A stretch of 64,000 bases of DNA from Nitrospirillum viridazoti CBAmc (GTDB lineage Bacteria > Pseudomonadota > Alphaproteobacteria > Azospirillales > Azospirillaceae): NCBI RefSeq assembly GCF_000730165.1, contig NZ_CP022111.1, forward strand, positions 682,001-746,000, in the 5' to 3' direction. The stretch's first letter is position 1. Each line of letters opens with the position of its first letter. The notes beneath the pieces were generated by a model. It had not been told where the DNA came from, made no database searches, and saw nothing but the letters and a program-made list of their open reading frames with translations. This document shows positions 1 through 64,000 of the stretch, one piece after another. Made by a program: the position numbers and the translations under genes.

Positions 1-1306
1 AGCCGGCCAGGTAACCGAACAGCACGCCGCCGATGATGACGTTGTGGAAATGGGCGATCAGGAACAGGCTGTTGTGCAGGACGAAGTCGGCGGCGGGCAC
101 CGCCATCAGCACGCCGGTCATGCCGCCGATGACGAAGGTGACCATGAAGCCCAGGGTCCACAGCACCGGAACGGTGAACTGCACCCGGCCGCGGTACATG
201 GTGAACAGCCAGTTGAAGATCTTGGCGCCGGTGGGGATGGAGATGATCATCGTGGAAATGCCGAAGAAGGCATTCACGTTGGCGCCGGCACCCATGGTGA
301 AGAAGTGGTGCAGCCACACGATGAACGACAGCACGGTGATGCAGACCGTGGCGTAGACCATCGAGGTGTAGCCGAACAGTTTCTTGGACGAGAAGGTGGA
401 GATGACTTCGGAGAAGATGCCGAAGGCGGGCAGGACCAGGATGTACACCTCAGGATGGCCCCAGGCCCAGATGAGGTTCACGTACATCATGGCGTTGCCA
501 CCACCGTCGTTGGTGAAGAAGTGCATGCCCAAGTAACGGTCCAGCGACAGCATCGCCAGCGTGGCCGTCAGGATGGGGAAGGCCGCCACGATCAGCATGT
601 TGGAGCAGAGCGTGGTCCAGGTGAAAATCGGCATGCGCATCAGCGTCATGCCCGGGGCCCGCATCTTCAGGATGGTCGTGATCATGTTCACGCCCGCCAG
701 CAGGGTGCCGACGCCCGAGATCTGCAGGGCCCACAGGTAATAGTCGACGCCGACGCCCGGGCTGTACTGCAGCTCCGATAGGGGCGGGTAGGCTAGCCAG
801 CCGGTGCGGGCGAATTCACCCACCGCCAGCGAGATGTTGATCAGCAGCGCGCCCGCAGCCGTCAGCCAGAAGCTGAGGTTGTTCAGGTAGGGGAACGCCA
901 CGTCGCGCGCGCCGATCTGCAGCGGCACGACGATGTTCATCAGGCCGACCATGAAGGGCATCGCCATGAAGAAGATCATGATGACGCCGTGGGCGGTGAA
1001 GATCTGGTCGAAGTGCTCGGGCGGCAGCGGGCCGGCGGCGCCGGTGGAGGCCATCGCCTGCTGGGTGCGCATCATCACGGCGTCGGCGAAGCCACGCAGC
1101 AGCATGACCAGCGCCAGGATGATGTACATGATGCCGATGTTCTTGTGGTCGACCGAGGTCAGCCACTTGGACCACAGGGGCCCCCACAGGCGGAAGTAGG
1201 TGATGCCCGCGAACAGGGCCGCACCACCCAGGACCATCATCGCCACGGCGCCCATGATGATGGGCTCGTGGTAGGGAATGGCCTCGAGAGTCAGTTTACC
1301 GAACAT
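1..1306 (-). CDS. cyoB: Cytochrome bo3-type ubiquinol oxidase subunit I (partial)
   Basis: This is the haem-copper catalytic subunit of a proton-pumping terminal quinol oxidase in the inner membrane. About 435 N-terminal residues are present; the C-terminus lies left of the window. The protein opens [19 protein letters not shown] and contains [46 protein letters not shown] (CuB His and the cross-linked Tyr region), [12 protein letters not shown] (CuB His pair) and [12 protein letters not shown] (haem ligands). The opening and the quinol-oxidase-like loops match CyoB rather than cytochrome c oxidase CtaD. It starts 3 bases after the cyoA stop, so the two are one operon. Identification is by remembered family sequence. 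Confidence 0.95.
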
Positions 1307-1309
1307 GGA

Positions 1310-2269
1310 TTAACCCCTCGGCTTGGCGGGATTGCACAGCTGGAGGTCGCCGCCGGCCACTTCCTTGGCCATCGCCAGGCTGACCGTCGCGTCCATGCAG
1401 GTGGAACCGTCCGAGCACTTGTTGAGAATGTCGTGGTAGAGCGTGGGCTCGACCTCGGCGTAGTAGGAGACCGGGTCCTTCTCGCTGGGCTTGGCGAGAT
1501 CACGGTACTTGGCCATCGTCAGCTTGCCCTCGCCGGCGCGCGCCTTCTCCACCCACTGGGCGAAGGCGTCGTCGGTCATGGCGTGCGCCACGAAATGCAT
1601 GTCGGAGAAGCCGCCGCCGCTGTAGTTGGCGGACAGGCCGTCGAAGTCGCCGGCGGCGTCGGCCAGCAGGCTCAGCTTCGTCTCCATGCCGGGCATGGTG
1701 TAGATCTGGCTGCCCAGGCGCGGGATGAAGAAGGAGTTCATCACCGTGGCCGAGGTCAGCTTGAAGTGGACCGGGGTGCCGGCGGGGAAGGCCAGCTCAT
1801 TCACCGAGGCGATGTTCAGCTCGGGGTAGATGAACAGCCACTTCCAGTCCATCGAGACGACTTCGACCTCGACGGCCTTCTTGTCGGCGACCAGCTCACG
1901 GCTGGGCTCCAGGGTGTGCGAAGACACCCAGGTGACATAGGCCAGCACGGCGATGATGACGCAGGGGATGCCCCACACCGCCAGCTCGATCTTGGAGGAA
2001 TGGTCCCAGTCCGGCTTGAAGGTCGCCGCCTTGTTCGAGGCGCGGTAGCGCCAGGCGAACAGGAAGATCATGGCGATGACGGGGATCACGACGATGAGCA
2101 TCAGGCACGTGGCCAGGATGATGATCGACTTTTCCTCGGCACCGATGGGGCCCGCCGGATCCAGCAGGGCCATGTCGCAGCCGCTGAGGAAGGGCGCAGC
2201 GGCCATGAGTGCCGCCAGGGATTTTGTGCGGCCGCGAAGGCTCCGCAAAATTCTAAGGGTCGCAGTCAT
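1310..2269 (-). CDS. cyoA: Cytochrome bo3-type ubiquinol oxidase subunit II
   Basis: Subunit II of the quinol oxidase, a lipoprotein with two membrane segments and a periplasmic cupredoxin fold; 319 residues. The N-terminus is a basic signal followed by LMAAAPFLSGC, a lipobox with the modified Cys near residue 31. The TM hairpin follows (TCLMLIVVIPVIAMIFLF, then a second segment near VWGIPCVIIAVLAYVTW). The C-terminal domain keeps SMDWKWLFIYPE and NSFFIPRLGSQIYTMPGM but lacks the CuA cysteines of cytochrome c oxidase subunit II, as expected for CyoA. An in-frame GTG at 2278 is an alternative start; neither start has a strong ribosome site. It is the first gene before cyoB. Confidence 0.93.
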   Translation of the reverse strand: MTATLRILRSLRGRTKSLAALMAAAPFLSGCDMALLDPAGPIGAEEKSIIILATCLMLIVVIPVIAMIFLFAWRYRASNKAATFKPDWDHSSKIELAVWGIPCVIIAVLAYVTWVSSHTLEPSRELVADKKAVEVEVVSMDWKWLFIYPELNIASVNELAFPAGTPVHFKLTSATVMNSFFIPRLGSQIYTMPGMETKLSLLADAAGDFDGLSANYSGGGFSDMHFVAHAMTDDAFAQWVEKARAGEGKLTMAKYRDLAKPSEKDPVSYYAEVEPTLYHDILNKCSDGSTCMDATVSLAMAKEVAGGDLQLCNPAKPRG

Positions 2270-2858
2270 TCTGTCCACGTAAAGCCGTGATTGATCGTCA
2301 ACTCATGATTCTAATTTTTGGGCGCTTAGCCATTGGCGTACTTGGGTTGTGGCGTTGACTCCTCAATGCCGGCCCTCGCCGGCCTGCATGAGAAGGGACG
2401 CCACCTCGCCGCATCGCGTGAGGTTTCGCACTGCAAAAGAACTAGACCTCCGCCGCGTCATTTATCGAGTTCATTGTGCAGGGGGGATTGGACAATTGGT
2501 CCAAGGGCGGGCCACCACCGGTCCGCGTACGCGCGGGCGCGTCGAGCCATAGATGGCTTTAGTGCACTGAAATTACTTAATGATTTCCGGTGTGTCCGAC
2601 GAATTGTCCGGGCGGGCTCATGGTTGCCATCCTGTGACATGCGTATGGCGTAGGCCAGCCGTGCCCCGGGTTCAACCGCCATTCATGGTTAAAGGGGTGG
2701 GCGCGCATCCGTTCCATCCGAAACGGTCGTCCGATTCGGAATCTATCAGCACCACCAACGGTTTATGGTTATCGACCTGGTAAGGGCCCGAACCGCGGTT
2801 GTGATCGCAATTGCTGCGTGCGCGAAGCGGGAAAATGTCTCGCCTCGCGGTGGTGGTA
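2270..2858. other. Intergenic region upstream of cyoA, downstream of the GntR gene
   Basis: About 590 bases without a convincing gene. Short open frames here have mixed third positions and no recognisable product. The stretches 2280-2335, 2555-2590 and 2740-2830 are clearly less GC-rich than their surroundings. The first of these would be the natural place for the cyo promoter on the minus strand, but I could not pick out a convincing -35/-10 pair. No clear terminator for the GntR gene was found. Confidence 0.5.
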
Positions 2859-3626
2859 TCACCGCCGCGGCGGGGGGGCGGCGGGCGGCGCCGCGGTTGG
2901 GTCCAGGGCCTCGTCCAGATCCAGGCCGGCGGTATCGTACCCGCGGCGGAAATCCACCATGTGCTTGCGCATCCACTCCCGCGCCACCGCCGCGTCGCCG
3001 TCGGCCAGGGCCTCGACGATGTGGCGGTGGGCTTCCACCAAGCGGCGAGGTCCCACCGCCGACGTCTTGGGATGGCGGAACAGCCGTTCCAGGGCGGGAT
3101 AGAACAGCTGGGTCACCGGCTCGCGTGCCAGCAGCAGGGCGCGGTTGCCCGCCGCCTCCGCCACCAGGATATGGAAGGCGACGTCCAGCGGGATGATGGA
3201 GGTGCCGGCGGCGATGGCTTCCTCCGTCGCCTCCACGTTGGCGCGCAGCTGCGCCAGGCGGCTGGCGTCGATGCGGCCGGCGGCGTGGGCGGCGGCGCTG
3301 GGCTCCAGATCCATCGACACCTCCCACAACTCGCGGAAGGTGACGCGCTGCATCACCATGGCGCGGGACAGGCGGGGCGCCAGATCGCCGTAGTGGGGCT
3401 CGGCGACATAGAGGCGCCGCCCGGCCTCCCGCCGCACCAGGCCGCTCTGCTCCAGGATGCGGATGCCCTCGCGCACGGTGTGGCGGGTGACGCCGAACTG
3501 ATCGGCCAGTTCCGTTTCCGTCGGCAGGATGTCCCCGGCGTTCAACCTGCCGGCCAGGATCTCCCGCTCTATGGTGTCGCTGACCACCTTATAGGTGGGC
3601 AGGATGGCCAGCCGTGCGAACGCCAT
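2859..3626 (-). CDS. GntR-family (FadR/FCD-type) transcriptional regulator
   Basis: A one-component repressor-type regulator of 255 residues. The N-terminal winged helix reads EREILAGRLNAGDILPTETELADQFGVTRHTVREGIRILEQSGLV, shown here only as landmarks: LNAGDILPTETELA and VTRHTVREGIRILE at about residues 28-65. The C-terminal FCD ligand domain has the metal/ligand residues in DVAFHILVAEAAGN and HRHIVEAL. The ATG at 3626 is chosen because AAAGGGG lies upstream at suitable distance and the domain starts there; the frame is open further upstream. It is divergent from the beta-oxidation operon that starts at 3923, so it probably controls that operon and itself. The likely inducer would be an acyl-CoA or organic acid, which is inference. 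Confidence 0.88.
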   Translation of the reverse strand: MAFARLAILPTYKVVSDTIEREILAGRLNAGDILPTETELADQFGVTRHTVREGIRILEQSGLVRREAGRRLYVAEPHYGDLAPRLSRAMVMQRVTFRELWEVSMDLEPSAAAHAAGRIDASRLAQLRANVEATEEAIAAGTSIIPLDVAFHILVAEAAGNRALLLAREPVTQLFYPALERLFRHPKTSAVGPRRLVEAHRHIVEALADGDAAVAREWMRKHMVDFRRGYDTAGLDLDEALDPTAAPPAAPPPRR

Positions 3627-3793
3627 GCGCCGAATGCCCCTTTGCCCGCCGTGCCGGATAGGCCCGACACTGGTCCCGTACGGGTGATGAAACCCCAGGC
3701 GGCAGTTCACTGCGGCCCGTCCTTGTGAACGCTCCTCTAGCACAAGCCGCCGCGTGCCGGAATTGATCTTGTGTTTTCAGGGCGATATTTCAA

Positions 3794-3804
3794 TTGTCCA
3801 ACAA
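3794..3804. promoter_or_regulatory. Candidate GntR/FCD operator
   Basis: The 11 bases TTGTCCAACAA form a perfect TTGT-N3-ACAA dyad. A wider imperfect repeat, ATTGTCC then GAACAAT seven bases later, spans 3793-3813. FCD-subfamily GntR regulators commonly bind short dyads of this form. The site lies between the divergent regulator (start 3626) and the SDR gene (start 3923), in a notably AT-richer stretch. A separate 10-base palindrome CCCGTACGGG at 3675-3684 lies closer to the regulator start. No promoter hexamers could be assigned with confidence in the 296-base interval. Confidence 0.45.
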
Positions 3805-3922
3805 ACGAACAATGGCATACAGTGCCCCCGCCCAGCAACCACCCCGTAGGGGCCGGGTCACGGGTAAATACCGGCCCCGGCAACGCATCCGGGATGCCGA
3901 ACGACAGGAGGAAACGCCCATC

Positions 3923-4726
3923 ATGTCTTCGCTTGCCGCCCCCAAGACGGATGCCTTGCATCGCCTGTTCGACCTGTCCGGCCAGGTGGCCCTGATCACC
4001 GGCGGATCGCGCGGGCTGGGCCTGCAGATCGCGGAGGCGTTGGGCGAATTCGGCGCCCATCCCGTGCTGGTTGCCCGCAAGACGGAAGAGCTGGAGGCCG
4101 CCGTGGCCCACCTAGCCGGCCAGGGCATCACCGCCACCGCCATTCCCGCCGACCTCAGCCGGCAGGAGGCCATGGCCCCGCTGGTGGAGAAGGTGATGGC
4201 GGATCTGGGCCGCATCGACGTGCTGGTGAACAACGCCGGCACCACCTGGGGTGCCCCGGCGCAGGACCACACGCCGGAACAGTGGGCCAAGGTGGTGGAC
4301 CTGAACCTCAACGCTGTGTTCTTTCTGACCCAGGCCGTGGCGCGGGCCGCCATGCTGCCCTTGAAGCGGGGGCGCATCGTCAACGTCGCCTCCATCGCCG
4401 GACTGCAAGGTCACCACCCGCGTATGATGGGCACCGTCGCCTATGGCACCACCAAGGGCGCCCTGGTCAACATGACCCGCGTGCTGGCGGCGGAGTGGGG
4501 GCCCTATGGCATCACCGTCAACGCCCTGGCGCCGGGCTTCTTCCCATCCAAGATGACGCGCGGCACCCTGGCCAAGCATGAGGCCGACCTGGTGGCCGGC
4601 ACCCCTCTCGGTAAGCTGGGCAACGACCAGGATCTGAAGGGTGCCGCCCTGCTGCTGGCCACGGCCGCCGGCGGCCACATCACCGGCCAGATCCTGGCCG
4701 TGGATGGCGGCGTCAGCGTCATCTGA
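3923..4726 (+). CDS. SDR-family NAD(P)-dependent oxidoreductase
   Basis: A classical short-chain dehydrogenase/reductase of 267 residues, probably acting on a hydroxy- or keto-acyl substrate of the linked beta-oxidation pathway. It shows the Rossmann motif TGGSRGLGLQIAEALG, the structural NNAG at LVNNAGTTWG, the catalytic Ser in IVNVASIAG, the catalytic pair in YGTTKGAL (Tyr and Lys) and the late motif GPYGITVNALAPGFFPS. The start at 3923 is fixed by AGGAGGAA at 3906-3913; the frame is open upstream to 3794 but without a ribosome site. It is the first gene of a four-gene operon, 22 bases before the acyl-CoA dehydrogenase gene. Confidence 0.9.
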   Translation: MSSLAAPKTDALHRLFDLSGQVALITGGSRGLGLQIAEALGEFGAHPVLVARKTEELEAAVAHLAGQGITATAIPADLSRQEAMAPLVEKVMADLGRIDVLVNNAGTTWGAPAQDHTPEQWAKVVDLNLNAVFFLTQAVARAAMLPLKRGRIVNVASIAGLQGHHPRMMGTVAYGTTKGALVNMTRVLAAEWGPYGITVNALAPGFFPSKMTRGTLAKHEADLVAGTPLGKLGNDQDLKGAALLLATAAGGHITGQILAVDGGVSVI

Positions 4727-4748
4727 TGCCAGCAGGAAGGAGCCACCC

Positions 4749-6581
4749 ATGACCACGCCCCCGGTGCGCGCCCGCGACCTCGGCTTCCTATTGCATGACT
4801 GGCTGGACCTGGAGGCCCTGCTGGCCTACCCGCACTTCCGGGATCACAGCGTGGAAACCGTGGATGCCATGCTGGATATCGCGGGCCGGGTGGCGGCGGA
4901 CACCTTCCTGACCCACTACAAGGCGGCCGACAGCCAGGAACCACACCTGGTGGAGGGGCAGGTGCGCATCCTGCCCGCCATCCACCAGGCGCTGGCTGCC
5001 TTCGCGGAGGTCGGCATGTTCGCCGCCCCCTTCGATGCCGAGGTCGGCGGCCTGCAACTGCCGCAACTGGCCTACAGCGCCGCCATGGCGCAATTCATGG
5101 CCGCGAACGTGGCGACGTCGGCCTATCCCATGCTGACCACCGGCAACGCCAAGCTGCTGGTGCGCTACGCCAATGAGGCGCTGGTCAAGGCCTGCGCCCT
5201 GCCGGAGATCGAGGGCCGCTACTTCGGCACCATGTGCCTGTCCGAGCCCCAGGCCGGGTCGTCGCTGGCCGATATCGCCACCCGCGCGGTGCCCGACGGC
5301 GATGACGGGCTGGGCGCCCGCTACCGCCTGTTCGGCAACAAGATGTGGATCTCCGGCGGTGACCAGGACGCCAGCGAGAACATCATCCATCTGGTGCTGG
5401 CCAAGATGCCAGGGCCGGACGGCAAGCTGATCCCCGGCACCCAGGGCATCAGCCTGTTCGTCGTGCCCAAGGTTCTGGTCCCGGGCTCGGACTACGCCGG
5501 CCAGCGCAACGACGTGGTGGTGGCGGGCCTGAACCACAAGATGGGCTATCGCGGCACCGCCAACTGCCTGCTGAACTTTGGTGAGGGCGCGCACCACCGG
5601 CCGGGCGGCCTCGCCGGCGCTGTGGGCTATCGCGTTGGCGGGGTGGGGCAGGGCCTGCCCATCATGTTCCAGATGATGAACAGCGCCCGCATCTCTGTCG
5701 GCCTCGGCGCCGCCATGCTGGGCTATCGCGGCTACCGCCTGGCGGTTGACTACGCCCGCGACCGCCGCCAAGGCCGGCCGATTGGCGGCAGAGGGGGGCC
5801 GCCCATCGCCATCATCGACCACCCCGACGTGCGCCGCCTGCTGCTGGCACAGAAGGCCTACGCCGAGGGCGCGCTGGCCCTGGTGCTGTACTGCGCCAGG
5901 CTGGTGGATGAGGAACTGCACGGGCCCGCCGAGGGACGGGATGAGGCGGCGAGCCTGCTGGGCCTGCTGACCCCCGTCGCCAAGACCTGGCCCTCGGAAT
6001 GGGGGCTGGCGGCCAACGACCTAGCCATCCAGGTGCATGGCGGCTACGGCTACACCCGCGATTTCGATGTAGAGCAGCTGTACCGCGACAACCGCCTGAA
6101 CCCCATCCATGAGGGCACCACCGGCGTGCAGGGCCTGGACCTGATGGGGCGCAAGACCCTGAAGGATGACGGTGCCTCCCTGACCATCCTGCGCCACCGC
6201 GTGACGGCGACGGTGGAACGGGCACGGCGCCTGCCGGCCCTGGCCGACTTCGCCCATGTGCTGGACGTCACCTGGGCCCGCATCGGCGCCCTGGTGGGCC
6301 ATCTGAAGGCCGCCGGCGACGATGTCGCCAGCCTGGCGCAGGCGACATCCTTCCTTTCGGCCTTCGGCCATGCCGTGGTGGCCTGGCAGTGGCTGGACCA
6401 GGCAGTGGTGGCGGGCAGCCTGGCCGTCACCGATGACCCGGACGAGACGGCCTTCCGTGCCGGCAAGCTGGCCGCCTGCCGCTTCTTCTTTGAGACCGAG
6501 GTGCCGCGCGTCGATGTCTGGCTGGGCATCGTCGGCCGGCGCAGCGACCTGACCCAGACCTTCGACCCCGCCGGCTTCTGA
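4749..6581 (+). CDS. Acyl-CoA dehydrogenase, long (about 600-residue) type
   Basis: FAD-dependent enzyme of 610 residues introducing the alpha-beta double bond into an acyl-CoA. The N-terminal and middle domains carry [19 protein letters not shown] and [12 protein letters not shown] (flavin and substrate loops). The C-terminal catalytic domain has [21 protein letters not shown] and the catalytic Glu in [19 protein letters not shown]. An extra C-terminal domain of about 120 residues makes it the long class related to DmdC-type dehydrogenases, not the usual 380-residue enzyme. AGGAAGGAG precedes the ATG at 4749. It lies within the operon, 27 bases before the thiolase. Chain-length specificity cannot be read from the sequence. 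Confidence 0.9.
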
Positions 6582-6608
6582 CGCCGGCCCCAGATAGGAA
6601 AAAGCACC

Positions 6609-7802
6609 ATGACCGAGGTGTTCATCGTTTCCGGCGTCCGCACGGCTATCGGCGATTTCGGTGGCGCGCTGAAGGACATCGCCCCCGGCGAACTGGCGAC
6701 TAAGGTGGCCCGTGCCGCGCTGGACCGCGCCGGCGTGGCCAACGACGCCGTGGGCCATGTCGTCTTCGGCCAGGTCATCCCCACCGAACCGCGCGATGCC
6801 TACCTGGCCCGCGTGGCCGGCATCGGCGCCGGGCTGCCGGTGGAGGTGCCGGCCCTGACCGTGAATCGCCTCTGCGGTTCCGGTCTGCAGGCGGTGGTCT
6901 CGGCGGCCCAAAGCATCCTGCTGGGCGACTGCGACGTGGCGGTGGCCGGCGGGGCGGAGAACATGAGCCGCGCGCCCTATCTGCTGCCCGACGCCCGCTG
7001 GGGCAGCAAGATGGGCGATGCCCGGGTGGTCGATTACCTCAACGGCGCTCTGTCCGACCCCTTCGACCGCAATCTGATGGGCGTGACGGCGGAGAGGGTG
7101 GCACAGCGCTATGGCATCAGCCGCGATGACCAGGACGCGCTGGCCCTGGAAAGCCACCGCCGTGCCGCCCGCGCCCAGGCCGAGGGCCGGTTCACCGAGC
7201 AGATCCTGCCGGTCGAAATCACGGTGAAGCGCCAGGCCGTGCAGTTCGCCACGGACGAGCATGTGCGCCCGGATCTGGCGCCGGGGGATTTGGCCAAGCT
7301 GCGCACCGTGTTTCAGAAAGACGGCACCGTCACCGCCGGCAACGCCTCGGGCATCAACGATGGCGCTGCCGCCGTGGTGCTGGCCTCGGGCGAGGCGGTG
7401 AAGCGCCTGGGCCTGACCCCGCTGGCCCGCCTGGTGGGCTATGCCCACGCCGGGGTGGACCCGGCCTACATGGGCATCGGCCCCATCCCGGCCACGCGCA
7501 AGCTGCTGGCCCGCACCGGCCTGTCGGTCCAGGACCTGACCGTCATCGAATCCAATGAGGCCTTCGCAGCGCAAGCCTGCGCCGTGGCGCGGGAACTGGA
7601 CTTCGACCCTGATCGGGTGAACCCCAACGGCAGCGGCATTTCCCTGGGCCACCCGGTGGGCGCCACCGGCGCCATCAACCTGGTGAAGGCGGTCTATGAG
7701 CTGCGCCGGGTTGGCCATGAAAAGGGTAGGGGCGGGCGGGCGCTGGTCACCATGTGCATCGGCGGCGGACAGGGTATCGCCGCCCTCATCGAGTCCGTCT
7801 GA
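6609..7802 (+). CDS. Acetyl-CoA C-acyltransferase (thiolase)
   Basis: Thiolase of 397 residues cleaving 3-ketoacyl-CoA with CoA, or condensing acetyl-CoA. The nucleophile is Cys89 in NRLCGSGLQAVVSAA. The family motifs NEAFAAQACAV, GHPVGATGA (catalytic His near 348) and CIGGGQGIA (second catalytic Cys near 383) are all intact. Length and motifs match bacterial AtoB/BktB/FadA-like thiolases. Its place between the acyl-CoA dehydrogenase and FadJ-like genes argues for the degradative role. The start has a purine-rich ATAGGAAAAAG upstream. Confidence 0.93.
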   Translation: MTEVFIVSGVRTAIGDFGGALKDIAPGELATKVARAALDRAGVANDAVGHVVFGQVIPTEPRDAYLARVAGIGAGLPVEVPALTVNRLCGSGLQAVVSAAQSILLGDCDVAVAGGAENMSRAPYLLPDARWGSKMGDARVVDYLNGALSDPFDRNLMGVTAERVAQRYGISRDDQDALALESHRRAARAQAEGRFTEQILPVEITVKRQAVQFATDEHVRPDLAPGDLAKLRTVFQKDGTVTAGNASGINDGAAAVVLASGEAVKRLGLTPLARLVGYAHAGVDPAYMGIGPIPATRKLLARTGLSVQDLTVIESNEAFAAQACAVARELDFDPDRVNPNGSGISLGHPVGATGAINLVKAVYELRRVGHEKGRGGRALVTMCIGGGQGIAALIESV

Positions 7803-7834
7803 GCCCAATCCCCGCCAAGCCCAATCCCCGCCAA
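7803..7834 (+). repeat. Perfect 2 x 16-bp tandem repeat between thiolase and fadJ-like genes
   Basis: The unit GCCCAATCCCCGCCAA occurs at 7803-7818 and again, identical, at 7819-7834. It begins directly after the thiolase stop codon and ends just before the ribosome-binding AGAAGGAG of the next gene. A recent slipped-strand duplication is the simplest explanation. It lengthens the intercistronic gap to 47 bases compared with 22 and 27 elsewhere in the operon. Confidence 0.95.
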
Positions 7835-7849
7835 GAAGGAGCGCGTCCC

Positions 7850-9946
7850 ATGCCGGTGCACATCGATATCCGCGACGGCGTCGCCGTCCTGACCCTGAAC
7901 CGCCCGCCGGTCAACAGCTTCGACCTGACGCTGCGCCGCGACCTGCGCGCCGCCCTGGCGATGGTCATGACCAAGCCGGAGGTCGAGGCTGTAGTGCTGA
8001 CCGGCGGCACGCGCCACTTCTCGGCCGGGGCGGACATCGAGGAATTCGCCTCGGGCACCCGGGGCGGGGCCACGGCCGCGCCCACGCTGCCCGATGTGAT
8101 CATCGATCTGGACCAGGCGGCCAAGCCGGTGGTGGCCGCCATCGCCGGCACCTGCCTGGGCGGCGGGTTGGAGGTGGCGCTGGGCTGCCACCACCGCGTG
8201 GTCGCCGCCAATGCCACCCTGGGCCTGCCGGAGGTGAAGCTGGGCATCCTGCCGGGCGCCGGGGGCACCCAGCGCCTGCCGCGCGCCATCGGGGTCAAGG
8301 CCGCCCTGGACATGATCTTGTCCGGCACGCCGGTGAACGGCGCCAAGGCGGCCAAGCTGGGCCTAGCCACCCTGTCGACCGGTGACCTGGTCGAGGACGC
8401 GGTGGCCGTGGCCAGGCAAGCGGCCCGCGACGGTGGCAAGCCGCGCCTGTCCTTGCTGCGGGCGGAACTGCCCGCTGACGCCGGGGCGGACTGGTTCCAG
8501 CGTCAAATCGATGGGCTGAAGCGACCGCTGCCGGCGCCGCTGGCCTGCATCGAGGCGGTGCGGGCGGCGGTGGAGCTGCCCTTCAGCCAGGGCCTGCAGC
8601 GGGAATTCAACCTGTTCCGCGAACTGGTGGTGACGCCGGAGTCCAAGGCGTTGCAGTATGCCTTCTTCGCCGAACGCCGCGCCGCCCGCATCGATGGGCT
8701 GAGCCCCGACGTGCAACCCCGGGCCATCGAGCGCGTGGCGGTCATTGGCGCCGGCACCATGGGGGCTGGCATCGCCACCGTGGCCGTCAATGCCGGGCTG
8801 GAAGTCATCCTGCTGGATCGGGATGAAGCCGGGGTGCAGAAGGGTGTCGCCGGCATCACCAAGGGCTATGACGCCGCGGTGGCCAAGGGCCGCATGGATG
8901 GGGCCGAACGGGACCGCCGCCTGGGCCGCCTTCACACCGCCACCGACCTCGCCGCCTGCGCCGCCGTCAACCTGGTGATCGAGGCCGCGTTCGAGGACAT
9001 GGGCGTCAAGCAGGACATCTTCCGCACGCTCGACAAGGTCTGCGGGCCGGACACCATCCTGGCCAGCAACACCTCCACCCTGGACCTGGACGCCATCGCC
9101 GCCATCACCAGCCGGCCGCAAAGCGTGGTGGGCCTGCACTTCTTCAGCCCGGCGCCGGTGATGCGCCTGCTGGAGGTGGTGCGGGGGGCCGAGACCGCGC
9201 CCGAGGTGCTGGCCACGGCCATGGCGCTGTCGCGCAAGCTGGGCAAGGTCGGCGTCGTTGCCGGCGTCTGCAACGGCTTCATCGGCAACCGCATGGTCGA
9301 GGAGTACCTGCGCCAGGCCTACTTCCTGGTGGATGAAGGCGTGCTGCCCTGGCAGGTGGACGGCGCCCTGGAACGCTGGGGCATGGCCATGGGGCCCTTC
9401 GCCATGATGGACCTGGCGGGCAACGACATCGGCCGCGCCATCCGCGCCGGGCGCAAGGCGCTGGGCGATGAACGCCCCTATTCCACCTTCCCCGACAAGT
9501 TTTGCGCGCTGGGCCGGTTCGGGCAGAAGACGGGCAAGGGCTACTACCAGTACGACCCGGCCAGCCGGGCGCGGGAAACGGATCCGGAGGTCGATGCCCT
9601 GGCCCAAGCCCACGCCAAGGAGGTTGCCCAGGAATTCGGCCTCAGCCCCCGTGTCATCGGAGATGAGGAGATTGTGGCCCGCTGCCTGCTGGCGCTGGCC
9701 AACGAAGGGGCGGCCCTGCTGGGCGAAGGCATCGCCCAGCGCGCGTCGGACATCGATGTCGTCTATCTCAACGGCTACGGCTTCCCCGCTCACAAGGGCG
9801 GGCCCATGTTCCACGCCGACAGCCTGGGGCTGGAAAATGTGCTGCGCCTGATGGAGGGCTTCCTGGAGGGCTATCAGAGCCAGTTCTGGAAGCCGGCGCC
9901 CCTGTTGTGGGAAAAGGCCAGCGCCGGCGGTCGCCTGACCGCCTGA
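7850..9946 (+). CDS. fadJ: Bifunctional enoyl-CoA hydratase / 3-hydroxyacyl-CoA dehydrogenase
   Basis: Multifunctional beta-oxidation protein, 698 residues. The N-terminal crotonase domain (about residues 1-190) has HFSAGADIEEFASG, the oxyanion-hole GTCLGGGLEVALGCH and the second catalytic Glu in LPEVKLGILPGAGGTQRLP. The NAD-binding domain begins near residue 296 with VIGAGTMGAGIA, followed by SNTSTLDL and the catalytic His in GLHFFSPAPVMRLLEVV. The C-terminal HADH domain includes NGFIGNRM. AGAAGGAG precedes the ATG. It is the last gene of the operon, so SDR, dehydrogenase, thiolase and this protein together supply a whole beta-oxidation round. FadB versus FadJ assignment is uncertain. Confidence 0.92.
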   Translation: MPVHIDIRDGVAVLTLNRPPVNSFDLTLRRDLRAALAMVMTKPEVEAVVLTGGTRHFSAGADIEEFASGTRGGATAAPTLPDVIIDLDQAAKPVVAAIAGTCLGGGLEVALGCHHRVVAANATLGLPEVKLGILPGAGGTQRLPRAIGVKAALDMILSGTPVNGAKAAKLGLATLSTGDLVEDAVAVARQAARDGGKPRLSLLRAELPADAGADWFQRQIDGLKRPLPAPLACIEAVRAAVELPFSQGLQREFNLFRELVVTPESKALQYAFFAERRAARIDGLSPDVQPRAIERVAVIGAGTMGAGIATVAVNAGLEVILLDRDEAGVQKGVAGITKGYDAAVAKGRMDGAERDRRLGRLHTATDLAACAAVNLVIEAAFEDMGVKQDIFRTLDKVCGPDTILASNTSTLDLDAIAAITSRPQSVVGLHFFSPAPVMRLLEVVRGAETAPEVLATAMALSRKLGKVGVVAGVCNGFIGNRMVEEYLRQAYFLVDEGVLPWQVDGALERWGMAMGPFAMMDLAGNDIGRAIRAGRKALGDERPYSTFPDKFCALGRFGQKTGKGYYQYDPASRARETDPEVDALAQAHAKEVAQEFGLSPRVIGDEEIVARCLLALANEGAALLGEGIAQRASDIDVVYLNGYGFPAHKGGPMFHADSLGLENVLRLMEGFLEGYQSQFWKPAPLLWEKASAGGRLTA

Positions 9947-9953
9947 GCGGGGG

Positions 9954-10136
9954 TTAAGAGGACGTGCCGGGCAGCCCGCCGTCGGCGGGCGTTCCGTCCT
10001 CGGCTTCATCCTGGGCCAGATGCCGGTCCAGGGTCTGCTTCAGGGCCAGCAGCATGGACCAGCCCAGTTGGCCCTGGGACAGGTTGTAGGCGCTCATTAT
10101 CCCGGACAGGCTGCCCAATATTACAGTGCTTTCCAT
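9954..10136 (-). CDS. Small hypothetical protein (60 aa)
   Basis: A small minus-strand frame convergent with the fadJ-like gene. It starts MESTVILGSLSGIMSAYNLS, continues with a short amphipathic helix containing LALKQTLDRHL, and ends in an acidic, Gly/Pro-rich tail. Its codons are strongly biased to G/C third positions (runs of CTG, GCC, ACC, CAG), unlike a random frame. A GAGG lies about ten bases before the ATG at 10136; an in-frame GTG at 10148 is an alternative start. The helix-with-LK..LD pattern loosely recalls YjfB-type small motility proteins, but I cannot assign it. No neighbour suggests a function. Confidence 0.45.
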   Translation of the reverse strand: MESTVILGSLSGIMSAYNLSQGQLGWSMLLALKQTLDRHLAQDEAEDGTPADGGLPGTSS

Positions 10137-10478
10137 GGTGCCGGGCACCTCGCGTTGATCAGGTCGTGGACCGGTTCTCGCTGGGTGATACGGCGGGAAT
10201 AGGGCGACCCGTCGCCGCCGGAAGGCTTGGCCGCTGCGGCAGGCACGGCCTGGGCTTTTGTCAATAATCTATAGATTTCAGCAAGTTAACGTTGCTGGTG
10301 GCGTGCTGGTCTATAGGTCATGCATCTTTCGGGTGCGCGGTTTTGGCGCGGGACGTGCCGTGGACACGCCGCCGCCGCGCCCCATTTCGGCTCCAATCCG
10401 CCGCGACCGTGGGCGGACGAAAGGACGGACGGGCCCGGTTGGGGGTAACCGCCGCCTGGAAGGAAGGAGCAAACCATC
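10137..10478. other. Intergenic region before the lipoprotein gene
   Basis: About 340 bases between divergent genes. An AT-richer patch at 10256-10320 (containing TAATCTATAGATTT and GGTCTATAGG) is the probable promoter zone for the gene at 10479. I could not assign a specific -35/-10 pair. Short open frames across this region have no recognisable product. Confidence 0.4.
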
Positions 10479-10952
10479 ATGAAGCATGTCAAAGTTTTGG
10501 GCGCCGCCCTGGTTCTGATGGCCGCGTCGGCCTGCGCCACCGCACCCGGTCCGGCGCACGCACAGCCGGCCCACCCCGCCTATCTGCACGCCCTGTCGGA
10601 TCTGCGCATGGCCCGCGCCCTGCTGGATCGCCCGGCGGAATACAACGTGGTGCGTGACCAGTTCGCCGCCATCGACCATGTGAACGGCGCCATCGGCGAA
10701 ATCCGCCACGCCAGTTATGACGATGGCAAGGACCCCAACTGGAACCCGCCCATCGACACCAACATCAACCACCGGGGCCGTCTCACCAAGGCACTGGACC
10801 TGATCGCCACCGCCGAGCGCGACTTGCGGTCCGAGGAAGACAATCCCCACGCCGCGGGTTGGCGCAATGCCGCCTTCCATCACCTGGAAGAGGCGCGGCA
10901 CGCGGTGGAGCACGCCATCATGGACAAGCGGATCGATGAGGACCGCTACTGA
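10479..10952 (+). CDS. Hypothetical periplasmic lipoprotein
   Basis: A secreted protein of 157 residues with no known function. The N-terminus MKHVKVLGAALVLMAASAC is a signal peptide ending in a plausible lipobox, with Cys near residue 19. The mature part is predicted to be mostly helical, with HPAYLHALSDLRMARALLD, a conserved-looking IGEIRHASYDDGKDPNWNPP and a final helical hairpin HHLEEARHAVEHAI. Similar proteins are, from memory, widespread in soil Proteobacteria and Acidobacteria, but I know no named function. GGAAGGAAGGAG precedes the start. Confidence 0.8.
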   Translation: MKHVKVLGAALVLMAASACATAPGPAHAQPAHPAYLHALSDLRMARALLDRPAEYNVVRDQFAAIDHVNGAIGEIRHASYDDGKDPNWNPPIDTNINHRGRLTKALDLIATAERDLRSEEDNPHAAGWRNAAFHHLEEARHAVEHAIMDKRIDEDRY

Positions 10953-11006
10953 GGCGCCGGACAGCGGGCGGCGGCTTTCGCCGCCCGCTTCGCTCTGGGG
11001 CAGGTC

Positions 11007-12680
11007 CTAGAAGTTGAACCGGACACCCGTTGTGGGAGAGATGTTGTCGGTGTGCAGGTAACCCGCTGCCATGCCGCCCGCAACCTCGGAATACATGACG
11101 CCCAGATAGGCGTCGAAGCGGCGGGCGAAGCGATAATCTGCCACCAGGGAATAGGCATTGAGCGTGCCGGAGCAGGTGGCCGCGCTGGCGTCGGCGCAGC
11201 TCTTGGTGCCGAAACTGTTCTGGCCATAGTGGTAGTAGCCCGCCGACAAATCCACCTTGGGCGTGACGGCATAGCGGGCGCCGGCCCAGGTCACCTGGAT
11301 GATCTTGTCGTGGACGAAGGCGCTGTTGTTCACGAAGGCCAGGGTATACCCGCCGATGTCGGTCGCCCCGGCCCGCAAGGGAACGGAGGGATTGGCGAAA
11401 TCGATGTACTCATACCCCGCGAACAGCTTCCACTGCGGGCCCAGCGTGTACGAGCCCATCAGCGCGTACGAGGTGTTGTCGGAAATGGTGGCCGCCAGGG
11501 AGTTGCCGGGGTTGTAGCCCAGCGCCGTCGCCTGCGTCACCTGCGCTGCGCTCAGGCTGCCGGCTGACACCATGTCCTGTTTTTGCGCGTAGGTCGCATC
11601 GAAGGACAGGCCACCGATATCGGCGCCCGCGTCCAGTTGCAGGGCGTTGCCATGCATGCCGCCATTGTCCTCGCCAAACTGGTACAGCGCGCCGACCCGC
11701 AGAGGGCCGAACTGGTTCGTGTACTTGACGGTGTTGTCGAGGCGGAAATCCTCCGTGCTGCCGCCACCGCCGGTCAGGCCGGAGAAGCCGATGACGGAAA
11801 AGGCGTAGGAGGCTTGCTGGGGATCATAGGCGAAGATGTTGTCGGCCAGGAGGGTGTTCTGGCGGCCGACGGTGACGGTGCCCCACTCCCGGGAACTGAC
11901 CCCTACATAGGCGGCGCGGTTGAACGCCTGGCCGGCGTGGCTGGAATCGCCGTTCGCCGTCTGCTTGGTCAGCGCCAGGCCGTTGTTGGCGGCCATAGAA
12001 TGCGGTCCATCGGCCAACTGGCCCGACTGGGGGTTGAAACCCGTCTCCACCTTGAACAGGGCCGACCATCCGTCGGCGAATTCCTCCGACCCGCGCAGGC
12101 CGACCTTGGATTGGCTGAGCCCGTTGGGGGCCAGTGAGGCGATGCCCTTGTTCCCGTTCTTGCTGACCAGATAGTCCAGCCCCGGCGGATAATAGGGGCT
12201 GAGTGGCGCGCCGTGCGACTGATAGGAAAAGCCCATGTCGACGGCGCCGTAGAGGGTGATGCCGTAGAAGGTCAGGCTGCCGTCCTTGGGCAACTGAGGA
12301 TGGGCGGCCGCGTCCGCCACCTTCTGCGCCGCTTGCGCCGCTGACTGGGCGGCCTGGGCCTGTTGCGCGGCCTGTGCCGCCGTCTGGGTGCTGGCGGCTG
12401 TCTGGCCCGCCGTCTGGGTCTGCTGCGCCTCCAGCGTGTTCAGCCGGTCCTGCATCGCCTGCATGGCCTTGGCCTGGGCCGCCATCTGGGCCTGGGCCTC
12501 CTGCATCTGCTGGCGCAGCTTGCGCAGTTCGTCGGCGTCGCTGGCGCGGGCTGTGGCCGGTGCCAAGGCCAGCAGGGCACAAACGGCGGTCATGGCCCAC
12601 AGGCCCCCGGTCGCGGGCGTCATGCGTCCGCAGGGCGCCCGGTATGCCGGTGCCAAGGCATAGTTCATCGTCAAGGTCAC
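11007..12680 (-). CDS. Gram-negative porin with N-terminal coiled coil
   Basis: An outer-membrane general porin of 557 residues. After a signal peptide ending near APATARAS come about 35 residues of heptad coiled coil (QMQEAQAQMAAQAKAMQAMQ onward), then an Ala/Gln/Thr linker. The porin barrel starts at SLTFYGITLYGAVDMGFSY and includes SKVGLRGSEEFADGWSALFK, the eyelet-like loops and a C-terminal GVRFNF ending in Phe, the BamA recognition pattern. The GTG at 12680 is preferred because GGGAGGG lies six bases upstream; an ATG at 12668 is the alternative. The coiled coil could trimerise in the periplasm or reach the peptidoglycan, which is inference. Confidence 0.88.
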   Translation of the reverse strand: MTLTMNYALAPAYRAPCGRMTPATGGLWAMTAVCALLALAPATARASDADELRKLRQQMQEAQAQMAAQAKAMQAMQDRLNTLEAQQTQTAGQTAASTQTAAQAAQQAQAAQSAAQAAQKVADAAAHPQLPKDGSLTFYGITLYGAVDMGFSYQSHGAPLSPYYPPGLDYLVSKNGNKGIASLAPNGLSQSKVGLRGSEEFADGWSALFKVETGFNPQSGQLADGPHSMAANNGLALTKQTANGDSSHAGQAFNRAAYVGVSSREWGTVTVGRQNTLLADNIFAYDPQQASYAFSVIGFSGLTGGGGSTEDFRLDNTVKYTNQFGPLRVGALYQFGEDNGGMHGNALQLDAGADIGGLSFDATYAQKQDMVSAGSLSAAQVTQATALGYNPGNSLAATISDNTSYALMGSYTLGPQWKLFAGYEYIDFANPSVPLRAGATDIGGYTLAFVNNSAFVHDKIIQVTWAGARYAVTPKVDLSAGYYHYGQNSFGTKSCADASAATCSGTLNAYSLVADYRFARRFDAYLGVMYSEVAGGMAAGYLHTDNISPTTGVRFNF

Positions 12681-13187
12681 GAGAGACCCTCCCACATTTG
12701 ACGGTTTTTCTTGTCCGCGGCATGGAAATGCCACGCCCGGCAGCTGATTTCGGGCTGACGGGATACATTTCTCAAAGACTAAAGCTTGAGAACTTGGCTT
12801 CGTTTCTCTAGCGTCATCCAGGTCGGCCTTTTCCAATGCCGATCCCCATCAGTATCGCTGATCATTTGATTAGAGGGCGTGATGGCATTTTAAGAAATTA
12901 AATACGCTTTCAAGAGTCTAAAATTATTTTTAATCTCCGGTACTGCGCCAATATCCGGGGATCCATCGGAAAATTATTGGTTAACAGATAGTTGCCAGAC
13001 TGATGCTCGCGATCGTCGCCGCATCAGTCATCTTTTTCTTCCCGCCCCGGATCTCTGCGCCGAGGGGCCCTGATCGGCGTGACTGGTATGGACGGCTTTG
13101 CTCTTGGTGGCGCTTTCCCGGGGCCGCCAACCGTGACACGATGGGTTGACCTCTCAACCCCCGTTGGCCCACTTGCGCCCGCATGCC
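12681..13187. other. Intergenic regulatory region between porin and AraC regulator
   Basis: About 500 bases. The part 12840-13000 is strikingly AT-rich for this genome. On the minus strand TTGAAA (12908-12913) and TAAAAT (12887-12892) with a 15-base spacer form a weak promoter candidate for the porin, which would imply a leader of nearly 200 bases. No site can be assigned to the AraC regulator with confidence. Confidence 0.35.
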
Positions 13188-13961
13188 ATGACCGCCTCCT
13201 CCGCCGATAGCCATCTCAGCTTCCGCCGGTATCGGTCGGCCGGGTTTTGCCATGCCCATGACCATGCGCAGATCGTGCTGCCTTGTCAGGGAACCCTGGA
13301 GATGGAGGTGGGCGGACGTGGGGGACGGGTGGATGCCGCCGTCGCCGCCTTCGTCCTGCCGGGGGAGGTGCATTGCCAGCGGGCCGAGGGCGACAACCGC
13401 TTCCTGATCGTGGACTGCGCCGGCGGTGAGGGGGCAGGTGCGCCGGATGAGCGCATGCTGGAACGGTTGGGCCGCCGTACTTTCCTGCCCATGACGCCGG
13501 CCGTGCGCCGCCTGCTGGACTTCATTACCCTGACCGCTGGCAATGCCGATGGGGGCGGCCGGAACCTGGACGGCCTCGCCCGGCACTGGACGCCCCTGCT
13601 GTTGGATACGCTGATGGCGGAACCGGCCCGCCCGGCCTCCCGCCTGCATGCCCTGCTGGCCCGGTTGGAGGCGGCGCCGGAGCGGCCCTGGACGGTGGAG
13701 GTCATGGCGCGTACGGCGGGCCTCAGCGCCAGCCGGCTGCATGCCCTGTTCCGGGAGGAACTGGACCAGACGCCCCAGGCCTACGTCGCGTCGTTGCGCC
13801 TGGCCCGCGTCATGGACCAGCTGGCCAGCACCACCCTGCCCATCGCCCAGATCGCCTATCAGTCCGGCTATGCCGACCAGAGCGCGCTGACCCGCGCGTT
13901 GCGCCGCGCCGTCGGCCTGACCCCTGCCGCCTACCGCCGCCAGCATGGGCGGGGACAGTAA
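13188..13961 (+). CDS. AraC-family transcriptional regulator
   Basis: Regulator of 257 residues. The N-terminal cupin-like sensor begins SFRRYRSAGFCHAHDHAQIV with His residues typical of the AraC arm/cupin. The C-terminal double helix-turn-helix has VEVMARTAGLSASRLHALFR and LPIAQIAYQSGYADQSALTR, then LRRAVGLTPAAYRRQ. The ATG at 13188 is picked over an in-frame TTG at 13146 because the domain begins shortly after it. It is divergent from the porin gene and may regulate it, but this is only position. No inducer can be inferred. Confidence 0.85.
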   Translation: MTASSADSHLSFRRYRSAGFCHAHDHAQIVLPCQGTLEMEVGGRGGRVDAAVAAFVLPGEVHCQRAEGDNRFLIVDCAGGEGAGAPDERMLERLGRRTFLPMTPAVRRLLDFITLTAGNADGGGRNLDGLARHWTPLLLDTLMAEPARPASRLHALLARLEAAPERPWTVEVMARTAGLSASRLHALFREELDQTPQAYVASLRLARVMDQLASTTLPIAQIAYQSGYADQSALTRALRRAVGLTPAAYRRQHGRGQ

Positions 13962-14017
13962 GGGACGCGCCTGGTTCCAAAGACGGCCTGTGCCCCCGGC
14001 CGAAATTTTGTTATTCT

Positions 14018-14230
14018 ATGCTCATGAGCGCTCTATCTCCCATTGTGTCGGAACATGAATCCGAAGAAGCAGCGGCCCGCTACGACCGTTGGTTCCGGGA
14101 GAAGGTGCGCGCTAGCCAGGAAGACGGCCGCCCACTTATTCCGCATGACGCTGTTATGGCGGAGATGGATGAGATTATCCGCCGCGCTGAAGAGCGTGTC
14201 GCCAAGCGCAATGCCACGTCTGCAACGTAG
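14018..14230 (+). CDS. Type II antitoxin (ParD/RelB-like stability protein)
   Basis: An acidic, largely helical protein of 70 residues preceding the toxin gene by nine bases. It contains EAAARYDRWFREKVRASQED and PLIPHDAVMAEMDEIIRRAE, a pattern found in stability antitoxins paired with ParE/RelE toxins. It would bind and neutralise the toxin and repress the operon, as is usual for the class. The start may be the ATG at 14018 or the in-frame ATG at 14024. No ribosome site precedes either, and TATTCT at 14012-14017 resembles a -10 element placed for leaderless initiation at the second ATG. Confidence 0.8.
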   Translation: MLMSALSPIVSEHESEEAAARYDRWFREKVRASQEDGRPLIPHDAVMAEMDEIIRRAEERVAKRNATSAT

Positions 14231-14239
14231 GCCCTTCTG

Positions 14240-14515
14240 ATGCTGATCATCTCCTGGCGTGACTCAGCCCGGAATGATTTGGCGCATATCATTCAATTCA
14301 TTGCCGACCGTAACCCTTTTGCTGCCCGTCGGATGCGGCAGATCATTGAGGATGCCGTCCTTCCGGCAGCCGAGCATCCGTATCTTTTCCGTCCCGGCCG
14401 GGTTCCTGGCACACGTGAGATCGTCGCTCATCCGAACTACATCGTGATTTATCAGGTGCTGGACACGCACATTGAGGTGCTGGCCGTTCTGCACACGCGG
14501 CAGGATTATCCTTGA
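14240..14515 (+). CDS. RelE/ParE-family toxin
   Basis: Toxin of 91 residues. It shows the family pattern ISWRDSARNDLAHIIQFIAD at the N-terminus, the helix RMRQIIEDAVLPAAEHPYLF, and the C-terminal strand block REIVAHPNYIVIYQVLDTHIEVLAVLHTRQDYP (landmarks: HPNYIVIYQV and VLHTRQDYP). ParE members poison gyrase and RelE members cleave mRNA; the sequence leans toward ParE but does not settle it. It follows the antitoxin gene as in a standard operon. Confidence 0.88.
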   Translation: MLIISWRDSARNDLAHIIQFIADRNPFAARRMRQIIEDAVLPAAEHPYLFRPGRVPGTREIVAHPNYIVIYQVLDTHIEVLAVLHTRQDYP

Positions 14516-14607
14516 GCGGCAATAGTCCGAGCCCAAACAATTGGAGGAACCGTCTATAGGTTTGGCCGCCCCGTCGCCATTTTCAGGACGATGAAAGGGG
14601 AAGGGTC

Positions 14608-15582
14608 ATGAAGACGGATAGGACCATACTGGCCGGGATCGGCTGTGGCGTGATGGCGGGGGCGTTCTGGGGCGTGGTGTTCCTGGGCCCCCGGGTGCTC
14701 CAAGCCTTTTCCCCGCTGCAACTGGCGGCATCGCGCTATCTGCTGTACGGCCTGGTTTCGGGGGCGCTGATCCTGCCGCGCTGGCGGGTGCTCAAGGCCC
14801 AGGTGGGGCGTGGGGAATGGCTGGCGCTGCTGCGCCTCAGCCTGCTGGGCAACATCGTCTATTACATTTTCCTGGCCAGCGCCGTGCACCTGGCCGGCGT
14901 CGCCGCCACCTCGCTGGTCATCGGCCTACTGCCCATGGCCGTCACCCTGGTGGGCAGCCGGGAGCAAGGGGCGGTTCCCCTGCGGGCATTGATCCTGCCC
15001 TTGCTCCTGGGGGTGGCCGGCGTATCGCTCATCGGCGTCGACCTGATGGGGCGGCCGGGTGTCAGCGACATTTCGATAGCGGAACGACTGCTGGGCTTGG
15101 CGTGTGCCGGCGGGGCGCTGGCCTGCTGGACCATCTACGCCGTGCTGAACAGCCGCTGGCTGGCCCGTCTGCCCGCCGTGTCGGCGCATGACTGGTCGCT
15201 GCTGACCGGTGTCGCCACCGGGGCCCTGGCCCTGCTGCTGGCCGTGCCCGCCTTCCTTTGGCACACCACACCCCATGCCGTTGGCGATTGGGCCCTGTTC
15301 TGGGGCGTCAGCGCGGGTGTGGCCATCGGCGCCAGCGTGGTCGGCAACGCCCTCTGGAACCGGGCCAGCCGCCTGCTGCCCCTGACCCTGACGGGGCAGA
15401 TGATCCTGTTCGAGACGCTGTTCGCCCTGCTGTACGGATTTCTTTGGGACGCGCGGTGGCCCACCGTGCTGGAGGGCCTGGCCATCCTGGCCCTGATCGC
15501 CAGCGTTGGCCTGTGCGTCGGCCGGCATCATCGCCGGCCGGAAGACGCCGCCCCCGAGGCCGTGGCCCCGGAGGCGGCGTAA
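14608..15582 (+). CDS. EamA/DMT-family transporter
   Basis: An inner-membrane protein of 324 residues with about ten hydrophobic segments arranged as two EamA repeats. It begins with GIGCGVMAGAFWGVVFLGP, the usual EamA start, and has a second repeat beginning AGGALACWTIYAVLNSRW. Members export metabolites such as amino acids, purines or toxic compounds; the substrate is unknown here. GAAAGGGGAAGGG precedes the ATG. It is convergent with the tannase-family gene, with stops six bases apart. Confidence 0.85.
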   Translation: MKTDRTILAGIGCGVMAGAFWGVVFLGPRVLQAFSPLQLAASRYLLYGLVSGALILPRWRVLKAQVGRGEWLALLRLSLLGNIVYYIFLASAVHLAGVAATSLVIGLLPMAVTLVGSREQGAVPLRALILPLLLGVAGVSLIGVDLMGRPGVSDISIAERLLGLACAGGALACWTIYAVLNSRWLARLPAVSAHDWSLLTGVATGALALLLAVPAFLWHTTPHAVGDWALFWGVSAGVAIGASVVGNALWNRASRLLPLTLTGQMILFETLFALLYGFLWDARWPTVLEGLAILALIASVGLCVGRHHRRPEDAAPEAVAPEAA

Positions 15583-15587
15583 GGCCC

Positions 15588-17333
15588 TCACAACGCGCAG
15601 TCGAAGCTGTCGGCGCTGTTGAGGTCACCCGCGCCCTTGTAGCGCGCCACCTTGGGGTAGGGGCACAGGGGCCGGGTGCGGCCGGGCCAGGGGGTGTCCG
15701 GCCCGGCGCTGGCCAGGATGCGGTCCGGCGCCTGGCCCTGCTCCACCCAGCGCACCAGGGCGCTGAAGGCGTCATAATGGGCGGTCGCCGGGCCGCCGGC
15801 GCAATGGTTCATGCCCGGCACGGGGAAGACACGGACGAAGGCGGCGGCCTTGCCCCCCTCGCGGCCATCCACCTCCCGCCACCAGGCCAGGGTGTCGTTG
15901 ATGGAGAACACGGGGTCGGAGGCGCCGTGCGGCACCATCAGCTTGGCGCCCCGCGCCTTGAGGCCGGACAGGTCGGGCGAGCGTGCCGACACGTCCTGCC
16001 AGGCGGAGCGGGGGAAGGCGGCGCTGGTGGCCGTCAGCCGCACCGCGGTCTGGTCGATGTCCAGCCCCATCTGCCAGCGCAGCAGCGCCTGCGGATCCGG
16101 CGGCAGGGGCGTGGGCGGTGTCGTGAAGATGGAGGCGAGAGAGACGCCGCCCAGGGCCACGTTCAGGGTTGGGCCCATGCCTTGCTCCGGCAAGCCCAGC
16201 TTCCACGCGCGCCAGCCGCGGGCTGCGATGCCGCTGTCCCACGGCCAGTCGCTATAGATCGGCCGGCCCGCCTTGGTGCGGGGGCCGTTCAGGGACTGGA
16301 CCAGAGCACTTACCTGCGCCTGACTTAGGCAGCCATCAGCCTTGGCGCCGGCGCAGGTGCGGGCCTTCAGGCCTGGCATCACCTTGGCCGTTGTGCATTG
16401 GGCGAAGGCGCCGACGATGCCGTCCTTGGCACCGTCATCGGCGTCGCACGCCTCCAGCACCGCGTCGTTCACCAGGGCCAAATCGGCCTCGCTATAGGTC
16501 ACAGGCAATCGCGAAAGGGCTGGTTGACCGTCCGGTCCCTTGGCCAGGGGGGCAAAGGCCTGGACGTCCCAGGCCTGGGCCAGGGCGGCGCGGGGCAGGG
16601 CGAAGCCGGGGGCGCTGGCCAGGATGCCGTCGAATTCCTCCGGATGCTGTTGGGCGAAAACCATGCCTTCCTCACCGCCCTTGGAACAGCCGACGAAGTA
16701 GGAGCGGTGCGGGGCGGCGCCATAGAAGGCCGCCACCAGGGCCTTTGCGGCGTCGGCCACGGGCTTCAGTGAAGCGTTGCCGTAGTCCGCCCGCGCCTGG
16801 GCATCGAAGCCGAAGGCGGCGATCCCGCCATGGCTCGGATCCATGTTGCGCTGATTGTCATGGCCAGAATCCTGGCTGACGACGGCATAGCCTTGCAGAA
16901 TGGCCGGCATCGTGTCCGAGCCCGTTGGGCCGATGGCGTTGCCGACATCGCCGTTGGTGCCGCCGCCGCCCTGGAAGAAGAAGCCCTGGTTCCAGGCGGC
17001 GGGCAGGCGGACATGGAAGCGGATGGCGTAGGCCTGGCCGTTGGCGCCGGTGCGTTCATGCATCACGCCGTAGACTTCGCAGTGTTCCGGCAACTGCACG
17101 GGACCGCCCAACGCGCCTGGCATCGTCGGTGACAGGGTGTAGGGGCCAGCCGCTTGGGGCGTGGCGGACACGATGTGGGTGCTGGCGTCCGGCCAATGGC
17201 CGGCCATGGTCTTTTCAAGCGCCAGGCAACGGCCCTTCAGGTCGGGTTCCGCCGCACCACGGGCGCCAGCGGAAAGGGCCAGCAGGCTGGTGGCGGCGGC
17301 CAGGCCCAGGGCTGCGCGGGAATACAGGGGCAT
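15588..17333 (-). CDS. Tannase/feruloyl esterase-family hydrolase
   Basis: A secreted alpha/beta hydrolase of 581 residues. A signal peptide ends near ALSAGARGA. The nucleophile Ser lies in YFVGCSKGGEEGMVF; the Cys beside it and the later MNHCAGGPATAHYDAF fit the CS-D-HC disulphide-linked catalytic arrangement of the tannase family. The substrate-binding region includes FFFQGGGGTNGDVGN and VSQDSGHDNQ. It would cleave esters of aromatic acids such as gallate, ferulate or plant polyesters in the periplasm or outside. It lies 12 bases after the TonB-receptor gene, so the two are probably co-transcribed. Confidence 0.88.
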   Translation of the reverse strand: MPLYSRAALGLAAATSLLALSAGARGAAEPDLKGRCLALEKTMAGHWPDASTHIVSATPQAAGPYTLSPTMPGALGGPVQLPEHCEVYGVMHERTGANGQAYAIRFHVRLPAAWNQGFFFQGGGGTNGDVGNAIGPTGSDTMPAILQGYAVVSQDSGHDNQRNMDPSHGGIAAFGFDAQARADYGNASLKPVADAAKALVAAFYGAAPHRSYFVGCSKGGEEGMVFAQQHPEEFDGILASAPGFALPRAALAQAWDVQAFAPLAKGPDGQPALSRLPVTYSEADLALVNDAVLEACDADDGAKDGIVGAFAQCTTAKVMPGLKARTCAGAKADGCLSQAQVSALVQSLNGPRTKAGRPIYSDWPWDSGIAARGWRAWKLGLPEQGMGPTLNVALGGVSLASIFTTPPTPLPPDPQALLRWQMGLDIDQTAVRLTATSAAFPRSAWQDVSARSPDLSGLKARGAKLMVPHGASDPVFSINDTLAWWREVDGREGGKAAAFVRVFPVPGMNHCAGGPATAHYDAFSALVRWVEQGQAPDRILASAGPDTPWPGRTRPLCPYPKVARYKGAGDLNSADSFDCAL

Positions 17334-17345
17334 AGGTGTTCTCCG

Positions 17346-19529
17346 TCAGAACTCGCGGTGCAGGCGCAGGCCGTATTCGCGCGGCGCGCCGTAGAACTCA
17401 TTGTTGCCGGACTGGCCGGTGACATACTTCCGGTCGGTCAGGTTGGTGGCGTAGGCCTCCACCGTCCAGTCCCCGGACCGCAGCGTGACCAGGGCTGACA
17501 ACAGGGTGCGGGCGGCCAGGTAGTCGGTCACGCGGGAATATAGGATGTCGGTATAGCTGGGCCCGACATAGGCGAGGTTCAGGCGGGGGGTGAGGGTCAT
17601 GCCGCTGGGCAGGTCGATGGTGTAGTCGACACCGGCGTTGCCGGTCCATTTGGGGGAGAACAGGTTGGGCCCGCCGCCGCCAGTGCGCAGATAGCCGGTG
17701 TAGTCGAAACAGACGGGCGGGTTGCTGGCCGTGCCCGCCGGGCACTGCGGCCCCAGGGTGCCGGGCGGCAGCAGGCGCTGGTCGACCACGGTGATGGACC
17801 CCAACTGGCTGTCGACATAGGCGAAGCCGGCGTCGGCACCGAAGGCGCCGAACTTGGCCTGCACCTGGCCCTCGACGCCCTTGATGGTGGCGTCGGCCAA
17901 GTTGACGACGCCGTTCTGACCGTTGGTCAGGTCGATGCGGCCGAACTGGAAGCCCTTGTAGTCGTTGTAAAAGGCGCCCAGCTGGGTGCGCAGGTGGCCG
18001 TCCAGCAGCGTGGATTTCCAGCCCACCTCGTAATCCCACACCGTCTCGGGGCTGAATTCCGAGGTGGAGGAGTTGAAGCCGCCCGGCTTGTAGCCGCGTG
18101 CGGCGAAGGCATAGAACAGGGTGTCGGCGTCCGGTTTCCAGTTCAGCGCCACCTTGCCGGTGGGCATGCTGTCGTCGTGGCGGCCGGCGGTGTCGGCCAC
18201 CTGCAGGCCGTTGGCGGGGAAGACGGGGATGCCGCGGCCGATGTAAACGCCGCCGTCGCCGGTGACATGGAACCAGCTTTCGCGGGCGCCCACCTGCAAC
18301 TCCAGTTCCGGTGTGATCTGGTAGCCGCCCTGGGCGAAGACGCCGGTGGTCAGCTTGTTGTTCTTGGTGCCGATGTTGGTGGGGAAGCCCGCGTTCTCGT
18401 TCAGGATGTCGACATCGATCTTATTGCGCTGGTAATAGCCGCCGACGATCCAGTTGAAGGGGCCATTGGTGGGGGAGAGGATGTTGACCTCCTCCGACCA
18501 TTCCCGCTCGCGCACGTACTGCTGCTCGGTTTGGGTCGCGGGCTCGGTGGCGTCGCTGTCGTACAGGTTGTTGATGCGCTTGTTCTGGAAACCGCTCAAC
18601 GATCGCAGGGTGATGCCGTCCTCGAACTCATAGCGCAGTTCCAGGCTGTTGATGATGGCGCGCTCGGAATTCTGCGTCGGCGCGTTGTAGTCCAGGTTGC
18701 GGATGCCGGGCACGGCGTCGTCGGCGTATTGCGTGCCCGGGATGGGGCGGTAGGCGTAACCGCCGGTGTTCTTGTTCGCCGCCTCCACCTTCAGCAGGGC
18801 CTGGAAGGCGCCGGGCCGCCACAGCACCCCGAGGCGGCCATCCGTCTCGTTCAGGCCGCCGGGCTGGTTGTGATAGGGGCCGACGTCGTCATAGTAGCTG
18901 TTGTGCTCGCGATGGTTGGCCGCCAGGCGGATCGCCAGCGTATCGGTCAGGGGGATGTTGATGGCACCCTGCGTCGCCACGGTGGCGTAGTTGCCGTAGG
19001 CCACCTCGCCATAGCCCCCCACCCGATCCAGCTCCGGGCTTTTGCTGGTGATGAACATGGCGCCGCCGGTGGAGTTCGACCCCACCAGCGTGCCCTGGGG
19101 ACCGCGCAGCACCTCGACATTGGCGATGTCGTAGAAGCTGTTGGTGGTGACGATGGGCGGCTGGAACAGGCCGTCGATGTATGTGGCCACACCGTTGGCC
19201 ACCTGGGGCGATCCGCTGGCCAGGCCGATACCGCGGATATTGACCGACTGGGTCAGGCCGGCATCCGTCACCGTCAAGGCGGGCGAGGCGAACTGCAGGT
19301 CCGACAGGCGTGTCACGGCCTTGTCGGCCAGCTTGTCGCCACTGATGGCCATGGCGGCGATGGCAACGTCCTGCAGGTTCTCGGTGCGCCGTTCGGCCGT
19401 CACCACGATGTCCTGCAGCGTGTCGCTTGCGGGCTGAGGGGCCGACTGTGCCAGGGCCGATGCCGACAGGCACAAAGCCATGGCCGTTGCCATCGTCGCG
19501 GAAGGGACCTGTAAAGCAACCTTTACCAT
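17346..19529 (-). CDS. TonB-dependent outer-membrane receptor
   Basis: A 727-residue active transporter of the outer membrane. After a signal peptide (ALCLSASALAQ) the TonB box/plug starts DIVVTAERRTENLQDVAIA and continues with SVNIRGIGLASGSPQVANGV, VEVLRGPQGTLVGSNSTGGA and ITSKSPEL. The beta barrel ends YGLRLHREF with C-terminal Phe. This plug type is common in sphingomonad and alphaproteobacterial receptors for aromatic or polyphenolic substrates rather than siderophores. GGGAGG lies before the ATG at 19529. The downstream tannase gene and divergent MHS transporter suggest it imports the ester or its aromatic products; that link is inference. Confidence 0.9.
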   Translation of the reverse strand: MVKVALQVPSATMATAMALCLSASALAQSAPQPASDTLQDIVVTAERRTENLQDVAIAAMAISGDKLADKAVTRLSDLQFASPALTVTDAGLTQSVNIRGIGLASGSPQVANGVATYIDGLFQPPIVTTNSFYDIANVEVLRGPQGTLVGSNSTGGAMFITSKSPELDRVGGYGEVAYGNYATVATQGAINIPLTDTLAIRLAANHREHNSYYDDVGPYHNQPGGLNETDGRLGVLWRPGAFQALLKVEAANKNTGGYAYRPIPGTQYADDAVPGIRNLDYNAPTQNSERAIINSLELRYEFEDGITLRSLSGFQNKRINNLYDSDATEPATQTEQQYVREREWSEEVNILSPTNGPFNWIVGGYYQRNKIDVDILNENAGFPTNIGTKNNKLTTGVFAQGGYQITPELELQVGARESWFHVTGDGGVYIGRGIPVFPANGLQVADTAGRHDDSMPTGKVALNWKPDADTLFYAFAARGYKPGGFNSSTSEFSPETVWDYEVGWKSTLLDGHLRTQLGAFYNDYKGFQFGRIDLTNGQNGVVNLADATIKGVEGQVQAKFGAFGADAGFAYVDSQLGSITVVDQRLLPPGTLGPQCPAGTASNPPVCFDYTGYLRTGGGGPNLFSPKWTGNAGVDYTIDLPSGMTLTPRLNLAYVGPSYTDILYSRVTDYLAARTLLSALVTLRSGDWTVEAYATNLTDRKYVTGQSGNNEFYGAPREYGLRLHREF

Positions 19530-19886
19530 TTTATGATGCCTCCCTGGGATTTTATTGGGCGGCCTCCGGATGCCCCGGGGCGCCGACGTTTTGATACTTG
19601 GGTGCAGGCGGTGCTTAAAACTGCGCGGTGCGGATGCGGTGTCGACCGCCATAGCGTGTGGCGGGCCCGTCGGAGATGCAAACGCGGTCTGGTGCTGGAG
19701 CCATGCTTGGTATCCTCCCCGCCGGCCTTCTGCGAACCGTGCTTGGCCAACACTGTTATATTTCATAACTTCTGTCAATGGCCCCGTGTGCGGGAGTGTC
19801 TCAGGACTTGGCCTTGACCTCATGGCGTCCGCCCGCCATACCCCAAGGAACGGATAAGAATGGTTGAAAATCGGGGTTGAAATAAA
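19530..19886. other. Divergent promoter region between TonB receptor and MHS transporter
   Basis: About 360 bases with no convincing gene. It carries an AT-rich 15-base inverted repeat, GTTAT-ATTTC-ATAAC, at 19755-19769, a plausible operator serving both divergent genes. No regulator gene lies next to it, so the controlling protein would be encoded elsewhere. Confidence 0.45.
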
Positions 19887-21185
19887 ATGTCAAACGCAGC
19901 GGGCGGTACCCCGTCTTCGGCGCGTATCCTCGTCGCCAGCCTGGTGGGCACGGCGGTGGAGTTCTATGACTTCTACATTTATGCCACCGCCGCTTCGCTG
20001 GTCTTCGGGCCGCTGTTCTTCCCTGTTGCGTCGCCCTCCGCTCAGTTGATGGCCGCCTACGGCAGTTTCGGCATCGCCTTCCTGGCACGGCCGCTGGGCT
20101 CCATCGTCTTTGGCCACTTCGGCGACCGCATCGGGCGCAAGTCCACGCTGGTGGCCTCGCTGCTGTTGATGGGCGGATCGACGGTGCTGATCGGCCTGCT
20201 GCCCACCTATGACAGCATCGGCTGGCTCGCCCCCTTCCTGTTGTGCGTCCTGCGCTTCGGTCAGGGCTTCGGCCTGGGTGGGGAGTGGGGCGGCGCCGTC
20301 TTGCTGGCGGTGGAGAACGCGCCGCCCAGCCACCGCGCCCGGTACGGCATGTTCCCGCAGATCGGCGCGCCGGTGGGGTTCATCGCTGCCAACGGGCTGT
20401 TCCTGCTGCTGGGGGAATTTCTGACGCCGGCGCAGTTCCATGACTGGGGCTGGCGCCTGCCCTTCCTGGGCAGCGCCGTGCTGGTGCTGCTGGGCCTGTG
20501 GGTGCGCCTGAAGCTGACGGAGACGCCGGCCTTTGCCAAGGCGCTGGAGGAAGGGCCGCCGCCCGCCGTGCCGTTGGCCGAGGTGGCGCGCGATTTCCCC
20601 CGCCAGACCTTGGGCGGCACCTTCGCCGCCATCGCCTGCTTCGCCCTGTTCTACCTCGCCACGGCCTTCGCCCTGGGCTACGGCACCACCACCCTGGGCT
20701 ACAGCCGCACGGCCTTCCTGGGGGTGCAGTTGGGCGCCATCCTGTTCCTGGCCGTGGGCATCATCGCGGCCGGCTGGTGGGCGGACCTGGCCTCGCCCCG
20801 GCGGGTGTTGATGGTCGGCTGCGTCATGACGGCGCTGGTGGGCCTGGCCCTGGCCCCGATGATGGCCAGCGGCTCGCTGACGGTGGTGGGTTTGTTCCTG
20901 TGCCTGGCGCTGCTGGTCATGGGCTTCGTCTACGGTCCCCTGGGGGCTTGGCTGCCCAGCCTGTTCCCGGCGCGGGTGCGGTACACCGGCACGTCCATGA
21001 CCTTCAACCTGGGCGGCATCCTGGGCGGCGGCATCGCGCCCGTGCTGGCGCAGTCCCTGGCCCAGTCGGGCGGGCTGCCCTATGTCGGCGCCTATTTGGC
21101 TGGCGCCGCCCTCATCAGCCTGGCGGCATTGTATCCGCTGCGGGGCCGGACGGCCGGCGTGGCGGTGGAGACGCCGGGCCCTTGA
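19887..21185 (+). CDS. MHS-family MFS transporter (metabolite:H+ symporter)
   Basis: Twelve-TM inner-membrane importer of 432 residues. The start ASLVGTAVEFYDFYIYATAA and the loop FGHFGDRIGRKSTLV are hallmarks of the MHS subgroup (KgtP, ShiA, ProP), followed by RFGQGFGLGGEWGGAVLLAVE. Substrates in this group are organic acids such as shikimate, 2-oxoglutarate or aromatic acids. Its divergence from the TonB receptor and tannase operon suggests that it carries the released aromatic or quinate-like acid into the cytoplasm, which is inference from position. Confidence 0.9.
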   Translation: MSNAAGGTPSSARILVASLVGTAVEFYDFYIYATAASLVFGPLFFPVASPSAQLMAAYGSFGIAFLARPLGSIVFGHFGDRIGRKSTLVASLLLMGGSTVLIGLLPTYDSIGWLAPFLLCVLRFGQGFGLGGEWGGAVLLAVENAPPSHRARYGMFPQIGAPVGFIAANGLFLLLGEFLTPAQFHDWGWRLPFLGSAVLVLLGLWVRLKLTETPAFAKALEEGPPPAVPLAEVARDFPRQTLGGTFAAIACFALFYLATAFALGYGTTTLGYSRTAFLGVQLGAILFLAVGIIAAGWWADLASPRRVLMVGCVMTALVGLALAPMMASGSLTVVGLFLCLALLVMGFVYGPLGAWLPSLFPARVRYTGTSMTFNLGGILGGGIAPVLAQSLAQSGGLPYVGAYLAGAALISLAALYPLRGRTAGVAVETPGP

Positions 21186-21210
21186 GGGGGGCGTCCCAAG
21201 GTGACCGGTG

Positions 21211-21852
21211 TCAATTGGCGCCCAGCAGGGCCGGGTTCAGGGAATAGCCGCCCACGATGCTGGCCCGGTCCAACACATGCCCCGCCATGGCCAGCAGGGT
21301 GGAGGTGCCGTTGATGGGCCCCACCACCGGCAGACGGGGAATGTCCAGGGCATGGATGGTGAAGATGTACCGGTGGAAGATGCTGTCGTTCCACGGCGGG
21401 CAGGGGCCGTCATAGCCGTAATAGTCGCCCGTCCGCGCCCTGTCCTCCAGGAACAGGATGGTGAAGTCGTTCATGCCGTGGCGGGCGCCCGGCGGTTCCG
21501 GCGCCGAGGGGCCTTGCTTGCCGCGGTTGGTGATACCGGCGCTGTGCCGGCCCTCCTTCACTTCCCGCGTCCGGGTGGGCAGGTCGATCAGGATCCAGTG
21601 ATAGAAGGGTACGCGGGGCAGGTCGGGTGACAGGGTCCTGCCTTCCCGGTTGGCGTCGGTCCAGCGGTGCGGCGCGTCGGGACTGTGCACCGTCAGCACG
21701 AAGGACCGCGTCCCCGCCGGCGGGTCGCTCCACGCCACATGGGGATTGCGGTTGGGTCCCGGCCGGACGCGGCCGATGCTGGAAGCGACGGCGTAGGCGC
21801 AGGCATCGGGCAGGCGGCCGCCATCACGGAAGCTGTTGCTGGTGATCTGCAT
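21211..21852 (-). CDS. YbhB/YbcL-family (PEBP-like) protein
   Basis: A 213-residue phosphatidylethanolamine-binding-protein homologue. Landmarks are NPHVAWSDPPAGTRSFVLTV (the anion pocket DP.P.GT), a region FYHWILIDLP, and YDGPCPPWNDSIFHRYIFTI matching the family GP.PP...H.Y.F pattern. The cellular role of bacterial members is unknown. The ATG at 21852 is preceded by AAAGGA; the frame is open a little further. The protein has an unusually long loop with the sequence THREV-type basic residues around its middle, otherwise nothing odd. Confidence 0.85.
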   Translation of the reverse strand: MQITSNSFRDGGRLPDACAYAVASSIGRVRPGPNRNPHVAWSDPPAGTRSFVLTVHSPDAPHRWTDANREGRTLSPDLPRVPFYHWILIDLPTRTREVKEGRHSAGITNRGKQGPSAPEPPGARHGMNDFTILFLEDRARTGDYYGYDGPCPPWNDSIFHRYIFTIHALDIPRLPVVGPINGTSTLLAMAGHVLDRASIVGGYSLNPALLGAN

Positions 21853-22096
21853 GGGGTCCTTTCTTGCCCCGGCAATATGCCCTGATTTGACGTGCAAAAC
21901 TCAAGAGATTTTCAATCTATTGGTCAATTGGGTGGGGTGCCGGAAGGTTGTCGCCACCGCTGCATACCCGTGTATCGCAAGCGCCGCGGCGCCACCCGGT
22001 CCCGTGGGGGAAGCCCGTCGCGCGACGATGGTGGCGCCGTCGGACGCGGTTGTGCAGTGAAATGTTGTAAACGGCGTGCGAATCAAGGGGCGGGGG

Positions 22097-23098
22097 TCAA
22101 CGCGCGGGGGAGGGTGCGGGCGCTGCCGGATAATAGGCGCGCCGGACCAGCAGTCCGATGCTGCCAACGGCCACCGCCAGGGTCAGCAGGGTGGTGGCGA
22201 CCAGTGCCGCCGCCGCCAAGCCGTCGACCACCGGGCTGCCGGCCCGGGGAGAGAAAATCATCAGGCCCTGCGCCAGCGTGGCGACGCCGAAGGTGTAGGC
22301 CCAATATCCCGGGGCGAAGGCCTGCTCCCGCAGCCAGCGATAGGCCAGGGTCAGGCCGGCGGTAACGAACAGGGCGTAGCCCAGCAGGATGTAGGTCAGG
22401 GGCAGGCTGGCCTCCCGCCCGGCCAGCACCTGGTAGGCCACCAGGGCCACCACCGGCGGGGCCATGTAGATGCCCATGAAATTGCGTGTCTTGGCCGCCA
22501 GGCCGCCCACGAACAATTGCTGGGTGATGACGCTGTCGGTCACCAGCCAGGACAGGCTGCCCACGCCCAGCAGCGCCCAGCCCAGTTCGGTGTAGCCGAA
22601 CAGGCCGGCGGCCAACGCGTTCACCAGCACGCTGGCGATATAGGTCAGGTACAGCGACGGCGTGGTGTGCCCAGGCTCGCGCTCCCGGCTCCAGTTCTGC
22701 GCCAGGCGGTAGGCGCCGTAAGCCAGGTTGGTGGCGGAGCCCAGGGCGAAGATGGCGACGGCCAGCACCGGCACATAGGGGCGCAGGGCCAGCGCCGACA
22801 GGATGATGGATTCCGGGATCAGGGCCACGAAGGCCGATTGCACCGGGTCGCGGAATTCCGCCAGCGCCGCCGGCTGGTGGCTGATCCACTTGTTGGCGTA
22901 CAGCAGTCCCCACCACAGGAAGGATAGCAGCGCCAGGCCCTGCAAGGCCTCGCCCACGACTGGTGGCAGACGCCAGAGATCGGTGGCGTTGCGCCAGGCG
23001 TTGCCGGTTTCGGCCAGGCCCAGGGTCATGGCGAAGAAGGAGGCGGGGGCCACGGGCAGCAGCCCGGAGGAGGGGGAGTTGTTGGGCAGGGTAGTCAT
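22097..23098 (-). CDS. tehA: TehA/SLAC1-family anion channel or C4-dicarboxylate transporter
   Basis: A 333-residue membrane protein with about ten TM helices. It opens APASFFAMTLGLAETGNAWR, the family signature of TehA/SLAC1 (TDT family), and includes ESIILSALALRPYVPVLAVA, a helix with LFGYTELGWALLGVGSLSWL, and AKTRNFMGIYMAPPVVALVAYQ. Members conduct monovalent anions or confer tellurite resistance when overexpressed. No tehB-like methyltransferase lies beside it. It is divergent from the GlxA-type regulator, which might control it. Confidence 0.85.
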   Translation of the reverse strand: MTTLPNNSPSSGLLPVAPASFFAMTLGLAETGNAWRNATDLWRLPPVVGEALQGLALLSFLWWGLLYANKWISHQPAALAEFRDPVQSAFVALIPESIILSALALRPYVPVLAVAIFALGSATNLAYGAYRLAQNWSREREPGHTTPSLYLTYIASVLVNALAAGLFGYTELGWALLGVGSLSWLVTDSVITQQLFVGGLAAKTRNFMGIYMAPPVVALVAYQVLAGREASLPLTYILLGYALFVTAGLTLAYRWLREQAFAPGYWAYTFGVATLAQGLMIFSPRAGSPVVDGLAAAALVATTLLTLAVAVGSIGLLVRRAYYPAAPAPSPAR

Positions 23099-23248
23099 TG
23101 CGGCGTTCCTATAGAGGATGTGGAGACGCCGCCGATTTCACGCCAGTCCGGCTCTGGCAGCAATTGCACCCATACGTCGTTTCCTGCCAAGATAAGCATC
23201 TCTTCCGCCAAGGTTCCAGCCATCGAACCAGAAGTCGGGTGTCCCGCC

Positions 23249-24214
23249 GTGCGTACCGTCGCCATCGCCATCTTTCCCGGCGTCCAGGCCCTGGACGTGG
23301 CGGGGCCGCTGGATGTCTTCGCGGAGGCCAACGGCTTCCTGCCGCCGCAGGATCGTTACGCCCTGACCGTGCTGGGCACGACGGCTGGGCCGATGCGCGC
23401 TTCCAACGGCTTGTACCTGGCGGCCGATCGGATCATCGACCCGGTCGCCGATCGCTTCGACACCCTTCTGGTGGCGGGTGGCCCGGATCTGTCCAGGGGG
23501 CCGGTGGACCCTGCGCTGGCGGACTGGCTGCGCGCGGCGGCGCCACGCTGCCGGCGCTACGGCTCCATCTGCACCGGCGCCTTCGTGGTGGGGGCCGCCG
23601 GCCTGCTGGACGGCCGCGCCGCCACCACCCACTGGCAGGATGCGCCGGCGCTGGCGGTCCGCTTCCCCGCCGCACGGGTGGAATTGGACCGCATCTACCT
23701 GCGCGACGGGCCGCTGGTGACATCGGCCGGCGTCACCGCCGGCATCGACTTGTGCCTGGCCCTGGTGGCGGAGGATCACGGGGCCGCCATTTCGCTGGCG
23801 ACGGCCAAGCGTCTGGTGGTCGTGGCGCAGCGCCAGGGCGGCCAGTCGCAGTTCAGCCCCTATCTCACGCTGCCGGCGGATGATGGGTCCCCCGTCGCCC
23901 GTGTGCAGACCCATGTCATGCAGCATGTGGCAGAGGCGCATACGGTGGCCAGCATGGCCAGGGTGGCCGGCATGAGCGCCCGCAACTTCGCCCGTGTTTT
24001 TGTGCAGCAGGCCAAGGTGACGCCCGCCGAATTCGTGGAGCGGGCGCGGGTGGACACCGCCCGCAACCTGCTGGAGGGCGGCGACCTTCCCTTGAAGACG
24101 GTCGCCTTCCGTAGCGGTTTCGGCAGCGCCAACCGCATGCGCCTGGTGTTCGTCAAGAACATGGGCATGACGCCCAGCCAGTACCGCGCCAGCTTCCAGT
24201 CCGTCCCCCTGTAG
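23249..24214 (+). CDS. GlxA-family transcriptional regulator (DJ-1/PfpI plus AraC)
   Basis: A 321-residue regulator. The N-terminal DJ-1/PfpI-like domain starts RTVAIAIFPGVQALDVAGPL and has the nucleophile-elbow region GSICTGAFVVGAAGLLDGR with TTHW. The C-terminal AraC helix-turn-helix pair has TVASMARVAGMSARNFARVF and LPLKTVAFRSGFGSANRMRL. The GTG at 23249 gives the standard family length and starts at the domain; the frame remains open up to 23120 without a better start. Family members respond to small nitrogenous or stress signals, unspecified here. Convergent with the following AraC gene, eight bases apart. Confidence 0.85.
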   Translation: MRTVAIAIFPGVQALDVAGPLDVFAEANGFLPPQDRYALTVLGTTAGPMRASNGLYLAADRIIDPVADRFDTLLVAGGPDLSRGPVDPALADWLRAAAPRCRRYGSICTGAFVVGAAGLLDGRAATTHWQDAPALAVRFPAARVELDRIYLRDGPLVTSAGVTAGIDLCLALVAEDHGAAISLATAKRLVVVAQRQGGQSQFSPYLTLPADDGSPVARVQTHVMQHVAEAHTVASMARVAGMSARNFARVFVQQAKVTPAEFVERARVDTARNLLEGGDLPLKTVAFRSGFGSANRMRLVFVKNMGMTPSQYRASFQSVPL

Positions 24215-24222
24215 GGGCGGGG

Positions 24223-24894
24223 TTAGGCCGCCTCGGTCTGGTCAACCGGTTCCAGCGGGGCGTCGCGCCACTGCCGCCGCCAGGTGCTGGGGCTGAGGCC
24301 GACGACGCGGCGGAACAGCTTGGAGAAATGGGCCTGATCGCACAGGCCGCAGGCCAGCGCGATCTGGCACAGCGGTTCCTGGGTAGTCAACATCAGGTGC
24401 TGCGCCTGCTGGATGCGACGCTGCACCACATAGGTGTGCGGCGGCACGCCGAAGCTGCTCTTGAACGCGCGCGAGAAATAGCGGGTGCTGAGCCGGGTGA
24501 CGGTGGCGCAGTCGTCCATGCGGATGGTACCGGCCAGATTGGCGTCGATATGGCTGATCACCCGGCGGATCTGCCAGGGGGCCAGGCCGCCGCGGATGGC
24601 CTCGGTGGTCGCTGGCGATGGCAACGCGGTGGGTGACGTGCCTTTGGCCGCCTCTCGGGTCGTCTGGGCAATTTTGCCGGCCCCGTCCGCCCGAACGCCC
24701 AGGGGGGTAGCCTCCCCTCGCAGGAAGGCGGCGGCGCGGGCGATGCAGGCGCGCGCCGCATCGCGGTCGCTGTCCAGGATGTCGCCGGCGTCGTCCAGCA
24801 GCTTCACCACCATCGCGGCGATCCACCCGGTGTCGGCGGCGGCCGGCGTTTCGATATTCCCTTGGCTTGCGTCCATCATGGCTGCCCCCGTCAT
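24223..24894 (-). CDS. AraC-family transcriptional regulator
   Basis: Regulator of about 223 residues with a poorly conserved N-terminal helical part (AAMVVKLLDDAGDILDSDRD) and a C-terminal AraC domain: GLAPWQIRRVISHIDANLAG, CATVTRLSTRYFSRAFKSSF, LCQIALACGLCDQAHFSKLF and FRRVVGLSPSTWRRQW. The N-terminus is like the rhizobial/azospirilla 'helix-turn-helix transcriptional regulator' type in which a short helical region replaces the cupin. ATGs at 24894, 24879 and 24876 are all possible starts, none with a strong ribosome site. It is divergent from the large STAND regulator. Confidence 0.8.
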   Translation of the reverse strand: MTGAAMMDASQGNIETPAAADTGWIAAMVVKLLDDAGDILDSDRDAARACIARAAAFLRGEATPLGVRADGAGKIAQTTREAAKGTSPTALPSPATTEAIRGGLAPWQIRRVISHIDANLAGTIRMDDCATVTRLSTRYFSRAFKSSFGVPPHTYVVQRRIQQAQHLMLTTQEPLCQIALACGLCDQAHFSKLFRRVVGLSPSTWRRQWRDAPLEPVDQTEAA

Positions 24895-25388
24895 GGGTGC
24901 CCCCGCACACCGCGGAAGGCCGTCCTTACGATGGGGGAAGTCTGCCGTTAGCCCGCCCTGATGGCGAATTAAGTGCTGTAATTTGTTGTAAGTTGCCGTC
25001 AACCGGCGCCCCACTAATAACGAAATGGACATGGGGACGAGGCGAATAGGCGAAAACTGCGGAATTTTTTAAAATCTGGCTGTCTCGATGGGGTATTGCC
25101 TCCTGGAGGATTGCCCGCCGCGATCTCATGCGCCAGCATCATTTCGTCCGCTGGCGGCAGGCCGGCCGGCATTCCTCTGGTCGTGTCTTATGGAATACGG
25201 CCGTATGTTCAAACGGTTCCGCCTGTTGTTCCGGTTTCCATGAACATCTCTATCCATGAAGGTATTGCTTGGCGGGTTTCATTGGGATTGATGCGTTGTA
25301 GGCCGGGTTGCGGCCGATATCGCCATTTTGTCGGGGACCTGGCGGCGGGTCCTGGCCGCGAAGGGGGTGGGACCGTGGGGGGCGTGGC
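24895..25388. other. Divergent intergenic region with a 12-bp palindrome
   Basis: Nearly 500 bases between the AraC gene (minus) and the STAND regulator (plus), with AT-rich stretches at 24955-25080 and 25195-25295. ATACGGCCGTAT at 25195-25206 is a perfect 12-base palindrome and a candidate operator. No further gene is evident. Confidence 0.4.
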
Positions 25389-28300
25389 ATGACCGATACG
25401 ACGGTTGGTTCAGGCTCCGAACGGCTGCTCACGTTCGGCCCTTTCCGCCTTTCGCCGGGTCGCAAGATCCTGTTGGACGGTGACGCCCCGCTGCGCCTCG
25501 GCAGCAGGGCCTTGGATATCCTGATCGTGCTGGCGGAACGCGCTGGCCAGGTGGTGGCCAAGGACGACCTGGTGGCCAATGTCTGGCCCGACACCTATGT
25601 CGACGACGCCAACCTGCGGGTCAACATCGCCGCCCTGCGCAAGGCCCTGGGCGAAGGCCGCGACGGCGCCCGCTACATCGCCAATGTTCCCGGACGGGGC
25701 TATTGCTTCGTGGCGCCGGTGACGCGCTCGGACGGGGTGCCGGAACCGGTCACCTTGGCGCCGCCCCCCGCGCCCGGCGGCGCGGGCGGGGACTTGGCGG
25801 GCCATAACCTGCCCGTTCGGCTGACCCGCGTCGTGGGGCGGGAAGCGCTTGTCCGCACCCTGTCCGAACAACTGCCCGCCCGTCGCTTCATCACCCTTGT
25901 CGGGCCGGGCGGCATTGGCAAGACGACGGTGGCGCTGGCCCTGGCCGAGGCGGCCGCGGCCGGTTATGCCGATGGCGCGCGCTTTGTGGATTTCGCGCCG
26001 GTGACGGATGCCGCCCTGGGCGATGCCACGCTGGCGGCCAGTGTGCTGGCCGGGGCCCTCGGCGTCTCGGTCGACCGCATCGCCGATCTGGGCGCCATCC
26101 TGCAGGACAAGAACCTGCTGCTGATCCTGGATAATTGCGAGCATGTGGTGGGAACGGCGGCGGTGCTTGCCGAGACCGTGCTGCGGGGCGCGCCGGGCGT
26201 CCACATCCTGGCCACCAGCCGTGAGCCGCTGCGGGCTGAGGGGGAATGGGTGCAGCGCCTGGCCTCGCTGGAAACCCCGCCGGTGACAGCCTCCATCGAC
26301 GCCGCACAGGCCCTGAGCTATTCCGCCGTGGCCCTGTTCGTGGAGCGGGCCGCGGCCTGTGTCGACACCTTCACCTTCACTGATGCGGACGTGTCGCTAG
26401 TGTCCGAGATCTGCCGTGGCCTGGACGGCATCCCGCTGGCCATCGAGCTGGCGGCCGCCCGCCTGGACCTGTTCGGGCTGCGCGGCTTGGCCACCCGTTT
26501 GAACGACCGCTTCGCCCTCTTGGTACGGGGCCGGCGCACCGCCTTGCCCCGGCACCAGACGCTGCGCGCCATGCTGGACTGGAGCTATGAACTGCTGCCC
26601 ATGGCGGAGCGGACGGTGCTGCATCGCCTGGCGGTTTTCGCTGGCGGATTCACCATGGAATCCGCCGCGACCGTGGCTGGCGACACGCTGCTCAGCCAGA
26701 CCGACATTCTGGTGGCGTTGTCGAACCTCGTGGCCAAGTCGCTTTTGATCGCCGATGTTAGCGGTAACTGTGTCCACTACAAGTTGCTGGAGATGACCCG
26801 GGCCTACGCCCTGGAAAAGCTGATGGAAAGCGGGGAGCTGCCTCGCCTGCTGCGCCGGCATGCCGAATGCCACCGCGACCTGCTGGTGCGGGCGGAACAG
26901 GAATGGGATCACCGGCCCACGGCGGAATGGCTGGAGGTCTACGGCCGGCAGATCGACAATTTGCGCGCCGCCCTCATCTGGGCTTTCGGGCCCGAGGGGG
27001 ACGCCAGCCTGGGCCTTTCCCTGACCGCCGCGGCCGTGCCGCTATGGATGCAGCTGTCGCTGATGAACGAGTGCCGCGAAGCGGTGCGCCGTGCACTGGA
27101 CATTGTGCCGCCGTCGGCGGCGGCGGAGCTGGTGCCGGGCCCGGATGCGGAACGGATGCTGCGCCTGCTGGCGGCCCTGGGCCTGTCGCTGATCTACACC
27201 AAAGGGCCGGGGCCGGAAATCCGCGCGGTGCTGGGCCAGGCGCTGACCCTGGCGCGCCATTTGGACAACATCGACTATCAGTTGCGTGCCCTGTGGGGCC
27301 TGTACGTCGAGATCTTCAATGAGGGCCGCTACAGCCAGGCGCTGGAGATTTCCGAGCAGTTTCGCGCCGTGGCGGTACGGTCGGCCGACCCGGTGGATCT
27401 GATGGCGGCCGACCGTATTCGGGGCTTCGCCCTGCATCTGATTGGTGATCATGCCGCCGGCCGGCGGCATATCGAGGATGGGCTGCGCCGCTATGTCCGA
27501 CCCAATCATCGCGGTCACCTGGTGCGTTACCAGTACGACCAGCGGGTTGCGGCGTGCGTGCCCCTGTCCGTCATCCTATGGATCCAGGGTTTTCCCGACC
27601 AGGCGGCGGCCATGGTGGCCATGGCGGTGGAGGAGGCGCAAGCCATGGACCATGCCCTGACGCTGGGGTATGCCCTGTCCACCGCGGCCTGCCAGGTGTC
27701 CCTGCTGGTGGGGGATTTGGCCGCGGCCGACCGTTATGTCGGGTTGCTGCAGGACCAGGCCACCCGCCATGGCCTGGGGCCGTGGGCGGTGATGGGCCGC
27801 TATTTCAAGCATCGGCTGCAGACCCTGCGCGGTGAGCGCGCGGCCGGCCTGACCGGAATGCGCGCCGCGATGGCGGACCTGGAGGCGATCAACTTCGCCC
27901 TACGCTATATCGGCTATCTGGGCGAATGGGCGGAGGCCCTGGGTCAGGCCGGTCAGGTGAGTGAAGGGCTGCAGGTCATCGATCAGGCGCTGAGCCGGTC
28001 GGAGACGCGCGGTATCCGCTGGGCCATGCCGGAACTGCTGCGCGTCAAGGGTGAGCTGCTGATGCGGGAGGATGGTTCCAGCGCCGTACGCATGGGCGCC
28101 GCGCAAGCGGCGGAGGCCCATTTCCACGACGCGATGGCCTGGGCGCGGCAGCAGGAGGCCCTGTCGTGGGAGCTGCGCGCGGCCGTCAGCCTGGCGCGGC
28201 TTTGGCGCAGCCAAGGCCGGTCCGCCGATGCCCACGCGCTGGTGTATGGCATCCATGGCCGCTTCACCGAGGGATTGCTGACAGCCGATCTGGTGGCCGC

Positions 28301-28448
28301 CCGCGACCTCATGGTGACCCTGGTGCAGGACATGGCCTGCCCGCTGGCGTCCGGCCTGCTGGATGGCGCCGTTGGTCCCGCGCGGCCCTGGCCGGCGCGC
28401 GAGGGGCGGGATGGAGAGGTCATTCCCTTCCCGGGCGTGGCCTGCTAG
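25389..28448 (+). CDS. Winged-helix STAND-type ATPase regulator
   Basis: A large cytoplasmic regulator of 1019 residues. Residues about 12-110 form an OmpR/CadC-type winged helix (LLTFGPFRLSPGRKILLDGD, LRLGSRALDILIVLAERAGQ, RYIANVPGRGYCFVAPV). An NB-ARC-like NTPase follows with Walker A GPGGIGKT at 172-179, LLLILDNCEHV (Walker B) and ILATSREPLRAEGE. The rest, from about residue 480, is helical and TPR-like. Such proteins couple ligand sensing by the repeat region to ATP-dependent oligomerisation and DNA binding. The ATG at 25389 starts at the domain; the target is unknown. An AraC gene lies divergently upstream. Confidence 0.88.
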   Translation: MTDTTVGSGSERLLTFGPFRLSPGRKILLDGDAPLRLGSRALDILIVLAERAGQVVAKDDLVANVWPDTYVDDANLRVNIAALRKALGEGRDGARYIANVPGRGYCFVAPVTRSDGVPEPVTLAPPPAPGGAGGDLAGHNLPVRLTRVVGREALVRTLSEQLPARRFITLVGPGGIGKTTVALALAEAAAAGYADGARFVDFAPVTDAALGDATLAASVLAGALGVSVDRIADLGAILQDKNLLLILDNCEHVVGTAAVLAETVLRGAPGVHILATSREPLRAEGEWVQRLASLETPPVTASIDAAQALSYSAVALFVERAAACVDTFTFTDADVSLVSEICRGLDGIPLAIELAAARLDLFGLRGLATRLNDRFALLVRGRRTALPRHQTLRAMLDWSYELLPMAERTVLHRLAVFAGGFTMESAATVAGDTLLSQTDILVALSNLVAKSLLIADVSGNCVHYKLLEMTRAYALEKLMESGELPRLLRRHAECHRDLLVRAEQEWDHRPTAEWLEVYGRQIDNLRAALIWAFGPEGDASLGLSLTAAAVPLWMQLSLMNECREAVRRALDIVPPSAAAELVPGPDAERMLRLLAALGLSLIYTKGPGPEIRAVLGQALTLARHLDNIDYQLRALWGLYVEIFNEGRYSQALEISEQFRAVAVRSADPVDLMAADRIRGFALHLIGDHAAGRRHIEDGLRRYVRPNHRGHLVRYQYDQRVAACVPLSVILWIQGFPDQAAAMVAMAVEEAQAMDHALTLGYALSTAACQVSLLVGDLAAADRYVGLLQDQATRHGLGPWAVMGRYFKHRLQTLRGERAAGLTGMRAAMADLEAINFALRYIGYLGEWAEALGQAGQVSEGLQVIDQALSRSETRGIRWAMPELLRVKGELLMREDGSSAVRMGAAQAAEAHFHDAMAWARQQEALSWELRAAVSLARLWRSQGRSADAHALVYGIHGRFTEGLLTADLVAARDLMVTLVQDMACPLASGLLDGAVGPARPWPAREGRDGEVIPFPGVAC

Positions 28449-28488
28449 GCGGGCGGATCTGCTGCAGGACACGGCTCGCTGGGGGGCA

Positions 28489-29247
28489 TCAGGCCCCGTA
28501 ACCGCCATCTATGGTCAGGACCGAGCCTGTGACGAAGGAGGCATCGGGGCTCGCCAGGAAAAGGATACCGGCCGCCACCTCTTCCGGTCGGCCATAGCGC
28601 CCGAAGGCGTTCATCGCGGCTTGCACCGACGCGAAGGGTCCGCTGGCGGGGTTGAGGTCGGTGTCGATGGACCCGGGCTGCACCACGTTCACGGTGATGC
28701 CGCGGGGGGCCAGATCGCGGGCAGCCCCCTTGCAATAGCCGGCCACGGCCGCCTTGGCGGCGGTGTAGTCGGCCAGGCTGGGGAAGCCGACGCGGGCCGC
28801 CACGCAGGCGCCCACCGCGATGATCCGGCCGTCATCCGCCAATACCCGTGACGCCGCGCGGATGGCGGTGACCACCCCGGTCAAGTTCACGGCGTACTGC
28901 CGGGTCAGCGCCTCGATGTCGCAGTCGGGATCGTCCACGTCACCGGTGGCGAACATGCCGGCGTTGTTCACCAGGATGTCCAGACGGCCGAACTGGGCCA
29001 CGACACTGCCGACCAGCCTCTCGACCTCGCGTGGGTTGGCCTGGTCGACCTTGAACGCCGCCGCGCGGGCACCTCCCGCCCGTATGTCCCGCACCACAGT
29101 GTCGGCCAGGGTGGATGAGGCCAGGTAGCTGATCGCCACGTCCGCTCCCGCGCCGGCCAGGGCCTTCGCGGTCGCGGCCCCAATGCCGCGCGAGCCGCCG
29201 GTGACCAGGGCCACCTTGCCCGCCAATTTCTTCGTCATGCCTGCCAT
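28489..29247 (-). CDS. SDR-family oxidoreductase with replaced catalytic Ser
   Basis: A 252-residue short-chain dehydrogenase fold. It has KVALVTGGSRGIGAATAKAL, DILVNNAGMFATG, the catalytic Tyr and Lys in LADYTAAKAAVAGYCKGA and the end motif TGSVLTIDGGYGA. At the position of the catalytic Ser (normally IGS.VA.RV in this subgroup) it reads IIAVGACVAARVGFPS, so Ser is replaced by Ala, with a Cys next. It may be impaired, use the neighbouring Cys, or serve as a binding protein. ATGs at 29247 and 29238 are both possible starts. Divergent from the Gfo/Idh/MocA gene. Confidence 0.87.
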   Translation of the reverse strand: MAGMTKKLAGKVALVTGGSRGIGAATAKALAGAGADVAISYLASSTLADTVVRDIRAGGARAAAFKVDQANPREVERLVGSVVAQFGRLDILVNNAGMFATGDVDDPDCDIEALTRQYAVNLTGVVTAIRAASRVLADDGRIIAVGACVAARVGFPSLADYTAAKAAVAGYCKGAARDLAPRGITVNVVQPGSIDTDLNPASGPFASVQAAMNAFGRYGRPEEVAAGILFLASPDASFVTGSVLTIDGGYGA

Positions 29248-29575
29248 TTCCGGGATTGAGGGGTTGTCGCGGAAGGGGCGCGAGCCGGGCCTTCCGGAGT
29301 GTTCCTGTTTTCAGGATTGGGCCCTGCGGGCGGGACGACGGAGATATATTCCCCTGATGGAAATCGCTATCCATGAACGCTGCGGCTCCCGTCAGTCAGG
29401 TCCCCGCCCGGGGGCCGTTTTACGGCGCAGGGTGCCGCTGTTCCGCCGCCGCCGATTGTATGATTCACCCTCTAATTTGAAATTGTGTGCGGCATCATGT
29501 CCGACAGCGGCTGGTTTTTTTGGCCCGCCCGGCGCTAAGGTTCCCGCCGGATATTCAGGGACTACTGGGGGATGC
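29248..29575. other. Divergent intergenic region
   Basis: About 330 bases between the SDR and the Gfo/Idh/MocA gene. A less GC-rich stretch at 29455-29525 is the likely promoter zone for the plus-strand gene. No clear hairpin, repeat or operator was found; the plus-strand frame is open through it but has no credible start before 29576. Confidence 0.4.
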
Positions 29576-30502
29576 ATGCGTGTCGCGATGATCGGTCTGG
29601 GGGATATCGCGCGCAAGGCCTACTTGCCGGTCCTGGCGGCGCGCAGTGACGTCACCCTGTCGCTGATGTCCCGCGATGCGGACAAGGTGCGGGCCATCGC
29701 CGCCGACTGGCGCGTGGCCCACGCCCACAGCGACCTGGACGCCTTGCTGCGCGATGGACTGGATGCCGCCTTCGTCCATGCCGCGACGGCGGCGCATGAG
29801 GAACTGGTGACCCAGCTGTTGACAGCCGGCATCCCCACCTATGTCGACAAGCCGCTGGCCGATACCGCCGCTGCCGCTGAGCGGCTGGTGGATTTGGCGG
29901 AGGCGCGCGGCGTCAGCCTCATGGTCGGGTTCAACCGCCGGCACGCCCCAGCCTATGCCGCCCTGGCGGCGGCCCCCCGGGACTTGGTGTTGATGCAGAA
30001 GCATCGCGTGGATTTGGCCGACGTTCCGCGCACGGTGGTGTTCGACGATTTCATCCATGTCGTGGACACGCTGCGCTTCCTCATGCCGGCGCCGGTGCGT
30101 GACCTGCGGGTGGACGCCCGCGTGCGGGACGGCCTGCTGCACCATGTGGTGCTGACCCTGGCGGGGGGCGATGGCGCCACCGCCTGCACCGCCATCGGGA
30201 CCATGAACCGGGTGGCCGGCGTGAATGAAGAGGTGCTGGAGGTCTCTGGCCAGGGCCGCGATGGCCAGGCGGTACGCCACCGTGTCGTCGATATGGCCGA
30301 CATCCACATCGCCGAGGCCGGCACCCATACCAGCACCCGGCGGGGCGACTGGACGCCCGTGTCGGACCAGCGCGGCATCCGCCAGGCGGTCGACCATTTC
30401 CTGGGCGCCCTGCGCGCCGGCCGCGTCTTGAGCGCCCGCGACGCGCTGGAAACCCACCGCCTGTGCGAGACGGTGGTCCAGCAGGTTCAAGCCGCCGGCT
30501 GA
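29576..30502 (+). CDS. Gfo/Idh/MocA-family oxidoreductase
   Basis: A 308-residue NAD(P)-binding protein. The Rossmann start is MRVAMIGLGDIARKAYLPVL, and the family motif AGIPTYVDKPLADTAAAAER holds the catalytic Lys of the EKP-like (here DKP) signature. The middle has GVSLMVGFNRRHAPAYA, then DFIHVVDTLRF with a His in the active-site position. Substrates in this family are sugars, inositols, or biliverdin-like compounds; none can be assigned. It resembles the MviM/YceM subgroup. Its 3' end overlaps the convergent MFS gene by 16 bases. Confidence 0.87.
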   Translation: MRVAMIGLGDIARKAYLPVLAARSDVTLSLMSRDADKVRAIAADWRVAHAHSDLDALLRDGLDAAFVHAATAAHEELVTQLLTAGIPTYVDKPLADTAAAAERLVDLAEARGVSLMVGFNRRHAPAYAALAAAPRDLVLMQKHRVDLADVPRTVVFDDFIHVVDTLRFLMPAPVRDLRVDARVRDGLLHHVVLTLAGGDGATACTAIGTMNRVAGVNEEVLEVSGQGRDGQAVRHRVVDMADIHIAEAGTHTSTRRGDWTPVSDQRGIRQAVDHFLGALRAGRVLSARDALETHRLCETVVQQVQAAG

Positions 30503-31893
30503 GGCTTCACCGTCAGGCGCAGGAAGCTGGCCACGCTGGCGGCCCCGGCGGCGAAGGCGCCCAGCCACAGGGCCAGCGTGGCGCCATAGGTCAGGTCATG
30601 GTTGGCCAGCAGGCCGAAGCAGGCGGCCGTCAAGGCGGCCCCGGTCGATTGGCCCAACAGGCGGGCGGTGGCGACGATGCCGCTGGCCCCGCCGCTGCGG
30701 TGCAGGGGGGCGCTGCTCATGATGGCCTTCAGGTTGGGCGACTGGAAAAAGCCGAAGCCGGCGCCGCAGACGCCCAGGCGCCAGGCGATGTCCAGGCTGG
30801 ACGGATGGGTCGGCATCAGCGCCACCAGCGCCATGCCCAGGCACAGGACGCCCAAGCCCACGCCGCCCAGGATGCCGGCGGGATAGCGATCGGACAGCTT
30901 GCCGGCGATGGGGGCCATCACCGCCACCACCACCGACCAGGGCGTGATCAGCAGGCCCGTCTCCACCGCCGTCCGGCCCATGACCGACTGGAACAGGAAC
31001 GGCAGGGCGACGAAGGCCAGCCCTTGCGCGATGAAGGTGCAGACGGATGTCAAGGCCGACAGGGCGAAAACCCGGTTGCGGAACAGGTCGATGGCCAGCA
31101 TGGGAGCGGGGTGACCCCGCTGCCGGCGCAGCAGCAGGAAGCCGCACAGGGCGGCCCCCGACAGCTCCGCTGCCACCTGCGGCCAGGACGCCGCGTGTGC
31201 CGCCTCGCCCATCCCCAGCACCAGCAGGGCGAACAGGCCAGCGGTCAGCAGCGCCGCCACGCCGTCGAAGCGGTGGCCCAGGGGTGGGATGGCGGGCAGG
31301 GTGACGGTGGCCAAGCCCAAGGCCAGCAGGCAGAACGGCACGTTCACCAGGAACAGCCAATGCCAGGTCGCCACCGACAGGATGGTTGAGGTGACGGTGG
31401 GCCCAATGGCGAAGGAGATGGCGACGGCCAGGGCGTTGCGGCCGAACCCCCGGCCCATGATGCGGGCCGGATAGATGTGACGGATCAGCGCGATGTTGAC
31501 GCTCATGATGGCGGCGGCACCCAGGCCCTGCACCACACGCGCCACTTCCAGCAGGGGCAGGGTCGGGGACAGCCCGCAGGCCAGCGACGACAGGGCGAAC
31601 AGGGCAAGGCCCGCCAGGTAGACGCGCTTCTGCCCGAGCAGGTCGCCCAGCGAGGCCAGCGGCAGCACGGCGGCGGCCACCGCCAGCTGATAGGCGTTCA
31701 CCACCCAGACGGAATCGGCGGCCGTGGCGTGGAAATCGCCGGCGATGGTAGGCAGGGCGGTGTTGGCGATGGCCGTGTCCAGCGTGGCCATGCCCACCGC
31801 CGTCAGGATGGCGGCCATGGCCCAGAACCGGGGACGGTCGGGCAGGCCGTCGGTCTGCGTCGGCTTGGGGGTATCCATCACGTCTGCGGTCAT
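30487..31893 (-). CDS. DHA2-type MFS drug exporter
   Basis: A 468-residue multidrug/proton antiporter with fourteen predicted TM helices. It includes the DHA2 landmarks MATLDTAIANTALPTIAGDF, VWVVNAYQLAVAAAVLPLAS, GDLLGQKRVYLAGLALF and motif C-like RNALAVAISFAIGPTVTSTI. It lacks an adjacent HlyD partner, so it probably works in the inner membrane alone. Substrate unknown. An ATG at 31878 is an alternative start. Confidence 0.87.
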   Translation of the reverse strand: MTADVMDTPKPTQTDGLPDRPRFWAMAAILTAVGMATLDTAIANTALPTIAGDFHATAADSVWVVNAYQLAVAAAVLPLASLGDLLGQKRVYLAGLALFALSSLACGLSPTLPLLEVARVVQGLGAAAIMSVNIALIRHIYPARIMGRGFGRNALAVAISFAIGPTVTSTILSVATWHWLFLVNVPFCLLALGLATVTLPAIPPLGHRFDGVAALLTAGLFALLVLGMGEAAHAASWPQVAAELSGAALCGFLLLRRQRGHPAPMLAIDLFRNRVFALSALTSVCTFIAQGLAFVALPFLFQSVMGRTAVETGLLITPWSVVVAVMAPIAGKLSDRYPAGILGGVGLGVLCLGMALVALMPTHPSSLDIAWRLGVCGAGFGFFQSPNLKAIMSSAPLHRSGGASGIVATARLLGQSTGAALTAACFGLLANHDLTYGATLALWLGAFAAGAASVASFLRLTVKPQPAA

Positions 31894-32023
31894 CGGCCTA
31901 TCCCAGGCTTCCGGTCATCGATCCGCTTCCGGGATAGTCGAAGTCGGCCCTGTCCAGGCGCGCCGAAAGCGCTGGCGTGCCATGCCGCCGCCCCAGCCAG
32001 GCCAGGGCGGCGGGCTTGAATGA

Positions 32024-32455
32024 TCAGACCTCGTAGGGGGATTCGGCGCCGATCAGCATGACCTCCACGGCAGCCACGGCGGCCACGGCATGACCCACCA
32101 GGCGGGGCTGGATCTGGGTGGGGAAGACTTCGGGGCCGATGATGCCGACGCCGATGGGCTTCATGAATTCCAGCTGCATGTTGACCAGGGCATCGCTGAC
32201 CGACTGGCCCATGACGCGGCCGTGCGCCGTCTCGCCATGCTCGATGATGCCCAGCACCACCACGGCGTCGACGTCGTCGCGCTGCAGCAGGCGCTTGGTG
32301 GCCAGCGGCTTTTCGTAGGAGCCCGGCACCCGCACCACGGCGCGCAGCGTCATGCCGCGCTCCTTGATGGCCCCGGCGGCGGCGGCCAGCATCGTCTCGC
32401 ATTCGTTCTTGTGGAAGGAGCCGACGACGATGGCGACTCCGCTTTTCTTGGGCAC
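32024..32455 (-). CDS. ribH: 6,7-dimethyl-8-ribityllumazine synthase, atypical
   Basis: A 143-residue lumazine-synthase fold protein that would condense the ribityl-pyrimidinedione with dihydroxybutanone phosphate in riboflavin synthesis. It keeps VPGSYEKPLATKRLLQ, IIEHGETAHGRVMGQSV with the catalytic His after GET, and a nucleotide-binding N-strand VAIVVGSFHKNE. Several stretches (RDDVDAVVVLG, KPIGVGIIGP, QIQPRL) resemble, from memory, the archaeal RibH branch more than the usual alphaproteobacterial RibH1 or RibH2. No other riboflavin gene is nearby, so it may be an extra copy. Function as a true synthase is probable but not certain. Confidence 0.78.
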   Translation of the reverse strand: MPKKSGVAIVVGSFHKNECETMLAAAAGAIKERGMTLRAVVRVPGSYEKPLATKRLLQRDDVDAVVVLGIIEHGETAHGRVMGQSVSDALVNMQLEFMKPIGVGIIGPEVFPTQIQPRLVGHAVAAVAAVEVMLIGAESPYEV

Positions 32456-32564
32456 GGGATGCTACTCCTGAAGGGGGCGCGGACGCTGTCAGGCGGACGC
32501 CCAATGGGAAGGCGGGCCACTATGGCGAAAAGAACGGGCGGCGGAAAGATGTCGCCGCCCCATC

Positions 32565-33044
32565 TCAGCCTTCCGAAGGCCGGCGGAACACCACCACCCG
32601 GGTGGTCATCAGCTGCACCACCTCGCCCCGCTGGTTCCGCGTTTCGGTCCGCATGGTGATCATTCCTCGATCGGGCCGGGAGCGGGAGGGCTTTACCTCC
32701 AGGATCTCGCAGTGCGCCTGCAGGATGTCGCCGGGCCGGGTGGGCGCGGGCCAAGTGATGTCAGCACCCGCGCCGATGACGCCGCCGGCGATGGGCAGGC
32801 CATCGACCATCAGCCGCATGGTGACGGCGGCCGTGTGCCAGCCGCTGGCCGCCAGCCCGCCGAAGAAGCTGTGGCCTGCCGCCTCCTCATCCAGATGGAA
32901 GGGCTGGGGGTCGAACTGCGCCGCGAATGCCTTGATCCCGGGGGCGTCCAGCATGTGCGTGCCGGTCACGTGGCGCTGACCGGGGTAAAGGTCGTCCAGG
33001 TACAGCTTGGGGCCGGTGGGGGAGGTGGTCGCCGTTTCCGACAT
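32565..33044 (-). CDS. MaoC-family dehydratase
   Basis: A 159-residue hot-dog fold protein. The hydratase-2 pattern is seen in AAQFDPQPFHLDEEAAGHSF (catalytic Asp and His) followed by FFGGLAASGWHTAAVTMRLM. It probably hydrates an enoyl-CoA, or is a related dehydratase. The C-terminal strand block has MITMRTETRNQRGEVVQLM. It is divergent from the HxlR regulator over a short region with two palindromic operators, so it is likely regulated with the efflux operon. Confidence 0.88.
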   Translation of the reverse strand: MSETATTSPTGPKLYLDDLYPGQRHVTGTHMLDAPGIKAFAAQFDPQPFHLDEEAAGHSFFGGLAASGWHTAAVTMRLMVDGLPIAGGVIGAGADITWPAPTRPGDILQAHCEILEVKPSRSRPDRGMITMRTETRNQRGEVVQLMTTRVVVFRRPSEG

Positions 33045-33097
33045 GGGTGGTTTGCTCCGCTCGCAGGGGTGTCAAGCCGGATGGACCGGCTTTGTGA

Positions 33098-33112
33098 CTT
33101 GCATAATGAAAG
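33098..33112. promoter_or_regulatory. HxlR operator candidate, copy 1
   Basis: CTTGCAT-A-ATGAAAG is an inverted repeat with one mismatch in seven. It lies within the 129-base gap between the MaoC gene and the HxlR gene. The same sequence recurs exactly 42 bases downstream, so both copies lie on the same face of the helix. Confidence 0.55.
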
Positions 33113-33139
33113 TAACAAGGTTTATATGGCGTCCTGTGG

Positions 33140-33154
33140 CTTTCATTATGAAAG
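33140..33154. promoter_or_regulatory. HxlR operator candidate, copy 2
   Basis: CTTTCAT-T-ATGAAAG is a perfect inverted repeat around a single base. Both copies are followed by TAACA, giving a 16-base direct repeat (33102-33117 and 33144-33159) with one difference. TTTATATGG between the copies could hold the -10 of the HxlR promoter. Position 20 bases before the HxlR start fits autoregulation and control of the downstream efflux genes. Confidence 0.55.
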
Positions 33155-33173
33155 TAACACAAGGACGGTCATC

Positions 33174-33716
33174 ATGCACGATAGCAGCCCGATCAATCCG
33201 CAGTGCCCCATCGCCCGCAGCCTGGACCGGGTGGGTGAGTGGTGGAGCATGTTGATTTTGCGCGAGGCGTTCCTGGGCGCCAGCCGTTTCGACCAGTTCC
33301 AGAAGAATCTGGGCATCGCGCCCAACATGCTGACCCGCCGGTTGCAGACGCTGGTGGCCGACGGCCTGCTGGAAAAACGCCCCTACAGCACGCGGCCGCT
33401 GCGCCATGAATATGTGCTGACGGCCGCCGGTCAGGACTTCCGCCCCGTGCTCTGGACCATCATGGCCTGGGGCAACCAGCATTTCGCACCCGAAGGCCCG
33501 GCCATTCAGCTGGTGGACAGTGTCACCGGTGCGCTGGCCGAACCGATGTTGGTCGATCGCCATACCGGCCGGCCGCTGACCTACCCCGCCTTCCGTGTCG
33601 TGGCCGGCCCCGCCGCCGACGCCCGCACCAAGTCGCGCTATCCCACCTGGCCCGCCACCGCGCCCACACCCAGCCCCACCGAATCCGCCGCCGCCCCGAC
33701 CGGCGCCGCCGCTTGA
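33174..33716 (+). CDS. HxlR-family transcriptional regulator
   Basis: A winged-helix regulator of 180 residues. It begins with NPQCPIARSLDRVGEWWSML (conserved Cys and the D..G.WW motif of HxlR), then FDQFQKNLGIAPNMLTRRLQ, KRPYSTRPLRHEYVLTAAGQ and LWTIMAWGNQHF. After about residue 115 comes a short linker and a Pro/Ala/Thr-rich tail (SRYPTWPATAPTPSPTESA), which is unusual for the family. The ATG at 33174 follows CAAGGACGGTC. It is the first gene of the efflux operon; the usual role is a repressor released by a quinone-like or electrophilic compound. Confidence 0.9.
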   Translation: MHDSSPINPQCPIARSLDRVGEWWSMLILREAFLGASRFDQFQKNLGIAPNMLTRRLQTLVADGLLEKRPYSTRPLRHEYVLTAAGQDFRPVLWTIMAWGNQHFAPEGPAIQLVDSVTGALAEPMLVDRHTGRPLTYPAFRVVAGPAADARTKSRYPTWPATAPTPSPTESAAAPTGAAA

Positions 33717-33729
33717 AGGATGCGATCCC

Positions 33730-34866
33730 ATGTCCAGCCAAACCTATGAACAGCAGCAGGACGGCCGGCTTGCCGGCAGCCCGGTGAAGTCGCGGCGCCT
33801 GGGCCGCACGCTCCTCCTTTCCGTCCTGGGCCTCGGCCTAGGCGTGGCCGCCGCAGCCTACGGCTATGATTGGTGGACCAGCGGCCGCTTCATCGAAAGC
33901 ACCGACGATGCCTATGTCGGCGGCGACGTCACGGTGATCGCGCCCAAGGTGTCCGGCTTCATCGCGCAGGTGGCGGTGACCGACAACCAGGCGGTGCACG
34001 CCGGCGACCTGTTGCTGAAGCTGGACGACCGCGACTATCGCGCCGCCTTGGCCCGCGCCGTCGCGGCGGTGGAGGCGCAGGAAGCCACGCTGGCCAACCT
34101 GGAGGCGCAGCGCCGCCTGCAGCAGGCCGTCATCAACCAGGCAGCCGCCGGCGTCGGCGCCGCCAAGGCCGAGACCGACCGGGCCAAGTACGACCAGGAC
34201 CGCTACCGCGCCCTGTCGGCCACGGCCGCCGCCTCGATCCAGGCTTTCGAGAAGGCAGACGCCGCCTATAAGCAGGCGGTGGCGAACGGCGAGAAGGCCA
34301 CGGCCACCCTGCAGGCGGCCCAGCGCCAGATCGATGTCATCGACACCCAGAAACGTCAGGCGGAGGCAGCACTTGCCGGCGCCATCGCCGACCGCGACAC
34401 CGCGCAACTGAACCTCAGCTATACCGAGCTGCGGGCGCCCATCGACGGCACCGTCGGTAACCGCAGCGCCCGGCCGGGCGCCTATGCTACCATCGGCGCG
34501 CAGCTGATCGCCATCGTGCCGGCGCAGGGGCTGTGGGTGGATGCGAACTTCAAGGAAAGCCAGATCGCGGACCTGAAGGCCGGCCAGCCGGTGTCGGTCG
34601 AGGCCGACGTGCTGCCGGGCCGCCAGTTCCACGGCCGGGTGGTCAGCATGGCACCGGCCACCGGGGCGCAGTTCAGCGTGCTGCCGCCGGAGAACGCCAC
34701 CGGCAACTTCACCAAGATCGTGCAGCGCGTGCCCGTGCGCATCCTGCTGGATGGCGAGGGCAGCCTCCTGGGCAGCCTGCGGCCCGGCCTGTCAGTCACC
34801 GCCGCCATCAACACGAAAGAGGACGGCACCAAGGCGGTCGCCGTCGCCGGAAAGACGGCGCCATGA
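33730..34866 (+). CDS. emrA: HlyD/EmrA-family periplasmic adaptor of an efflux pump
   Basis: A 378-residue membrane-fusion protein that links an inner-membrane exporter to an outer-membrane channel. It has one N-terminal TM segment (LLLSVLGLGLGVAAAAYGYD), the lipoyl-like half STDDAYVGGDVTVIAPKVSG and DNQAVHAGDLLLKLDDRDYR, a long coiled coil (about residues 100-220), the second lipoyl half YTELRAPIDGTVGNRSARPG and the barrel QGLWVDANFKESQIADLKAG. GAAGGATGCG lies before the start. Its stop overlaps the next ATG as ATGA. Confidence 0.92.
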   Translation: MSSQTYEQQQDGRLAGSPVKSRRLGRTLLLSVLGLGLGVAAAAYGYDWWTSGRFIESTDDAYVGGDVTVIAPKVSGFIAQVAVTDNQAVHAGDLLLKLDDRDYRAALARAVAAVEAQEATLANLEAQRRLQQAVINQAAAGVGAAKAETDRAKYDQDRYRALSATAAASIQAFEKADAAYKQAVANGEKATATLQAAQRQIDVIDTQKRQAEAALAGAIADRDTAQLNLSYTELRAPIDGTVGNRSARPGAYATIGAQLIAIVPAQGLWVDANFKESQIADLKAGQPVSVEADVLPGRQFHGRVVSMAPATGAQFSVLPPENATGNFTKIVQRVPVRILLDGEGSLLGSLRPGLSVTAAINTKEDGTKAVAVAGKTAP

Positions 34867-36470
34867 CTGCCGCCACCGCCGGGGGGGCAGGGGTGGCGAT
34901 AGCCGCCCCGCGGAAGAAGGAACTCTCCCCCCGGGGCAAGATCGTCGCCTTCGCCATCATGTGCGTGGGCATGTTCATAGCACTGCTGGACATCCAGATC
35001 GTTTCCGCCTCGCTGCGCGACATCGGTGGCGGCCTTTCGGCCGGCACGGATGAGACGGCCTGGGTCCAGACCAGCTATCTGATCGCCGAGATCATCGTCA
35101 TCCCCCTGTCCGGCTGGCTGGCGCGGATCATGTCCACCCGCTGGCTGTTCGCCGTCTCCGCCGCCGGCTTCACCCTGACCAGCCTGCTGTGCGGCTGGGC
35201 ATGGGATATCCAGAGCATGATCGCCTTCCGGGCGCTTCAGGGCTTCCTGGGCGGGTCCATGATCCCCATGGTCTTCACCTCCGCCTTCGCCTTCTTCGCC
35301 GGTCCCCGCGTGGTGGTGGCCGCCGCCACGGTGGGGGCCTTGTCCTCGCTGGCGCCCACCTTGGGCCCGACGGTGGGCGGTTGGATCACCGACCATTATT
35401 CCTGGCACTGGCTGTTCTTCATCAATCTGGTGCCGGGCCTGTTCGTCACCATCGCCGTGCCCCTGATGGTGCGCATCGACGAACCCGACTGGTCGCTGCT
35501 GAAGGGTGCCGACTATCCCGGCATGCTGCTGATGGCCATCTTCCTTGGCTGCCTGGAATACACGCTGGAGGAAGGGCCGCGCTGGGACTGGCTGGACGAC
35601 GACACCATCCGCCTGACGGCCTGGATCTCGGCCCTCGCCGGTGTCGCCTTCATCGTCCGCAGCCTGACCTACGCCAACCCGGTGGTGGATCTGCGGGCGC
35701 TGAAAAGCCGCAACTTCGCCCTGGGCTGCCTATTCTCCTTCATCACCGGCATCGGCATCTTCGCCACCATCTACCTGACGCCGCTGTTCCTGGGCCGGGT
35801 GCGGGGGTTCAGCGCGCTGGACATCGGCCTCACCGTGTTCTCCACCGGCCTGTTCCAGGTCAGCGCCATCCCCCTCTACACCATCCTGGCCAAGCGGGTG
35901 GATCTGCGCTGGCTGATGATGGTGGGGTTGACCGGCTTCGCGCTCAGCATGTGGAACTTCACCCCCATCACCCATGACTGGGGCTGGCGGGAACTGCTGC
36001 TGCCCCAGGCCTTCCGCGGCTTCTCCCAGCAATTCGCGGTGGCGCCCATCGTCACCCTGACCCTGGGCGGCCTGCCGCCGGCGCGGCTGAAGCAGGCGTC
36101 GGGCCTGTTCAACCTGATGCGCAACCTGGGCGGCGCCATTGGCATCGCCGTGTGCGGCACCATCCTGAATGATCGCACCAACCTGCACTTCGAACGCCTG
36201 GCCGAACATCTGACGCCCGCCAGCGGCCCCATGCGCGCGCTGGTGGCCAAGGTGGGGGCCGCCGACGTCGCCACCTTGGGCGGGGACGCGCTGCGGGGGC
36301 AGGAAGCGGCCCTGAAGCAGCTGTGGACCCTGGCCTACCGCGAGGCCCAGACCATGGCCTATGCGGACGCCTTCCTGGTCATCCTGGTGTGCTTCGTCAT
36401 CGCCACGCTGCTGGTGCCCGCCATGCGCAAGGTGGGGCCGCCCAAGGGGCCATCCGCCGACGCGCATTGA
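34863..36470 (+). CDS. emrB: EmrB-type DHA2 MFS exporter
   Basis: A 535-residue proton-driven exporter with fourteen TM helices, partner of the adaptor just upstream (four-base ATGA overlap, so translationally coupled). Landmarks are MFIALLDIQIVSASLRDIGG, TAWVQTSYLIAEIIVIPLSG, RALQGFLGGSMIPMVFT, LGPTVGGWITDHYSWHWLFF and RNLGGAIGIAVCGTILNDRT. HxlR-EmrA-EmrB arrangement suggests export of an organic hydrophobic compound. There is no linked TolC-like outer-membrane gene. Confidence 0.92.
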   Translation: MTAATAGGAGVAIAAPRKKELSPRGKIVAFAIMCVGMFIALLDIQIVSASLRDIGGGLSAGTDETAWVQTSYLIAEIIVIPLSGWLARIMSTRWLFAVSAAGFTLTSLLCGWAWDIQSMIAFRALQGFLGGSMIPMVFTSAFAFFAGPRVVVAAATVGALSSLAPTLGPTVGGWITDHYSWHWLFFINLVPGLFVTIAVPLMVRIDEPDWSLLKGADYPGMLLMAIFLGCLEYTLEEGPRWDWLDDDTIRLTAWISALAGVAFIVRSLTYANPVVDLRALKSRNFALGCLFSFITGIGIFATIYLTPLFLGRVRGFSALDIGLTVFSTGLFQVSAIPLYTILAKRVDLRWLMMVGLTGFALSMWNFTPITHDWGWRELLLPQAFRGFSQQFAVAPIVTLTLGGLPPARLKQASGLFNLMRNLGGAIGIAVCGTILNDRTNLHFERLAEHLTPASGPMRALVAKVGAADVATLGGDALRGQEAALKQLWTLAYREAQTMAYADAFLVILVCFVIATLLVPAMRKVGPPKGPSADAH

Positions 36471-36509
36471 GGGGCCCGGCCGGAAAATTCCAGGCTGGGG
36501 ACCTTTCGG

Positions 36510-36881
36510 TCACCCGGCTTGGTTGCCGGCATCCACCAGGGTGGGCAGCGATACGCCCAGGCGGGCGGCAACACCAGCTCCGTAGGCCGGGTCGGTGCGG
36601 CCGAAATGGGCCAGCTGGCGCTGTTGCAGGGCGGCGGGCATGCCCCGCATGCTGGCGGCGACATCGTCCATCAGGATGGCGCGCTGCGCGGGGCTCAACA
36701 GCCGGAACAGGGCGTTCATGCTGGCCATGATGCGTGCTCCTTCATTGAGCGTTGGGCTGCTGGGCGTTGAGGCCATCATCGCCCGGTCATTGGCGGCGGG
36801 TTGATGGCTGACGTCGGCCAGACCGGGGACGGATTCGACGCGGCCGCAGGTCATGCAGAACAGGGCGGGATAGCGGGCCAT
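36510..36881 (-). CDS. Small protein with a stand-alone catalase-related domain
   Basis: A 123-residue frame. The C-terminal two thirds, LLSPAQRAILMDDVAASMRG then LQQRQLAHFGRTDPAYGAGV and AARLGVSLPTL, match the C-terminal 'catalase-related' (immune-responsive) domain of monofunctional catalases, yet no catalase core is present. The N-terminal part has YPALFCMTCGRVESVPG, a CxxC motif recalling the zinc ribbon of Fur-type regulators. Two starts are each preceded by a good ribosome site: ATG 36881 (TAGGAG) and ATG 36728 (GAAGGAG), the latter giving just the 72-residue catalase-related domain. It could be a decayed catalase/Fur locus or a real small protein; both ribosome sites favour the latter. 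Confidence 0.65.
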   Translation of the reverse strand: MARYPALFCMTCGRVESVPGLADVSHQPAANDRAMMASTPSSPTLNEGARIMASMNALFRLLSPAQRAILMDDVAASMRGMPAALQQRQLAHFGRTDPAYGAGVAARLGVSLPTLVDAGNQAG

Positions 36882-37054
36882 TCACGTCATCTCCTACGGG
36901 CTGGGCACGCGCGGACACGGGGGCTAGGCGGCCGGTTGATCCAACGGTGCCCAGCATGATCGTCGCCGGCGCCCTTGGATTGTACGGGGCAGCGGCCTTT
37001 TGTTCGTCTGTGTGGCGACATTGGGCCGCGCCGGGCCGGCCTGGAAAGATCCGC

Positions 37055-38113
37055 TTACAGCGACAAGGTCAGGGCCGGCTGGGCCGTTGGCTGAGCCTGT
37101 TGGGCAAAGGCGATCAGGTCGGATGCCGGCATGGGCCGGGCGTAGACATAGCCCTGGATGTGGCGCACGCCCATCTGGCCCAGGCGGTCGCGCGTCTCCC
37201 AATCCTCCACCCCTTCCGCCACCAGCGACAGCCCCAGATCGCAGGCGATGGCCACGCTGGCCCGCACGATGGCGTCGGCGCGGGGGTCGTCGCGCAAGGT
37301 GCGGATGAAACTCTGGTCCAGCTTGATGCCGGTGAAGGGAATGCGGTGCAGCACGCTGAGCGAGGCGTAGCCGGTGCCGAAATCGTCCAGGTACACGGCC
37401 ATGCCGGCCTGGCGCAGGGTGGTCACCGCCTTGTCGACCACGTCGAAATGCACGATCGATTGGGTTTCCGTCAGTTCCACCCGAATGGCGCCATGGGGCA
37501 CGCCGTACTGGTCGCACAGGGCAATCAGGTGGTCCACCAGGTCGCTGGCCTCCAGATCCTCCACCGACAGGTTGATGGAGATGGGGATGTCCAGGTCATG
37601 CTGCTCGCGCCAGGTGGCGGCGGTGCGTACCGCGTGTTCCACGATGGCCTTGGTCAGCAGGCGGATCAGGCCGCCACGCTCCGCCAGGCCGATGAACTGG
37701 CCGGGCGAAAGCATGGTGCCGTCGGCCTTGACCCAGCGGGCCAGCGCCTCGACCGCCACCACCTTGCCGGTGTCGGCGTCCACCACGGGCTGGAAGTGCG
37801 GCTGAATCTCGCCGCGCGCCAGCGCCTGGGGCAGGCTGCGCAGGATGCGCCGCTCCTCTGTCGAGAAGCGGGTGTGGGGGATCAGGTCCCAGATGCGGCG
37901 GGCCAGGTAGACGACCAAGCCGGCGATGGCCACCAGGGCCAGCAGGCTCAGCATTTCCCCCCGCGCCATGCTGAGGCCCGTGGCCTCCGCCACCACGTCG
38001 CGCAGGCCGTCCCAGGTCAGGACGGCCAGCAGGACGACCAGCAGGGCGCCACCGGCCAGCAGGTTCAACAACCCGCTGTCATGCCGGGTGGGGGAAAGCA
38101 GGGGCAGGAACAT
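37055..38113 (-). CDS. EAL-domain cyclic-di-GMP phosphodiesterase
   Basis: A membrane-bound enzyme of about 352 residues hydrolysing c-di-GMP. Two N-terminal TM segments (NLLAGGALLVVLLAVLTW and SLLALVAIAGLVVYLARRIW) precede an intact EAL domain: VVAVEALARWVKADG (the EAL Glu), INLSVEDLE, ELTETQSIVHF, VYLDDFGTGYASL (DDFG), IKLDQSFIRTL (catalytic Lys), VAEGVEDWETRDRL and HIQGYVYARPM. There is no GGDEF, CSS or PAS domain. The start is uncertain: the frame is open to 38227 with other ATGs at 38158 and 38185, but codon bias becomes strong only near 38113. Confidence 0.9.
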   Translation of the reverse strand: MFLPLLSPTRHDSGLLNLLAGGALLVVLLAVLTWDGLRDVVAEATGLSMARGEMLSLLALVAIAGLVVYLARRIWDLIPHTRFSTEERRILRSLPQALARGEIQPHFQPVVDADTGKVVAVEALARWVKADGTMLSPGQFIGLAERGGLIRLLTKAIVEHAVRTAATWREQHDLDIPISINLSVEDLEASDLVDHLIALCDQYGVPHGAIRVELTETQSIVHFDVVDKAVTTLRQAGMAVYLDDFGTGYASLSVLHRIPFTGIKLDQSFIRTLRDDPRADAIVRASVAIACDLGLSLVAEGVEDWETRDRLGQMGVRHIQGYVYARPMPASDLIAFAQQAQPTAQPALTLSL

Positions 38114-38321
38114 GGCATGCTCGTGGATCGTGCGGGCATGCCCCGCAGGCTGCCCCATATGGTGCAATTTCACTGTGATGGCCATCGCCGGTTGCCCCGT
38201 CATCCCGTCATCGACGGGCCTGATCATGGTGGCGCCACCCCAATGCAGTAATCCCTACCTAGGTGTTAGCCGCCCACCGCCCAAGTGCGGCCAACTGTCA
38301 TCATCTTGAGATGCGTCTGGA

Positions 38322-39647
38322 CTATGGTCCGGCCGTTTTCGGGGCCGACCAGCCATCCGTCAGGGTGCCCAGAAAGGCGATGATGTCGTGAATGTCCCGT
38401 TCGTTCAGCGCCGGCGGGTCGCCCGGGCGCCGGCCGAAGGGCGCCTCCATGTTGATGGCCGCCGGTACTGTGCCCTGCGCGGCCACCGGCAGGTCGTCGA
38501 ACTTCATGACGCTGCCGTCGGTTCGGCGCGGGTACCACTTGCCCGGGGCGCTGTCGCGCTCCGCATAGAATTCCATCACCTGCCGCAGGGTGTGGAAGAT
38601 GCCGTTGTGCATGAACACCTGGCGCAGCGCCACGTTGCGCAAGGTGGGGGTGCGGAAGCGGCCGCAGTAATCGGCGACGCCGGTGAAATCCGTGCGCAGC
38701 GGCCCGCACAGGCCCTGGTCGAAATAGCGAGGGTCGGCGTTGGCCGGAATGTCGCGGTTGCGCGGCACCCCGATGGCGATCAAGCCATAGTCGGTGAAGT
38801 GCGGTGGCGTGCCGTCGTTGCCCCGCCGGCTGACATGGCAGCTGGCGCAGTTGCCCCGCGCCGGATCCTCGAACGCCTCCAGCCCGCGCCGTTCGTCGTC
38901 CGTCAGCGTCGCCTTGCCTGCCAGAAAGGCGTCGTACTTGCTGGTGTAAGGATGGAACAGGGCCCCGTCCTGTTGGAAGACGTCCAGCGCCCGCAGCGCC
39001 AGGTCCACCACATCCGCCTGTTCCCCCGCCGTTACGCCCACCGCGCCGCGCAACTGGGCGCCATAGCCCGCCCGCTCCAGCCGGCCCGCCAGGTCGGCGG
39101 GATCGGTGTTGCCCATCTCAAACGGGCTGAACAAGGGCACGCGGGCCTGTTCCCGCTGGCCGTCCACCCGGCCGTCCCAGGTCAGGCCGCCGGTGGGGCC
39201 GTTGTCGATGCTCTCATCCCCTTCATCCTCCGGCGTGCGGTAATGCTCGGCGAAGGGGGGCACATCCTGCAAGTACATGAGGGACGGCACGGCGCGCAGG
39301 CCCGGGGTCCTGCCGTCGGCGCCACCCAGGCGCACGGCGGCCCCGTCGGGTGGGCCGAAGGCGTGCGCCGGGTCGTGGCAGCTGGCGCAGGCGAGGGTGC
39401 CGCTGGCCGACAGGCCGGGGTCGAGGAACAGCCGCCGCCCCACCTCCGCCAGGGCCGCCGCCTGGCGGCGCACCTCCGCCCGGCTCAGGCCCTGGGCCGT
39501 GGCGGGGGGCGTCCCCATCAGCCAGACGGCCCCCAGGCCCAGGAAAATCGCCGCACCCAGCGCGACGCGGCCGCGCCGGGGGATGTGTTTTTTCGTGTCT
39601 GCGTATAAGACCTTCAGCAAAAGCGAAACGAGGAAGAAGGGGAACAT
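38322..39647 (-). CDS. Di-haem cytochrome c peroxidase/MauG-like protein
   Basis: A periplasmic c-type cytochrome of about 441 residues. It has two haem-attachment sites: CASCHDPAHAFGPPDG and NCASCHVSRRGNDGTPPHFT. Other landmarks are VGRRLFLDPGLSASGTLAC, RTPGLRAVPSLMYLQDVPPF, GGLTWDGRVDGQ and TPTLRNVALRQVFMHNGIFH. The family includes cytochrome c peroxidases and MauG-type maturation enzymes. The hydrophobic leader is LGAAIFLGLGAVWLM. The start is unclear: ATGs at 39647, 39650 and 39662 abut or overlap the divergent gene at 39649 and lack a ribosome site. Confidence 0.87.
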   Translation of the reverse strand: MFPFFLVSLLLKVLYADTKKHIPRRGRVALGAAIFLGLGAVWLMGTPPATAQGLSRAEVRRQAAALAEVGRRLFLDPGLSASGTLACASCHDPAHAFGPPDGAAVRLGGADGRTPGLRAVPSLMYLQDVPPFAEHYRTPEDEGDESIDNGPTGGLTWDGRVDGQREQARVPLFSPFEMGNTDPADLAGRLERAGYGAQLRGAVGVTAGEQADVVDLALRALDVFQQDGALFHPYTSKYDAFLAGKATLTDDERRGLEAFEDPARGNCASCHVSRRGNDGTPPHFTDYGLIAIGVPRNRDIPANADPRYFDQGLCGPLRTDFTGVADYCGRFRTPTLRNVALRQVFMHNGIFHTLRQVMEFYAERDSAPGKWYPRRTDGSVMKFDDLPVAAQGTVPAAINMEAPFGRRPGDPPALNERDIHDIIAFLGTLTDGWSAPKTAGP

Positions 39648-39648
39648 C

Positions 39649-41220
39649 ATGGCAGTGGGCATGGGGCGGAGCGGAAGCTTGCGTCAGGGTGTGGCCGCGG
39701 TGGCGCTGGCCGCCGGCATCATGGCAGGGTTTGGTGACCGGGCGATGGCGGCCAAGCCGGCCGATGACCTGGACAAGATCAAGACCGTGGTGGTGATTTA
39801 CGCGGAAAACCGCGGCTTCGACAACCTGTACGGCACCTTCCCCGGCGCCAACGGCATCGCCGACGCGCCCCAGGACAGCCTGGCGCAGCGCGACCGCGAC
39901 GGGTCCGTCCTCAAGGAACTGCCCCCCATCTGGAAGGGCCTGACCGCCCGTGGCGTGACGCCGGAGGTGACCCAGGCCCAGACGGAGCACCTGCCCAACC
40001 AGCCTTTCGCCATCGATGATCCCAAGGGTTTCAACCAGGGCCAGGGCGTCATCACCCGCGATCTGGTGCACCGGTTCTATGAGAACCAGATGCAGATCGA
40101 CGGCGGCAAGAACGACAAGTTCGTGGCCTATGCCGACAGCGGTGCCTTGGTCATGGGCCACTACGACGGCGCCAAGCAGGCGATGTGGACGCTGGCGCAC
40201 GAATACACCTTGGCCGACAACTTCTTCATGGGCGGCTTCGGCGGTTCCTTCTTCAACCACTTCGTCCTGATCTGCTCGTGCGCGCCCTATTATCCCAATG
40301 CCGACCAGGGCTCGGCCAAGGGCTCGATCTCGGTGGTGGAGCCCGACCGCGTCAGCCTGACGCTGGCGCCCAACTCGCCCAAGTCGGCGATCGAGGGGGT
40401 GCCGAAGTTCGTGAACAGCGGCAACCTGACGCCCGACTTCTATGCCGTGAACACCATGCAGCCGCCCTACCAGCCCAGCGCCAACAAGCCGGCACAGGGC
40501 GGCGATCCCGCGTTGGCCGATCCGGCCAACCCCACGACGCTGCCGCCGCAGACCATGACCAACATCGGGGACCTGCTGAGCCAGAAGAAGGTGAGCTGGG
40601 CCTGGTACAGCGGTGCCTGGCAGGCGACGCTGGACCACGGCAACGCCGAGCCGGTGCCCAACTTCCAGTACCACCACCAGCCCTTCAACTATTTCGCCAG
40701 CACCGCCCCGGGCACCAAGGCGCGCAAGGAGCATCTGCGCGACGGCGGGCTGGAGGGCAAGGCCTTCATCAAGGACATCGATGCCGGCAAACTACCCGCC
40801 GTCACCTTCTACAAGCCGCAGGGCAACCTGACCCAGCACTCCGGCTATGCCGACGTGGCCTCGGGCGACGCCCACATCGCCGACATCGTGAAGCACCTGC
40901 AGGCCTCGCCGCAGTGGAAGAACATGCTGGTGGTGGTGACTTACGATGAGAACGGCGGCTACTGGGACCACGTGGCCCCGCCCAAGGCCGACCGCTGGGG
41001 CCCAGGCACCCGCATCCCGGCCATCATCATCTCGCCCTACGCCAAGAAGGCTTACGTCGACCACACCTTCTACGACACCACCTCCATCCTGCGCTTCATC
41101 ACCCGCCGCTTCGACCTGCCCAAGCTGGAAGGCATCAAGCAGCGCGACGCCGCCCTGGCCGCCAACGGCAGCCCGGCTCTGGGCGACCTGACGGGCGCGC
41201 TGGATCTCGCCCAGAAGTAG
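39649..41220 (+). CDS. AcpA/phospholipase C-family phosphoesterase
   Basis: A secreted phosphoesterase of 523 residues (acid phosphatase AcpA / phosphatidylcholine phospholipase C family). A signal peptide ends near ...GFGDRAMAA. The active-site region begins KTVVVIYAENRGFDNLYGTF with metal ligands Glu and Asn, continues with SGALVMGHYDGAK, and ends with VVVTYDENGGYWDHVAPPKAD and GTRIPAIIISPYAKKAYVDH. This fold cleaves phosphomonoesters or phospholipid head groups outside the cytoplasm. AGGAAGAAGGGG precedes the ATG. It starts two bases from the divergent cytochrome gene. Confidence 0.9.
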   Translation: MAVGMGRSGSLRQGVAAVALAAGIMAGFGDRAMAAKPADDLDKIKTVVVIYAENRGFDNLYGTFPGANGIADAPQDSLAQRDRDGSVLKELPPIWKGLTARGVTPEVTQAQTEHLPNQPFAIDDPKGFNQGQGVITRDLVHRFYENQMQIDGGKNDKFVAYADSGALVMGHYDGAKQAMWTLAHEYTLADNFFMGGFGGSFFNHFVLICSCAPYYPNADQGSAKGSISVVEPDRVSLTLAPNSPKSAIEGVPKFVNSGNLTPDFYAVNTMQPPYQPSANKPAQGGDPALADPANPTTLPPQTMTNIGDLLSQKKVSWAWYSGAWQATLDHGNAEPVPNFQYHHQPFNYFASTAPGTKARKEHLRDGGLEGKAFIKDIDAGKLPAVTFYKPQGNLTQHSGYADVASGDAHIADIVKHLQASPQWKNMLVVVTYDENGGYWDHVAPPKADRWGPGTRIPAIIISPYAKKAYVDHTFYDTTSILRFITRRFDLPKLEGIKQRDAALAANGSPALGDLTGALDLAQK

Positions 41221-41247
41221 GTGGCCGAGGGGTTCGGATTTAAGCGG

Positions 41248-41273
41248 AGCGGGCGCTGGTGACGGCGCCCGTT
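41248..41273 (+). terminator. Possible transcription terminator hairpin
   Basis: A nine-pair stem (AGCGGGCGC with GCGCCCGTT, one G-U pair) closes an eight-base loop shortly after the phosphoesterase stop. It is followed by only a weak T run (TCCCGTTT), so it may be an imperfect intrinsic terminator. Confidence 0.4.
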
Positions 41274-41369
41274 CCCGTTTGCGGTGCGCGGGAAGGTTGC
41301 GCTTGCGTTAAAGAACGAATCAAGAACATCATAGCCGCCGGATCATGACAACTGGAAGGAGAAGGCGGT

Positions 41370-42278
41370 ATGACGGCGTTGGCGCAGCGATGGTTCAGGG
41401 TGTCGGGTCTACCGACGGCCCGTGGCTTGGCGTGTAACGACAATGGCGTGAGCCTGGCGGGTATTCCATTGCTCCGGCAGACGGTGGCGGGCTTTGAACC
41501 CCAGCCGGCCGCTATTCTGCAGCCTTTGATCGCCGCCGCCTATGGCGTCTCCGATCCCGATGTGGAGCCGCTGATTGGTCGGCTGAGGGTCGTCGCGCGG
41601 GCGCTGAACGACCAGGATGGCGTTCGGACCAGGATCGCCGCCGTACACTTGGCGTTGCCGGACGTCGATGACGCTGGCATGGACCGCTTGTTCGGCATTC
41701 GGGCGGACTTGGCCAAATACGATCCTGCCCAGCCCAGAGATTGGCATGGGCGTTGGACGAGTGATGGAAGTGAAACGCAGAGTAGCGAAGAGGTCGGCCT
41801 ATCTTTCGCGGCCTGGCTCGCCGGCAACGAAGATTATGACAACGATCCCGACGAAGCACTTTGGGATATCGACTATCCCGGCACCTTCCACGACAAGGTG
41901 GTGAAGGAGCACGCGGCGCTCTTGCGGAGTAGGGGAGCAATCGTCATCACGGAGGTTAGGATCCTCGGTGTGAATGGCCTGGTTACTCGGGCTGACATCC
42001 TGGCTCTATTCCCAGGGGAGGAATTTCCGACGCTGATCGAAGTGAAGACGGGACGTCATCCGCCCTATACCTACCGTCAAAAGAGGGTGTACCCGCTGGC
42101 CCAGATTGGTGGGCATGTCACATCATACGACCAGCGAGTGCGTGATCTGGGCCTTAAGCCAGGAATGCCCTTTCCGGCATTAACGGTCATGTGCCTGTAC
42201 CAGAAAAACGCCAACAGTTGGCCTCATTACAACGAATTTACCCCGGGATCGAAGCCTTGGGACGATTTATTCCACTGA
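41370..42278 (+). CDS. Putative polymorphic toxin with a PD-(D/E)XK-type nuclease domain
   Basis: A 302-residue protein with two parts. Residues about 1-130 form a helical module ending LAKYDPAQPRDWHGRWTSDG, a boundary signature I recall in front of variable C-terminal domains in alphaproteobacterial toxins. Residues about 170-300 look like a restriction-endonuclease fold: a helix VKEHAALLRSRG with Glu180, Asp209 in VTRADILALF, then the E-x-K core in TLIEVKTGRH (Glu224, Lys226) and YPLAQIGGHV with a later Gln. It has no signal peptide. GGAAGGAGAAGG precedes the ATG. An immunity gene follows after 18 bases. Local base composition is less GC-rich than the neighbours, consistent with recent transfer. 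Function is inferred. Confidence 0.65.
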   Translation: MTALAQRWFRVSGLPTARGLACNDNGVSLAGIPLLRQTVAGFEPQPAAILQPLIAAAYGVSDPDVEPLIGRLRVVARALNDQDGVRTRIAAVHLALPDVDDAGMDRLFGIRADLAKYDPAQPRDWHGRWTSDGSETQSSEEVGLSFAAWLAGNEDYDNDPDEALWDIDYPGTFHDKVVKEHAALLRSRGAIVITEVRILGVNGLVTRADILALFPGEEFPTLIEVKTGRHPPYTYRQKRVYPLAQIGGHVTSYDQRVRDLGLKPGMPFPALTVMCLYQKNANSWPHYNEFTPGSKPWDDLFH

Positions 42279-42296
42279 ATTAAGATGGAGAATGAA

Positions 42297-42671
42297 ATGA
42301 ATTCATCTGATGATGATGGGAACCAGAAGCGCCTCTGGACGCGCGACGAAATCCTTATGTCTATGTTGGGGGATATGATCGTCTCCCGCGATTTCGCTCA
42401 GGACTATGCCGATTTGCTGATTAAGCATCGGCATGGCGAGGAACAGGCCGCGCGGTATCGTCCCTGGACCGCGGAAGACAAGGGAAAGACTTGGGAGGTG
42501 ACCAGTGGTGTCGCCGCTGATGAGGATGAGGACGGGGCGCCGTCGATCTATCGCGTCACCATTGCGAAGCAGGACGGACGGATCCTCATGTATAAGCAAG
42601 AGACCAGGGTGCCGGTTGTCCATGGCATTGCGGAAATCATCCGCAGCGCCAAGAAGAAAGAGGAGCGTTAG
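42297..42671 (+). CDS. NTF2-fold immunity protein
   Basis: A 124-residue acidic cytoplasmic protein. The segment FAQDYADLLIKHRHGEEQAA, then PWTAEDKGKTWEVTSG and VTIAKQDGRILMYKQE, matches the pattern of NTF2-fold immunity proteins (helix with YGEE, a strand with W.V.G, and a final strand with K.DGR). Such proteins are typically partners of polymorphic toxins. The ATG at 42297 is set by GGAG at 42287-42290. It should neutralise the upstream toxin. Its stop overlaps that of the convergent barrel gene (TTAG at 42668-42671 reads as both stops). Confidence 0.7.
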   Translation: MNSSDDDGNQKRLWTRDEILMSMLGDMIVSRDFAQDYADLLIKHRHGEEQAARYRPWTAEDKGKTWEVTSGVAADEDEDGAPSIYRVTIAKQDGRILMYKQETRVPVVHGIAEIIRSAKKKEER

Positions 42672-43369
42672 AACACGTACTTCACCGTCAGGCTCAGCAC
42701 CGGGTACCAGCTGTAGTCCTTCACATCGTCGCGCAGTTCCTGGCGTTCGGCGTCCAGGCGGTTTTGGAAGTCGGGAGTGGTCGTGACGGGACCGCTGGCG
42801 TCGAGGGAGACCCTGGGCGTGCCGTGGTACATGGCGCCCAGGTCGACGCCGAAGCGCCAACGGTCGGCCACCGCGCCCTCATAGCCCACACCGACGTAAG
42901 GAGCGAAGCGGTTGAAGGCGACCTTGCCGTTCAGGCTGCCGACCTCGCTGGCGGTGTAGGTCATGCCGTGGATGGTGTAGGTGGCGTTCTGCGGCGTGCC
43001 CTTCAGATCGACCTCGTTCAGGTTCAACCGCGCGCCAGCGGTCACGCGCCAGCCGCCGCCGAAGGGATGCAGGTCGGCCAGCAGGCCGAAGGACTCCAGC
43101 GTGGCGTCGCCGTCGTAGCGCACGTCGCGCACCGTGTGGTTGGCGGAAAAGCTGAAGCCGTTGGCGTTGAGGCGCAGGCCGAAATGGTCGTTGAAGCGGG
43201 CGCCGACCTCCGCCCCCAGGCCCAGGGTGCTGACCACCGGCCCGACGCTCAGCAAGGGACCCGAGCCCGCCGGATCGGCCGTCTGCGCCTGGGCGGCGAG
43301 GGCGGCGGACACGGTCGCCAGCGCCACGGTGGCGGCCAGAATGCGGCGGGCGTTGCGGCGGTTGGGCAT
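42668..43369 (-). CDS. Outer-membrane beta-barrel protein
   Basis: A 233-residue secreted protein with signal peptide ending near ALAAQAQTA. Its body shows alternating polar and hydrophobic strands (GLRLNANGFSFSANHTVRDV, WRVTAGARLNLNEVDLKGT, FAPYVGVGYEGAVADRWRFG) and ends SLTVKYVF with terminal Phe, typical of a small eight-stranded barrel of the OmpW/OmpA-like type. No ligand can be inferred. ATG 43369 begins the signal peptide; ATG 43396 is an alternative. Confidence 0.82.
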   Translation of the reverse strand: MPNRRNARRILAATVALATVSAALAAQAQTADPAGSGPLLSVGPVVSTLGLGAEVGARFNDHFGLRLNANGFSFSANHTVRDVRYDGDATLESFGLLADLHPFGGGWRVTAGARLNLNEVDLKGTPQNATYTIHGMTYTASEVGSLNGKVAFNRFAPYVGVGYEGAVADRWRFGVDLGAMYHGTPRVSLDASGPVTTTPDFQNRLDAERQELRDDVKDYSWYPVLSLTVKYVF

Positions 43370-43618
43370 AGTCGTCGGGGCTCCGGTCACGGTCATGCTG
43401 CGCTTCAATCGGCCGGCCGCACGCCGTGTTCCTTGGGGATTCGGGGGATCATTTTCCGGATAGGGCGGCAATACCTTTGGCGATGGGGATATCCCCAGCC
43501 GTAGCGGGGCAATATATGGATTACCGCGTCGGTTGAGGGGCCGGGGGAGCGGGCCCTTGACAGGGCACGGCCGGGCGCCTGTTCTGGCCAGACTTTCTGC
43601 TCCCTGTCGCCTGAACGG

Positions 43619-44344
43619 ATGACCATGCCGCTGCTGCGGACCCTGCCCTTGAGCCCGCTGGATGACGCGGCCTATGCCCGCCTGTGGCCCCTACTGGATG
43701 AGGGGGAGCAGGCGCGGGCCCGTCGCTTCGTGTTCGAGGCCAACCGGCGGGAATATGTGGCGGCCCATGGCCTGGCCCGGCTGTGGCTGGGCCGGCTGCT
43801 GGGCCGGCCGCCGGCGGCGCTGGCCTTCACCCCCCTCACGCCCCAGGGCAAGCCGGGGCTGGTGGACGCGCCGGCGGGGCTGGATTTCAACCTATCGCAC
43901 ACCGATGGCCTGGTGGCCTGTGCCGTGACCCTGGATGCCGGCGCACGGATAGGCGTGGATGTGGAACGCCGCGACCGCCGTATCGGGGCGGAGTTGGCGA
44001 CGGCCATGTTCGCGGCGGAGGAACTGGCCTGGCTGGATGCCCGCCCCGCCGGGCGCGGTGGGCCGGATCTGGTGACCTTCTGGACCCTGAAGGAAGCCTA
44101 CATCAAGGCCCTGGGCGTGGGCCTGTCGCTGCCCACCGACAGCTTCGCCATGGCACCCGAAGGCCCCGCGCTGGTCCGTCACGACGGGTCGTTGCCGTCT
44201 GACTTGGCCTGCCGGCTGTGGGTGCGCGACCTGCCCAGCGGCCACACGGCCGCCGTGGCCTGGCTGGGCCCAGCCTGGTTGGAAGGGGAAGGCCAGCTCC
44301 CCGCCGATCTGGTGACGGAGGAGGGGCTGGCCGACCTATGGTGA
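43619..44344 (+). CDS. 4'-phosphopantetheinyl transferase (Sfp type)
   Basis: An enzyme of 241 residues that moves phosphopantetheine from CoA to acyl- or peptidyl-carrier proteins. It contains GKPGLVDAPAGLDFNLSHTD (the P-loop-like GKP and SH motif), GVDVERRDRRIG (Mg ligands Asp and Glu) and FWTLKEAYIKALGVGLSLP (W.KEA..K). It is intact. No polyketide, peptide-synthetase or acyl-carrier gene is in the window, so its clients are elsewhere. Its stop abuts that of the convergent TonB receptor. Confidence 0.92.
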   Translation: MTMPLLRTLPLSPLDDAAYARLWPLLDEGEQARARRFVFEANRREYVAAHGLARLWLGRLLGRPPAALAFTPLTPQGKPGLVDAPAGLDFNLSHTDGLVACAVTLDAGARIGVDVERRDRRIGAELATAMFAAEELAWLDARPAGRGGPDLVTFWTLKEAYIKALGVGLSLPTDSFAMAPEGPALVRHDGSLPSDLACRLWVRDLPSGHTAAVAWLGPAWLEGEGQLPADLVTEEGLADLW

Positions 44345-46387
44345 TCAGAAACTCTGGGCCACGGTGAATCGGACGGAGCGGGGCTCCAGCGGGTGGGCGT
44401 GCAGATCGCCGACACCCTCCGCCGGCTCGCCCTTCAGTCGGTCGGTGTAATAATAGTCGGCGGCGTCGTCCTTGCTGTCGAAGACGTTGTAGAGGCCGAT
44501 GCCGAAGCGCAGGCCACTTTGCAGCGTGTAGTTGGCCGTCAGGTTCCATTCCTGGCTGCCCGACGAGCGCACGCTGTTGTCCTCGATCAGCGGGTGGGCG
44601 CCGAAATAGCGGTATTCCACACCACCTGACCAGGGGCCGAGGTCACGCAGATAGATGCCCAGCGAGCCGATCAGCTTGGGCGCGTCGGGGATGAAGCTGC
44701 CGGCTGGATCGCTGTCGGTGTAGCGGGCGTGGCTGAAGGCCATGCTGCCGTAGAATTCCAGCCAGCTGAACGGGTTGTAGGTGGTGTTCAGCTCCACCCC
44801 GCGCCGGCGGCTGGGGCGCCCGGCCTCCGTCTGGCCGACATCGGCGTCATAAGTCAGCTCCGACACGAAATCCATCTGGAAGGCCGTCAGCGTGGCGGTC
44901 AGGTTGGGCAGAATGGTGCTGCGGATGCCCACCTCCTCGCCATCGGCCTTGGCCAGCAAGGGGGCGTTCCCCTGCGATGCTCCCCGCACGTCGTCGCTGT
45001 GGAAGCCGCGCCCGGCGCTGAGGTAGACCTCCGTTCCCTGCCACAGGGTGGCGATGGCGCTGCCCTTGGGCTGGAACAGGCGGGCGGCCACCACGCCGGC
45101 GTTGCTGCCGTGGTCGGTCGCGGCCAGGTAATCCTCGCGCACGCCCACCACGGTCCGCAGCCAGGGCGTCCAATGACTGGTCGCCTGGACATAGGCGCCG
45201 CCGCCGGCCTCCTGAACGTTGTCGTTCTCGGCCAGGCCATAGGCCACGCGGGCCCTGGTCGCCCGCAGGTCGACATGCACGTCGTCGAAGCGCGTGTCCA
45301 GGCCGCTCACGATCTCATGATCCAGGCCCAGCAAGTTCAGCGGCCGGCTGTAGCTGACGGCGCCGCCGGCCACCATGCGGTTCTCATCCTGGGCGTGCTG
45401 GTCGCCCTGGACGGGATTGTCCAGGAAATGGGTGAAGTTGTTCCATAGCGTCAGCTGGTTGTTGATGACATAGGCGTTGGCCGTCACCTCGCCGCCAGCT
45501 AGCCAGCCGGCCTCGACCGGCATGGCAAAGGTGCCCGACAGGCTCATGCGCCGGGCCTGGCCGCCGTCCGTCGGGTCCAGGGTGCCGTAGCGGCCGATCA
45601 AGCCTTGCGCGATGGCGCGTTCCGGCTGGTCGGTGGTGGCGTTCCATAGGGCGCGGTAGTACATGGCGGTGACGCTGAAGCCGTCGTCCCGTGCGCCCTG
45701 GCTGTAGCGCAGCACGGCGTTGCCCTTGCGCAAATTGTCCGGATGGTCCCAGGGCCCGTCATAATGCACCAGCTCACCCCCCGCCATCAGCTGGCCGGCG
45801 CCCAACCCCGCGGTGCCGGCGGCGAAGGCGCGCTGATAGCCCAGCGTGCCCGCCGTCAGCGCCACCTGGGCCGGAACCTGGTCCAGGTAACCCATCTGGA
45901 TGGAACCGACGGCGGAGAAGTCACCCTGCGCCGCGAAATAGGGCCCCTTGGTGTAGCCGATGCCGCTGGCCAGTTCGGGAATCACGAAGTTCAGGTCGGT
46001 ATAGCCCTGCCCGTGCGCGTGGGTGCGCATGTTGACGGGCATGCCGTCCACGCTGGTGGCCATGTCGGTGCCATGGTCCAGGTTGAAGCCACGCAGCAGA
46101 TACTGGTTGGCCTTGCCCTCGCCGCTGTGGCTGGTGACCACCAGGCCGGGCACCGTCTCCAGCATCTGGCCCACGCGATAGGCGGGCAGCAGATCCAGTT
46201 CCTCCTTGACCACCACGCCCTGGCTGGAGGTGGCGGCGGTGCCGATCAGGTCGCGGCGGGCGGCGGTGACCACCACGTCATCGAGGGTGGTGGGGGACGA
46301 CAGGTCGTCGTCCATGCCGGCGGCAAGGGCGGCCGGGCAGCTCAGAAATAGCAGCGATGTTGTTATTCCGGTAACGAAACGAACCAT
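44345..46387 (-). CDS. TonB-dependent receptor under cobalamin riboswitch control
   Basis: A 680-residue outer-membrane transporter. Signal peptide ends near CPAALAAG; the TonB box is LDDVVVTAARRDLIG; the plug has LLRGFNLDHGTDMATSVDGM, MRTHAHGQGYTDLNFVIPEL and YTKGPYFAAQGDFSAVGSI. The barrel ends SVRFTVAQSF with C-terminal Phe. The upstream cobalamin riboswitch (46541-46741) argues strongly that it imports a cobamide or a precursor such as cobinamide. The plug differs from classical BtuB, so the exact ligand is open. ATG at 46387; a weak AGAGG lies 11 bases before it. Confidence 0.88.
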   Translation of the reverse strand: MVRFVTGITTSLLFLSCPAALAAGMDDDLSSPTTLDDVVVTAARRDLIGTAATSSQGVVVKEELDLLPAYRVGQMLETVPGLVVTSHSGEGKANQYLLRGFNLDHGTDMATSVDGMPVNMRTHAHGQGYTDLNFVIPELASGIGYTKGPYFAAQGDFSAVGSIQMGYLDQVPAQVALTAGTLGYQRAFAAGTAGLGAGQLMAGGELVHYDGPWDHPDNLRKGNAVLRYSQGARDDGFSVTAMYYRALWNATTDQPERAIAQGLIGRYGTLDPTDGGQARRMSLSGTFAMPVEAGWLAGGEVTANAYVINNQLTLWNNFTHFLDNPVQGDQHAQDENRMVAGGAVSYSRPLNLLGLDHEIVSGLDTRFDDVHVDLRATRARVAYGLAENDNVQEAGGGAYVQATSHWTPWLRTVVGVREDYLAATDHGSNAGVVAARLFQPKGSAIATLWQGTEVYLSAGRGFHSDDVRGASQGNAPLLAKADGEEVGIRSTILPNLTATLTAFQMDFVSELTYDADVGQTEAGRPSRRRGVELNTTYNPFSWLEFYGSMAFSHARYTDSDPAGSFIPDAPKLIGSLGIYLRDLGPWSGGVEYRYFGAHPLIEDNSVRSSGSQEWNLTANYTLQSGLRFGIGLYNVFDSKDDAADYYYTDRLKGEPAEGVGDLHAHPLEPRSVRFTVAQSF

Positions 46388-46540
46388 GGTTGGTAAGCCT
46401 CTGGCAACGTGACACGTCACCACGGGCCAAAGATCGGGTCACCCAACCACCAGCCTGGATATCCCCCAAACGGCCGGGACGGCGGGCGCCTTTCCCCACT
46501 GGTGCACCCCGCCCAATGTGCCCGTGCGTGACCACGGCGT

Positions 46541-46741
46541 GACGGCAGGTCTCCTGGCTCACGGGTCATTACCCTGGCACCGCCTTCCCGGTTTCCCAGT
46601 GGCTTCGATCCCCGCCGCGATATCGTGTGCGGGATATGGTGTCGGGCTCGCCGTTCACAGTTGCGGGGGCAGCCGCGGCATCGGGGAGGGGATCCCCACC
46701 GCGTTCCCTTTTCATCCCGCCCGGTCAGGGCGGGAACCGTC
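46541..46741 (-). ncRNA. Cobalamin riboswitch
   Basis: On the minus strand all main boxes appear in order. The 5' GACGGTTCCCG (46741-46731) pairs through GACGG with the closing CCGTC (46545-46541). Then come GATGAAAAGGGAA (46716-46704), the CCCCCGCAACTGTGA region (46668-46654), GCCACTG (46603-46597) and the B12 box AGCCAGGAGACCTGCC (46559-46544). The leader ends about 150 bases before the TonB-receptor start. Binding of adenosylcobalamin should switch off expression. A further stem just downstream (GCCGTGGTCACGCACGGGC region) could be the expression platform. Confidence 0.95.
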
Positions 46742-47151
46742 AGGGCTTTTCTACGGTGAATTGCAGGCGCATGCAAACGCGATGTCGCGGCGTGGGGGTG
46801 AGTACCCTGGCGCACAAGCTTGGCGGTTGTGTGACAACGGCCACCCACGCCTGGGCATGGCAGCAATTCGGGGGGCTTCGAGCGATTTCCCTTGTACCTG
46901 AGACCGGTCACAGCCACTTATGCGGTCTTAAGGAATGGATGGCATCATCCGTTCCCATGCCGGGCCGCTGGGCCCGGCGGTATCCCCCGGGTGGCGCGTA
47001 GCGGTGGCGGCCAAATCGCCCCTGTAGCACCCAGGGCATACTCGACCTTCTGACACATGCCTGCCGGCACGCGCCCGGGCAAGGGCTTGACCGCGATCCG
47101 CGGCCGCGAGAAACGAATGCGGCCGGCGCGTCGCCCTGGGATTCCAAGACA
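46742..47151. other. Divergent intergenic region between the riboswitch and the helicase gene
   Basis: About 400 bases without a convincing gene. Open frames here and across the riboswitch are shadows of structured RNA or random frames. It must contain the promoters for the riboswitch transcript and for the helicase, but neither pair of hexamers is clear. Confidence 0.4.
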
Positions 47152-48780
<1,629 letters not shown>

Positions 48781-48838
48781 TCCCGTTCCAGTCTTGCCAG
48801 TTCCAGTCTTGATGGTTCTTTAGGAAGAGGAGGTCCCC

Positions 48839-49075
48839 ATGGGCCGCAGCAGTAAGCCGAAATCCAAGTCCGTCAGCGAATTCGTCCTGTTCGACGTCCT
48901 GTATGACGATGGTTCGCGGTCGTCCAACCGCCGCGTCCCCTCGTCCGAACTGGGCGGCCTGGACGGTGACGAGCCCGCCCGCGCCATCATCGAGGCGCAG
49001 GACCGCGAAATCGCCGCCATGTCCGGCAACCCGCGTGGCCGCATCAAGTCGCTGACCCGCTCGCCGATCCGGTGA
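48839..49075 (+). CDS. Small conserved-type hypothetical protein (78 aa)
   Basis: A small basic-then-acidic protein beginning MGRSSKPKSKSVSEFVLFDV, with LYDDGSRSSNRRVPSSELGG and a helix ARAIIEAQDREIAAMSG, ending RGRIKSLTRSPIR. AGGAAGAGGAGG lies just before the ATG and codon bias is strong, so it is a real gene. It is 58 bases after the helicase and before an intrinsic terminator, so it is probably co-transcribed with the helicase. The short beta-strand/polar layout may suit RNA binding; no family is recognised. Confidence 0.8.
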   Translation: MGRSSKPKSKSVSEFVLFDVLYDDGSRSSNRRVPSSELGGLDGDEPARAIIEAQDREIAAMSGNPRGRIKSLTRSPIR

Positions 49076-49115
49076 GCGCCGGGCTGATCCGTTCGCATCG
49101 CTGACGCGTATTGAG

Positions 49116-49155
49116 AAACGTCCCGTGTCCAGGCCCGGGGCGTTTTTCTTTTTTT
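49116..49155 (+). terminator. Rho-independent terminator
   Basis: Stem AAACGTCCCG (49116-49125) pairs with CGGGGCGTTT (49136-49145), with one G-U pair and a ten-base loop. It runs straight into a T-rich tract (TTTTTCTTTTTTT, 49142-49155). It ends the helicase / 78-aa protein transcription unit. Confidence 0.9.
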
Positions 49156-49178
49156 GGCTTTGCGGGGAGGAAAAGGCC

Positions 49179-49598
49179 TTGGGACCACTGCTGCGCCAGG
49201 CCGCGATCTACGCGGCGACCCTTATCGCCTTCCTGGCCCTGGATGCCGTCTGGCTGACCCGCATGGTTGGGTTTTACCGCCAGGTGATGGGTGACATGGT
49301 GGCGCCCCAGCCGCGCCTGGGGCCGGCGGCCCTGTTCTACCTGCTCATGGCGGGCGGCATCGTCTTCTTTTGCGTGGAACCGGCCACGCGGTCGGAGGCG
49401 CCGCTGATGCAGGCGCTGATGCGCGGCGCGGTGTTCGGTCTCCTCACCTACGGCACGTACGACCTTACCAACCACGCCACCTTGCGCCTGTGGTCCGCCC
49501 GGCTGAGCGCGCTGGATATGGCGTGGGGGACGATTCTGACCGCCGTGGCGGCGGCGGCCGGCTGTGCCGCCGCCCTCTATTTCAGCAAGAATCCATAA
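49179..49598 (+). CDS. DUF2177-family membrane protein
   Basis: A 139-residue protein with four TM helices. Landmarks are TLIAFLALDAVWLTRMVGFY, LGPAALFYLLMAGGIVFFCV, MRGAVFGLLTYGTYDLTNHA and LDMAWGTILTAVAAAAG, matching DUF2177. The start is placed at TTG 49179, eight bases after GGAGG; upstream sequence is the preceding terminator. The family is often found in photooxidative-stress (sigmaE/LitR) clusters, which fits the sigmaE island here. Function unknown. Its 3' end overlaps the convergent lipoprotein gene by 22 bases. Confidence 0.85.
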   Translation: MGPLLRQAAIYAATLIAFLALDAVWLTRMVGFYRQVMGDMVAPQPRLGPAALFYLLMAGGIVFFCVEPATRSEAPLMQALMRGAVFGLLTYGTYDLTNHATLRLWSARLSALDMAWGTILTAVAAAAGCAAALYFSKNP

Positions 49599-50071
49599 TG
49601 ATTGCCGCCGGCCGTGCGGTTCACGATCTGGCCTGGGGTATAGTCGAAGGTATCGTCCAGGGTCAGACGCACGAAGATGGGCTTTCCCATCATGTCCACG
49701 TGCGCCAAATCCGCTATCTCATAGTGCACATGCACCTTGCCACCGGCCAATGACACCAGGGTGACATCGCCGCCGATGCAGACCTGGCCGTTGAACTTGG
49801 CGCGCACGTAGTAAGTGTCGCGCCCATCCGCCAGAACGGTGGATTCAACACGCCGCACGTCCACCGGTGTCAGCGGCAACTCGATCCGATACATGGTCAG
49901 CACGTCCGTGCCCGTGGGGCGGGTCGTGTGCAGGTCCAGGGCGCAGGCGGCCTGCAACATCTTCTGGTCCGGCCCGGGCCCCATGGGGTCGTCGCCGGAG
50001 CACCCGCCCAGCGCCAAGCCGGTGGCCAAGGCCAGGACGGCCCCCATCTTCATCCCATGCCGCATGCCCAT
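49577..50071 (-). CDS. Hypothetical lipoprotein
   Basis: A 164-residue secreted protein with MKMGAVLALATGLALGGCSG, a clear lipobox with Cys near residue 25. The mature chain has LDLHTTRPTGTDVLTMYRIE, TYYVRAKFNGQVCIGGDVTL and LTLDDTFDYTPGQI, mostly beta-strand. I do not recognise a family. It may belong to the DUF1295-chrR-rpoE transcript (about 100 bases after the DUF1295 stop). Possible starts are ATGs at 50071, 50065 and 50053. Confidence 0.75.
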   Translation of the reverse strand: MGMRHGMKMGAVLALATGLALGGCSGDDPMGPGPDQKMLQAACALDLHTTRPTGTDVLTMYRIELPLTPVDVRRVESTVLADGRDTYYVRAKFNGQVCIGGDVTLVSLAGGKVHVHYEIADLAHVDMMGKPIFVRLTLDDTFDYTPGQIVNRTAGGNHYGFLLK

Positions 50072-50168
50072 CCCCCAATATGCTATACCCCGGGCCCCTT
50101 CGGAGTCTCCCCGGGGCGGCCGATCGCTCCCGCCAGCTAATCGTCCGGTGGGGCGGACGGTCAAGGAT

Positions 50169-50996
50169 CTATTCCGTGTCCCGCCATGGGGCCCGCCGTG
50201 GCGGCCAGGGGACGAAGGCGCTGGTACGCCGGCAGTAGTCGGCAAACGCGGCCCCTCGGGACCGGGTCATATGGGCCTCCAGCGGCGGCAGGCCGGAGAC
50301 ATGGACCAGCAGGACATACATCATGAGGGGGCCGACGAAAGCGAGCCAACCCCAAGGCCAAAGCCCCTCCGGCCCCGGTGCCAGGGCGAAGCAGGGATAG
50401 GCCAGCCAGCTCAGCCATTCGAAAAAATAGTTGGGGTGCCGCGACCAGCGCCACAAGCCGGCATCGCAGACCCGGCCATGGGCATCGGGCCGTCGGCGGA
50501 AACGGGCCAGCTGGGCGTCGGCCACCCCTTCGCCGGCGATGCCCCCCAGCAGCACCAGCGTGCCCAGCACGTCCCCGCCGCCAAGGCCGGGTGCGGGGTT
50601 GCGGGCCGCGGCATAAACGGTCACCCCCAGCAGGGCCGCGGCCACGGCCTGGCTTTGCAGGAACCAGAACAGGCGGGCGGGGGCCCGCGGCCCCCAAACG
50701 CGCATCAGCTCGGCATATCGTGGATCGTCACCGCCGCCCCGGGTACGCACCCCGATATGGGCGGCCAGGCGCGCCGACCACAGCCCCACCAGCGTAGCGA
50801 CCAGGATTTGCCGGGCGGTGGGGGGCGCCCCGTTCACGGGAACCAGGGCAGCGGCCAGGCCACCCGCGCCGACGGCCAGCGACCAGCACGTGTCCACCCA
50901 ACCCGATTGGCGGGTGCGCCGCTGGATGGCCCAGGCCAGGGCCATGAGGGCGCATTGGCCAAGTGCCACGACCGCCAGCAGAAGGGCGGGCGCCAA
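50169..50996 (-). CDS. DUF1295 family membrane protein (steroid 5-alpha-reductase/ICMT-like)
   Basis: A 275-residue membrane protein with about six TM helices. The C-terminal signature VCDAGLWRWSRHPNYFFEWL, then LLVHVSGLPPLEAHM and YCRRTSAFVPWPPR, is the DUF1295 / isoprenylcysteine methyltransferase-like motif. The role in sigmaE clusters is thought to be lipid modification, but the reaction is unproven. The likely start is TTG 50996, three bases after the chrR stop, so it is translationally coupled with chrR; ATG 50945 would cut the first TM helix. Confidence 0.82.
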   Translation of the reverse strand: MAPALLLAVVALGQCALMALAWAIQRRTRQSGWVDTCWSLAVGAGGLAAALVPVNGAPPTARQILVATLVGLWSARLAAHIGVRTRGGGDDPRYAELMRVWGPRAPARLFWFLQSQAVAAALLGVTVYAAARNPAPGLGGGDVLGTLVLLGGIAGEGVADAQLARFRRRPDAHGRVCDAGLWRWSRHPNYFFEWLSWLAYPCFALAPGPEGLWPWGWLAFVGPLMMYVLLVHVSGLPPLEAHMTRSRGAAFADYCRRTSAFVPWPPRRAPWRDTE

Positions 50997-50999
50997 GGG

Positions 51000-51683
51000 T
51001 CAGAGCCCGACCAGCGGCTGGACCAGGCGGCCCAGCAGGCTGTGGATGCGCAGCCGGCCGTGCACGGCGATCAGGCACAGGCAGTCGCCATCCGGCTCCG
51101 CCAGCGGCTGGTGATCCACGCTGGCATCCACCGCCGCCATGTCGCCGGAGCCGAAGCGGCCGAAGACGTCGTTGAAGGCGCCGTCGATGACACAGGTGTA
51201 TTCCTGGCCCCGATGGCCATGCATGGGTATGGCCATGCCTGCCGCCACCCGGAACAGCATGACCTTGTAGCCTTGGGCAGGGTCGACCCGCACCGCGCGT
51301 CCCCGGATGCCGGGCGCGACGAACCGCCAGGGGCCCAGCCGCTGGCGACGCAAGGCGGCGGGCAGCGCCGGATCGGGGTCGAGGGTGGGCACGTCCGCCA
51401 GCGGTCGTTTCTCCTCCAGGCGGGCGCCATCAAGCCGGGCAAGCGTGCGCTCCAGCGCGTCATCGGCCAGCGCCACAGGACGCTGGCTGTTCAGCAGGGC
51501 GCCGCCCAGCGCCTCCCATGCCCGCACCTGGTGGCGGCAGATGGGGCAGAAGTCGAGATGGGTGGCCACCACCAGCGCGGGGCCGTCGGCCAGGGTGCCG
51601 GCGGCGTGGCGCGACAGCAGGTCGGCGTCGGGATGGTGGGTGGGGCAGGGCAGGGAAGGTGGCGGGCGCATGGCGGCGATCAT
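51000..51683 (-). CDS. chrR: ChrR-type anti-sigma factor with cupin domain
   Basis: A 227-residue zinc anti-sigma factor that holds the sigma factor until singlet oxygen or a related stress acts. The N-terminal ZAS domain has ATHLDFCPICRHQ with His42, Cys46 and Cys49 and an upstream His. The C-terminal cupin (about residues 120-215) has MHGHRGQEYTCVIDG and VDHQPLAEPDGDCLCL, carrying the ChrR-type His/Glu metal site. Its start overlaps the sigma-factor stop as ATGA, so expression is coupled. Confidence 0.92.
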   Translation of the reverse strand: MIAAMRPPPSLPCPTHHPDADLLSRHAAGTLADGPALVVATHLDFCPICRHQVRAWEALGGALLNSQRPVALADDALERTLARLDGARLEEKRPLADVPTLDPDPALPAALRRQRLGPWRFVAPGIRGRAVRVDPAQGYKVMLFRVAAGMAIPMHGHRGQEYTCVIDGAFNDVFGRFGSGDMAAVDASVDHQPLAEPDGDCLCLIAVHGRLRIHSLLGRLVQPLVGL

Positions 51684-52402
51684 CGTTCGGCCCCCCCGGG
51701 ATCGATCACGCCGCGCAGGCGGGCCATGGCCAGGCGCAGGCGCGACTTGACCGTCCCCAGCGGAATGCCCAGGCGGCGGGCGATGTCCGGGTGAGGCGCG
51801 TCTTCAAAGAAAGAAAGCCGCACGACCGCCAGTTGATCCGGGGGCAGGGTGTCAAGGGTGGCGCGCAGGCGGTCCGCCGCCTCTGCCGCGAACAACAGGT
51901 CGTCCGCCGGTTCCGGCTCGGCCGGCGTCAGGCTTTCCTGCGCCACGGCGGCCTCCGCCGAGCGGCTGCGGCGGGCCGCGTCGATGCGCAGGTTGCGGGC
52001 GATGGTGAAGATCCAGGTGGCGGCCCGCGCGCGGGATGGGTCGAAGATGGCGGCCTTGCGCCAGACGGCCAACATGACCTCCTGCGCCAGCTCCTCCGCC
52101 TCCATGGAGGGCAGGCCGGTGGTCAAGAGATAGCTCTTGATGCGGGGGGCGTAGTGCCGGAACAGGGCCGAGAACGCGGCGCGGTCGCCCTGTGTGGCGA
52201 TGGCCCGCAGGTGGCGGGCGTGCACGTCCTCCAACACGACCGTGTCAGCCGTGGCGCCGGCTGCGGTACGGCCTTCCGGAAGGATACCATCCCCGCCGCT
52301 GCTCACGCGGCCGTCCCCCGGCCGGGCCCAGGACATGCCAGGCCGGCCGGTCGATGGCCGGCGACGGGGTAATGCGGTTCGAAGGGTGCGGGCGTCATGC
52401 AT
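51680..52402 (-). CDS. rpoE: ECF RNA polymerase sigma factor, RpoE/ECF11-like
   Basis: A group-4 sigma factor of up to 240 residues. Region 2 is FSALFRHYAPRIKSYLLTTG, AEELAQEVMLAVWRKAAIFD and RARAATWIFTIARNLRIDAA. Region 4 is LPPDQLAVVRLSFFEDAPHP and RRLGIPLGTVKSRLRLAMAR. It is paired with ChrR, as in the Rhodobacter singlet-oxygen response. The start is uncertain: ATG 52402 lies only about eight bases after the -10 of its own promoter, which would make the mRNA leaderless; ATG 52336 and GTG 52306 are internal options. The first 50 residues are poorly conserved. Confidence 0.92.
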   Translation of the reverse strand: MHDARTLRTALPRRRPSTGRPGMSWARPGDGRVSSGGDGILPEGRTAAGATADTVVLEDVHARHLRAIATQGDRAAFSALFRHYAPRIKSYLLTTGLPSMEAEELAQEVMLAVWRKAAIFDPSRARAATWIFTIARNLRIDAARRSRSAEAAVAQESLTPAEPEPADDLLFAAEAADRLRATLDTLPPDQLAVVRLSFFEDAPHPDIARRLGIPLGTVKSRLRLAMARLRGVIDPGGAER

Positions 52403-52409
52403 GTCACTC

Positions 52410-52436
52410 TATACGAACCACGGCGGATTTGGATCA
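52410..52436 (-). promoter_or_regulatory. RpoE-type autoregulatory promoter
   Basis: On the minus strand TGATCC (52436-52431) and CGTATA (52415-52410) are spaced by 15 bases. They match the plus-strand promoter nearby and the sigmaE/ECF11 style (TGATCC then CGTA) known from Rhodobacter relatives. They place the transcript start at about 52403, right at the possible first codon of rpoE. Confidence 0.65.
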
Positions 52437-52450
52437 GCCGCTGTATTGAC

Positions 52451-52478
52451 TGATCCAGCATTCACCCTGGCGCGTATA
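52451..52478 (+). promoter_or_regulatory. RpoE-type promoter for DUF1365-cfa
   Basis: TGATCC (52451-52456) and CGTATA (52473-52478) are spaced by 16 bases. The transcript should start at about 52485, giving a leader of about 38 bases to the DUF1365 gene. Together with the minus-strand copy it makes a divergent pair, 15 bases between the -35 elements. Confidence 0.7.
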
Positions 52479-52522
52479 GGGGTCGCAAGCTTTTACTGCC
52501 AGGCGTGGGAGGCATGGGGCCG

Positions 52523-53386
52523 ATGTCAGACATGGATGCGGACTTGGCGGATATGGGGAAACCCGGCGCCCCAATGTCCGGCCACAGCGCCCTCTACCGA
52601 GGCTGGGTGGCCCACCGCCGCACCTGGCCGCGCCGCCACCATCTGCGTTATCGCGTCTGGTCCATGCTGCTGGACCTGGATGAGCTGCCGGCCCTGCACC
52701 TGCGGCTTCGGCTTTTCTCCCACAACAGTTTCAACCTGCTGTCCTTTCATGACGCCGATCATGGGGACGGTTCCGGCAGGCCCCTGGCGGACCAGGTGGC
52801 GGGGCTGCTGGCCGAGGCCGAAGCCGGCTACGACGGCGGTGCGATCCGGCTGTGGTGCATGCCCCGCGTCCTGGGCTACGCCTTCAACCCCATCAGCATT
52901 TATTTCTGCCATCGCCGCGACGGCACGCTCTGCGCCTTGGTGCATGAGGTGAACAACACCTTCGGGCTGCGGCACAGCTACGTCATTCCGGTGGATGCCC
53001 GGGCGGCCGCTGGCGGCGTGGTGCGCCAGCACTGCACCAAACATCTCCACGTCTCCCCCTTCCTGGACATGGACGCGCGTTATGAGTTCCGCGTGTCCCC
53101 GCCCGCAGAGGGCTTGACCGTGGCCATCCAGGTGCGCCCTGGCGATGACCGGGACGAGCGATCCGCGCCCATCCTGTCCGCCTGCTTCAGCGGACGGCGC
53201 CTGGCGCTGGATGATGCCGGCGTCCTGATCGCCTGGGCGGCGCAGCCGCTGCTGACCTGGAAGGTCGTGGCGGCGATCCACTGGCAGGCCCTGAAGCTGT
53301 GGCTGAAGGGCGTCGGCTTCCGGCCCAGCCCGCCGCCGCCGCCCCGGTCCGTCACCATCGTCACCTCCGCCGATCCTGGCATCTAG
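52523..53386 (+). CDS. DUF1365 family protein
   Basis: A 287-residue cytoplasmic protein with the DUF1365 pattern: SALYRGWVAHRRTWPRRHHL, FNLLSFHDADHGDG, RLWCMPRVLGYAFNPISIYF, ALVHEVNNTFG and KHLHVSPFLDMDARYEF. It normally accompanies Cfa-like methyltransferases in sigmaE or LitR operons and is thought to act in fatty-acid modification; the reaction is not proven. The ATG at 52523 is preceded by GGGAGG about 11 bases upstream; ATG 52514 and GTG 52505 are in frame. It is 13 bases from cfa. Confidence 0.87.
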   Translation: MSDMDADLADMGKPGAPMSGHSALYRGWVAHRRTWPRRHHLRYRVWSMLLDLDELPALHLRLRLFSHNSFNLLSFHDADHGDGSGRPLADQVAGLLAEAEAGYDGGAIRLWCMPRVLGYAFNPISIYFCHRRDGTLCALVHEVNNTFGLRHSYVIPVDARAAAGGVVRQHCTKHLHVSPFLDMDARYEFRVSPPAEGLTVAIQVRPGDDRDERSAPILSACFSGRRLALDDAGVLIAWAAQPLLTWKVVAAIHWQALKLWLKGVGFRPSPPPPPRSVTIVTSADPGI

Positions 53387-53399
53387 GACTTCACCACCC

Positions 53400-54641
53400 A
53401 TGTCATTGGACATCTCTCCCTCCCCCGTGGCCTCATCCCCATCCCTGCAACGGCTGTCTCTGCAACGGCTGCCTGCCGCCCTGCTGTCGCGCATGATGGC
53501 GCGGCTAGCGGTGGGGCAGATCACGGTGCGGTTGCCGGACGGCACCCGGCTGACGCGGCGGGCGGCGCAGCCTGGGCCCGAAGGCGTGCTGGAACTACAT
53601 CGCTGGCGCGCCGTGCGGCGGCTGGCGCTGGGCGGTGACATCGCCTTCGCCGAAGCCTATGCCGATGGCGATTGGTCCAGCCCCGACCTGCCGGCCTTGC
53701 TGGAACTGGCGGCGCGTAATATTTCCCGGTTGGATGGCGCCATGGCCGGCACACCGCTGGCCCGCATGGTGAACCGGCTGTTGCATCGTGGCCGCGCCAA
53801 CACCCGGGCCGGCAGCCGCCGCAACATCATTGCCCATTATGATCTGGGGAACGACTTCTATGCCCGCTGGTTGGACCAGGGCATGGCCTATTCCTCCGCT
53901 CTCTATACGTCTCCCGACCAATCGCTGGAGGCGGCGCAGGCGGTCAAGCTGGACCGTATCGTCCAGCTGCTGGGCATCAGCGGCGGGGAACGGGTGCTGG
54001 AGATCGGCTGCGGCTGGGGTGGCTTGGCGGAACGGATCGCGCGCGAAGGCTGCCATGTCACCGGCTTGACCTTGTCGCCCGCCCAGCTGGCGGCGGCGCA
54101 GGACCGGTTGATCGAGGCCGATCTGGGCTGCCGCGCGGATCTGCGCCTGCAGGACTATCGCGACGTCACCGGCACCTACGACCGCATCGTTTCCATCGAA
54201 ATGCTGGAGGCGGTGGGGGAACGCTACTGGCCGCTGTACTTCCGGACGCTGCGCCAGCGCCTGTCCGATGACGGGGTGGCGGTGCTGCAGGTCATCACCA
54301 TCGACGACGCCCGCTTTGGGCATTACCGCAGCAATGTCGACTTCATCCAGCGCCACGTCTTCCCGGGTGGCATGCTGCCGCCGCCCGGCCGCCTGGCGCG
54401 GGAGGCGGCGGCGGCCGGCCTGCGACTGGACGGGGCGGAAACCTTCGGCGACAGCTATGCCCGCACCTTGGCGGAATGGCGCCGCCGCTTCCATGCCGCC
54501 TGGGCCGACATCCAGGCCCAAGGGTTCCCGCCCCGCTTCCGCCGGCTATGGGATTACTATCTGGCGTATTGCGAGGCGGGGTTCCGCGCCGGCCTGATCG
54601 ATGTCGGGCTCTATCGCCTGGTTCCGGCATCTTGCCCGTAA
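53400..54641 (+). CDS. cfa: Cyclopropane-fatty-acyl-phospholipid synthase family methyltransferase
   Basis: An S-adenosylmethionine-dependent methyltransferase of 413 residues acting on unsaturated acyl chains of membrane lipids. It has NIIAHYDLGNDFYARWLDQG, MAYSSALYTSPDQSLEAAQ, the SAM motif VLEIGCGWGGLAERIAREGC, LTLSPAQLAAAQ, SIEMLEAVGERYWPLYF and DFIQRHVFPGGMLP, all typical of Cfa. In Rhodobacter a sigmaE-dependent Cfa-like methyltransferase makes furan fatty acids that scavenge singlet oxygen; this gene may have that role rather than cyclopropanation. Second in the sigmaE operon. Confidence 0.92.
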   Translation: MSLDISPSPVASSPSLQRLSLQRLPAALLSRMMARLAVGQITVRLPDGTRLTRRAAQPGPEGVLELHRWRAVRRLALGGDIAFAEAYADGDWSSPDLPALLELAARNISRLDGAMAGTPLARMVNRLLHRGRANTRAGSRRNIIAHYDLGNDFYARWLDQGMAYSSALYTSPDQSLEAAQAVKLDRIVQLLGISGGERVLEIGCGWGGLAERIAREGCHVTGLTLSPAQLAAAQDRLIEADLGCRADLRLQDYRDVTGTYDRIVSIEMLEAVGERYWPLYFRTLRQRLSDDGVAVLQVITIDDARFGHYRSNVDFIQRHVFPGGMLPPPGRLAREAAAAGLRLDGAETFGDSYARTLAEWRRRFHAAWADIQAQGFPPRFRRLWDYYLAYCEAGFRAGLIDVGLYRLVPASCP

Positions 54642-54657
54642 CCTGCTCAAGGGGCGG

Positions 54658-55986
54658 TCAAGCCACCTTGCGCAGGGGCTCACGCACCGACAGGCGCACC
54701 TTCATGCCGGCGCGGGGGGCGCCCAGGGTGATGCCACCCTCCGGCACCTGGGCCGCCAGCGGCCCGGACAGCGCCTCGATGTCGAAGGTGGTGACCAGCA
54801 TGGCCGCCAGGGCCGTCAGCTCCGCCGTCGCCAGCTGTGCCCCGATGCAGGCGCGCGGGCCGGCGCCGAAGGGCACGTAGGCGAACTTGTCCGGCTGCGG
54901 GCCCTCCAGGAAGCGGGCGGGTTTCAGCTCCAGCGGGTCCGCCCATTGGTCCGGCCGGCGGTGCAGGGCCCAGGGGCACAGCAGGATCGAGGCGCCCTTG
55001 GGGATGGCCACACCCGATACCACGTCGTCGGCCAAGGCCGTGCGGGCGAACCACCAGGCACTGGGGTAAAGGCGCAGCACCTCCTGCACCATGGCACGGG
55101 TGCGAGGCAGATCGCGCAGCAGGCCGGGGCGCAGCTCCCCGTCGGCGGGCAGATTCTCCTCCACCTCCTGACGCAGCCAGGCAGCCAGATCCGGTCGCCG
55201 GGCCAGGGCGTAGGCCAGCCAGCAGCCGGCGGTGGCCGTGGTTTCGAATCCCGCCACCAGGGCGGTGATGGCCTCGTCCCGCATGACCGCCGGCCCATAC
55301 TCCGCGACCAGGGGGTGCAAGGCCGCCAGGAAGCCCTTGGGGGCCTGGGCGAAGCCAGCGATCTGGCGCTCCATTTCCGCGATGGCGCCGCGGAAGGCAC
55401 GGCCTTCCCGCGTGGGCAGGTACATATCCAGATCCACCAGTCGCCACATGGACAGGCTGAGATGACGGTGGGCGACGCAGCCCGCCCGGTAGATGGCGTC
55501 GGCGGCCGCCGCGTCCTCCAGCCGTTCATGGAACAGGGCCGCGATCACCATGCGCATGGTCAGCCGGCCCATCAGGCCGTGCAAGTCGATCTCGGACCCG
55601 CTGGTCTGGGCCAGGCCCGCCGCTTCCTGAGCCAGCACGCACAGGGCCAGCTCCAGCCCATGGTTCAGGCGGCTTTGTGAAAAGGCGGCCTTGGCGGCCT
55701 GGCGGGCCGCATCCCAGCGCGGACCGCTGGCGGTCACCATGCCCTCGCCGAACAGGGGGCGCAGGCGCGCCTGTTCGGCCCCCTTGCCATAGGCGTCGCG
55801 GTTTTCCACGAGCACGCGCTGGAAACCCGCCGGATGGCTGATCAGGAAGGCAGGCTTGGGGCCCAGGCGCAGGGCCACGGGGACATCGGCACCGATGCCG
55901 TGGCGCTCGACGAAGCCGATGGGATCGGCGGCGAAATCGGGCAGGTCGCCCAGCACGGCGCGCCGCAGGTTGGTGATGAAGCTCAT
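54658..55986 (-). CDS. Cytochrome P450 linked to luxI
   Basis: A 442-residue haem monooxygenase without a TM anchor. Helix I is VAGFETTATAGCWLAYALAR (oxygen-activating Thr), the ExxR helix is VQEVLRLYPSAWWFARTALA, and the haem loop is FAYVPFGAGPRACIGAQLAT with ligand Cys380. The PERF-like segment is KPARFLEGPQPDKFA. All core motifs are intact. The gene begins 13 bases after the luxI stop with its own GGAG, so both are one transcript. No ferredoxin or reductase gene is linked. Substrate could be a fatty acid or the acyl-homoserine lactone itself; this is inference. Confidence 0.93.
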   Translation of the reverse strand: MSFITNLRRAVLGDLPDFAADPIGFVERHGIGADVPVALRLGPKPAFLISHPAGFQRVLVENRDAYGKGAEQARLRPLFGEGMVTASGPRWDAARQAAKAAFSQSRLNHGLELALCVLAQEAAGLAQTSGSEIDLHGLMGRLTMRMVIAALFHERLEDAAAADAIYRAGCVAHRHLSLSMWRLVDLDMYLPTREGRAFRGAIAEMERQIAGFAQAPKGFLAALHPLVAEYGPAVMRDEAITALVAGFETTATAGCWLAYALARRPDLAAWLRQEVEENLPADGELRPGLLRDLPRTRAMVQEVLRLYPSAWWFARTALADDVVSGVAIPKGASILLCPWALHRRPDQWADPLELKPARFLEGPQPDKFAYVPFGAGPRACIGAQLATAELTALAAMLVTTFDIEALSGPLAAQVPEGGITLGAPRAGMKVRLSVREPLRKVA

Positions 55987-55999
55987 GGATTGGTCTCCG

Positions 56000-56602
56000 T
56001 CAGGCGGCGCGCGGGTCGGCGCCGGCGGTGGTCCGGGATGAGGGGCTGGTGGCGTAGGCCGGCACGTCCAGGGCGATGATCACGGCGTGGATGTCGCCCT
56101 TGTGGCCTTGGCCGACATGGATGGGGGTGGTCTCCTCCGTCACCGGCAGGCCGCACAGGCGCACAAAGCGGCCGAAGGCTGGTTCCACCACCGCGATCAG
56201 ACGGTTGGCGGCGCGCGCCACGCCGAAGGCCCCGATGGCCTGCACCAGCACCTTGCCCACGTCACGCCGGTTGGCCACGTCGGGGCAAATGACGAAGCGG
56301 CTGATTTCCCATACGTCCGGGGCGTGGGGGGCCGGTCTATCCCCCAGCAACATGGGAAAGTCGCGTTCCAGCAGATAGGGTTCGGTGGTGGGCAGCGCCC
56401 GCCAATAACCCACCATGCGGCCCCCCTGGAGGGCCGCGCAGTGCCAGGCCTTCCGGTCGAATCCGTCGAATTCCAGCAGATCGACCGAGGCCACGTCCCA
56501 GCCTAAGCCTTCACGAAAAACCCGGTGCCGCAACCGCCAGGCTTGGGCCAGCAGCTCCGGCGAGTCCGGGCCTGAGAAATTCACGACGCGCAACGATGAC
56601 AT
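56000..56602 (-). CDS. luxI: Acyl-homoserine-lactone synthase (LuxI family)
   Basis: A 200-residue autoinducer synthase that joins an acyl group from acyl-ACP or acyl-CoA to S-adenosylmethionine. All core residues are present: Arg25, Phe29 and Trp35 in RLRHRVFREGLGWDV, Glu44, Asp46 and Asp49 in LLEFDGFDRKAWHC, Arg68 in GYWRALP, and Glu99, Ser101, Arg102 in VWEISRFVICPD. The tail (SPSSRTTAGADPRAA) is a disordered extension. It is divergent from luxR with a 20-base dyad between. Acyl chain cannot be predicted. Confidence 0.95.
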   Translation of the reverse strand: MSSLRVVNFSGPDSPELLAQAWRLRHRVFREGLGWDVASVDLLEFDGFDRKAWHCAALQGGRMVGYWRALPTTEPYLLERDFPMLLGDRPAPHAPDVWEISRFVICPDVANRRDVGKVLVQAIGAFGVARAANRLIAVVEPAFGRFVRLCGLPVTEETTPIHVGQGHKGDIHAVIIALDVPAYATSPSSRTTAGADPRAA

Positions 56603-56659
56603 GGTCCAACTCCGCCCGTTTTTCCGGGGTCAGTACGACATCGTTAGGGGCCTCGAAAA

Positions 56660-56679
56660 AGCTGGGCATATGCCGAGGT
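56660..56679. promoter_or_regulatory. Candidate lux box
   Basis: AGCTGGGCATATGCCGAGGT is a 20-base inverted repeat with 8 of 10 arm positions paired around a perfect GGCATATGCC core. It lies about 57 bases from the luxI ATG (56602) and about 47 bases from the luxR ATG (56726). This is the usual size and position of a LuxR-type binding site controlling luxI. Confidence 0.55.
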
Positions 56680-56725
56680 ATTCCCTCGCGCCGGCCGTGT
56701 CGAGGCATCCACCCGCGATGAAGAG

Positions 56726-57499
56726 ATGGCCATGCGAAAGATCGAGGATATGTTGTCGGCCTTCACGTCCGCCGGAACCCTGGACGATTTGAAGAACGCC
56801 CTGGACAGGCAGGTCGCTAATTTGGGCTTCGACGCCGCCAGCTACGTTGATGTGCGGCGTCTGCCGATTGCCGAGGAGCCTGTACCGTTCTACCAAACGT
56901 CGTTACGGAAGGATTTTCTAGAGACCTATCTGGCAGAGGATCTTCTGGGGTACGACCCGGTGGTGAACCGGGCCGCCACCACCAACGCGCCCTTCACCTG
57001 GGCCGATGTTCCGGAATTCCGGCCGGCCAGGGGCGGCGGCCGGGGCGCGCGCAACCGCGCGCGGCAGGTCATGGAGATCGCCCGGGACTTCGGCTACCGC
57101 CAGGGCTTCGTGCTGCCGTTGCATGCGGTGGATGGCCACGGCTTCCCCGCTTCCGCCTTGATCAGCCTGTTCTGGCGCCAGGAACCGGATCTGCTGGACC
57201 GGCCGGAACACCGCCCCGCCTGGCTGCGGCTGGCCGGGTCCTTCTATCATGAGCGGGCGCTGAACCTGCGCCGCGAGGTGGCCTTGCCACCCTTGGTCCC
57301 ACCCTCGCTGACGGACCGCGAGAGGGAATGCCTGGTGTGGGCCTGCCGGGGCAAGACGCGGGCGGAGACGGCCGATATCATGGGGGTTTCCGACCGCACG
57401 GTGGAGTTCCACCTGACCAACACCATGCGCAAGCTGGGGGTGCACAGCAAGTACCACGCCATCGCGGTGGCGGTGCAACTGCGGCTGATCGCGCCGTAA
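56726..57499 (+). CDS. luxR: LuxR-family quorum-sensing regulator
   Basis: A 257-residue AHL-responsive regulator. The autoinducer domain has DFLETYLAEDLLGYDPVVNR with Tyr68, Asp77 and Pro78, and APFTWADVPEF with Trp92. The position of the nearly invariant Trp (W57 in TraR, W60 in LasR) is Phe64. The GerE-type helix-turn-helix is SLTDRERECLVWACRGKTRA and ADIMGVSDRTVEFHLTNTMR. It is divergent from luxI and the cognate receptor by position. The Phe substitution suggests a changed lactone contact. ATG 56726 or 56732 may be the start. Confidence 0.93.
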   Translation: MAMRKIEDMLSAFTSAGTLDDLKNALDRQVANLGFDAASYVDVRRLPIAEEPVPFYQTSLRKDFLETYLAEDLLGYDPVVNRAATTNAPFTWADVPEFRPARGGGRGARNRARQVMEIARDFGYRQGFVLPLHAVDGHGFPASALISLFWRQEPDLLDRPEHRPAWLRLAGSFYHERALNLRREVALPPLVPPSLTDRERECLVWACRGKTRAETADIMGVSDRTVEFHLTNTMRKLGVHSKYHAIAVAVQLRLIAP

Positions 57500-57528
57500 G
57501 GCCGGGCGCCCGCAAAAACGCGTTTCAA

Positions 57529-57542
57529 CTGATCCGGATCAA
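57529..57542. promoter_or_regulatory. FNR/FixK-type box
   Basis: CTGAT-CCGG-ATCAA is one base from the TTGAT-N4-ATCAA consensus for FNR/Anr/FixK regulators. Its centre is about 67 bases before the ATG at 57602. TTTATG at 57563-57568 would be a suitable -10 for a class II arrangement with the box at about -41. Confidence 0.5.
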
Positions 57543-57601
57543 GTGATGCGGCCGGCGCATGGTTTATGGCTGGAGGCAGATCTTGATCCGGACATCGCCC
57601 G

Positions 57602-58375
57602 ATGCACGACCATCTGTCCATGCTGCAATCCGCCCCTCTAAGCCTGCCCGCGCTGATGGCCGCTGTATTCATGGCGGGCCTGACCGGTGGCTTCGGCCAT
57701 TGCGTGGGCATGTGCGGTCCCTTCGTGCTGGCCCAGGTGGGCGCGGCGGGGGAGGCGCCCGGCCCGGCGCTGGCGCGGGCCGGTGGCGCCCTGCTGCTGC
57801 CGTATCACCTTGGGCGCTTGACCACCTACGCCGGCCTGGGCGCGGTGGCGGGCGGCCTGTCCGGCCTGGTGGTGCGGGCGACGGAATATCGCTGGCTGCT
57901 GGCCCTGTTCCTGGGCATCGCCGCGCTGCTGTTCCTGCGCCAGGGCTTGGTGGGCCTGGGCCGGGTGGCGCCGCGCCTGCTGCGCCTGGTTCCGGCGGGA
58001 CGGTTCAGCCTGGGGACGGCGGGGGCCGCCCGCCTGACGGCCTTGCTGGCGCGGCCCCTGCGGGGCCTTTTCGCCGACCCGCGCGGCCTCAACGGCTATT
58101 TCCTGGGCGTGCTGCTGGGCTTCATTCCGTGCGGCATGGTCTATGCCGCCCTGGCGGCGGCGGTCAGCAGCGGCTCCGCCGCGGGTGGCGCCTTGGTGCT
58201 GGCGGCCTTTGCCGTCGGCACGGTGCCCAGCCTGATGACCGTGGCGGTGGCGGGGCGCGCCGTGGGGCGGCAGTTCGCCGGCTTGGCCGCCTGGATCACA
58301 CCGCCCCTCATGCTGCTGAACGCCGCCCTGCTGTTCAGCCTGGCTTTCGGCGTGCTGGACCGGGCGCCCTTCTGA
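57602..58375 (+). CDS. Sulfite exporter TauE/SafE-like membrane protein (cytochrome-oxidase maturation type)
   Basis: A 257-residue protein with about six TM helices. FMAGLTGGFGHCVGMCGPFV carries the HC..MCG motif of the cytochrome c biogenesis/CcoS-linked TauE/SafE-like family (DsbD-related); YHLGRLTTYAGLGAVAGGL and GVLLGFIPCGMVYAALAAAV follow. These proteins are often near cbb3 oxidase maturation genes and may handle copper or thiols. The FNR-type box upstream fits low-oxygen expression. No ccoNOQP genes are in the window. Its stop abuts that of the convergent hydrolase. Confidence 0.85.
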   Translation: MHDHLSMLQSAPLSLPALMAAVFMAGLTGGFGHCVGMCGPFVLAQVGAAGEAPGPALARAGGALLLPYHLGRLTTYAGLGAVAGGLSGLVVRATEYRWLLALFLGIAALLFLRQGLVGLGRVAPRLLRLVPAGRFSLGTAGAARLTALLARPLRGLFADPRGLNGYFLGVLLGFIPCGMVYAALAAAVSSGSAAGGALVLAAFAVGTVPSLMTVAVAGRAVGRQFAGLAAWITPPLMLLNAALLFSLAFGVLDRAPF

Positions 58376-59116
58376 TCACGCGGCGCACAGCGCCCGCGCC
58401 CGCTCGATGGCGGCCAGCACGTCCCGGCGCCGGGTCCAGGGCAGGAAGTGGCCGGCGCCCTCCAGCGTGCGCACCTCCACCATGGCATGGGTCAGGTGGC
58501 GCTGCAGATAGGCGACGTTGCCGTAGGGCGATTCCCGGTCGGCGGTGCCATGCAGGATGACGACGGGGCAACGCAACTGGCCCAGGTCGCGCGCCAGGGC
58601 GCGCAGCTCCGGCACGATGGTCAACAGTTCCCGGTTGGCATTGCGCAGGGGGCGGGGCAGCAGGCGGCGCCACGGCTCCCGGTCCGCCCAGGGCTGTAGC
58701 GGGTGCTGGTGCTCCAGGTCCGGATCGAAGGAAGTCGCGACCAGCACCAGTGCCGCCACGCGGTGGGGCTGCTCCAGGGCCAGCCGGGCCACCACCGGGC
58801 CACCCATGGAATGGCCCACCAGGATGGCCGGCGGATTGGCCGGGTTTAGCGACAGCAGCGGCGCCAGGCGGCCGGCCTGCGCCTTCAGCCCGATCAGCGC
58901 CTGTTTCGGTTCGCTGCGGCCGAAGCCGGGCCGGTCGGGCGCCAGCAGCGACACCCCCTTGGGGCCATGCCCCAGGAACCAGCGCCAGCCGCCGGCGCTG
59001 CCCGGCGTGCCGTGCACCATGATGATGGGCCGGGCGGCCTGTTCCACCGGATCGGGCCCGGCGGCCAGGACGCTCAGGCCGTGGGCGCCCACGGACAGCC
59101 GGTGGACCTGATTCAT
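58376..59116 (-). CDS. Alpha/beta hydrolase
   Basis: A 246-residue serine hydrolase with HGTPGSAGGWRWFL (oxyanion loop), PDRPGFGRSEPKQAL, nucleophile Ser in LVGHSMGGPVVARLALE, Asp in ILHGTADRESPY and His in LEGAGHFLPW. The substrate is unknown. Start overlaps the stop of the upstream COG3146 gene as ATGA. Confidence 0.88.
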   Translation of the reverse strand: MNQVHRLSVGAHGLSVLAAGPDPVEQAARPIIMVHGTPGSAGGWRWFLGHGPKGVSLLAPDRPGFGRSEPKQALIGLKAQAGRLAPLLSLNPANPPAILVGHSMGGPVVARLALEQPHRVAALVLVATSFDPDLEHQHPLQPWADREPWRRLLPRPLRNANRELLTIVPELRALARDLGQLRCPVVILHGTADRESPYGNVAYLQRHLTHAMVEVRTLEGAGHFLPWTRRRDVLAAIERARALCAA

Positions 59117-60336
59117 TCGGATCCGCCGTCGCCCTGGCGGTAGGGGCTTTCGGCCATCAGCGTCTCGATGTCGGCAGCCACGCCTTCCCGTTCCCGCTCC
59201 ACGAAATCGGCCACGGCGCGGCGCAGGGCGGGATCGACGATGTAGTGGGCGCTGTAGGTGGTGACGGGCAGATAGCCGCGCTGCACCTTGTGTTCCCCCT
59301 GCGCGCCGGCCTCCACCCGCTTCAACCTGCGCTCGATGGCGAACTCGATGGCGCGGTAATAGCAGGCCTCGAAATGCAGGAAGGGATAGTCCCCGGCCGA
59401 GCCCCAGTTGCGGCCGTACAGGGTGTCATCGCCCATCAGGTTCAGGGCACCCCCCACCCAGGTGGGGCGGCCTTTCGCATCCGGTCGGGCGGGGTCGCGG
59501 GCCATGACCAGAACGACGCTGTCCGCCATCTCCGCCCCCAGCCGGTGGAAGAAATCCTCCGTCAGGTAGGCCCAGCCCCACTTGCGATCGCTGGTGGCGT
59601 TGTACAGGCGGAAGAAGGCGTCCCAATGCTCCTCCCGCAGCTCGGCGCCGGTCAGCGTCAGCAGTTCCACACCGCTGTCGGCCACGGCCTGGCGCTCCTT
59701 GCGCACCGCCTTGCGCTTGCGGCTGCTGAAGGCGCCCAGGAAGTCGGCGAAGTCGCGGTATCCCCGGTTCTCCCAATGGTACTGGATGCCGTGGCGGTCC
59801 AGCCAGCCGGCGCCCGTCAGCGCGGCCCTGTCTTCCGGGGTGGGGAAGGTGACGTGGACGGACGACAGCTTGTTGTCCACCGCCGCCGCGCGCAACGCCG
59901 CCACCATCAGGCGGCGCACGCCGTCGGGATCGGGGCAGGCGGGATCCGCCATCAGGCGGGGTCCGGTCACGGGGGTGAAGGGGACGGAGACCTGGAGCTT
60001 GGGGTAATACTCCCCGCCCGCGCGCTCATAGGCGTTGGCCCAGCCCTGGTCGAACACGTATTCGCCATAGGAATGGGACTTCAGGTACATCGGGGCGGCG
60101 CCCACCAGACGGCCCTGGGCGTCGCGCACCGTCAGATGCTGGGGCAGCCAGCCCGTCTTGCGCCCAACGGAGCCGCTGTCCTCCAGCATGCGCAGGAAGG
60201 TGTGGCGGGTGAAGGGATGGCCGGGATAGGCGTCACTGGCCGCGAGCCGGTCCCAGTCCGTCGCGTCCAGCGCACCGATGCGCGGCGCCACGGCCACCTT
60301 GAGACCCGTCGTCCAGTCGCTGCTTCCATCCGCCAT
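59113..60336 (-). CDS. COG3146-type GNAT-like acyltransferase (peptidogalycan biosynthesis-type)
   Basis: A 407-residue protein of the COG3146/DUF482 family (annotated peptidogalycan biosynthesis or GNAT N-acetyltransferase). Landmarks are HPFTRHTFLRMLEDSGSVG, MYLKSHSYGEYVFDQGWANA, YYPKLQVSVPFTPVTGPRLM, FLGAFSSRKRKAVRKERQAV and HFEACYYRAIEFAIERRLKR, with AGAQGEHKVQRGYLP. The role is not established. ATG 60336 follows GGAGCGGGAT. It overlaps the next gene by four bases. Confidence 0.88.
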   Translation of the reverse strand: MADGSSDWTTGLKVAVAPRIGALDATDWDRLAASDAYPGHPFTRHTFLRMLEDSGSVGRKTGWLPQHLTVRDAQGRLVGAAPMYLKSHSYGEYVFDQGWANAYERAGGEYYPKLQVSVPFTPVTGPRLMADPACPDPDGVRRLMVAALRAAAVDNKLSSVHVTFPTPEDRAALTGAGWLDRHGIQYHWENRGYRDFADFLGAFSSRKRKAVRKERQAVADSGVELLTLTGAELREEHWDAFFRLYNATSDRKWGWAYLTEDFFHRLGAEMADSVVLVMARDPARPDAKGRPTWVGGALNLMGDDTLYGRNWGSAGDYPFLHFEACYYRAIEFAIERRLKRVEAGAQGEHKVQRGYLPVTTYSAHYIVDPALRRAVADFVEREREGVAADIETLMAESPYRQGDGGSE

Positions 60337-60422
60337 CACGCTATCCCGCTCCACCGGCACCCGACGTAAATAGTCGGGTGCCGACGGGCATTTAACAAGG
60401 GCGGGCGAACAGGTATGCGGCT

Positions 60423-60890
60423 TCAGGCCACTTCCAGGATCGCTTCCACTTCCACGGCCACGCCCAGGGGCAGCGAGGCGGCGCTGACGGCGGAGCGGGC
60501 ATGGCGGCCGGCATCGCCGAAAACCTGCACGAAGGTTTCCGAGGCGCCGTTGATGACCTTGGGCTGGTCGGTGAAGTCGGCGGTGGAGTTGACGAAGCCC
60601 ACCAGCTTCACCACGCGCACCACGCGGTCCAGGTCGCCGTCCAGGGCGGCCTTGGCCTGGGCGATCAGATTCAGCGCGCACAGGCGGGCGGCTTCCTGCC
60701 CCTGCTCGACGGTGAAATTGTCGCCCAGCTTGCCGACGCAGCGCAGTTCCCCATTCCAGAAGGTCACCTGGCCGGACAGGAACAGGGTGTTGCCGGTGCG
60801 CACGGCCGGCACATAGGCCGCCACCGGGATGGCCGGGGTCGGCAGTTCGATGGCGAGTTCTTTAAGACGGGCGTCAATACGGCCAGCCAT
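60423..60890 (-). CDS. ridA: RidA/YjgF-family protein
   Basis: A 155-residue imine/enamine deaminase-type protein. It shows VAAYVPAVRTGNTLFLSGQV, then EAARLCALNLIAQAKAALDG, VVKLVGFVNSTADFTDQPKV, and the C-terminal GDAGRHARSAVSAASLPLGV with VEVEAILEV. The Arg in HARSAV is the conserved substrate-binding position. It probably detoxifies reactive enamines from PLP enzymes. It belongs to the longer RidA subgroup. Confidence 0.93.
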   Translation of the reverse strand: MAGRIDARLKELAIELPTPAIPVAAYVPAVRTGNTLFLSGQVTFWNGELRCVGKLGDNFTVEQGQEAARLCALNLIAQAKAALDGDLDRVVRVVKLVGFVNSTADFTDQPKVINGASETFVQVFGDAGRHARSAVSAASLPLGVAVEVEAILEVA

Positions 60891-60911
60891 GGTGTGTCCT
60901 CCAGTGGGTCG

Positions 60912-61586
60912 TTACGATTGAAACGGTTCTCGGGGCCGGACCATAGCGCCATCCGGCGCCGGCAGCCAGCCGCGGCGTGTGAAGCTATCGCGTAAAAGCC
61001 GGGTGGTCAGCACCGCCATGGCCGCACCCCCCAGCACGTCGGAGGGATAGTGCGCGCCCACCCACAGCCGGGTGGTGGCCAGCGCCAAGGCCAGCGCCAG
61101 CAGCCCCAGCCGCCCGCGCGGCCAGAGGATGCCGACCGACAGGGCCAGTGCCACCAGCGTGTCGGCGTGGCCCGAGGGGAAGGAATAGTAGCGGAAGCCC
61201 ATGTGGAAGGGCTGGGGCCAGATGGCGCCCTCGCTCAGGAACACCACCGGTCGGGGGCGGCCCACCACGGCCTTGACGGCGTCCACTGCCAGACCGGAGA
61301 GGGCGACCGCCAGGAAGACGAAGGCCACGGCCCCCAGCCAGCGGCCCAGCCGCTCGCGTTGCGCCCCCTCCGCCTGGGCGCGGGCGGTCACCAGGGCGAT
61401 GGCCGCCAGGCCCAAGGGTACCAGGCTGTAGAGACTGTCGCCCGCCCGTGTCAGGTGATGGCTGAGGGCCCTGACCCAGGGTGGCAGATCGGCCGCCCAC
61501 CGGGTGAAGGGCTGGTCGACCCATAGTACCAGGCCGGCCTCCAGCACCAGGAAGCCGGCCCAGGCCATCAACGTCCTGCGGTTCAC
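60912..61586 (-). CDS. PAP2-family lipid phosphatase
   Basis: A 224-residue membrane phosphatase with six TM helices. The three catalytic motifs are KAVVGRPRPVVFLSEG, YYSFPSGHADTLVALALS and RLWVGAHYPSDVLGGAAM. Likely substrates are undecaprenyl pyrophosphate or phosphatidic acid. Its start overlaps the glycosyltransferase stop (ATGA), so it probably recycles the lipid carrier used there. Confidence 0.92.
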   Translation of the reverse strand: MNRRTLMAWAGFLVLEAGLVLWVDQPFTRWAADLPPWVRALSHHLTRAGDSLYSLVPLGLAAIALVTARAQAEGAQRERLGRWLGAVAFVFLAVALSGLAVDAVKAVVGRPRPVVFLSEGAIWPQPFHMGFRYYSFPSGHADTLVALALSVGILWPRGRLGLLALALALATTRLWVGAHYPSDVLGGAAMAVLTTRLLRDSFTRRGWLPAPDGAMVRPREPFQS

Positions 61587-63400
61587 GGCTGCGGCGTCGC
61601 CGCTGCGGGCTGTTCCGCTGCCGGCGGTTGGGGCGCGGGTTCGGTCGCCGCCGGCGCGTTCTGGGGGGCGCCGGCGCGGTACAGGGCCAGGTTGGCCCAG
61701 TTGCCGCGGGAATAGTTGAAGCCCCGGAAGTGCTTGATCAGCTCCGGCGACAGGCCGCGCGCGGCCAGCTGGGCGGCGAAGGCCGGCTCTTCCTTGTCGC
61801 GCACCAGGGCCAGGGCGCAGCCAGGGTCGTCGGCCAGGTGGTTGGCCACCATGTCGGGCTCACCCAGCCTGGTCTTGGTACCCACCAGGAACACCATGCT
61901 CGGCTCGGTATAGCCGGTGGCCGCCAGCACGGTGGTGGGGCACAGGCGGTGGTCGGCCACAGCCTGGGCGATGGCGGGGCTCAGCCACATGGCCTTCAGG
62001 CTGGGCATGACCAGCCCCAGGATGGAGATCATGCTGAGGGCCCCGCCCGCGGCGACGCCCAGGGTCAGCCGCTTCAGGCAGCCGATGCGCTCCAGCACCA
62101 CGAAGGCGATGCCGGTGGCCAGCGCCAGGCCGCCGGCGACGAAGCCCGCCGGCAGGTTGGTGCCCTCCAGCCGCAGCGGCGCGCCGGCACCCAGCACAGC
62201 CAGCGCGCCGGTGATGACGAGGTAGAGGACAATGACAGCCCAGCGGCCGATGCGGCCGGCCAGCGGGGGCCGGACACGCTCTTCCCGCGGAACGTTGCGG
62301 TTGGCCGCCTTTTCCGCCGCCGCCTTGGCGTCGATGCGCGACAGCAGCGCCGCCATGCCCAGAAGGGCCAGGGCGGGGAAGGTGGGCAGGACGTAGTGGG
62401 GCAGCTTGGTCGCCACCGCCTCGAAGATCAGCCATGTGGGCACGATCCAGGCCAGGCAAAAGCGCACGGCGTCGTCATGGCGGCGGCGCCAGGCCCAGGC
62501 GGCACCCAGGCCCACCAGCAAGCTGCCCGGCCAGAAGCTGAGCCAGAAGGTGATAAGGTAATAACCCGGCGGACCGGCGTGCTTCTCCTGGCCCGAATTC
62601 ACCTTTCCCAGGAACTCGTGCCCGATGGCGTCGGCGAAGAACTGCCCCTTGGTGGCGATAGCGATCAGGATGGCCCAGGGCAGCACCATGGCCAGCACGA
62701 TGGCCAGGCCGGGCAGGGGGCGCAGGCTCTTCAGCCAGGACCAGTCGCGGTCGGCGAAGCCCAGGGTGACGATGCTGCCCAGCACGGGCAGTAGGATGAC
62801 CGGCCCCTTGATCAGGATGCCCACGCCCAGGGCGATCCAGAAGGTCAGCGTCAGGCCCCAGGTGGGGGGCATGGGCTTGCGCCGGTCCAGGTAGATGCGG
62901 CCCAGCGCGCCCATGGCGGCCACCACGGAGGCCAGCAGCACGGCGTCGGTCTTGGCCATGCGCGCCTCGACGCTCAGCAGGACGCAGACGGACATCAGCA
63001 GGGCGGCGCCGAAGCCGGCGGTGGCGCCGAACAGCAGCTGTCCCGCCCAGGCGGTCAGCAGCACGGCGGCGACGGCGCCGATCAGCGAGGGCAGGCGATA
63101 GGCCCAGATGGGCGTGGTCTCGGGGTCATGCTCGCCGGTGATGGCCTGCACGGCCGTGACCGTGGCGCTCTGCAGCCAGTGGATGCCCACCGGCTTCTTG
63201 TTGCGCGCCTCATCCTGGAAGCGGATGGACACGAAGTCGCGGGTTTCCAGCATCTGCCGCGTCGCCTGGGCGAAACGGCTCTCATCCCGGTCGAAGGGTG
63301 GGATGGTGGTGAAGCCCGGCAGGAAGGTCGCCAGCGCCAGCAGCGCCAGGATGACATAGTGCACGGGCCGCAGGACGGCGGGGCGGAAGGTGTCGTTCAT
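61583..63400 (-). CDS. ArnT-like GT39-family glycosyltransferase
   Basis: A 605-residue membrane protein with a family-39 N-terminal half (about ten or more TM segments). It has FTTIPPFDRDESRFAQATRQ (catalytic Asp/Glu loop), MLETRDFVSIRFQDEARNKK, PVGIHWLQSATVTAVQAI and LPHYVLPTFPALALL. Lipid-phosphate-sugar donors and periplasmic acceptors such as lipid A are typical of ArnT. The C-terminus ends in a Pro/Ala/Gln-rich tail. Sugar and acceptor unknown. Confidence 0.9.
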   Translation of the reverse strand: MNDTFRPAVLRPVHYVILALLALATFLPGFTTIPPFDRDESRFAQATRQMLETRDFVSIRFQDEARNKKPVGIHWLQSATVTAVQAITGEHDPETTPIWAYRLPSLIGAVAAVLLTAWAGQLLFGATAGFGAALLMSVCVLLSVEARMAKTDAVLLASVVAAMGALGRIYLDRRKPMPPTWGLTLTFWIALGVGILIKGPVILLPVLGSIVTLGFADRDWSWLKSLRPLPGLAIVLAMVLPWAILIAIATKGQFFADAIGHEFLGKVNSGQEKHAGPPGYYLITFWLSFWPGSLLVGLGAAWAWRRRHDDAVRFCLAWIVPTWLIFEAVATKLPHYVLPTFPALALLGMAALLSRIDAKAAAEKAANRNVPREERVRPPLAGRIGRWAVIVLYLVITGALAVLGAGAPLRLEGTNLPAGFVAGGLALATGIAFVVLERIGCLKRLTLGVAAGGALSMISILGLVMPSLKAMWLSPAIAQAVADHRLCPTTVLAATGYTEPSMVFLVGTKTRLGEPDMVANHLADDPGCALALVRDKEEPAFAAQLAARGLSPELIKHFRGFNYSRGNWANLALYRAGAPQNAPAATEPAPQPPAAEQPAAATPQP

Positions 63401-63415
63401 CGATCGGGCGTCCCG

Positions 63416-63751
63416 TCAGGTCGCGGCGGCGGCTTCGGCGCGCTTGTGCTTATGGATCAGGTGCAGGTTGCGGGCATAGACCACCAGGCCGGGCAGTTGG
63501 CCGGCGATGATGACCAGGTCGGGCTTCAGCAGGCCGTACAGCAGCACCAGGGCGCCGCCCGCCAGGCTGAAATACCAGAAGGTCACGGGCACGACGCTGC
63601 GGCCGGCGCGCTCGCTGGAAATCCACTGCACGATGAAGCGCGACATGAACATGGCCTGGCCGAACAGGCCGAAGGCGGCGATCCAGCCGTTCTTGCCCAG
63701 CGCTGCCTGCCACCAGTGCATCAGGAACTGCGCGATATGGTCCCACACCAT
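63416..63751 (-). CDS. Lipid-A-disaccharide synthase N-terminal domain (LABN) protein
   Basis: A 111-residue protein with three TM segments. FGLFGQAMFMSRFIVQWISS, ERAGRSVVPVTFWYFSLAGG and LLKPDLVIIAGQLPGLVVYA match the LAB_N/MtN3-like family. Such small proteins accompany GT2 and ArnT-like genes in lipid-A sugar-modification operons and probably serve as a membrane partner or flippase component. It lies between the GT39 gene (15-base gap) and the GT2 gene (three-base gap). Confidence 0.9.
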   Translation of the reverse strand: MVWDHIAQFLMHWWQAALGKNGWIAAFGLFGQAMFMSRFIVQWISSERAGRSVVPVTFWYFSLAGGALVLLYGLLKPDLVIIAGQLPGLVVYARNLHLIHKHKRAEAAAAT

Positions 63752-63754
63752 GGC

Positions 63755-64000
63755 TCAGACCTCCCGCACCGTGCCGGGCATGGTGTTCCGCCGCAGCATC
63801 CACAGCATGCCCAAGAGGTCGAAGAAGCCGACGAAGGCGCGGCCGATGTTGGTGTACTTGGACCGGCCGGCGTGACGCTTGCGGTCGTTGATGGGCACGT
63901 TGGCCATCTTCCAACCGCTGTAGGTGGCGACCGTGGGGATGAAGCGGTGCACCGCGTCGAACTGCGGCAGTTCCAGCATGGCCGCGCGATGGACCAGCTT
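63755..64000 (-). CDS. GT2-family glycosyltransferase (partial, C-terminal part)
   Basis: The last 81 residues of a polyprenyl-phosphate sugar transferase of the ArnC/DPM1 type; the 5' end lies right of the window. The visible part reads FDAVHRFIPTVATYSGWKMA, VPINDRKRHAGRSKYTNIG and FVGFFDLLGMLWMLRR. HRFIPT and R.AG.SKY.. are typical of family 2 enzymes that make polyprenyl-phosphate sugars for ArnT-like transferases. It is the first known gene of this minus-strand run. Confidence 0.88.
   Translation of the reverse strand, partial: KLVHRAAMLELPQFDAVHRFIPTVATYSGWKMANVPINDRKRHAGRSKYTNIGRAFVGFFDLLGMLWMLRRNTMPGTVREV

Follow-up and report, generated by a model that had tools for sequence, protein, structure and literature searches.

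Why does a cytochrome P450 gene follow directly on the luxI gene of Nitrospirillum viridazoti CBAmc? In the window, the whole 64,000-nt stretch of DNA analysed here, luxI (56000–56602, minus strand) encodes a 200-residue acyl-homoserine-lactone synthase. The product matches the Pfam family PF00765 (Autoind_synth; 1.2e-15) with 57.9 bits against a curated cut-off of 24, which places it in the LuxI family, and its closest solved structure is that of LasI (1ro5, E 3.3e-21). Residues R25, F29, W35, E44, D46, D49, R68, E99, and R102, which we take to be the LuxI catalytic core set, are all present and are invariant across 16 P450-linked LuxI proteins. The P450 gene (54658–55986, minus strand) encodes 442 residues with the p450 domain (PF00067, 5.2e-56) as the sole Pfam match, and a fused reductase domain is absent. 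The protein retains AGFETT, ExxR, and FGAGPRACIG, presumably the defining I-helix oxygen, ExxR, and cysteine heme-loop motifs of P450s, and its predicted structure (pLDDT 91) has the P450 fold, nearest to that of CYP184A1 (7wzl/7wzm). The two genes have an operon-like spacing of 13 nt (55987–55999, minus strand), which contains a GGAG ribosome site (55995–55998, minus strand) 8 nt ahead of the P450 ATG; luxI has a GGAG site of its own (56610–56613, minus strand), both sites being read from the sequence. The first-pass annotation had described an intact LuxI followed 13 nt later by an intact P450 with its own ribosome site, and both descriptions hold.

A third gene, absent from that annotation, is divergent from luxI across an intergenic region of 123 nt. 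This gene (56726–57499, plus strand) encodes Autoind_bind (1.2e-20) and GerE (4.7e-18) domains, which, together with the linkage to luxI, predict a LuxR-type receptor and regulator. A candidate lux box, AGCTGGGCAT-ATGCCGAGGT (56660–56679), matches at 8 of 10 dyad positions and is weak evidence. Its half AGCTGGGC is invariant across eight aligned intergenic regions, and the box is the sole match in its own genome at up to three mismatches; 36 of 500 shuffles equal the dyad, which is non-significant in the eight other regions tested. No terminator-like or sigma-70-like site is found in 54500–56800, where shuffled sequences give means of 0.8 and 0.2, so that the test is uninformative. On the other side, the P450 gene adjoins an ECF sigma/ChrR-like pair with genes for DUF1295, DUF1365, and cyclopropane fatty-acid synthase proteins (50169–54641). 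This set, which in our estimation resembles the Rhodobacter singlet-oxygen sigma-E regulon, occurs in genomes of the genus whether or not they carry the luxR–luxI–P450 block.

The pair is conserved in relatives, a point on which the first-pass annotation had made its proposal depend. In the family, 17 LuxI places occur in 16 of 82 genomes; a P450 adjoins ten of them, six are without a P450, and one (L029) lies at a contig edge. In the class sample of 385 genomes, 59 contain LuxI places, 77 in all; four weak places were left out (G395, and one each of G234, G103, and G226). A P450 adjoins 11 of the 73 places examined, across eight families (f1, f16, f44, f64, f95, f114, f135, and f151), and none was found beside the other 62, four of these at a contig edge. 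The family and class counts overlap by two loci (G000 and G069), and loci with fewer than 400 bases of contig past luxI (L029 for the family; L051, L064, L080, and L095 for the class) are counted as unlinked. Because the profile used to call P450s beside luxI was built by iteration from the P450 of the window, very distant ones could be missed. Among named genomes, searched with a profile from six closer rows, luxI adjoins the P450 in at least 14 of the best 80 P450 relatives, including the nine best; four of these 14 loci (L114, L115, L116, and L118) repeat loci counted before, L114 being the cassette of Nitrospirillum amazonense BR 12005. Genomes with the pair include those of Methyloligella sp. 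GL2, Aquabacter cavernae, Microvirga lenta, and Microvirga pudoricolor. In addition, RefSeq annotates luxR, luxI, and P450 genes on a conjugative plasmid, p1S06B, from Bradyrhizobium japonicum S06B-BJ, where the ORFs of luxI and the P450 share 41 nt. In that plasmid search, luxI lies under the P450 match in one of the 25 matches listed (32 matching records); with a clade B or a clade C P450 as the query, no luxI annotation lies under the match among the 25 listed of 189 and 257 records, respectively. The spacing of the pair varies: in clade B, the luxI–P450 gap is 185–296 nt in six of seven loci, which is not operon-tight, and 48 nt in L031, these lengths resting on start codons chosen by script.

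One family genome (G075) carries two diverged luxR–luxI–P450 cassettes, L032 and L037, one near Nitrospirillum and the other grouping with Methyloligella, Aquabacter, and Microvirga. Two luxI–P450 loci (L119 and L121) come from metagenome-assembled genomes (MAGs) titled Candidatus Marinimicrobia and group with a Rhodospirillaceae MAG; these are perhaps misbinned contigs. In one alphaproteobacterial MAG, the luxI-adjacent P450 (L124:3959-5242) is without the canonical heme-cysteine motif and may be decayed, misassembled, or repurposed. The heme motif is also not seen in the L033 P450, because a contig end cuts its sequence short. The Bradyrhizobium plasmid P450 (L208:5998-7284) has AGHHTT in place of AGFETT, and the AGxETT pattern is unmatched in the related P450s of L122, L133, L154, L162, and L168.

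Linked rows cluster in both trees. In a quick P450 tree of 84 rows (reduced from 114 by taking out four duplicates and, from L153 on, keeping one unlinked row in three), the label 'next to luxI' requires 4 changes versus a shuffled mean of 24.2; in a quick LuxI tree of 98 rows (102 less the same four duplicates), the linked label requires 5 changes versus 25.2. In neither case are any of 500 shuffles as low. One LuxI branch of 29 rows contains 27 of the 29 linked LuxIs, with an SH-aLRT of 90, below the tool's mark of 95. The unlinked rows in it are L029, at a contig edge, and L030 (G038), whose 10-kb locus, 2.5 kb of it downstream, is P450-free. The remaining two linked LuxIs (L045 and L046) group with L051, also at a contig edge. 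Ten of the 29 rows were recruited through their P450, so part of the clustering is ascertainment; the surveys of the family and the class supplied the other 19, and 17 of these are linked. The linked P450s fall into a first branch of 17 rows, all linked (SH-aLRT 99), a second branch of seven rows (SH-aLRT 97), and a third group of five plus the unlinked L125, at a contig edge. Therefore, the association either is old or has more than one origin. Over 22 pairs, thinned from the 29 linked pairs, the distances among the LuxIs and those among the P450s are correlated (Pearson 0.82, Spearman 0.70), and none of 5000 permutations reaches this Pearson value, the correlation being confounded by common ancestry.

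Two genomes, G228 (locus L042) and G470 (locus L196), encode the P450 and the LuxI in one ORF of 686 residues, with the P450 at residues 30–457 and Autoind_synth at 481–628. The order, P450 then LuxI, is opposite to that in the operons. The core residues are kept in the LuxI half of the L042 fusion. A LuxR ORF lies upstream of the L042 fusion and is divergent from it, and L196 has an ORF that, judged by eye, is closely similar. The two genomes belong to one genus of a family other than that of the window; among the 17 genomes of that other family searched, they alone have a full-length match to the fusion. The two fusion proteins are 96% identical, and since two separate genomes carry the fusion, an assembly error behind it is unlikely. 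Chance adjacency or a purely local neighbourhood, with an assembly artefact producing the fusion, is an alternative explanation for which no evidence was found. Chance pairing is very unlikely because the pair recurs in many families, eight of them in the class sample, and because the 7.38-Mb genome itself contains only one PF00765 match, the luxI of the window, and five P450 matches. The RefSeq-annotated plasmid copy also speaks against it. With the pair recurring and a second fusion found, we reject this explanation as exceedingly improbable.

The block also comes and goes as a unit. Among seven genomes of the genus, five have both luxI and the P450 and two (G060 and G064) have neither; in these two, the flanking genes for cyclopropane fatty-acid synthase and a DsbD-like protein are adjacent, with no luxR, luxI, or P450 match between them. 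Across 21 diverse cassette loci (flanks of about 4–7 kb, ORFs of at least 90 residues), a LuxR cluster and a joint LuxI and P450 cluster each occur in 21 of 21. LuxI and P450 form one joint cluster because the fusion protein joins them; LuxR, LuxI, and P450 were also each found separately at the 21 loci. Clusters of 18, 8, and 5 loci are antisense to the P450 or luxR among the rows listed, an aminotransferase and an untyped family each occur near three of the 21 loci, and the remaining small clusters were left untyped. A helix-turn-helix regulator family occurs near five of the 21 (L048:8829-9248, typed as HTH_3 by Pfam; L042:5014-5793; L154:2048-2467; L168:5820-6230).

This gene content bears on what the P450 does. 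According to one explanation, which the first-pass annotation had offered as its alternative, the P450 would turn over some unrelated substrate, yielding a quorum-controlled metabolite, and would be no more than the first target of LuxR. Genes past luxI can indeed be LuxR targets, and several linked loci have long luxI–P450 gaps. However, any other gene is found in at most five of the 21 loci, which weakens this explanation; moreover, across gains, losses, and carriage on a plasmid, the P450 keeps to LuxIs that are related, and the fusion exists. We keep a quorum-controlled metabolite as an unlikely, though not negligible, alternative.

The luxI–P450 pair is thus real and conserved, and it would extend the three-gene acyl-homoserine-lactone (acyl-HSL) circuits with a P450 as the third gene. 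We put the probability at about two in three (0.66) that luxR–luxI–P450 is a portable quorum-sensing circuit in which the P450 acts as an oxidase on the signal's acyl chain. LuxI would make an acyl-HSL. The P450, made from what is probably the same transcript, would oxidise the chain, and its substrate may be the completed acyl-HSL or, at an earlier stage, the acyl donor that has yet to be condensed. The divergent LuxR, as the putative cognate receptor, would then recognise the oxidised acyl-HSL as the signal. We infer this role from the constant company of the synthase and the receptor without a common further pathway, from the physical fusion with the synthase, and from the fold, since one crystal of CYP184A1 contains oleic acid, a weak guide to the substrate. 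For the circuit, we count the linkage, the fusion, the trees, the distance correlation, the recurrence of the trio, the joint absence of the block, the plasmid copy, the CYP184A1 fold, and a Mesorhizobium precedent. Against it, we count the clade B gaps, the reverse order of the fusion and its restriction to a single genus, L030, L124, the six family places and most class LuxI places that are P450-free, the SH-aLRT of 90, and the confounded mirror tree. The first-pass annotation had coupled the P450 to the synthase and suggested that it tailors the signal; the coupling is supported across many genomes by the conserved linkage, the fusions, the joint absence, and the correlated trees, and tailoring itself is the most probable reading, of which the omega-hydroxylation named there as an example would be one conjectural form.

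The same linkage evidence fits equally well an enzyme that removes the signal. In that case, oxidation by the P450 would inactivate or reset the signal, and the enzyme would be a built-in quencher made alongside the synthase. CYP102A1 of Bacillus megaterium, a P450 with an NADPH-P450 reductase (PMC3794736, PMC5479921), is reported to hydroxylate C12–20 acyl-HSLs at omega-1 to omega-3 in vitro (Chowdhary 2007), an oxidation that a review counts as quorum quenching (PMC3794736). However, a quencher encoded in one operon with the synthase, or fused to it, would break the signal down where it is made and as fast as it is made, and on this argument we consider turnover quite unlikely. The likeness to CYP102A1, as far as the accessible text describes that enzyme, is that the window P450 may also oxidise acyl-HSLs; with its 442 residues and no reductase domain, the window P450 is not of the CYP102A1 type. 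To our knowledge, CYP102A1 has no LuxI partner. A P450 that modifies the signal has been proposed before: strain MOLA 401 reportedly produces poly-hydroxylated acyl-HSLs, and its authors suggested a P450 modifying long acyl-HSLs, although the accessible part of their report does not mention linkage of that P450 to luxI (PMC5479921).

The nearest known system to luxR–luxI–P450 is the R1–I1–crotonase circuit of Mesorhizobium. As described in the accessible part of that work, the crotonase gene mlr5639, 8 bp past I1, is required for 2E,4E-C12:2-HSL and is proposed to help make the acyl-CoA substrate; the authors term the system, found in Mesorhizobium and two more genera, a three-component circuit (Suo 2023, PMC10470506). 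Going by that description, both circuits have a third co-directional gene a few bases past luxI, whereas the third protein is a crotonase in the one and, in the other, a P450, which belongs to an unrelated family and exists in a LuxI-fused form. At the window, the gene after luxI is not of the crotonase superfamily. On present evidence, luxR–luxI–P450 appears to work like the R1–I1–crotonase circuit without being a member of it. A literature search covering mostly open-access papers, with most subscription papers outside its scope, found no paper on a luxI–P450 unit or fusion, in line with the earlier suggestion that such a unit is undescribed, and the bacteria that carry it may communicate through an oxidised signal new to the literature.

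The diversity of acyl-HSLs is usually ascribed to the substrate choice of LuxI. If our reading is correct, a dedicated oxidase that accompanies luxI and luxR, in some cases as a fusion with the synthase, would add another means of making a signal private, besides that choice. The luxI–P450 pair would provide a sequence handle for oxidised acyl-HSLs in Nitrospirillum, Bradyrhizobium, Microvirga, and the like, and the circuit would supply parts for orthogonal signalling. More broadly, we lean, at somewhat better than even odds, towards widespread mobile three-component acyl-HSL circuits in Alphaproteobacteria, in which a dedicated P450 would define the signal. In the genus with the fusion, one bifunctional protein, P450 and synthase together, could hand on the acyl-HSL, or a precursor of it, from one active site to the other. 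The signals of such circuits would be a hidden family of oxidised acyl-HSLs, which standard biosensors and targeted mass-spectrometry lists may miss.

Genes of other types also follow luxI. In a partial survey of LuxI loci without a P450, 20 downstream proteins were typed by Pfam. Possible tailoring genes among them encode a WelO5-like protein (L028:8115-8768), a MaoC dehydratase whose gene overlaps luxI by 4 nt (L101:5899-6387), and a type III polyketide synthase-like protein (L069:4052-5080). In three genomes of family f23 (L075, L077, and L082), the gene after luxI encodes an AAA_30/UvrD-like helicase. In Novosphingobium, according to the accessible text, a phyH gene lies convergent with the novI circuit and is proposed as a regulated gene; as at the window, an oxygenase gene adjoins luxI, but PhyH is an iron-dependent dioxygenase, of another enzyme family than the P450 (PMC3704786). 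PhyH dioxygenase genes lie on the same strand 7, 50, and -1 nt past luxI in three other genomes of the class sample (L069:6728-7618, L097:4718-5683, and L098:6138-7079, respectively), a second type of oxygenase adjoining luxI.
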